Shown here: positions 1 to 28,899 of the stretch, one piece after another | How the letters are laid out: each line of letters opens with the position of its first letter | How positions within the stretch are numbered: position 1 is the first letter of the stretch | DNA from: an uncultured Mycoplasmatota bacterium | GTDB lineage: Bacteria > Bacillota_I > Bacilli_A > RF39 > UBA660 | NCBI GenBank assembly: GCA_900552335.1 | Contig: URZL01000010.1 | Coordinates: forward strand, 1-28,899 | Length of the DNA stretch: 28,899 nucleotides | Direction: 5' to 3' | The notes under the pieces: model-generated | Seen by the model: only the letters and a program-made list of their open reading frames with translations | Told to the model about the DNA's origin: nothing | The model's database searches: none | Program-made: the position numbers and the translations under genes

Positions 1-40
1 TCACAGCTAATAATTCAATTAATGTAAATCCTTTTTTCAT
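1..40 (-). CDS. Type IV prepilin-like protein, N-terminal fragment (runs off window)
   Basis: Only the first 13 codons are inside the window: they translate to MKKGFTLIELLAV. This is the class III (type IV prepilin) signal: a short basic leader, a glycine before the prepilin-peptidase cut, then F-T-L-I-E with the conserved glutamate at mature position 5 and the start of the hydrophobic helix. The protein is therefore a pilin or pseudopilin that would be processed by a PilD-type peptidase and assembled into a pilus or pseudopilus. The ATG at 40-38 is preceded by AAGGA about 8 bases upstream; an in-frame ATG at 49-47 is possible but would sit directly on the ribosome binding site. The rest of the gene and its function cannot be seen. 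The leader contains a hairpin and a G10 run (listed separately). Confidence 0.85.
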   Translation of the reverse strand, partial: MKKGFTLIELLAV

Positions 41-91
41 GTCCTTCATCCTTCCCTTTATAGCAACAAAAAAGAAGAGGTATTTAAAATG

Positions 92-101
92 CCCCCCCCC
101 C
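92..101 (-). repeat. Homopolymer C10 (G10 in the pilin leader)
   Basis: Ten consecutive C on the plus strand, i.e. ten G in the transcript direction of the prepilin gene, beginning 51 bases before its ATG. In DNA this AT-rich such a run is not expected by chance, and runs of this length are prone to slippage. It is either a contingency tract or a sequencing/assembly problem; the sequence alone cannot decide. Confidence 0.7.
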
Positions 102-118
102 GTTTGCATATAGCAAAC
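102..118 (-). other. Perfect hairpin next to the G10 tract
   Basis: GTTTGC (102-107), a five-base loop, GCAAAC (113-118): a perfect 6-bp inverted repeat directly abutting the C10/G10 run. In the pilin transcript the hairpin comes first and the G run follows immediately. No T-tract follows, so it is not a normal terminator. Confidence 0.55.
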
Positions 119-176
119 ATGGAAAATTTACTATATACAAACTATATTACCATTTTGTTACTACATTAAATATATC

Positions 177-208
177 AAAAAAGATACTCTTTTTCAAGTA
201 TCTTTTTT
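177..208 (-). terminator. Rho-independent terminator of the MMPL gene
   Basis: Perfect 12-bp stem: 177-188 pairs with 197-208, loop of eight bases, followed on the minus strand by a T-run. It lies five bases past the MMPL stop codon (213-215) and separates that gene from the prepilin gene. Confidence 0.85.
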
Positions 209-212
209 CTTT

Positions 213-3200
213 TTATTTTATTGTTTTTACTTTTTTATTTTCCTTGTAAACGTTTTTTCTACAAATAATTTTATCGAAAGCAGCAAGTACTCCTGGCAAC
301 ACAAATAAGATTAATATTACAGAACAGAATGTACCTTGAGAAATTGTTTCACATATTTTTGCTGCTATTGCTTCTGCAAAAGAAGAAACAATAAGTGTAA
401 CGATAATTAAAATAGAAGAAGACGACAATATCGTGTGAATAGATTTATTATAAGCATTGATAATAGAATCTTGTACACCCATTGTTATTCTTGATTCTTT
501 ATAATAAGAAGTATACACGATTGCATAATCAATTGTTGCACCCATTAAGATTGCTTGAACAATTAGCAAGGAAATAAAGTATACATCTGTACCAGTCATG
601 GAAAGAATAGCCATTGTAACGAATACAGCACATTGAATAATTAATACCAAGATAAGAGATATCAATAAATCTTTAAAAGTGAAAGCTACTACGACAAAAA
701 TGAAAATCATTGTAAGAATGGTAATATAATTCATTTCACCATCAAATGTTTGACTGATTTCAAGTGCCATTGGCGAATCACCAATTACATAAACTCCATC
801 GTTCTTTCCAACTGTATCAATTGTTTTTTGAACAAATTCAAATGTATCTTCATCTTCAAAACCATATTTACTATTAATAATAGCTCTAGAATATTGGTCT
901 GTTACTAATAAATTTTTAGCTTCATCGATACTTTCTTTTGCATCTCTAATGGTTTGTTTCATTTCTTCATCTATAAAATCAGAGAACTTTTCATCATTTA
1001 ATAAGTCATCATTTAAATAATGAATCAACTCTTCTACTGTTAATTTCCATGATTCATCATAATCATTTTGGCTTCCATGATAAATATAAACTAAATCCAC
1101 TAAATTAGCATCTAATTCATCTGATAACTTACCTAGTAATTGGTACAATTCAAATGAACGATAACTTGTATGATTAGCAGTACCTTTCATTAAACCATTT
1201 ACCACATTTAATTTTGTTTTAGAAGCGTCATCAAAGGAAGAAGCATAAGTTGGATTTGGTATCACATCTTGTATCATAAAGTCTGTAAAGTCTAATAATG
1301 AAATGGTTTCATTTTCTTTTATATATCTAGTATTATATAGTGACATTACTAACTTTAATGTCTCTTCATCACTTCCAAGAATATTAGAAAGTTCATGAGC
1401 ATTATAACTTGTATGATTTATTGTTGATGTCATGACTGTTTTAACTAAGTTTAAACTATGAATCATATCACTACTTAACTTTGAACTTAATAAAGAATTA
1501 GATTGATTATTTAAAATTAAGTTTACAAATTCTATTGGACTTAATGTTGTATGGTATTCATAATAATCATATACACCATAAATACTTTGAATAGTACGAT
1601 CATCTTCTCCAATTAATTTACTTAATTCTGTATAACTAAATTTATCAGATGTATGATTTACGATGTGATAAGCTTGTAGTAATAAATCTTGATTTTCACC
1701 TAACTTAGATGAAATAACAGGATTATCTTTATGATTTACGATAAAGTTAATCATTTCTTTTACACTTAACTGATCTGTGTCTTTTACTGTCTCATAATTT
1801 TTTAAACTATATAATAATTTGGTATCATTAGAACTTACATTTTGACCCAACTGATTTAATAAAGTACTTATTTCTTCAGAGGTATAAGTATTATTAGATA
1901 ATGTAATGAATGTATAAGCTTCTTTTACACTACTTATTTGTTTTGCGTCCAATTTACTTGTAATTGCTTCATCTTGTGCAGAATAGCGATTTAAAATGAA
2001 AGCAAATAAATCTTTTACACTTACCTTTAATTGTTTACTAGAAGTAGCCTTAGTGCCATCATAAAATTGATATAGAAGGGAGACTTTGTCAGCATTCATT
2101 TGAATCATTTGACTCATAGTATTAAAATCCATTTGATCATTGGAATGATCCATAATAGTTTTTGCGTTGTTTAACTCAGTATCTGTATTATTGATAGAAA
2201 GACAAGCTGTAACAAATTCTTTGATTGTCATTTCATCTTTCTGGACAACACCATAAACTGCACTTACTTCTGTTTGATTTTTATTTAAAATACCAGCCAT
2301 TTGTTCTTTCGTAAACAAAGTATTTACTTTGTTATCATCACTAAATAATTGTAATTGTTGTAATTTTGTTTTAACTGTACTTACTTCTGTTTCATTACTT
2401 TCTAAATAAGAAGAATCTAAAGATAAAGCAAAATTAGCAAATTCATTTAATGTCATTTTAGTTGTAGAAGGATTTTTAGCATTGATTAAATACATATAAG
2501 TATATAAATGATCAATATCGCTAGATTTCAATTCATAACTACTTAAAAGGTTAGACATTTGACTAGCATCTAAAGCTAAATTCATTTTTTCAGAATTCGT
2601 AAATGTTTGTAGAGTTTTTATATTTTTCTCATCAATAGATGAAACGTAAGATTGATATAAATCATTATTTTTTAGTTCTAATACAAAAGAAGCAAATTCA
2701 TTTAGTGTCATTTTTGAATGAGACGTTTCTGTTAAATAATAATGATAAAAATATAATAAACTAACGGTATTTTGATCAAAAGATGAAATACCCATACTAG
2801 ATAAAACATTAGAAAGTTCTGTTTGTGTATACCCTTTATTAATAAGTGCATCATCACTTAAATTTTGAAGTAAAGTTATTTTTTGAACGACATCTTCACT
2901 AAACATATCTTTGTAATTGCCATTGTCTTTTAATTGCAAAGCTAAAGTGGCAAATTTATGAATTGTCATTTTCGTATCAGAAGTAGATGTTGTTCTATAG
3001 AATAAGAATAATTGATCTACCAAATTTTTATCAATTTGAAAGATAGTTGCTATCTCATCCGATGTCATTTGTTCATTAATTTTGTTTTCTTCTATAAAAG
3101 GTTTTAAACGGTTTAAAGCACTTAATGTATCTTCACTAATACTAGAGGAATATTCATCATCGTTTGCTACCTCATTTAAAATGAAATTAACAAAATCTTT

Positions 3201-4805
3201 GATTGTCATTTTAGTATCTAAATGTTTAGAATTATAATAAATGAATAATTTTTCAGCATCTTTTTCACTAATACCAAGAATATTAGCTAAAGATTTACTA
3301 TCTCTTTTTTGATTGATATTTTCTACTGTTGCAAAATTTTCTAATAAATCTATATTTTGTTTTGTTTCTTCATCTATTGAATTGGATAATGTTTCATTGG
3401 TATAAACATCTGATTTAATAAATTGAATGAATTCTTCTAATGACATACTATCTTCATTATTTTTATTATAATAATTGTAATAGATAATTTTTATTAAATA
3501 ATCATCTAACTCTGTATCTTGTCCTAGATCCTTGAATTTAGCATTTAATTCAGAATAAGCAAGTTTTTCATTTATCGTATTACCATAACATAATACTTGA
3601 TTGGCTTTTTCATCATCCTCAATTGTTTTACAATAGTCAGAAATAATATCTTCATATTTATTTTCATAAACAATTGCAATTTGGTTCGTAGCAGGGAAAT
3701 GTTTTCCAACCTCATCTTGTTGAGAACCAGTATATAATATTCCTAGATTTCCCTTTAAAAGATAACTAGTAACAAAGGCAACAATAATGAAAACTAATTG
3801 TATCCAACGAGTTTTATAACTATATTTACCAAGAAGATTTAGATGAAATGTTGGAGATTTCTTTTTAGAGTTTATAATCCATTTATCGCATAATAGCAAT
3901 AATCCTGGCAAGCAGAAAAAGATACTTACTAAACTTAAAAATACACCTTTTGCTAAAACAAATCCTAAATCTTTACCAATGGTAAAACTCATAAATACCA
4001 AAGCAAGTAATCCAACTACTGTTGTTACAGAACTACTTGAAATAGCTTTAAAAGATTCATATAGTGCACCCTTCATTGCTTTTACTTTATCTTTTTCATG
4101 TTCTCTTTCCTGTCTATAACGATTAGATAACATAATAGAATAATCCATAGACAAAGCAAGTTGCAAAATAGCTGTTATGGAATTTGTAATATTAGAAATA
4201 CTACTAAACATAATATTGGTACCTTTATTAATAAATACTGCAATACCAATAGAAATTAAATATAACCACGGTTCAATGTAAGATTCACTTAGAATCGTTA
4301 AAATAACCATAGCCATAGCAATTGCAACGACAATAATCCATAATTGTAAGACTGGTTTATATTCATCATATATCGTTCCACTCATTGCTGCTACATCATA
4401 ATGATCTTTAACTGCATGATAAACATTTTCAGCAGTTGTGGAATGATCATAATCATCTACATGAATGACATATAAAGTATATTCCCCATTGTTGTATCGA
4501 TCAGTGTCATCATAGTCAACACTACTAACCCCTTCTATTTCTTTTAATTCTTCTAAATTGGTTTGTTTCTCTTCTTCACTCAAATCTTTAAACATAACAT
4601 TTAAAGTACTCGATTTTTGTTCTTCAAATTCTTGATCCATAATATCTTTACCGATTTTTGTTTCGGATGTATTAGGAAGATATTTGGTAATATCGGAATT
4701 AACAGAAACATACTGAGAAGTATACAAACAAATTCCTGTTAAAATAATAAATAAAATTAAAATAATATTTCTTTTATCTACAATAAAATCTGTAATTTTT
4801 TTCAT
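213..4805 (-). CDS. MMPL/RND-family membrane transporter with eleven repeats in an extracytoplasmic loop
   Basis: This 1530-residue protein has the two-fold RND/MMPL architecture. TM1 lies at about 13-30, then an extracytoplasmic segment, then a bundle at about 155-305 with the charged motif SMDYSIML (Asp221), and TM7 near 335-352. The second bundle runs from about 1325 to the end with the equivalent motif ATIDYAIVY (Asp1426). These paired aspartates are the expected proton-relay positions, so it is probably a proton-driven exporter of lipids or hydrophobic compounds (YdfJ/YdgH-like). Ordinary members are roughly 700-1100 residues. The excess is a ~900-residue insert in the second periplasmic-side loop, made of about eleven degenerate ~80-residue units, each with a KMT-x-x-EF-x-x-F-like motif (about 454, 532, 612, 698, 783, 858, 926, 1013, 1087, 1167, 1253). 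ATG with AAAGGAGG seven bases upstream. It follows the histidine kinase gene after a terminator, so it is probably a regulon target. Confidence 0.88.
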   Translation of the reverse strand: MKKITDFIVDKRNIILILFIILTGICLYTSQYVSVNSDITKYLPNTSETKIGKDIMDQEFEEQKSSTLNVMFKDLSEEEKQTNLEELKEIEGVSSVDYDDTDRYNNGEYTLYVIHVDDYDHSTTAENVYHAVKDHYDVAAMSGTIYDEYKPVLQLWIIVVAIAMAMVILTILSESYIEPWLYLISIGIAVFINKGTNIMFSSISNITNSITAILQLALSMDYSIMLSNRYRQEREHEKDKVKAMKGALYESFKAISSSSVTTVVGLLALVFMSFTIGKDLGFVLAKGVFLSLVSIFFCLPGLLLLCDKWIINSKKKSPTFHLNLLGKYSYKTRWIQLVFIIVAFVTSYLLKGNLGILYTGSQQDEVGKHFPATNQIAIVYENKYEDIISDYCKTIEDDEKANQVLCYGNTINEKLAYSELNAKFKDLGQDTELDDYLIKIIYYNYYNKNNEDSMSLEEFIQFIKSDVYTNETLSNSIDEETKQNIDLLENFATVENINQKRDSKSLANILGISEKDAEKLFIYYNSKHLDTKMTIKDFVNFILNEVANDDEYSSSISEDTLSALNRLKPFIEENKINEQMTSDEIATIFQIDKNLVDQLFLFYRTTSTSDTKMTIHKFATLALQLKDNGNYKDMFSEDVVQKITLLQNLSDDALINKGYTQTELSNVLSSMGISSFDQNTVSLLYFYHYYLTETSHSKMTLNEFASFVLELKNNDLYQSYVSSIDEKNIKTLQTFTNSEKMNLALDASQMSNLLSSYELKSSDIDHLYTYMYLINAKNPSTTKMTLNEFANFALSLDSSYLESNETEVSTVKTKLQQLQLFSDDNKVNTLFTKEQMAGILNKNQTEVSAVYGVVQKDEMTIKEFVTACLSINNTDTELNNAKTIMDHSNDQMDFNTMSQMIQMNADKVSLLYQFYDGTKATSSKQLKVSVKDLFAFILNRYSAQDEAITSKLDAKQISSVKEAYTFITLSNNTYTSEEISTLLNQLGQNVSSNDTKLLYSLKNYETVKDTDQLSVKEMINFIVNHKDNPVISSKLGENQDLLLQAYHIVNHTSDKFSYTELSKLIGEDDRTIQSIYGVYDYYEYHTTLSPIEFVNLILNNQSNSLLSSKLSSDMIHSLNLVKTVMTSTINHTSYNAHELSNILGSDEETLKLVMSLYNTRYIKENETISLLDFTDFMIQDVIPNPTYASSFDDASKTKLNVVNGLMKGTANHTSYRSFELYQLLGKLSDELDANLVDLVYIYHGSQNDYDESWKLTVEELIHYLNDDLLNDEKFSDFIDEEMKQTIRDAKESIDEAKNLLVTDQYSRAIINSKYGFEDEDTFEFVQKTIDTVGKNDGVYVIGDSPMALEISQTFDGEMNYITILTMIFIFVVVAFTFKDLLISLILVLIIQCAVFVTMAILSMTGTDVYFISLLIVQAILMGATIDYAIVYTSYYKESRITMGVQDSIINAYNKSIHTILSSSSILIIVTLIVSSFAEAIAAKICETISQGTFCSVILILFVLPGVLAAFDKIICRKNVYKENKKVKTIK

Positions 4806-4824
4806 ATATTTCCTCCTTTTTTTG

Positions 4825-4861
4825 AATATACTACACCAGAAAAATAAACTGAAAATAAACT
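4825..4861 (-). promoter_or_regulatory. Promoter of the MMPL gene with 11-bp-spaced direct repeats (candidate response-regulator site)
   Basis: On the plus strand AAAATAAACT occurs at 4841-4850 and again at 4852-4861: a perfect 10-base direct repeat with an 11-base period. A minus-strand -10 (TATATT, 4825-4830) lies so that the repeats cover the -35 position, which itself is poor (TTCAGT). Direct repeats about one helical turn apart overlapping a weak -35 are the usual site layout for PhoB/OmpR-family activators, and such a regulator is encoded just upstream. The regulator assignment is inference. Confidence 0.55.
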
Positions 4862-4868
4862 TTTAAAA

Positions 4869-4894
4869 AGATAGTGCATATTTATACACTATCT
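4869..4894 (-). terminator. Terminator at the end of the histidine kinase gene
   Basis: Perfect 8-bp stem AGATAGTG (4869-4876) with CACTATCT (4887-4894), followed on the minus strand by TTTTTAAAA. The kinase stop codon (4882-4884) lies within the hairpin. It separates the two-component genes from the transporter gene. Confidence 0.75.
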
Positions 4895-5922
4895 AATAAT
4901 ATTTCAAACTTTGTTCCTTTATGCTCTTTACTATCCACATGAATAGAAAAATTATGAAGTTCAATTATTTTTTTGGTTAATGTAAGTCCTAATCCATTTC
5001 CATTTTGACCTATTTCTTTACTCGTTGTGTAAAATTTATCATAAATATGACCAATATGATCTGGGTTCATTCCAATTCCATTATCTTGAATAATACAACG
5101 AATATTTTTCTCCTCTTTTTTTACTTTGATTGTTATTTTACCTTTTGAATTAGTAAATTTAATTGCATTTTCTATTAAATTAATCCATACTTGTTCCATT
5201 AAATCTTCATTAACAATTGAATAGCAATCATCAATATCCAAATCTAATTCTATTTCTTTCTGTTCAATTTTTTTATATTCTATTAATACTACTTTTCGAA
5301 TCTGTTCTCCAATATTTACTTTTTTCTTATTCGTTACAATTTCCTGTTTTTCAATTTTAGATAAATTTAAAATATTTGTTGATAAAGAAGTTAAACGATT
5401 TGATTCATCAATAATAATATTTAAATAGTTTTCTTTTTCTTCTTTTGTTAAGTCATCTCTTTTTAATTCTTCTGCATATCCTTTAATAGATACAATCGGT
5501 GTTTTTAATTCATGGGAAAAATTATTAACAAAATCACTTCTTAGTATTTCAACACTATCTAGTTCTGAGACCATTTTATTAAAATTATGTTTGACATCTT
5601 TCAAAACTCCAGATTCTTTAATTCTTCCTTTATAATTTCCATTGGATACTTCTCGTACAACTTTTTCAATATCATCTAGCACTTTGATAGCAGGATTTCC
5701 AATGATAATAGTCATAATTACACTAATAACCAGTTCTGCGATAACAAGAATTATAATAGCAAATAATGGTTTTGCCTCTATTTGTTCAATAATATTCATA
5801 TTCAAATTTAAAATAAAATAAACAGCAGCAAATACCAAAAGGGAAAAAGCACTCGATATTAAAGTCCATATAATAAAATAAGTATGAATTTTCATTTTTT
5901 TTGATACATTTTTATTCTTCAA
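4882..5922 (-). CDS. Sensor histidine kinase
   Basis: A 346-residue membrane histidine kinase. Two transmembrane helices (about 13-40 and 52-74) enclose only a dozen or so external residues, so there is no dedicated extracytoplasmic sensor domain; this is the intramembrane-sensing layout common in Bacillota kinases tied to membrane stress and transporters. Then come a HAMP segment (about 76-125), HisKA with the H-box FSHELKTP (His137 phosphoacceptor), and a HATPase domain with N-box NLIENAIKF (Asn252), G1 box DNGIGM (Asp280) and G2 box GNGLGL (308-313). The gene starts inside the last codons of the response regulator (11-base overlap), so the two are translationally coupled. The next gene downstream is the MMPL transporter. 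Ligand unknown. Confidence 0.93.
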   Translation of the reverse strand: MKNKNVSKKMKIHTYFIIWTLISSAFSLLVFAAVYFILNLNMNIIEQIEAKPLFAIIILVIAELVISVIMTIIIGNPAIKVLDDIEKVVREVSNGNYKGRIKESGVLKDVKHNFNKMVSELDSVEILRSDFVNNFSHELKTPIVSIKGYAEELKRDDLTKEEKENYLNIIIDESNRLTSLSTNILNLSKIEKQEIVTNKKKVNIGEQIRKVVLIEYKKIEQKEIELDLDIDDCYSIVNEDLMEQVWINLIENAIKFTNSKGKITIKVKKEEKNIRCIIQDNGIGMNPDHIGHIYDKFYTTSKEIGQNGNGLGLTLTKKIIELHNFSIHVDSKEHKGTKFEILLDSV

Positions 5923-6592
5923 TTTTCTTCACCGCTTTATATCCAAGACCTCTGATTGCCTTAATTTCAAATTCAGGATAACTTTCAAATTTTTTTCTCA
6001 ATCTATTAATATGAACATTAATAGTAGTGTCTTCACTATCTGTTTCATATCCCCATATCTCATCCATTAATTCTAGTCTAGTAAAAATTTTATCTGGATA
6101 AGATAATAATTTATATAGTAAGTAAAATTCTTTTTGTGGCAAAGTTGTTTTTTCATTTTCTCTTGTTACTGTTAATGAGTCATAATCTAAAGTTACTTTA
6201 CCTATTTGAATTTTTCGTTCACTAACAATTTTACTTCTTCGAAGTAAAGCCTTTATTCTTAAAATAAATTCATCCATATCTAATGGTTTTGTCATATAAT
6301 CATCGGTTCCTACAATAAATCCTTTGTGTTTATCCATAGGAAGTTGTCTAGCTGTTGCCATCAAAATTGGTATCTCCATATGAGAGCTTCTTAATTCTTT
6401 TGTAAATTCATATCCATCCATATTAGGTAGTGTTACATCTAATACAATTAAATCAATTGGCTTTTTGTCGATAATTTCTAATCCTTCTTCAGCACTACCA
6501 GCTTCCAGTACTTTATAACCTTCTCTTGTTAGAACTTTTTTAATAATTGTTCGGATATTTTCTTCATCTTCAATTACCAAAACATTGATCAT
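5912..6592 (-). CDS. OmpR/PhoB-family response regulator
   Basis: 226 residues. Receiver domain (1-120) with acidic pocket Glu8/Asp9, phosphoacceptor Asp52 in LIVLDVTLP, switch Thr80 and Lys102 in MTKPLDMDEF. A winged-helix DNA-binding domain follows (about 125-222), with the family's DTTINVHINRLRKKF recognition-helix segment and the ending IRGLGYKA. ATG with AGGAGG upstream. It is the first gene of the pair with the histidine kinase, which probably phosphorylates it. The 11-bp direct repeats in front of the MMPL gene are the obvious candidate target. No direct repeat of that kind was noticed at its own promoter, so autoregulation is not indicated. Confidence 0.95.
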   Translation of the reverse strand: MINVLVIEDEENIRTIIKKVLTREGYKVLEAGSAEEGLEIIDKKPIDLIVLDVTLPNMDGYEFTKELRSSHMEIPILMATARQLPMDKHKGFIVGTDDYMTKPLDMDEFILRIKALLRRSKIVSERKIQIGKVTLDYDSLTVTRENEKTTLPQKEFYLLYKLLSYPDKIFTRLELMDEIWGYETDSEDTTINVHINRLRKKFESYPEFEIKAIRGLGYKAVKKIEE

Positions 6593-6622
6593 AAAATTCC
6601 TCCTGATACTTTTTCTTGAAAT

Positions 6623-6628
6623 ATTATA
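6623..6628 (-). promoter_or_regulatory. Extended -10 promoter of the two-component operon
   Basis: TATAAT on the minus strand preceded by TGA (extended -10 form), about 30 bases before the response regulator start. The -35 position is only T-rich. Confidence 0.5.
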
Positions 6629-6648
6629 TCATACTTTAAGTAAATTAA

Positions 6649-6672
6649 AAATAGCGTTTTTTTGCGCTATTT
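6649..6672 (-). terminator. Terminator of the WG-repeat gene
   Basis: Perfect 8-bp stem AAATAGCG (6649-6656) with CGCTATTT (6665-6672), loop of eight, T-rich on the minus-strand exit side. The stop codon TAG (6669-6667) lies in the stem. Confidence 0.75.
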
Positions 6673-7701
6673 CTTAGTATAATGTTTTTCATCTTTAGAT
6701 GTTTCTAGTAGTTTTTGTTCATATTCTTCTCTTTCCTCTTTTGTTTCAAAAGAGAATACTTGACCATCTACAATTAAGTCAAAATATCTTTTTACGTCAT
6801 AAGATGTTGATATTTTTCTAGATGCTTCTTTTACTTTTTCAATGTCTACTGTACTAATATCTTTGAATGATATTTTTTCCCAATTTTTTCTTGTTGTTGC
6901 TAAAATTTCACCTATAGTTGCATATCTAGCATGTTCTTTTTCAAAAATTAGGTATACGCCTTCACCTAAATATCTCATTTTATCCGAATTAGAAAATACT
7001 ATTTTACCATTTCTATCAATTAAAATATATTCGTTTCTTTCTTTAACAAGTGCATAACCTTCATGAAAGTTTCCAATAAAATCGTATTCACAGGGAATTA
7101 CTTTTTCACCTTTTTGATTAATGTAGCCCCATTTGTCAGAAAAATGTGTACGAGCTAATTCTTCACAAAAGTCATCAATATAATCATATTTAGGTGATAA
7201 AATTTCTGTTCCATTTTTGTTAATAAGCCCATATTTTCCATTCAATCTGACCCAAGCTAATCCTTCATGAAAATTTCCAACGCCGTCATATTTACATGGA
7301 GTAATTTCTTCTCCTTGTTGATTAATATAACCCCATTTATCACCCAAATCAACCTTAGCTAATCCTTCATGAAAATTTCCACAGCATTTATACATAAAAG
7401 GTATAATTTGTTTTCCATCTTGGTTAAAATAACCCCATTTTCCACCTGAAAATACAGCTGCCAAACCCTCACGAAAGTGTCTAACTATACTATATTTAAC
7501 GGGTATAACAATTTCAAAATTTCGATTAATATAACCATATCGTCTTTCCCCAAATTTTTCTATAACAGCTAGACCATCATGAAATTCAACGTCTTCCCTA
7601 TCTATCCATCCTAGAAAATCCTTTACAAAATTTTGAGGTAGTTCACCTATATTTTCATAGTTTCTTACAATTTTTATTCCTTCATCTTTTAAAATTTCCA
7701 T
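6667..7701 (-). CDS. WG-repeat (KWG Leptospira-type) protein
   Basis: 344 residues with about five to six tandem WG repeats between residues 40 and 236. Each carries the pattern F-x-E-G-L-A, then KWGYIN(Q/R)-x-G, then (I/V)-x-P-x-x-Y; examples are NFHEGLAKV, DKWGYINQQG and NFHEGLAWV. WG repeats are thought to be protein-binding folds of largely unknown role. There is no signal peptide and no membrane segment, so it is probably cytoplasmic. The C-terminal ~100 residues are non-repetitive and charged, with no domain I recognise. Several repeats also share nearly identical DNA (the bases coding NFHEG), pointing to fairly recent internal duplication. It stands alone between two terminators, so it is its own transcription unit; proximity to the two-component genes may be coincidental. 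Confidence 0.85.
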   Translation of the reverse strand: MEILKDEGIKIVRNYENIGELPQNFVKDFLGWIDREDVEFHDGLAVIEKFGERRYGYINRNFEIVIPVKYSIVRHFREGLAAVFSGGKWGYFNQDGKQIIPFMYKCCGNFHEGLAKVDLGDKWGYINQQGEEITPCKYDGVGNFHEGLAWVRLNGKYGLINKNGTEILSPKYDYIDDFCEELARTHFSDKWGYINQKGEKVIPCEYDFIGNFHEGYALVKERNEYILIDRNGKIVFSNSDKMRYLGEGVYLIFEKEHARYATIGEILATTRKNWEKISFKDISTVDIEKVKEASRKISTSYDVKRYFDLIVDGQVFSFETKEEREEYEQKLLETSKDEKHYTKK

Positions 7702-7748
7702 ATAACCCTCCTGTTTTCATTATAAAATAAGTTTTATTAAAAAACAAT

Positions 7749-7775
7749 AAAATAAGTCCAAAATGGGCTTATTTT
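7749..7775 (-). terminator. Terminator of the lipoprotein gene
   Basis: 11-bp stem with one G-T wobble: 7749-7759 with 7765-7775, five-base loop. The stop codon (7769-7771) lies in the stem; A/T-rich exit with a T-run on the minus strand. Confidence 0.75.
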
Positions 7776-8173
7776 TTAATACTATAAACAATTTTAGTTG
7801 CATTTGTTAAATCATCTCGGCAATAACTATCAATGACTCTTGTTTCTCCTGCTTTTAATGTATCACCAATAAAACCAGTTAATGTAATCATTTCATTTCC
7901 ATCTTTATCTAAAACTTGAATAGCAAACTCTTGTAAATTTTGATCTTCACTTGATGTATTTGTTATAGATGTTTCTAACGTTGTTCTTCCATTTTCATAA
8001 ATCAAAGATGTGTTTTTAAATTCAAATACATCTACTGTTTGATTCTTTACTACTTCTTCGTTTGTATTTGCTTTTATGTCATCTTGTTTTTCTTCTTTTT
8101 TAGAACATCCACAACCAGTCACTAATCCAATAATAGATAATCCTATAACTGTCATTTTTAATACTTTTTTCAT
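7769..8173 (-). CDS. Small surface lipoprotein, FxLYD-like domain
   Basis: 134 residues from the ATG at 8173. The N-terminus is a lipoprotein signal: MKKVLKM, a hydrophobic stretch, then lipobox LVTG-C with Cys21 as the lipidated residue, followed by a short charged linker (residues ~24-45). The rest (about 46-134) is a single beta-rich domain with the pattern of FxLYD/DUF5067-type domains: TTLETSITNTS, a middle VLDKDGNE turn and GDTLKAGETRVID near the end. Such domains are common in Bacillota lipoproteins and have no settled function. A longer reading frame is open up to 8263, but that start lacks a ribosome binding site, destroys the signal peptide logic and overlaps tsf; GGAAGG about eight bases before the 8173 ATG decides the start. 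Confidence 0.85.
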   Translation of the reverse strand: MKKVLKMTVIGLSIIGLVTGCGCSKKEEKQDDIKANTNEEVVKNQTVDVFEFKNTSLIYENGRTTLETSITNTSSEDQNLQEFAIQVLDKDGNEMITLTGFIGDTLKAGETRVIDSYCRDDLTNATKIVYSIKK

Positions 8174-8225
8174 CTGCTTCTTCCTTCCATTTTCTATCTT
8201 TATTACATAACAATCATAACAAAAA

Positions 8226-8249
8226 AATAAGCCTTTTTCAAGACTTATT
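8226..8249 (-). terminator. Terminator of tsf
   Basis: 10-bp stem with one mismatch (8226-8235 with 8240-8249), tetraloop-size loop, followed on the minus strand by a T-run (8221-8227). It lies six bases past the tsf stop. Confidence 0.7.
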
Positions 8250-8255
8250 CTTAAA

Positions 8256-9137
8256 TTAACCATTAATTTGTTTTGCTACTTCTTCTGCAAAGTTTTCTTC
8301 TTTCTTCTCCATACCTTCGCCAACTTCAAAACGAATCATATTTACAATTGTTCCACCATTATTTTGAACAAATTGTCCAACTGTTTCTTTATTTTCAGCT
8401 TTAACAAAGATTTGATTTTCTAAACATACTTCTTCATAGTATTTTTTAACTTTACCTACTAAAATTGCATCTATTTTATCTTCTGGTTTTCCTTCATTTA
8501 ATAATTGTTCTCTCATGATTGTTTTTTCTTTTTCAAGTACATCAGTTGGAACATTAGATGATTTTACATAAATAGGTCTCATAGCAGCTGCATGCATTGC
8601 TACATCTTTTGCTACTTCACTAGAAGTATTATCTACTAAAGTTAAAACAGCAATTCTACCACCCATATGAATATATTCACCAAATGATTCACTATCTGTT
8701 TTTTCTATTTTAGCAAATCTTCTTAAGGATAATTTTTCACCAATAGTAGCAGTTTTTGAAATAATTAATTCATTTACTGTTTCTTCTGTACCAAAAGCTT
8801 TTTCTTCTAATAATGCTTCTACTGTAGAAGCATTACTATTTAAAATTGTTTTTAGAATAGTACTTACTAATGATTTAAATTCTTCATTTTTAGCTACGAA
8901 ATCAGTTTCTGAATTTACTTCTACGATGGCAGCTTTATTACCATCAATCATGATAGAAGCTAATCCTTCTGCAGCAATACGATCTGCTTTTTTAGCAGCC
9001 TTTGAAATACCTTTTTCTCTTAACCAATCAATAGCTTCATCAATATTTCCGTTTGTTGCTTCTAATGCTTTTTTACAATCAAGCATTCCAGCTCCACTTT
9101 TTTCTCTTAATTCTTTTACTAAACTAGCGCTGATCAT
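8256..9137 (-). CDS. tsf: Translation elongation factor Ts
   Basis: 293 residues, the usual length for Bacillota EF-Ts, the guanine nucleotide exchange factor that recycles EF-Tu-GDP. The N-terminal UBA-like domain (1-55) has the family pattern LREKSGAGMLDCKKAL. The core follows with the TDFVAKNEEF motif (Thr78-Phe86), the segment that reaches into the EF-Tu nucleotide pocket. The C-terminal dimerisation-type subdomains are present to the end (NMIRFEVGEG). AAGGAGGAG lies just before the ATG. It is downstream of rpsB, the usual rpsB-tsf pairing, but here separated by about 240 bases with two inverted repeats rather than tightly coupled. Confidence 0.98.
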   Translation of the reverse strand: MISASLVKELREKSGAGMLDCKKALEATNGNIDEAIDWLREKGISKAAKKADRIAAEGLASIMIDGNKAAIVEVNSETDFVAKNEEFKSLVSTILKTILNSNASTVEALLEEKAFGTEETVNELIISKTATIGEKLSLRRFAKIEKTDSESFGEYIHMGGRIAVLTLVDNTSSEVAKDVAMHAAAMRPIYVKSSNVPTDVLEKEKTIMREQLLNEGKPEDKIDAILVGKVKKYYEEVCLENQIFVKAENKETVGQFVQNNGGTIVNMIRFEVGEGMEKKEENFAEEVAKQING

Positions 9138-9161
9138 GTTTTCTCCTCCTTATTTTTAGAA

Positions 9162-9185
9162 TAGAATGAATTCTAATTCATTCTA
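9162..9185 (-). other. Perfect inverted repeat in the tsf leader
   Basis: 11-bp arms TAGAATGAATT (9162-9172) and AATTCATTCTA (9175-9185) with a two-base centre, ending about ten bases upstream of the tsf ribosome binding site. On the transcript no T-tract follows; the sequence continues into AAAATAAGGAGG. It could be an RNA hairpin that affects tsf expression, an operator for a dimeric protein, or an mRNA processing site. Confidence 0.5.
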
Positions 9186-9329
9186 TAAAATAACTATTTA
9201 TATAAGAATACAATTGAAATTGAATTCTATTTTCAAAATCACTTTCCATATGTTCTAGCTTTTCAATATCTATTTTTTAATAAACTATCGTTTATGTTTA
9301 CATATGGATTATTCTATCAAATGGACTAA

Positions 9330-9353
9330 ACAAGAAGAAAAATTTCTTCTTGT
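9330..9353 (-). terminator. Hairpin after rpsB (possible weak terminator/attenuator)
   Basis: Perfect 11-bp arms ACAAGAAGAAA (9330-9340) and TTTCTTCTTGT (9343-9353) about 27 bases past the rpsB stop. The minus-strand exit is only TTTAG, a poor T-tract, so read-through into tsf is likely. It may lower the tsf:rpsB ratio or protect a 3' end. Confidence 0.4.
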
Positions 9354-9379
9354 ATCCACTTACTTATTTTTATATTTGA

Positions 9380-10381
9380 TTATTTTAAAGCGTCTAATAA
9401 TTCTGCTTTTTTCATTGTTGAATATCCCTTGATATCTTTTGACTTAGCTAATTCTCTAAGTTCAGCTACTGTCATTTTATCAAAGTTTGTATTTTCTACT
9501 TTTTCTTCTTTAACAGGTTCTACTACTTTTTCTTCTTTTTTTTCAAAAGTTTTTTTGAAATTTCTATTTCCATTTTCTGGTCTATTTGATTTAAAGTTTT
9601 TATTTTCTTTTCTTCTATCTTCTCTTTTTTTAACAGTTTCTAAAGCTTTTTCCATAATATTTACATCTTTTTCGTCTTCTTTAACATAGTCAACTACTTT
9701 TCCACCATTTGCTTCTACAATAGCATTAGCCATAACACCTGTAATTAATTTTACAGCTCTGATTGCATCATCATTTCCTGGAATTACATAATCAACCATA
9801 TCTGGATCACAGTTTGTATCTACGATACCAAATACTGGAATACCAAGTCTTCTAGCTTCACGAATTGCGATGTATTCTTTTGATGGATCTACAATAAACA
9901 TAGCTTGTGGTAATTTATACATATCTCTAATACCACATAATAATTTATTTAATTTATCATATTCTTTTTTGATTCCAATTACTTCTTTTTTAGGTAATTT
10001 ATCAAAAGTACCATCTTTTTCCATTTTTTCAATTTCTTCTAGTCTTTTTACTCTTCTTCTGATTGTTTTGAAGTTTGTTAAAGTACCACCTAACCATCTT
10101 TCTGAAACGTAATAAGAGTTAGAACGAAGTGCTTCTTCTTTAATAGCTTCACTAGCTTGTTTTCTAGTACCAACAAAAAGAACTTTTCCACCATTTGCTG
10201 CTATTTCTTTTAAAGCTGCATATGCTTCTTCAATTTTTTCTGCTGTTTTCTTTAAATCAATAATATAAATTTCATCTCTTGATGTATAAATATATTCTTT
10301 CATTTTTGGATTCCATCTTTTTGTTTGATGACCAAAATGAACACCTGTTTCAAGTAAATAACTCATTGACACTACTGCCAT
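9380..10381 (-). CDS. rpsB: 30S ribosomal protein S2 with C-terminal Rho-N/SAP-like extension
   Basis: 333 residues against roughly 230-260 for a typical bacterial S2. Residues 1-228 are canonical S2: [37 protein letters not shown], and [20 protein letters not shown] ending near [16 protein letters not shown] lysine/glutamate/asparagine-rich, probably disordered linker spans about 231-300. The last ~33 residues ([31 protein letters not shown] spans 303-333) match the Rho N-terminal/SAP-like helix-extended-loop-helix pattern, small folds that bind nucleic acid. Start ATG has AAAGGAGG seven bases upstream. S2 sits on the 30S body near bS1 and the mRNA exit region, so an added nucleic-acid-binding tail there is functionally suggestive, but the role is inference. 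Confidence 0.97.
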
Positions 10382-10516
10382 TTAAATTCCTCCTTTTGTT
10401 ATGAACTTCCATTACTTCGAACTTACACCACCAAATTTGGCACACGATATAAGAATTCATAATGTGACAATTGAAAAGCCAAACATAGTATATCATAATA
10501 TATGAAAAAAATACAA
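10382..10516 (-). promoter_or_regulatory. rpsB promoter and ~100-base structured leader
   Basis: Promoter on the minus strand: -35 TTGTAT (10511-10516), 18-base spacer, -10 TATACT (10487-10492) preceded by TGA (extended -10). The leader of about 100 bases that follows contains complementary blocks TTTGGC and GCCAAA about 35 bases apart, immediately followed by a self-complementary CCAAATTTGG, and repeated GAAGTTC/AAGTTCGAAG elements. A long structured leader before a ribosomal protein gene fits autogenous control by S2, but I cannot match it to a named leader family. Confidence 0.55.
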
Positions 10517-10525
10517 GAAAAAGAA

Positions 10526-10542
10526 AGAAAAATCTTTTTTCT
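10526..10542 (-). terminator. Weak AT-only terminator of rseP
   Basis: 7-bp stem AGAAAAA (10526-10532) with TTTTTCT (10536-10542), overlapping the rseP stop codon (10541-10543) and followed on the minus strand by TTCTTTTTCTTG. Confidence 0.45.
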
Positions 10543-11566
10543 AAGTAAAAAAACGAATGATATCATTGTAAGTTACTACAATCATTAATACCATTAATAA
10601 AAGAAAGCCAATTCCATGGACTGTATTTTCAACTTTTGAATTTACTTTACTTCCTTTTATTTTTTCAATTATTAAAAAGAATAATCTTCCACCATCAAAG
10701 GCTGGAAGTGGTAGTAAATTAATAAAACCGACATTAATGCATAAATAAGCAATTAAATACATTATATTTAAGATGCCAGTTGCGCTAACAGTTGCTACAA
10801 CATTATAAATACCAACTGGACCAGATAAACTACTTAAACTTAATTTTCCAATTACTAAATAAGCAATGATTCGTACCATCTGTTTGATTAAAGAATATGT
10901 TTTTACAAAAGCATACTTTAAAGATGCAAGAATCCCAGTATTTTTTACTTGTTTTAACGTAAAACCATATACATAAGAAGAAGTTCCTTCTTCTGTTACT
11001 AAAGTTGGTGTCAAGGTTACTACTTTGTTACTATTTACTTCCATTTCAATTGTTTTTCCACTATTTACTTGTAGTTCTAGTAACAAATCGTCTTGACTTT
11101 CTATTTTTACTTGATTAATTTTAGTAATAACATCTCCCTCTTTTAAATCTGTACTATAAATTGGATAAGATGCATCAATTGTGTCAATCACTGGTGTAAA
11201 AGAAGGAGCCCCATTCACTAAAGCAACAACAAATAAAAGAACAATAGCTAAAAGAAAATTAAAAAGAATTCCAGCTATAATCGTTAAAAATCTCTGATAC
11301 CACTTTTTATAAACGAGTTGTTGTTCTTTTGGAATCTTTTCTTCTTCCATGTCTTCACCAGCCATGCTAACAAATCCACCTATTGGAAATAAGCGAATAG
11401 AATATTCTGTTTCATCATTTTTTCTTTTAAAATGAACTAATTTTGGCCCCATTCCTAATGAAAATTCATAAACATAAACACCTGCTTTTTTAGCAAATAA
11501 AAAATGTCCAAATTCATGAATCATAATCGTAATTCCTAATATTAAAATGAAATAAATTATTGTCAT
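10541..11566 (-). CDS. rseP: RIP metalloprotease RseP/RasP (site-2 protease)
   Basis: 341-residue M50 intramembrane metalloprotease. TM1 carries the zinc motif HEFGH (His17, Glu18, His21). A membrane-reentrant/juxtamembrane segment follows (PIGGFVSMAGED, 61-72), then TM2 (about 95-117), one PDZ domain (about 125-195, with LKEGDVITKIN), the conserved SGPVGI (248-253), and a late helix with NLLPLPAFDGGR, whose Asp291 is the third zinc ligand. The family completes regulated intramembrane proteolysis of anti-sigma factors and clears signal-peptide remnants. ATG preceded by AAAGGTGA. In B. subtilis rasP sits between cdsA/dxr and proS; here it is next to rpsB and downstream of the GH31 gene's terminator, so it is probably transcribed alone. 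No anti-sigma substrate is visible in the window. Confidence 0.96.
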   Translation of the reverse strand: MTIIYFILILGITIMIHEFGHFLFAKKAGVYVYEFSLGMGPKLVHFKRKNDETEYSIRLFPIGGFVSMAGEDMEEEKIPKEQQLVYKKWYQRFLTIIAGILFNFLLAIVLLFVVALVNGAPSFTPVIDTIDASYPIYSTDLKEGDVITKINQVKIESQDDLLLELQVNSGKTIEMEVNSNKVVTLTPTLVTEEGTSSYVYGFTLKQVKNTGILASLKYAFVKTYSLIKQMVRIIAYLVIGKLSLSSLSGPVGIYNVVATVSATGILNIMYLIAYLCINVGFINLLPLPAFDGGRLFFLIIEKIKGSKVNSKVENTVHGIGFLLLMVLMIVVTYNDIIRFFT

Positions 11567-11643
11567 AAATCACCTTTTCTAAATTATTTTATTCTTCTTA
11601 TTTGTTATTTTACCCTTTTTATTCTATTTTGTCTACCAAACAA

Positions 11644-11665
11644 AAAAGGATTTTAGAATCCTTTT
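11644..11665 (-). terminator. Terminator of the GH31 gene
   Basis: 9-bp perfect stem AAAAGGATT (11644-11652) with AATCCTTTT (11657-11665), four-base loop, minus-strand exit TTTTTTGTTT. The stop codon (11664-11666) overlaps the stem by two bases. Confidence 0.85.
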
Positions 11666-14042
11666 AAATTTCATTAATATAATCTAATATTTTTAAGAAT
11701 AATTTAATAAACTTTCTTTCCAATCCTTTGTTTGCTAATTTACGTATTTCAATTCTTTTCTTTTTAATCGTTAAATCACTAAATAAAATATGATCAATTA
11801 ATTCTTTTAATCTTGTTTCAATTTGAAGATCGGATATGATAGATTCGACATCATCATTAATAATTCTAACCGCATCTATTTCAATATTTTTACCTTTACA
11901 ATTTAATGTCAATTGACCAACAGTCGAAACATTTTTTACTTCAACGATAAAATCATTTTCTAAAACATAGCTATCAAAATCAATTTGAGTGTCATTAAAA
12001 TAAACTAATACATCACTTGCTTTTTTTGTATTTCTAAAAACAAATTTGTAATTACGATTATCAGGGATAATTCCTTTTTTACCTTCGATTGGTCTTACAA
12101 TAACAGTATAGTTATTTGGCATATAATTGTAATCTATTTCCGTTAATAAGTAATAATCTTTTTGATACAATTCACTAACTCCATCATCTTCATATAAATG
12201 ATAAGTATTACTTCTACCAGGAAAAATTTGAATTTCCATATCTTTTGGTGGTGTTGTATCATTTAATTCTTGATTTTTACCTAAGGTAATAATAGAACCT
12301 GCTTTAGCAAATACTGGATAATCTTCTTCTTTAAAGAAAGAAATGTAATTTTTTCCTCCTGGAAATTTCTTACCAGTTACAAAATCGTACCACATACCAT
12401 CTGGTAAAAAGAACTTATGAATAGAACGATTCATAATATAATCTTTTTTAGTAACAATTGGGGATACAAATAATTCGGTACCAAAATAATAGCCATTTCG
12501 ATAATTGACATCATCATACATTTCTGGAAATTTATGATAAATTGGCATAACCATTGGCATACCATATTGATGATATTTGTAAGCTTCTGCATATAAATAT
12601 GGTATTAATCGATGTCTAAGTTGTAAATATTTTTTGACAATACTATAAGTTTTAATACTCCACTTCCATGGTTCTCTTTTATAATATTTTCCTTTATCAG
12701 CGCCAAATTTTAAAATCGGTGAAAAAACACCCAACTGAACATATCTAGTATATAATTCATTATCTTCTGTACCTTTATAGTACCCTCCTATATCATGAGC
12801 CCAATAACTAACTCCTATGTTGCTAGCCAAAGCATTGTGAAAAGGAATCATTTTTAAAGTATCCCAACTAACAATGGTTTTTCCGGAATACAAAACAGGA
12901 TAACGATGAGGAGCACTAGTTACATTTCTTGATAATAACATCGGTCTTTTTTGATAATCTTTTTTCATATCTTCCGTATGATAGTAATCTAAAATCGCAT
13001 TTTCTCTTTCTTTTTTTGTTGTTTCATCAATCCAGTAAAAATCAACACCCATTTTATCTAGTGGATGAATTAAGAAATTAAAGTAATTTTCTATTACAGC
13101 ATCATTCATCACATTAAATACTAAAATGTCCTCTTGTTTTTCCAAAGTATGAGCTAAAACGTCATAGCTAGGTTCATATGGTAAAATTCCTGGAACTGGA
13201 TTAATATTTAACCCTAATCGAATACCACTTTTATGAAGGTAATCAATCATTTTTTTTGGATTAGAAAATAAAGTTTTATTCCAAGTAAAGCCACTATCAT
13301 AAATTTTATCTTTATATTCATCGATGTGCCATTTTTTATCTAGTAATAAAATAGATAATGGAATTTCTTTATTTTTAAAATCGTCTACTAAATCTTTTAA
13401 ACTTAAATCATTATATTCTTCATTTTTACTCCACCAGTTTCCTAGAGCATATCTTGGTATTAAAGCTGGGCTTCCCGTAATTAAAAAATAATCTTTTAGA
13501 CATAAAGCAAAGTCTTTTAAATATAAGAATAAATATAAATCGATATTTTTATTTTCTCTTGGTTTTACAGTTCCATTTTCTAGAATAAGATCGTTTTCAT
13601 CTTTAATACTAGCAAATCCATCTACAGAATATAAGCCTTTTTTTAATTTTAATTTTCCCTTATTATCATCTAATGAACTATTTGGTGAACCGTAATTTCT
13701 TATTTCTGGATGTCCATAATACCATATTTTATCGGTATTTAATAGTTCTACTTTTAAATATTTCATGGTATCAAATTTACCACTATAAAAAGGTTTATTC
13801 TTTTCATAGGTTAATCTAAAATAAGAAGTGGTGATTTCTAAATATTTTTTGTCTTCTTTTTTGGTATATTCTACTGCAGCTGTTTTTCTATTCAAAACTA
13901 ATGTAGTTAAATGATCTTCAAAAGTACCATCTTCACTGTATTCCATTCTAATTAATCTTGGCGTTAAAACAGTAAAACGATATTTTTTCCCTTTTATAAC
14001 GTTTTCTGGAGTAGCCAATGCATTACTATAATTAATACTCAT
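11664..14042 (-). CDS. Glycoside hydrolase family 31 protein (alpha-glucosidase/alpha-xylosidase type)
   Basis: 792 residues, cytoplasmic (no signal peptide). It has the GH31 layout: N-terminal beta-sandwich (about 1-190), catalytic barrel (about 190-560), then beta domains with a DUF5110-like region (QIFPGRSNTYHLYEDDG). The barrel opens with ALGNWWSKNEEY. The catalytic nucleophile is expected at Asp339 in DFYWIDET (family consensus WxDMNE), and the acid/base at Asp417 in YWAHDIGGYY (consensus HDxGG), 78 residues later. RHRLIPYLYAEAY is also typical. The C-terminal ~60 residues form a charged helical tail I do not recognise. Likely role: hydrolysing alpha-linked glucosides inside the cell; substrate cannot be read. 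It begins eight bases after pyk, so sugar release and glycolysis are co-transcribed. The change from MNE to ET after the nucleophile is a notable variation. Confidence 0.9.
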   Translation of the reverse strand: MSINYSNALATPENVIKGKKYRFTVLTPRLIRMEYSEDGTFEDHLTTLVLNRKTAAVEYTKKEDKKYLEITTSYFRLTYEKNKPFYSGKFDTMKYLKVELLNTDKIWYYGHPEIRNYGSPNSSLDDNKGKLKLKKGLYSVDGFASIKDENDLILENGTVKPRENKNIDLYLFLYLKDFALCLKDYFLITGSPALIPRYALGNWWSKNEEYNDLSLKDLVDDFKNKEIPLSILLLDKKWHIDEYKDKIYDSGFTWNKTLFSNPKKMIDYLHKSGIRLGLNINPVPGILPYEPSYDVLAHTLEKQEDILVFNVMNDAVIENYFNFLIHPLDKMGVDFYWIDETTKKERENAILDYYHTEDMKKDYQKRPMLLSRNVTSAPHRYPVLYSGKTIVSWDTLKMIPFHNALASNIGVSYWAHDIGGYYKGTEDNELYTRYVQLGVFSPILKFGADKGKYYKREPWKWSIKTYSIVKKYLQLRHRLIPYLYAEAYKYHQYGMPMVMPIYHKFPEMYDDVNYRNGYYFGTELFVSPIVTKKDYIMNRSIHKFFLPDGMWYDFVTGKKFPGGKNYISFFKEEDYPVFAKAGSIITLGKNQELNDTTPPKDMEIQIFPGRSNTYHLYEDDGVSELYQKDYYLLTEIDYNYMPNNYTVIVRPIEGKKGIIPDNRNYKFVFRNTKKASDVLVYFNDTQIDFDSYVLENDFIVEVKNVSTVGQLTLNCKGKNIEIDAVRIINDDVESIISDLQIETRLKELIDHILFSDLTIKKKRIEIRKLANKGLERKFIKLFLKILDYINEI

Positions 14043-14050
14043 ACTTCCTC

Positions 14051-15466
14051 CTATATTTCTTCTACTTTCATAAAGTTTGTATGTTTCACTCCTTTAAACG
14101 GATAACCACCCGTCACAATAATTTTATCTTTTTCTTCTAAATGTAATTGTTCTTTCGCTATTTGTTTAGATATTTTCATAATTTTATCAAAAGAAGTAAC
14201 TTCTTTTTCCAATACTGGATAAATACCATAATATAGTTTTAAATTTTTGACCACATTTTCATCAGGGCAAATCGCAATAATTGGACAGTTTGGACGAAAA
14301 CGACTGATTTTACGTGCTGTATAACCACTAACAGTTGGGGTAACAATTGCCTTACATTTTAATCGAATAGCGCATTCTACTGAGCTATAAGCAACACTAC
14401 CTGTAATGTCTTGTTTTTCACTTCTCATAGTTCGATCTACAAGTTCATTATAATTTTGATCATTTTCTGACTCTTGAATGATTTTATTCATAATTTCTAA
14501 AGTCTGAACAGGATATCTTCCTATCGTTGTTTCACCACTTAACATGACAGCATCCGTTCCTTCTAAAACAGCCGTTGCAACATCAGAAACTTCTGCTCTA
14601 GTTGGACGAACCATGTCTTCCATACTCGTCATCATTTCTGTTGCTACAATACTTATTTTTCCCATTAAATGGCATTTATTAATTACCATTTTTTGTATTC
14701 TTGGAATTCTTTCCATTGGAAGTTCTACTCCTAAATCTCCCCTAGCAACCATAACGGCATCACTATTTTTAATAATTTCATCTAATTCTTCTAAAGCCTG
14801 TTCTGTTTCAATCTTAGATACAATAGCCATGTGATCGTTTCCTAAATTAATTAATATATCATTAATTTTTAAAACATCTTCTGCATGACGAATCATCGAC
14901 AAAGCTAAATAATCTACATTTAATTCATTCGCTAATTGAATGTCTTTTAAATCTTTTGCTGATAAAAAAGGAATATTTAAAGGAACACCAATTACATTTA
15001 CACCTTTTCTATCTTCTATAAATCCACCAGATATTACTTCGCAAAGTAAATAATTTACATTTTTTTCTAATATTTTTAATTCAATTAAGCCATCATTTAA
15101 TTTTAAAGTATGATTTACTTTTACTTCATTTATTAAGTTTGAATAGGATACACTAAATTTAGTAGAATCGCCTGTTATTTCATCCATATATACTCTAATC
15201 CTATCACCTTTATTTAAATAGGCAGATCCGCCACTAAAATGGTCAACCGTAATATCCGGTCCTCTCAAGTCAAACATAATCGCTATATTTGTATGAAGTT
15301 CTTTATTTAAATTTTGAATTTTTTTTACAATATCTTTGCAAAAATTTTCATCTGCATGTGTTAAATTAATACGTGCCACATCCATTCCAGATAGGATTAG
15401 ACTACGTAATATTTCTATATCTTTACTTGCCGGACCTATTGTAGCAACTATTTTTGTTTTTTTCAT
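14051..15466 (-). CDS. pyk: Pyruvate kinase
   Basis: 471 residues, the short form without the PEP-utiliser extra domain that Bacillus enzymes carry. It transfers phosphate from PEP to ADP, the last glycolytic step. Visible motifs: KTKIVATIGPAS at the start, ARINLTHAD (31-39; family RxNFSHG), FDLRGPDI (65-72; the usual form is DTKGPEI), SKIET with catalytic Lys218, MVARGDLGVELP (239-250) with the metal-binding acid region, VATEMMTSM (274-282), RPTRAEVSDVATAV, and a C-terminal allosteric domain ending VTGGYPFK. The deviations in the N-terminal motifs are conservative. ATG preceded by AAGGGTGA; promoter with consensus -10 about 22 bases upstream, so a very short untranslated leader. First gene of an operon with the GH31 gene. 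Confidence 0.96.
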   Translation of the reverse strand: MKKTKIVATIGPASKDIEILRSLILSGMDVARINLTHADENFCKDIVKKIQNLNKELHTNIAIMFDLRGPDITVDHFSGGSAYLNKGDRIRVYMDEITGDSTKFSVSYSNLINEVKVNHTLKLNDGLIELKILEKNVNYLLCEVISGGFIEDRKGVNVIGVPLNIPFLSAKDLKDIQLANELNVDYLALSMIRHAEDVLKINDILINLGNDHMAIVSKIETEQALEELDEIIKNSDAVMVARGDLGVELPMERIPRIQKMVINKCHLMGKISIVATEMMTSMEDMVRPTRAEVSDVATAVLEGTDAVMLSGETTIGRYPVQTLEIMNKIIQESENDQNYNELVDRTMRSEKQDITGSVAYSSVECAIRLKCKAIVTPTVSGYTARKISRFRPNCPIIAICPDENVVKNLKLYYGIYPVLEKEVTSFDKIMKISKQIAKEQLHLEEKDKIIVTGGYPFKGVKHTNFMKVEEI

Positions 15467-15492
15467 TTTATCACCCTTATTATTCTTCTATT

Positions 15493-15521
15493 ATTATAAC
15501 AATTTTTTTTGTTTTTTTAAA
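15493..15521 (-). promoter_or_regulatory. pyk-GH31 promoter
   Basis: Minus-strand -10 TATAAT (15493-15498), 17-base spacer, -35 TTTAAA (15516-15521). The -10 is perfect, the -35 weak. It would start transcription only ~20 bases before the pyk ATG. Confidence 0.55.
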
Positions 15522-15608
15522 TAGTGTTTTCTTTATTTGAACAAAATTCAATAAATTCGAACCTTTAAACCTAACTTTAAGAGAACTTTACTAGTATATA
15601 AAAAAATA

Positions 15609-15635
15609 TCCTAACGCCACAGGGGGTCGTTAGGA
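15609..15635 (-). terminator. Second of two tandem hairpins; strong terminator
   Basis: 8-bp stem TCCTAACG (15609-15616) with CGTTAGGA (15628-15635), unusually GC-rich loop with five consecutive C on the transcript, followed on the minus strand by TATTTTTTTATA. It is the clearest terminator between the 15725-16450 gene and pyk. Confidence 0.8.
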
Positions 15636-15653
15636 ATTCAAACAAAAAGGAAT

Positions 15654-15679
15654 ATACCTAACATAAACTCATTAGGTAT
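15654..15679 (-). terminator. First of two tandem hairpins
   Basis: 8-bp stem ATACCTAA (15654-15661) with TTAGGTAT (15672-15679), ten-base loop; on the minus strand ATTCC then TTTTTGTTT follows. It can act as a first, weaker terminator. Its arms share CCTAA/TTAGG with the next hairpin, so alternative pairing is possible. Confidence 0.6.
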
Positions 15680-15724
15680 GTTCACTTTTATTATATACAA
15701 TTTATCTATTTTATACAATATTCT

Positions 15725-16450
15725 TTACAAATTTTCTCTAAATTCTTTCAAGGCCTTTAAAAATTCTTCATTTTGTTTTATTTCAGCACTAATTGGCTCC
15801 ATATCTAGAGTTTGTTCTAATGTATTAACATCAGATGAATTATTATTAAATTCTTCTAAATAATCGTCTAATTTATAATCTTTTATTTGTTTATCAAAAT
15901 TGTCTAAGTATTCTTTAATATCATCTTCTTGTTTAAAAGAATTCACCTTAGGATAGTCTAAATGTTCATTCATTTTTCCATATACAGGGGAAATAAAATC
16001 TGTATTTTTAAATTTTTTATCATTTTTATTCTCATTGCTAGCAGCTGCCGTTTTGATTTCATCAACTAATATATCTAAAGTTTTTTCTTCCTCAGGAGTT
16101 CCCTTTTTTAATGTTTTTACTAATTCTGAATAACTAATAATTGCTTTTTCTTCTTGTTCACGTTCAAAATTAGCGACAACATCAACCGGCTTTGCTTCTA
16201 AGTCCTTTTGCATTTTCTCTAATACTTCTTCTAATTCTTTTGTTTTGTCATCTACTTCTTCAACTTGTTCTTTTCCTTCTTTTCTTTCTTGAACCATATT
16301 ACTAATAATATTGTCAATTTCTTTATCTTCTTTTTTCTTAGAAGATATTAAATAATAAACGACAAATCCAATTACGATTAATATAATTATACAAGAAAAA
16401 ATTAAAATAAATTCTTTACTAATTTCTAAACTAAATAATAAATTTAACAT
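15725..16450 (-). CDS. Membrane-anchored acidic coiled-coil-like protein, unknown function
   Basis: 241 residues from the ATG at 16450. One strong transmembrane helix lies near the N-terminus (about 12-36, rich in I/L/V/F), followed by SSKKK, which suggests a short outside N-terminus and a cytoplasmic remainder. The rest is highly charged, rich in Glu, Lys and Asp, with probable coiled coil at about 40-90 and no recognisable domain; bitopic proteins of this type (EzrA- or SepF-adjacent scaffold-like) occur in Bacillota, but homology is not claimed. A frame-compatible ATG at 16471 would lie inside rsmE; GGAGTGA seven bases before 16450 fixes the start. The gene follows rsmE in the arrangement ATGGAGTGATAATATG, in which the rsmE stop is part of the ribosome binding site, so the two are coupled. 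Confidence 0.75.
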   Translation of the reverse strand: MLNLLFSLEISKEFILIFSCIIILIVIGFVVYYLISSKKKEDKEIDNIISNMVQERKEGKEQVEEVDDKTKELEEVLEKMQKDLEAKPVDVVANFEREQEEKAIISYSELVKTLKKGTPEEEKTLDILVDEIKTAAASNENKNDKKFKNTDFISPVYGKMNEHLDYPKVNSFKQEDDIKEYLDNFDKQIKDYKLDDYLEEFNNNSSDVNTLEQTLDMEPISAEIKQNEEFLKALKEFRENL

Positions 16451-16454
16451 ATTA

Positions 16455-17162
16455 TCACTCCATATATTCATAATTAATAATGCTCATTAGATATAATGGT
16501 ACTGTCTCTACCCTCATAATTCTAGGGCCTAATGTAATTGGTACAAAATTCTTTTCTATTAACCAATTTTCTTCTTGCTCACTAAGACCACCTTCAGGTC
16601 CTATCAATATACTCATTTTATCACAATTTTTGTGATTTTGAAATACCCTTTTTATGGTATTTTCTTTCACAATTGTACTACAAATTAATTTTAATCCATC
16701 TTCCTCAATGTTTTTTAATGGAACAATTTCTTCCACTATGGGAATAGATGTTCTCATAGATTGTTCGCTAGCTTCTTTTACAATTCTTCTCCAACGAGCT
16801 AATTTCTTTTCTTCTTTTGAATCCAGTTTCACCATGCAGCGTTCCATTATCACAGGAATAAATCTACTTACTCCCAATTCTGTAGCCTTTTGAAAAATGT
16901 AATCCATTTTTTGTTCTTTTAAAATAGGAACAAAAAGCGTAACGTCTGGAATAATTTCTTTTTTTTGCTCTATTTCATTCAATATTTGAATTTTTACCTC
17001 TTCTCCAACAAACTTAACAGCACAAAGATATGGAACATTTTGATATACTACTTGTACATGTTCCCCGTCTTTCATACGCATAACTTTTTTTATATGATAA
17101 TAGTCATCTTCTCTTAAATCAAAATAACAATCATTTTGATGGTTTGAAAAATATCTTTGCAT
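16455..17162 (-). CDS. rsmE: 16S rRNA (uracil-1498-N3)-methyltransferase
   Basis: 235 residues, normal length. RsmE methylates N3 of U1498 in 16S rRNA near the decoding centre, using S-adenosylmethionine. The N-terminal PUA-like domain (about 1-70) begins MQRYFSNHQ and contains HIKKVMRMKDGE (family HLxxVLRxxxGD). The SPOUT C-terminal domain has LVPILKEQKMDYIFQKATELGV, RWRRIVKEASEQS(M), the knot motif ILIGPEGGLSEQE and the closing LGPRIMRVETVPLY (family LGxRILRxETA). The change of the final ETA to ETV is minor. GGTGATAAC precedes the ATG. prmA, its usual upstream partner, is absent. Downstream gene is coupled by an overlapping ribosome binding site. Confidence 0.95.
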   Translation of the reverse strand: MQRYFSNHQNDCYFDLREDDYYHIKKVMRMKDGEHVQVVYQNVPYLCAVKFVGEEVKIQILNEIEQKKEIIPDVTLFVPILKEQKMDYIFQKATELGVSRFIPVIMERCMVKLDSKEEKKLARWRRIVKEASEQSMRTSIPIVEEIVPLKNIEEDGLKLICSTIVKENTIKRVFQNHKNCDKMSILIGPEGGLSEQEENWLIEKNFVPITLGPRIMRVETVPLYLMSIINYEYME

Positions 17163-17225
17163 GTTATCACCATTTTCATTATATAATAGAAATTAAAAAT
17201 TTCCAAAATTTTTTCATAAAAAAAG

Positions 17226-17254
17226 AAAAACTTGTCAGTTGTTGACAGGTTTTT
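17226..17254 (-). terminator. Terminator of the miaA/membrane-protein operon
   Basis: 12-bp stem with one wobble (17226-17237 with 17243-17254), five-base loop, followed on the minus strand by TTTTTCTTTTTTT. The stop codon TGA (17237-17235) lies in the stem. Confidence 0.85.
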
Positions 17255-17798
17255 TGAAGGAATAGAATAAGACAAACAAAATAGATCCTAAAAATGCACA
17301 TATCATGTCTGTCATAGTATCTGTTACACCAGATTCTAATACTCTTTGTGCATCTCCACCTAACAAATGATCACATGTAAATTCAAAGAATTCCCAAAGT
17401 GATGCTACTGCAAGTGTAAAAGATAAGATAAAAATAATATCTGTAAATAAATTTCTGTTTTTTAATTTACTGTTGTTTAATAGAACTAAAGCAAAAGTGC
17501 TAGTTAATACACCAGATGAATAATGTACAATATTATCATAACAACCAATCAAATCATAAACCTTAAACGTAGAACCAATTAATTGTGCAAATATAATAAA
17601 TAAAATATAAATTAATTCGGTTGTATCATCTATTTTTATATGGAAGAAATGTCTAACAATTCGAACTAAAAATAAAACAGGAACAATTACTAATAAAATA
17701 AGAATTTCAGATAATGTTAAATGATTAAAATTAAGAATTAAGTAAGTATAGGAAAATATACTTGTTAAAAGAATTATAAATAAATTAAATTTTTTCAT
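17235..17798 (-). CDS. Polytopic membrane protein, DUF2238/YjdF-like
   Basis: 187 residues with about five to six transmembrane helices (near 5-22, 28-47, 62-80, 88-107, 120-140, 162-180). Between them lie polar motifs typical of the YjdF/DUF2238 family: YDNIVHYSSG (about 84-93), WEFFEFTCDHLLG (about 134-146) and SGVTDTMTDMICAFLGS (about 155-171). The conserved His, Glu and Asp residues inside the membrane resemble VanZ-like and phosphatase-like membrane proteins, but no activity is established for the family. It overlaps the 3' end of miaA by 14 bases, so translation is coupled. Family call from motif pattern only. Confidence 0.7.
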   Translation of the reverse strand: MKKFNLFIILLTSIFSYTYLILNFNHLTLSEILILLVIVPVLFLVRIVRHFFHIKIDDTTELIYILFIIFAQLIGSTFKVYDLIGCYDNIVHYSSGVLTSTFALVLLNNSKLKNRNLFTDIIFILSFTLAVASLWEFFEFTCDHLLGGDAQRVLESGVTDTMTDMICAFLGSILFVLFYSFKKPVNN

Positions 17799-18678
17799 TT
17801 TGTACCTCCTCTATGTAATTTTGTACTTCATTTACTGTTGCATCAAAATGGTTAAAATTAACATCAAACCAAACAACAGGAATTTGATGTCGAAACCATG
17901 TGTATTGCCTTTTCGCATAATTTCGGCTTTTCTGTTTAATTAAATGAATTGCCTCATCTAGTGTACTATTCCCGTCGAAATAAGAAAATAGTTCTTTATA
18001 TCCAATAGGAGTCATAACTGCTTTTGTGCGAATATTGGTATCATATATTTTTTTTGCTTCCTCTATTAATCCATTTTCTATCATAGAATCTACCCTTTTA
18101 TCAATTCTCTGATATAAATTTGCTCTATCCGTTGTAAGTCCAATAAAAATGGTTGAATATAATAACTCATTGGTTCCTTTTTTTTCACTAAATGGTTTTC
18201 CATTTTCTTTAAAATAAGATAAAGATCGAATCATTCTTTTTCGATTATTAGGATGAATATTTGTATTAGGATCCACCTTTAATAATAATTGGTACAACTC
18301 TTCATTGGTTAAGGTAGAGTCTACTAGTTTTCTTTTTTCTGGTTCGAATTCATAATTATATAGAGCGGCTTTTATATAAAGACCTGTTCCACCAACTAAA
18401 ATTGGTAAGTGCCCCCTCTTTTCAATCTCCTCTATTTTTTTCCTACAATCCTTTTGATAATCATAAACGGTATAGTCTTCTGTTATTTCTTTTTCATCAA
18501 ACAAATGATGTGGGATATTTTCTTTTTCCTCTTCTGTTACTTTTGCCGTTGCAATGTTAAGTTCTTTATATATTTGAGTGGAATCCGCATTAATAATTTC
18601 ACCGTGAAGCCTTTTTGCCAGTTCAACACTCAATTTTGTTTTACCAACAGCAGTTGGACCCGTGATTACTATTATCAT
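17785..18678 (-). CDS. miaA: tRNA dimethylallyltransferase
   Basis: 297 residues. MiaA transfers a dimethylallyl group to N6 of A37 in tRNAs reading UNN codons (i6A). The P-loop is GPTAVGKT (7-14); next come INADSTQIYKELNIATAK (30-47; family DSMQIYRGMDIGTAK) and HHLFDEKEITEDYTV, then LVGGTGLYIKA (family VGGTGLY), RTKAVMTPIGYKEL (family QAIGYKE) and KSRNYAKRQYTWFRH (family RxYAKRQxTWFR). The start overlaps the stop of the upstream metallopeptidase-like gene in an ATGA arrangement. Downstream it overlaps the DUF2238-like gene, making a three-gene coupled unit. hfq and mutL, frequent neighbours elsewhere, are not present. Confidence 0.97.
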   Translation of the reverse strand: MIIVITGPTAVGKTKLSVELAKRLHGEIINADSTQIYKELNIATAKVTEEEKENIPHHLFDEKEITEDYTVYDYQKDCRKKIEEIEKRGHLPILVGGTGLYIKAALYNYEFEPEKRKLVDSTLTNEELYQLLLKVDPNTNIHPNNRKRMIRSLSYFKENGKPFSEKKGTNELLYSTIFIGLTTDRANLYQRIDKRVDSMIENGLIEEAKKIYDTNIRTKAVMTPIGYKELFSYFDGNSTLDEAIHLIKQKSRNYAKRQYTWFRHQIPVVWFDVNFNHFDATVNEVQNYIEEVQNEKI

Positions 18679-19712
18679 TTTGTTTTTCCTTTCCTATCCA
18701 AAAACTCTTTTATTGGATCTAAACTTAATTCACTTAAATCAATATCAATCAATTTCAAAGCGTCATTGAAGTTGACATTTTTGGCATCATTTATATGATT
18801 ATTTAAATACACCATTTTTTCTAAAGTGGAATGTTGAAGTGCATAATAAGCAACTACTGTACCAAAAATATATTTATAACCAACATTAACCAATCTTACT
18901 AATCGACTAAATCGTATTTGTTCATAATTATCCGGAATACATCCATATTCCATTTTTATTTCAAAATCTACCTCATCACTTCTTTTATCTAACAATTGTA
19001 ACGCATTTATACACATAGTTTCAAAATCAGATTTTGAAATCTGTATAAAAAAGTCACTTAACATTTGATAAGAATTTTCATCTATATTTCCAAATTTGGA
19101 ATACGCTAATAAAATTAAATTATAATTTTGAAAGCTTTTTATAGACCTACTAGTCAAATATAATCGTTCATTAAGCCAAAGTTCACTTTGATCGATTCCC
19201 TTTCCTAATAAGTTTCTCTTTGCATATTCCTCAAAATAGATAGATATTGCTTCTGTAAGAATATGTCGATTTATGGAAACCTCTTTTGTTAAGGCATTGG
19301 TGTAATGCATAAATTCATGAACTAACGTGGACACGTCTAAATAATTAAATTTTCTATGTATGTTTATAATATTTTTCCCCGTATCAAAAAAGTGTGTACA
19401 TACAGAATCATCATATTTTCCCTCATAATCAAAATCTAACTCTCCCGTTTCTATTAATTTGTCATAATACTTTAAATAATTTTTATCTATCTCCTCTATT
19501 ACTTGTCGAGCCAATAAGTATACCTCATTATAACTTAAATTAGCGTGCATTTCTGGGCTTTTCAAATCATAATTTCTTGTTAACGCCAATAAATCACTTC
19601 CAAGCAAAGTAAGAGGAAGTAAATTTCCTATTAAAAAGGTGTCATTTACTTCTAATTCTTTAAAAACTCCATTCAAATAAAAATTCAGTTTTTGATACAT
19701 TTCATCTGTCAT
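18675..19712 (-). CDS. HExxH zinc-metallopeptidase-like protein
   Basis: 345 residues from the ATG at 19712. The core motif is TLVHEFMHYTNAL with His132, Glu133 and His136; 18 residues after His136 comes TEAISIYFEEYA, where Glu154 or Glu161 could be the third zinc ligand, a gluzincin layout resembling the M3 oligopeptidase F group. M3 enzymes are usually ~550-600 residues, so this is a short or divergent relative; about 110 helical residues precede the motif and 185 follow it. No signal peptide or transmembrane segment, hence cytoplasmic. An in-frame ATG at 19730 exists, but GGGTGA seven bases before 19712 fixes the start. First gene of a coupled set with miaA (4-base overlap). Substrate unknown. 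Confidence 0.75.
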   Translation of the reverse strand: MTDEMYQKLNFYLNGVFKELEVNDTFLIGNLLPLTLLGSDLLALTRNYDLKSPEMHANLSYNEVYLLARQVIEEIDKNYLKYYDKLIETGELDFDYEGKYDDSVCTHFFDTGKNIINIHRKFNYLDVSTLVHEFMHYTNALTKEVSINRHILTEAISIYFEEYAKRNLLGKGIDQSELWLNERLYLTSRSIKSFQNYNLILLAYSKFGNIDENSYQMLSDFFIQISKSDFETMCINALQLLDKRSDEVDFEIKMEYGCIPDNYEQIRFSRLVRLVNVGYKYIFGTVVAYYALQHSTLEKMVYLNNHINDAKNVNFNDALKLIDIDLSELSLDPIKEFLDRKGKTK

Positions 19713-19740
19713 ATAATTCACCCAATTCATTATATCAAAA

Positions 19741-19758
19741 AAAGACTCAAAAGTCTTT
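19741..19758 (-). terminator. Terminator of queA
   Basis: 7-bp perfect stem AAAGACT (19741-19747) with AGTCTTT (19752-19758), tetraloop, T-run on the minus-strand exit. The stop codon (19757-19759) overlaps the stem. Confidence 0.75.
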
Positions 19759-20782
19759 ATTTGATAAACATACTGTCTCCAAAAGAGAAAAAACGATATT
19801 CTTCTTTTACTGCTTCGTGATAAGCATTTAATATATGCTCTTTACCTGCTAAGGCACTAACTAACATAATTAAAGTAGATTTTGGTAAATGAAAATTGGT
19901 AATTAAAGAATCAATTGCCTTAAAAGTATAACCGGGATAAATAAAAATATCTGTCCATCCGCTGCATTCTTCAAATTTACCATATTTACTAACAATCGTT
20001 TCTAAAGTTCTAGTAGATGTAGTTCCTACACTAATAATTCGTTTACCATCTTTTTTTGCTTGATTTAAGGTATCGGCAACTTCCTTTGACATAGCATAAA
20101 ATTCACTATGCATTTTATGCTTTGTAACATCTTCTACATTCACTGGTCTAAAAGTACCAAGTCCAACATGCAATGTAATATAAAGAATGGTTACTCCTTT
20201 TTTCTTTAGTTCTTCTAATAGTTCTTTTGTAAAATGCAATCCTGCTGTAGGAGCAGCTGCGCTACCTACATTTTTAGCATAAACCGTTTGATATCTATCC
20301 TTATCTTGTAACTTTTCATGAATATAAGGAGGTAGTGGCATTTCGCCTAGTGAATCTAAAATTTCGTACAAAATTCCTTCATAATCTAATTTGAAAACAC
20401 GAATTCCTTCTTCTTTTTCTTCTATGCATAATGCTTTTAACCTTCCATCACCAAATGAAATAACACTTCCAACTTTTACTCTTTTGGCTGGCTTTGTTAA
20501 ACATTCCCATGTATCGTTTTCCATTTCTTTTAAAAGTAATAGTTCAATAGCTGCATTTGTTTCTTCTTTTACGCCATAAATTCTAGCAGGCATTACTTTC
20601 GTATCATTTAATACTAATACATCATTTTCTCCTAAATAATCAACGATATCATGGAAATGACGATGTTCTATTTCACCTGTTTTTTTATCTAGCACCATCA
20701 TTCTAGAGGTATCTCTTTTTTGAATTGGTGTTTGCGCTATTAAATGTTCTGGTAGTTCATAATCAAAATCTTCTGTTTTCAC
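19757..20782 (-). CDS. queA: S-adenosylmethionine:tRNA ribosyltransferase-isomerase
   Basis: 341 residues, standard length. QueA moves the ribosyl part of S-adenosylmethionine onto preQ1 at tRNA position 34, giving epoxyqueuosine. Motifs: [62 protein letters not shown] and [19 protein letters not shown]. The start codon is GTG (20782-20780), with AGGAGG eight bases before it. A TATAAT (20808-20813, minus strand) follows right after the ruvB terminator and is the likely -10; a good -35 is not evident. In many Bacillota queA is directly downstream of ruvB, with tgt after it; here tgt is not in the window and the ruvB terminator separates the two. Confidence 0.97.
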
Positions 20783-20817
20783 AACTTATTCCTCCTAAAC
20801 TTTCCTTATTATACGCC

Positions 20818-20844
20818 AAAAATGATAGAAATACTATCATTTTT
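20818..20844 (-). terminator. Terminator of the ruvAB operon
   Basis: Perfect 11-bp stem AAAAATGATAG (20818-20828) with CTATCATTTTT (20834-20844), five-base loop. The ruvB stop TGA (20839-20837) lies in the stem. The exit T-run is short and runs straight into the queA -10. Confidence 0.85.
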
Positions 20845-21835
20845 GAATAAATGGTATATTTAAATGATCATAAGCCATTTTCGTAGCAATTCTACCTCTA
20901 CTGGTTCTTTTTAATAAACCAATTTGTAACAAATAAGGCTCATAAACATCTTCTATTGTTGTTACTTCTTCTCCAATGGAAGAAGCAATTGCTTCAATCC
21001 CAACTGGTCCACCATTAAATTTTTCAATAATGGAACGAAGCAAATGATAATCTGTATCATCTAATCCTAAGCGATCTACTTTTAACTTATCCAAAGCATA
21101 TTTTGTAATTTCCAAATCAATAGAACCTTTACCCTCCACAATGGCAAAATCTCTAACTCTCTTAAATAAACGATTTGCTATTCTTGGGGTTCCTCTAGAA
21201 CGACAAGCTAGTTCACGTGCTGCTTCCTCTTCAATTGGACTTTCTAAAACACGACTTGTTCTTTTTACAATTTGTGTTAACTCATCCACCGTATAATACT
21301 GTAATTTAGAAATAATACCAAAACGATCTCTAAGGGGACTGGATAGGTCTCCCGCTCTGGTAGTTGCACCTACTAAAGTAAAAGGTGGCAAATCAATACG
21401 AATGCTCTTGCTACTAGAATCATTACCAACCATAATATCTAAGACATAATCTTCCATAGCTGGATATAAAATTTCTTCTATATATCTAGGCATTCTATGG
21501 ATCTCATCAATAAATAATACATCTCCAGGTTCTAATGAAGATAAGATAGCAGCTAAATCTCCGCTTTTTTCAATAGAAGGACCACTTGCTGTTTTAATAT
21601 TGCTACCAAGTTCATTGGCAATAATATATGCTAAAGTAGTTTTTCCTAATCCAGGGGGGCCATATAATAAAACATGGTCTAATGGTTCTTCTCTCATTTT
21701 AGCTGCTTTAATAAAAATATCTAAATTTTCTTTTACCTCTTTTTGCCCTATATATTCATCAATACTGTCTGGTCGAATCGTTTTTTCAAAACTATCTTCT
21801 TTTAATTCTCTTGTTGTAAGGACTCTTTCTTCCAT
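20837..21835 (-). CDS. ruvB: Holliday junction branch migration helicase RuvB
   Basis: 332 residues from the ATG at 21835. AAA+ motor that with RuvA drives branch migration of Holliday junctions. N-terminal [11 protein letters not shown] (21-31), Walker [10 protein letters not shown] (59-67), Walker [10 protein letters not shown] (108-116), sensor 1 LVGATTRAG, arginine-finger segment SPLRDRFG, and a winged-helix C-terminal domain with [21 protein letters not shown] at 21844, three codons upstream in frame, is part of the ribosome binding site AGAGGTGA, so the ATG at 21835 is preferred. The upstream gene's stop TGA is inside the same ribosome binding site, which couples the two. No ruvC is seen. 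Confidence 0.97.
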
Positions 21836-21840
21836 TTTGT

Positions 21841-22197
21841 TCACCTCTTTTTAGTTTCATTATGGAAACTAGATAAAATTTCTTCTTCAGAAATTTCAAC
21901 TCCCGCTTTTTGGACATAATGTACTAGTACATATAAATTGTTTTTTAAAACAGTAGCATTAAATAAATTATGCTCTATGGCACATACATTTAGACAATAA
22001 CGAATATAACTCGTTAAAATATTTTGATATTCATCTGTTTTTACAGAAAGTAAATTTTTTAAAGTTAAATAAAATTCTGAAAATCCTGTTAAATCCTTTT
22101 TTATACCATAAATAAAACAGTATTTTTGAATAGATGTGATAAGCTTTTTTTCTTCCCCATTATTTAAATTTCTATTAAATGAAATAATATTGCTCAT
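21841..22197 (-). CDS. Unknown 118-residue protein between ruvA and ruvB
   Basis: Small, soluble, probably all-helical protein; begins [10 protein letters not shown] and ends in a charged tail (HNETKKR). It has several Tyr/Cys/Leu-rich helices (about 18-35, 42-75, 80-105) and no signal peptide, membrane helix or motif that I recognise. Its start overlaps the end of ruvA in an ATGA arrangement, and its stop is inside the ruvB ribosome binding site, so it is translated between the two helicase subunits. Such tight coupling argues that it is a real gene. A role linked to recombination is only inference from position. Confidence 0.75.
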
Positions 22198-22742
22198 TTT
22201 AAAAATAACTTTAATGCTTCTTTTATTTGTTCTTCTATGGTATCTGATTTTATTTGAGGAAGAATCTTTGTAATATCCATTTGTTTATATCCTAATGCCT
22301 TTAAAGTCTCAACCAGTTCTTCTTTATTAGAATTAGCAGATATTTTGGTTAAATCTAATTTACCTTTTAAATCTAAAATAATTTGTCTTGCTACTTTATC
22401 CCCTATTTTAGGAAATTTTTTTAAATACAAAATATTTTCTCTTTCTATAGCATCTTTAATTCCTTCAATAGAACCGGTTGCAAACATAGGAAGTGCCATT
22501 TTACATCCCAATCCTTTTACACTAATTAGTTTTAAAAATAAATTTCTTTCTTCTTTTGTTTTAAATCCATATAAAGAAATTTCATCTTCTCTTACTTGTT
22601 CATATATATATATTTTATATTCTTTGTTTAATTCATAACTATATGGATTTGCTGTATAAATTAAATATCCAATATCATGATTATTTAAGCCAATATAATT
22701 GCTTTCAATTTCTTCTACTGTTCCTTTTATAAATTCTATCAT
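22194..22742 (-). CDS. ruvA: Holliday junction DNA helicase subunit RuvA
   Basis: 182 residues, slightly shorter than the usual ~200. RuvA binds the four-way junction and loads RuvB. Domain I is an OB-fold (1-62, MIEFIKGTVEEI and YIYEQVREDEISLYGF). Domain II has two helix-hairpin-helix motifs, ISVKGLGCKMAL (about 73-84) and KFPKIGDKVARQIILDLK (about 108-125). Domain III (about 138-182) has LVETLKALGYKQMDI and is the RuvB-binding part. The ruvA DNA-binding and acidic-pin regions are present in outline. ATG preceded by AAAGGAGGG. It is the first gene of ruvA-unknown-ruvB under a consensus promoter. Confidence 0.95.
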   Translation of the reverse strand: MIEFIKGTVEEIESNYIGLNNHDIGYLIYTANPYSYELNKEYKIYIYEQVREDEISLYGFKTKEERNLFLKLISVKGLGCKMALPMFATGSIEGIKDAIERENILYLKKFPKIGDKVARQIILDLKGKLDLTKISANSNKEELVETLKALGYKQMDITKILPQIKSDTIEEQIKEALKLFLK

Positions 22743-22759
22743 ATTTTTCCCTCCTTTAC

Positions 22760-22788
22760 ATTATAGCATGCATACAATTGTTCGTCAA
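22760..22788 (-). promoter_or_regulatory. Consensus promoter of the ruvA operon
   Basis: Minus strand: -35 TTGACG (22783-22788), 17-base spacer, -10 TATAAT (22760-22765) preceded by TGC (extended -10). This is the best sigma-A promoter in the window. No clear LexA/SOS box (GAAC-N4-GTTC type) overlaps it; GAACAATTGT in the spacer is the nearest resemblance and is not convincing. Confidence 0.8.
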
Positions 22789-22790
22789 TG

Positions 22791-23318
22791 TTAACTAATC
22801 AGAAAATCGCTAATAGCATTACCTAAATCTATTAAATTATCTTTTACGAAATAGAGAAAATCTTTTATCTTATTGCTTTTACTTTTAGAAACGTCTATTT
22901 TTATAATCACACCGTCTAAGCATTCTATTTTTTCAATTTGTTTGGAGTATCTTTTATACATAACAAGCAAAACATCTTCATTACCAATTAAATAAATAGA
23001 TTTTTTGGTAATATAAATACTATCTCTAACAAATCTATTTTTATATGGCATAATATCTTCTGCATTGACAATCATATAGTTTAAACCTTTTTTCTTATAT
23101 TTTTTCCTTAAATTTTTAATATTTAATTTCTTTGTTTTTTCTCCCTTATATGAAAAATTATTTTTATACCTTTCTTTTTTTAACAATTGATCACAGGATA
23201 AAATAATATCCTTTTTTAATAATAATTGCTGAATTTCTTCATCATAATTACCGATTAATAAAATGTTCCCATCCATATGATTTATTTGTAGTTTTAACTC
23301 ATTCTTTATTTTCTTCAT
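22791..23318 (-). CDS. Unknown 175-residue protein
   Basis: Soluble, very basic protein (many Lys, notably about 45-85: KGEKTKKLNIKNLRKK). It begins MKKIKNELKLQINHMDGNI and alternates short beta-like hydrophobic stretches (NILLIGNY, NYMIVNAED, SIYLIGNEDVLLVMY, CLDGVIIKIDVS) with charged segments. I recognise no domain. There is no signal peptide; a mildly hydrophobic C-terminus (IKDFLYFVKDNLIDLGNAISDFLIS spans 151-175) could be an amphipathic helix. A TATAAT precedes the start by about 20 bases; the ribosome binding site is weak. It lies between the HD-GYP gene's terminator and the ruvA promoter, with no obvious terminator of its own, so transcripts may run into ruvA. Confidence 0.65.
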   Translation of the reverse strand: MKKIKNELKLQINHMDGNILLIGNYDEEIQQLLLKKDIILSCDQLLKKERYKNNFSYKGEKTKKLNIKNLRKKYKKKGLNYMIVNAEDIMPYKNRFVRDSIYITKKSIYLIGNEDVLLVMYKRYSKQIEKIECLDGVIIKIDVSKSKSNKIKDFLYFVKDNLIDLGNAISDFLIS

Positions 23319-23360
23319 ACTATCATCTCTTCTCCATTATACCAAAATAAAAAATAAAAG

Positions 23361-23385
23361 AAAATAAGGCTTAATGCCTTATTTT
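23361..23385 (-). terminator. Terminator of the HD-GYP-like gene
   Basis: Perfect 10-bp stem AAAATAAGGC (23361-23370) with GCCTTATTTT (23376-23385), five-base loop, T-rich exit on the minus strand. It overlaps the stop codon (23384-23386). Confidence 0.85.
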
Positions 23386-24406
23386 AAAGATGTCTATTTT
23401 TTTTATTACTGTAATAAATGTCTTGAATTACCACATTTAAGGTTTTAGTCAAATCCAATTGTTCTCCCGTTTGTAATTTAACAATTGGACACAAAGGAAA
23501 ACCATCGTTATTTTTTACTACTGCAGCTATTTCACCATTAGACAATTGAACTAACGTTCCAATTGGATACATAGGAATAAATCTTAAAAATTTGGAAGCT
23601 AAGATATAATTATATTTTCCTTGAACAATTCCTTCTTCTATCATATTTCTTGCTTTCGTAAAATCATTTTCTCGAATCAAAGCATCTATATAATCTGAAC
23701 AGATGTGAATGATTTTTGCTGTATCGCGAACATCACATTTTTGTTGGATTCCCCACTGCTCATATACATTTTGAATGACACCAGTTCCATTTTCATTTTC
23801 TTTATGAAAATAAACAGAATGAATAACCATAGGGTCTGCTTGATTTTGTGCTGCGACAAATTTTCCTAGTATAGGAGAAGCTGATTCATTAGGAAGAGAA
23901 AGTATTTTTTCTCTTAAGTCTTGTGGCACTTTCTCAAGAATTTGTTTTTTTTCTTCTTCTGTCATAATAAGGCCAATATCGGCCAACAAGGCTGATGCAA
24001 CCAATTTTGATAAACTATCATCCGAAAGTTCCAATCTTTTACCCAAACTTAAACATAGTTCACTAATATTGACTGCTCTTTCAAAATAGCTAACGTCACC
24101 CATCATACGATTTAAGTCTATTTCGACCTTTCCATCAAAGTTATCAACAATATCTTTAGCTATTTTCTCTGTTTCTTGAACATCTTTCTTTTTCAAAGCT
24201 TTAATGGCCATATGTCGTACTGTCATAGGAATCGCTTCTTCATCTACATAAATTCCTTTAATATTTCTTTCTTTAATTTTGGCTATAATATTTTCTGATA
24301 AAATCATATCACTAGATGCTTTTAATAAAACTTTTCCATTAATATCCACAATATCTTTACCTAAAATATCGCCTGGTTCTACTTTATCAATTCTAATATA
24401 TCGCAT
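23384..24406 (-). CDS. Degenerate HD-GYP domain protein
   Basis: 340 residues. The N-terminal ~60 residues (YIRIDKVEPGDILGKDI ... IKGIYVDEE) are the lead-in typically fused to HD-GYP cyclic-di-GMP phosphodiesterases. Residues about 95-260 align in outline with the HD-GYP helices, but the metal ligands are largely gone. The first helix has Asn113 where His is expected; HDIGK is replaced by ADIGL (142-146), losing the His; and the HHExxDGxGYP stretch reads HKENENGTGVI (201-211), with one His changed and Asp to Asn. The last ~75 residues (MYPIGTLVQLSNGEIAAVV) match the C-terminal beta segment seen after HD-GYP domains. It is probably a non-catalytic regulator or binding protein. ATG preceded by AAGGTGA. 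Monocistronic, own promoter and terminator. Confidence 0.8.
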   Translation of the reverse strand: MRYIRIDKVEPGDILGKDIVDINGKVLLKASSDMILSENIIAKIKERNIKGIYVDEEAIPMTVRHMAIKALKKKDVQETEKIAKDIVDNFDGKVEIDLNRMMGDVSYFERAVNISELCLSLGKRLELSDDSLSKLVASALLADIGLIMTEEEKKQILEKVPQDLREKILSLPNESASPILGKFVAAQNQADPMVIHSVYFHKENENGTGVIQNVYEQWGIQQKCDVRDTAKIIHICSDYIDALIRENDFTKARNMIEEGIVQGKYNYILASKFLRFIPMYPIGTLVQLSNGEIAAVVKNNDGFPLCPIVKLQTGEQLDLTKTLNVVIQDIYYSNKKNRHL

Positions 24407-24443
24407 GTTATCACCTTTTTATTATACCTTCGTACTGTAATTG

Positions 24444-24472
24444 ATTATACAGAATTTTTAATCAAAAAGCAA
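24444..24472 (-). promoter_or_regulatory. Promoter of the HD-GYP-like gene
   Basis: Minus strand: -35 TTGCTT (24467-24472), 17-base spacer, -10 TATAAT (24444-24449). A second TATAAT lies 17 bases further downstream (24421-24426), giving either a second start site or a decoy. Confidence 0.65.
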
Positions 24473-24487
24473 GAAACATTAAAAAAG

Positions 24488-24505
24488 AAAGTAAAATATT
24501 ACTTT
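24488..24505 (-). terminator. Terminator of the valS operon
   Basis: 7-bp stem AAAGTAA (24488-24494) with TTACTTT (24499-24505), tetraloop, followed on the minus strand by C and six T. The stop codon (24499-24501) lies in the stem. Confidence 0.6.
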
Positions 24506-27036
24506 GCTTCTTTTTCATTTAAAGTATTTAAAATATTTTTTAAATTATTTTCTTCTTTTTCTAAATCAGCTTTTTCTTTTTCTACAATGTTTTGAGGTGC
24601 TTTTGATATATAATTCTCATTACTTAATAATTTTTTTCTTCTTTCTATGGAATTTATTAAACGTTCTTTTTCCTTTAATAAATTATTTTTTTCTTCTTCT
24701 AAATTTTTCGTATTATCAAAGATGTAATAAATGGTATAACCATTGTAACTAACACTATTTTCACTTGTTTCATCTGTTAAATTTTCTTTTTTGACTTTCA
24801 GCATGTTTAAAACCAATTCTTGATATTTTCCAATATAGTTTATTTTTGCATCACTTGGAATATTATTTTCTTGTTTATAAGTTCTTACTTTTACGATAAA
24901 TTCCATAACAGATTCCATATCGTTTTCTTCAAATTGATAAGCCTCTTGATAAATAGGATAAGAACTTTTCATAATCGTTTCTTCATGAATTGGTAACATT
25001 AAATAAATTTCTTCTGTTACATAAGGCATGAATGGATGCAATAATTTCAATATATCTGTTAATACTGTAAATAATACTGTCTTTGTAGTATTGTTATTAT
25101 TAAATTTAGATAATTCAATATACCAACTACAAAAATCATTCCAAATAAAATTATATAATTCTGTTCCTACTACATTGAATTCATATTTTTCCATATGACT
25201 TCTAACTTTAAAAATGACTTCATTTAAACGACTTAAAATCCATTTATCTTGAATTGTCAAATGTTCTAGTGTTTTGTCCTCTTCTTTGAAATCTTCTAAA
25301 TTCATTAACACAAAACGAGAAGCATTCCATAATTTATTAATAAAATTCCATGTAGACGCTACTTTTTCTTCATCATATCTTAAATCCATACCTGGTGCAG
25401 ATGCGGTACTCAAGAAAAATCTTAGAGAATCACATCCATACTTTTCAGCTACTTCCATCGGATCTACACCATTTCCTAAAGATTTAGACATTTTTCTTCC
25501 TTCTTTATCTCTAATTAATCCATGAATTAAACAATCTTTAAACGGTCTTTGATTTGTAAAATGTAAGCCTTGGAAAGTCATTCGATTAACCCAGAAAGGT
25601 ATAATATCATATCCTGTTACTAATACATTATTTGGATAATATCTTTGTAGTAATTCTGTATTTTCCGGCCAACCTAAAGTTGAAAATGGCCATAAAGCAC
25701 TTGAAAACCATGTATCTAAAACATCATTATCTTGTACCCATCCTTCTTCTTTTGGAGCTTCTTCCCCTACGTAAATTTCTTCTCCTTTATACCAAGCAGG
25801 TATCCTGTGTCCCCACCATAATTGTCTAGAAATACACCAATCATAGGTAATTTCCATCCAATGGTTCATCACTTTTTCAAAACGTTCTGGAACAAAATTT
25901 ACTTTTGTATTTTTGTTTTTTTGGTTTTCTAATACTCTATCAGCAAGAGGTCTCATTTTAACAAACCATTGTTTTGATAATCTTGGTTCCACCATAACGT
26001 CCGTTCTTTCAGAGTGTCCTACATTATGTGTCATTTTTTCTATTTTAATTAAAAGATTTTTTTCTTTTAGTTCTTCTACTAACTGTTTTCTACATTCGAA
26101 ACGATCCATTCCATTATAATGAAGTGCTTTTTCATTCATCGTTCCATCTTCATTCATAACGTTAATTCTTTCTAAATGATGTCTATTTCCTACTTCAAAA
26201 TCATTTGGATCATGTGCAGGTGTTATTTTAACTACACCTGTACCAAATGTTGGGTCAGCATGTTCATCTCCAACAATCGGAATTAATTTATTAACAATTG
26301 GTAATATTACATTTTTCCCAATATATTTTTGGTATCTTTCATCTTCTGGATTAACAGCTACAGCAGTATCTCCAAATAAAGTTTCAGGTCTTGTTGTAGC
26401 AACTTCTAAGTAATCCTCTGTTCCTTCCACATAATATTTTAAATGATAAAAAGCTCCTTCTACATCTTTATAGATAACTTCTTCTGTGGATAGTGCGGTT
26501 CTAGCCATAGGATCCCAGTTAATAATTCTCTCTCCTCTATAAATTAATCCCTCATTATATAGAGTAACAAAAACTTTTTTTACAGCACTAGATAATCCTT
26601 CATCTAAAGTAAATCTTTCTTTTGTATAATCTAAGCTTAATCCTAAAGTTGCCCACTGATTATGAATATTTTCTGCATATTCTTTTTTCCAAGCCCATGC
26701 ATGTTCTAGCCATTCTTCTCTAGACATACTTCTAGGATCTATTCCCATTTCTCTTAATTTTTTATCTACTTTGGCCTGGGTTGCAATACCAGCATGATCC
26801 ATTCCTGGTACCCATAAAGCATCATAACCATCCATTCTTTTATAACGAATCATAATATCTTGAAGAGTTGTATTCCAAGCATGGCCTAAATGTAATTTTC
26901 CTGTTACATTCGGTGGTGGAATCACAATACAATATGGCTTTTTTGATAAATCACCTGATTCAAAATAACCTTTTTGTTTCCAATTTTCATATTTACCTTG
27001 TTCTACTATTTTATGATTATATTTTTTATCTAACAT
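24499..27036 (-). CDS. valS: Valyl-tRNA synthetase
   Basis: 845 residues, a little short of the ~880 usual in Bacillota. Class I synthetase that charges tRNA-Val and edits misactivated threonine. The HIGH-box equivalent is HLGH (49-52) after [10 protein letters not shown], and the KMSKS loop is at 515-519 in [14 protein letters not shown]. The inserted CP1 editing domain (about 190-345) has [19 protein letters not shown] and [19 protein letters not shown]. The anticodon-binding helical domain follows, and the C-terminal ~65 residues are the lysine/glutamate-rich coiled coil that contacts the tRNA. ATG preceded by AAAGGAGAG. Third gene of an operon led by a T-box with a GUA (valine) specifier, so expression should rise when tRNA-Val is uncharged. 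folC, its frequent downstream partner, is absent. Confidence 0.98.
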
Positions 27037-27048
27037 AATATCTCTCCT

Positions 27049-27531
27049 TTATTTTTCATAATTTAATTTTTTTTGTAATAGTTTTACAGCTTGCTGATCT
27101 TCTTCACTAACATAGGGAGTTTTTAATTTTAAAAATTGTTCCATATCTAATAAATAAGGAATTCTATTTTCTGTTATTAAAGTTTGGTTATTCCAAATTT
27201 TATCGATTTGTTCGGAAATAAATTCTACATGATAAGCATAGTATTTCTGAATAATTTCTCTACTAACATCATTTAGTTTATTATTTTTTTCTTTAAAAAT
27301 TTTATAATAAAAAGTCATAGTTAATAATTCTATTTTTTTGTTTGGATCTATTAAAAATAATGTTTGTAAAAAATCTGTTGAATATCCTTTACTACTAATA
27401 ATATTTTTTGGTAATTTTATATATCTTCCATCATCCAAAACTAAAATTTTTTGTTCTTGGTTAAATGCAATTATCTTTTCTTTCCATATTGTCTCTTCTA
27501 TAGGATATATTATTTTACTTCTTGTTTTCAT
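27049..27531 (-). CDS. Unknown 160-residue protein in the valS operon
   Basis: Soluble protein without signal peptide or membrane helix. The N-terminal half looks like a small beta-rich unit (KIIAFNQEQKILVLDDGRYIKLP, about 18-40), the rest helical (SREIIQKYYAYHVEFISEQIDKIW, about 89-112; SEEDQQAVKLLQKKLNYEK at the end). I do not recognise a family. Its ATG overlaps the stop of the HD-hydrolase gene (ATGA), and valS begins 12 bases after its stop, so it is locked between them and shares T-box control. A role in amino-acid or tRNA physiology is inference only. Confidence 0.7.
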   Translation of the reverse strand: MKTRSKIIYPIEETIWKEKIIAFNQEQKILVLDDGRYIKLPKNIISSKGYSTDFLQTLFLIDPNKKIELLTMTFYYKIFKEKNNKLNDVSREIIQKYYAYHVEFISEQIDKIWNNQTLITENRIPYLLDMEQFLKLKTPYVSEEDQQAVKLLQKKLNYEK

Positions 27532-28259
27532 ATAGTGTTTATTCTTTCTTCTATTTTCTTTAACAAAAAATTTTTTAATTTTTTAGTTTCTTCGGTTTGA
27601 CCATATATTTCTAATAAATCTATCTTTTTTTGTATGATATTCTTTTCTTTTAGATAAGAATAAGAATATTTAAAATTAAAATCATTAATCCATGATAGCA
27701 TTCTCAAAATAGAGTCTGTATCATTTGAAACCTCTTCATTTTTGCAAAGTTTATTTTGATAAATAGCGAATAATAAATTTTCTTTTAGAATAATTTCTTT
27801 CTCTCCTATTTGATTTCCTTGTTCTGTCATAATATCTAGTTTATCTGCATCCCTTACAATTTTTATAAATAATAGAGTTCTATCATTCATTTCCGGTAAT
27901 TCTAATTTATTATGATATTGAACACTATTCATTACAATGCTTGCTATTTCTGCATCATTGGTAAACTCATTGATAAAATTATTTTCGTTTAAAATATGAG
28001 CACCTTCATCACCATGATCAAAAGAATCAGTGTCTCGATATGTCTCATAACAAGTCCATTGTTTAAAACGGGCAATATCATGTAATAAACCACAAAGAGC
28101 CGCAATAGAAATATCTTTTTCACTTAAATGTAAAGAAACAGCTATTTCTTTACAAAATTCCATAACACGAAAACTATGATGATACTTTCTCATTATATTT
28201 TTATTTCTTAAATCATATTTTTTTGCATATTGATTAAACAATTGTATTTCTTTTTTCAT
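27528..28259 (-). CDS. HD-domain phosphohydrolase
   Basis: 243 residues. The HD superfamily metal ligands are all visible: His28 in YHHSFRV, His60-Asp61 in CGLLHDIARF, a further His82 in FDHGDEGAHIL, and Asp138 in KIVRDADKLDIM. This spacing is typical of metal-dependent phosphohydrolases acting on nucleotides or similar phosphate esters; the substrate cannot be read. The last ~40 residues are a lysine-rich helix. Start ATG has AGAGAGG about six bases upstream. It is the first gene behind the valine T-box, ahead of an unknown gene and valS, so it is predicted to be induced during valine limitation. A link to (p)ppGpp breakdown would be attractive, but the sequence lacks the RelA/SpoT-specific hydrolase motifs. 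Confidence 0.88.
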   Translation of the reverse strand: MKKEIQLFNQYAKKYDLRNKNIMRKYHHSFRVMEFCKEIAVSLHLSEKDISIAALCGLLHDIARFKQWTCYETYRDTDSFDHGDEGAHILNENNFINEFTNDAEIASIVMNSVQYHNKLELPEMNDRTLLFIKIVRDADKLDIMTEQGNQIGEKEIILKENLLFAIYQNKLCKNEEVSNDTDSILRMLSWINDFNFKYSYSYLKEKNIIQKKIDLLEIYGQTEETKKLKNFLLKKIEERINTI

Positions 28260-28280
28260 ATATACCTCTCTAAATAAATA

Positions 28281-28501
28281 AAAAAATCACATCCTAGATA
28301 AGGACGTGATTGACGTGGTACCACCTTAATTTGAAGCATGTGCTTCCTTAAAACTATAACGTAGTTACCGAACTATTTTACTTTATTTCAAATAATTAAC
28401 TCCCAAGCTACCTTCTATATCTTCCACTATTCATTTTCACCAGCCATGAACTCTCTTAAAGATTCTGATATATACTCCTCTTGTTCTTTGTTTTTCAAAT
28501 T
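28281..28501 (-). ncRNA. T-box riboswitch, valine (GUA specifier), transcriptional type
   Basis: Leader of the HD-hydrolase/valS operon. On the minus strand it contains the stem I start AGAGAG and distal loop GGCTGGTGAAAA, the specifier region GAAGGTAGCTTGGGAG with GUA (28409-28411) as the likely specifier codon, and the 14-base T-box AAGGTGGTACCACG (28314-28327; common form AGGGTGGNACCGCG). The UGGU bulge in it should pair with an ACCA 3' end, consistent with A73 of tRNA-Val. The terminator hairpin (28285-28311: 11 bp with a wobble, five-base loop, then seven T) overlaps the antiterminator partner. Uncharged tRNA-Val would stabilise the antiterminator and let transcription continue. Confidence 0.95.
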
Positions 28502-28507
28502 ACCATT

Positions 28508-28536
28508 ATTTTATCACAAAGTCCAATTGGAAGCAA
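28508..28536 (-). promoter_or_regulatory. Promoter of the T-box/valS operon
   Basis: Minus strand: -35 TTGCTT (28531-28536), 17-base spacer, -10 TAAAAT (28508-28513) preceded by TGA (extended -10). It places the start of the leader near 28501. Confidence 0.7.
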
Positions 28537-28565
28537 TAGAATATAATTATTAATTTAGTTTCACA

Positions 28566-28589
28566 TTATGGTTATTTTTATGGTTATTT
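28566..28589. repeat. 12-bp perfect tandem duplication after the DGR-target gene
   Basis: TTATGGTTATTT at 28566-28577 is repeated exactly at 28578-28589, ending two bases before the stop codon of the gene at 28592. The intergenic stretch to the T-box promoter shows no obvious terminator. Confidence 0.7.
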
Positions 28590-28591
28590 GT

Positions 28592-28899
28592 TTAAAATGC
28601 TAAAACAACACGGAAACCGCGGGCGCCGTTAGCAGCGCCGTTAGCACGAGCAAAGTAGAACACGCCGGCACCCGAACCAATGAAGAAAGTGCCCCCACGA
28701 GTGACCCAAGGGCGAGTAGCATCAGGGAAGTGCGCGTAATCACTAAACCATAACCCTCTTTCTCCACTAGAACTATTTGTTTTTGAAATAGCTACTTCTT
28801 TTGAAGCATCTCCTAGTTTACTATTTGTATATTTATACCATGTCTCATCTCCTAAAGTGGTACTATTTGGTACATACAAATCATAATATCTGGTATCCG
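28592..28899 (-). CDS. DGR-type variable protein, C-terminal part (5' end beyond window)
   Basis: The reading frame is open to the window edge, so this is the last ~102 codons of a longer gene, not a complete 95-residue protein (the only internal start would be TTG). Upstream codons are AT-rich like the rest of the window and give YYDLYVPNSTTLGD, KLGDASKEV and GLWFSDY. The last part is a C-type-lectin/FGE-sulfatase-like ending: PWVTRGG, then GSGAGVFYF, then GFRVVLAF at the stop. This is the sequence signature of proteins diversified by DGRs, often surface-exposed and in gut Bacillota sometimes fused to a prepilin N-terminus. The variable-region features are given in a separate entry. The N-terminal anchor cannot be seen. 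Confidence 0.85.
   Translation of the reverse strand, partial: DTRYYDLYVPNSTTLGDETWYKYTNSKLGDASKEVAISKTNSSSGERGLWFSDYAHFPDATRPWVTRGGTFFIGSGAGVFYFARANGAANGARGFRVVLAF
28595..28738 (-). other. Candidate DGR variable region (VR)
   Basis: In these 48 codons only 14 of 144 coding-strand bases are adenine, and about 58% of bases in 28601-28740 are G or C, against a strongly AT-rich background. Codons at the expected variable positions end in C or T: GCT, GCC, TTC, TAC, ACT, ATT, AAC. That is what adenine mutagenesis of AAY codons in a template repeat produces (first two bases changed, third kept). Invariant codons between them (GGC, GGT, TTC, CGT) keep the RGG...GVF.F...NG...GFRVVL frame. The segment next to the stop would be the initiation-of-mutagenic-homing end. 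No template repeat, Avd or reverse transcriptase gene is visible in the window. Confidence 0.8.

Follow-up and report, generated by a model that had tools for sequence, protein, structure and literature searches.

What is a GC-rich, adenine-poor stretch doing at the end of an otherwise AT-rich gene? The question is raised by a gene cut by the end of a 28,899-nucleotide stretch of DNA (the window, meaning the whole of what was analysed) from an uncultured Mycoplasmatota bacterium (contig URZL01000010.1, assembly GCA_900552335.1). A sequence-only reading, made without database searches, had taken this edge gene for the target of a diversity-generating retroelement (DGR) that is itself out of view. 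We find that the island is very probably the variable region (VR) of a DGR target gene, a reading that fits the pattern of its columns, a repertoire of NNY codons, variation that keeps to the island, template-carrying open reading frames (ORFs) in relatives and the predicted fold.

A compositional island at the 3′ end of the edge gene

The upstream part of the edge gene is normal AT-rich coding sequence, and composition shifts toward the stop codon (Table 1). The most adenine-poor in-frame stretch of 144 bases in the ORF, which starts at codon 51, holds 14 A, the same count as in the sequence-only reading, and the most GC-rich one, starting at codon 47, holds 84 G+C. Both values are extreme against the 24 other genes, in which 7769 in-frame stretches of this length gave a minimum of 32 A (mean 57.5) and a maximum of 62 G+C. 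Maximum likelihood places the GC change point of the ORF in codon 54, near position 28738 and beside the limit of 28740 first drawn for the island; for A content alone the change point falls earlier, at codon 48. Third-position C is found in 2 of the 53 codons that precede codon 54 vs 19 of 48 from codon 54 on. The VR thus begins at codon 54 and extends through the stop, lying at the 3′ end of its gene as in DGR targets, and the protein ends in GFRVVLAF, which contains the terminal GFRVVL pointed out earlier. The hypervariable codons are 56, 62, 66, 70, 72, 73, 81, 83, 86, 88, 90, 92 and 93, and where the sequence-only reading had nearly all variable-looking codons as NNY, all 13 are. The other genes use NNY for 48.2% of their codons; assuming independence, the chance of 13 of 13 is ~7.5e-5.

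Table 1. Positions of the edge gene, its variable region and other features of the window
Feature	Position	Strand	Remarks
Target gene, C-terminal 101 codons	28592..28897	-	Open ORF cut by window end; 12 homologues
Variable region (VR), codon 54 to stop	28592..28738	-	GC change point in codon 54; P0122 explains 47/48 codons
Stretch with 13 hypervariable NNY codons	28619..28732	-	8-13 different residues per column (28 rows)
T-box leader (RF00230)	28297-28497	-	Downstream of edge gene
HD-domain gene	27528-28259		After T-box leader
Unknown gene	27049-27531		Between HD-domain gene and valS
WG-repeat protein	6667-7701	-	
MMPL-family protein	213-4805	-	1530 aa

Variation among relatives and candidate templates

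A first protein search returned 12 relatives of the edge protein and a second, length-padded search 107. Close relatives have a common scaffold (RGG.F, GAGVF and GFRVVL) with the 13 variable columns in between, and close pairs differ mainly at these columns, as expected of a DGR target that varies at set codons of its VR. P0002 and P0015, for example, share 52 of their 53 upstream residues and 33 of the 35 in the scaffold, but 0 of the 13 at variable positions; for the window protein and P0002 the figures are 51 of 53, 32 of 35 and 3 of 13. The residues used are also restricted. Lys, Glu, Gln, Met or Trp make up 2 of 297 residues at the 13 variable columns, whereas the 13 upstream columns that vary most have 34 of 275, as counted in 23 of the 120 aligned sequences (P0001-P0013, P0015-P0022, P0027 and P0028, leaving out P0023-P0026, whose VR is nearly fixed, and the more distant P0029-P0121). 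Such a repertoire is expected from AAY template codons under adenine mutagenesis, and AAY is the most frequent adenine codon in known templates, according to PMC6328139. Both the confinement of the variation and its repertoire are shown directly by these sequences. The branch P0023-P0026, with an almost identical VR in 4 of 4 sequences, is counted against the DGR reading, and its existence means that not every member of the family hypervaries. Elsewhere in the family, the homologue pairs P0068/P0084, P0061/P0080 and P0029/P0042 are 75-77% identical within the pair, and each shares a longest-contig size (27936, 18434 and 6286, respectively), which hints at two targets side by side.

Candidate templates were sought with a predicted template protein carrying Asn at every variable column, a query that itself favours Asn-rich matches. 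Six proteins were matched: three had been found before, and the others, P0122-P0124, were new short ORFs. Asn occupies 12 of 13 variable sites in P0122 and 10 of 12 in each of P0123 and P0124, vs 48 of 297 in the targets (Fisher 8.7e-18, a value that ignores relatedness and comes from a query favouring Asn). Inspection by eye shows no target sequence before the repeat of P0122, the start of P0123 and of P0124 lies within the repeat, and all three extend beyond the point at which targets stop. The C-terminal 20 residues that follow the repeat in P0122 and P0123 are common to both contigs, which is what a conserved flank of a template would show.

When P0122 is taken as template for the window DNA, 31 codons specify the same residue and 16 of the 17 others can be reached through changes at template adenines only; the one codon that does not fit, codon 59 (GAT), is counted against the DGR reading. 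P0123 accounts for 38 of 41 codons and P0124 for 39 of 41. In controls, a slid register accounted for at most 22 of 46 codons, and when other targets stood in as false templates, 124 of the 405 codons that differed were accounted for. Because P0122-P0124 are protein letters from other assemblies, with codon choice free, the fit of this candidate template from a relative is one at residue level. The repeat method has a positive control in an AT-rich gut-phage record, where it gave a repeat of 96 bases whose 24 mismatches all fall at template A; a second such record yielded no repeat of this kind.

Whereabouts of the template and reverse transcriptase

The sequence-only reading made a valS T-box the downstream neighbour of the edge gene. 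The T-box leader is indeed there, but valS is not directly next to it, being the third gene after the leader, behind the HD-domain gene and the unknown gene. In the alignment, a GUA triplet that would fit valine can be read where the T-box specifier is expected. The 28.6 kb downstream of the edge gene hold the T-box, valS, RuvA, RuvB, a queuosine gene, EF-Ts, ribosomal protein S2 and others. The retroelement was rightly described as out of view: no reverse transcriptase (RT) was seen among the 25 window ORFs scanned (25 of the 34 listed, the rest being eight ORFs on the plus strand and a further start for the edge ORF), and no template repeat of the VR was found within the window. A classical cassette would have its template and RT immediately after the VR, a place taken here by the T-box, the HD-domain gene and valS. 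That arrangement is not required of remote DGR targets.

On this reading the enzyme and template lie outside the window, and we think it somewhat more probable than not that they act in trans from another part of the genome. The template RNA would have AAY at most of its variable codons and be copied by the RT with mistakes at adenines; the resulting cDNA would then take the place of the gene's 3′ end, changing the 13 codons and leaving the scaffold as it is. That reverse transcription and retrohoming take place, and that the system is active at present, we infer from how DGRs are known to work. Among the closest known systems are the remote variable proteins of cyanobacteria (PMC7517822) and Thiohalocapsa PB-PSB1 (PMC10907252), which are like the edge gene in lying away from the RT with a template match elsewhere. 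Their templates, however, are in the same genome, whereas the candidate templates for the edge gene come from other assemblies only. The others are TaqVP and BPP-1. TaqVP, the variable protein of a Thermus aquaticus DGR (PDB 5vf4), is followed by avd, template and RT in one prophage cassette and has 9 variable residues as against the 13 hypervariable columns here. In the Bordetella phage BPP-1 DGR (mtd), template and RT lie within 2 kb of the VR, whereas neither is seen in the window, and the target is a phage tail protein, whereas the edge gene product is cellular. Judged from its sequence, the edge gene would be a further case of the known remote targets, in a lineage (Tenericutes/Mycoplasma) for which our literature search found no DGR report, a weak absence given that few subscription papers were covered. 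A large metagenome survey of DGRs, which looked no further than 1 kb from the repeat for an RT, says that remote targets would escape its detection (PMC8144416). The edge locus looks like the type missed by such a rule and was recognised from its VR alone, and the codon-level template fit provides a test usable without an RT in view.

Perhaps, instead, the cassette is rearranged, with template and RT immediately upstream of the edge gene and barely beyond the end of the window. The upstream side does lie beyond the window, and a cassette pattern with changed VR location occurs preferentially in Firmicutes, as stated in PMC6642488; we regard this arrangement as possible, if somewhat doubtful.

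The hairpin bears on another alternative. In phage DGRs a hairpin of 7-10 bp follows the VR, according to PMC3240598, and a search that recovered the 8-bp stem of BPP-1 as a control found no perfect stem of at least 5 bp with a 3-8 base loop in the 102 bases after the stop of the edge gene. The DGR-target reading fails this one test. The absent hairpin, the lack of an RT in view and the nearly fixed branch P0023-P0026 would all suit a relic target, whose VR was once written by a DGR with an enzyme since lost or no longer homing, and whose diversity now comes from paralogue exchange. Yet the upstream part is near-identical and the scaffold kept in pairs that have 3 of 13 (P0001/P0002) or 0 of 13 (P0002/P0015) variable residues in common, and a template ORF still explains 47 of 48 codons; a relic is thus improbable. 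An ordinary fast-evolving lectin tail or foreign GC-rich insert, with no DGR involved, is very improbable and was rejected on the NNY-type repertoire, the confinement of variation to set columns and the finding of predicted template ORFs that fit, although transfer alone is generally known to be able to give unusual composition.

Fold, anchoring and distribution of the family

In the structure model, the VR domain of the DGR-target protein adopts a C-type lectin fold of the FGE subtype, which lends support to the earlier suggestion of a lectin/FGE-type ending; the structure alignment (A7) comprised 60 sequences. This fold is usual in DGR targets, if not universal. By sequence, a PDB search gave five chains (best E 0.87), all unrelated, and PHROGs gave phrog_2889, of unknown function, with E 0.012 for the edge protein and 0.00031 for P0005. 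Among six relatives, the sole Pfam match was N_methyl, in P0007. Pilin-like structures have been linked to DUF1566-type targets (PMC6642488), and no report joining DGRs with a prepilin was found in literature with few subscription papers covered, again a weak absence.

No relative was found by tblastn against phages and plasmids. IMG/VR, searched in a way that needs short conserved patterns and may miss distant relatives, held none of the edge protein or the family alignments, nor of the HD-domain neighbour or P0122. The absence of relatives from phages, plasmids and IMG/VR suggests that the family is chromosomal. GTDB genome contigs likewise gave no relative in one scan with six patterns and a weak one with a single pattern. 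Carriage as phage cargo was rejected, there being no viral relative by sequence; the best BFVD matches of the structure model include phage tail collar proteins, which we attribute to a shared fold.

The edge protein is probably a cell-anchored, lectin-like surface protein with an antibody-like variable face. It is quite conceivable, and we propose it tentatively, that AT-rich gut Bacilli/Mycoplasmatota have retained one template and RT as a unit acting in trans to rewrite dispersed chromosomal lectins anchored to membrane or pilus, an antibody-like surface repertoire of ~15^13 variants per gene. If action in trans is true, a hypervariable protein is on display at the surface of a gut lineage that has been little studied, and the ligand of this protein, be it host mucus, a neighbour cell or a phage, becomes a concrete question. 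At the far end of the window, the gene for the MMPL-family protein adjoins a two-component system, and a WG-repeat protein is also encoded (Table 1).
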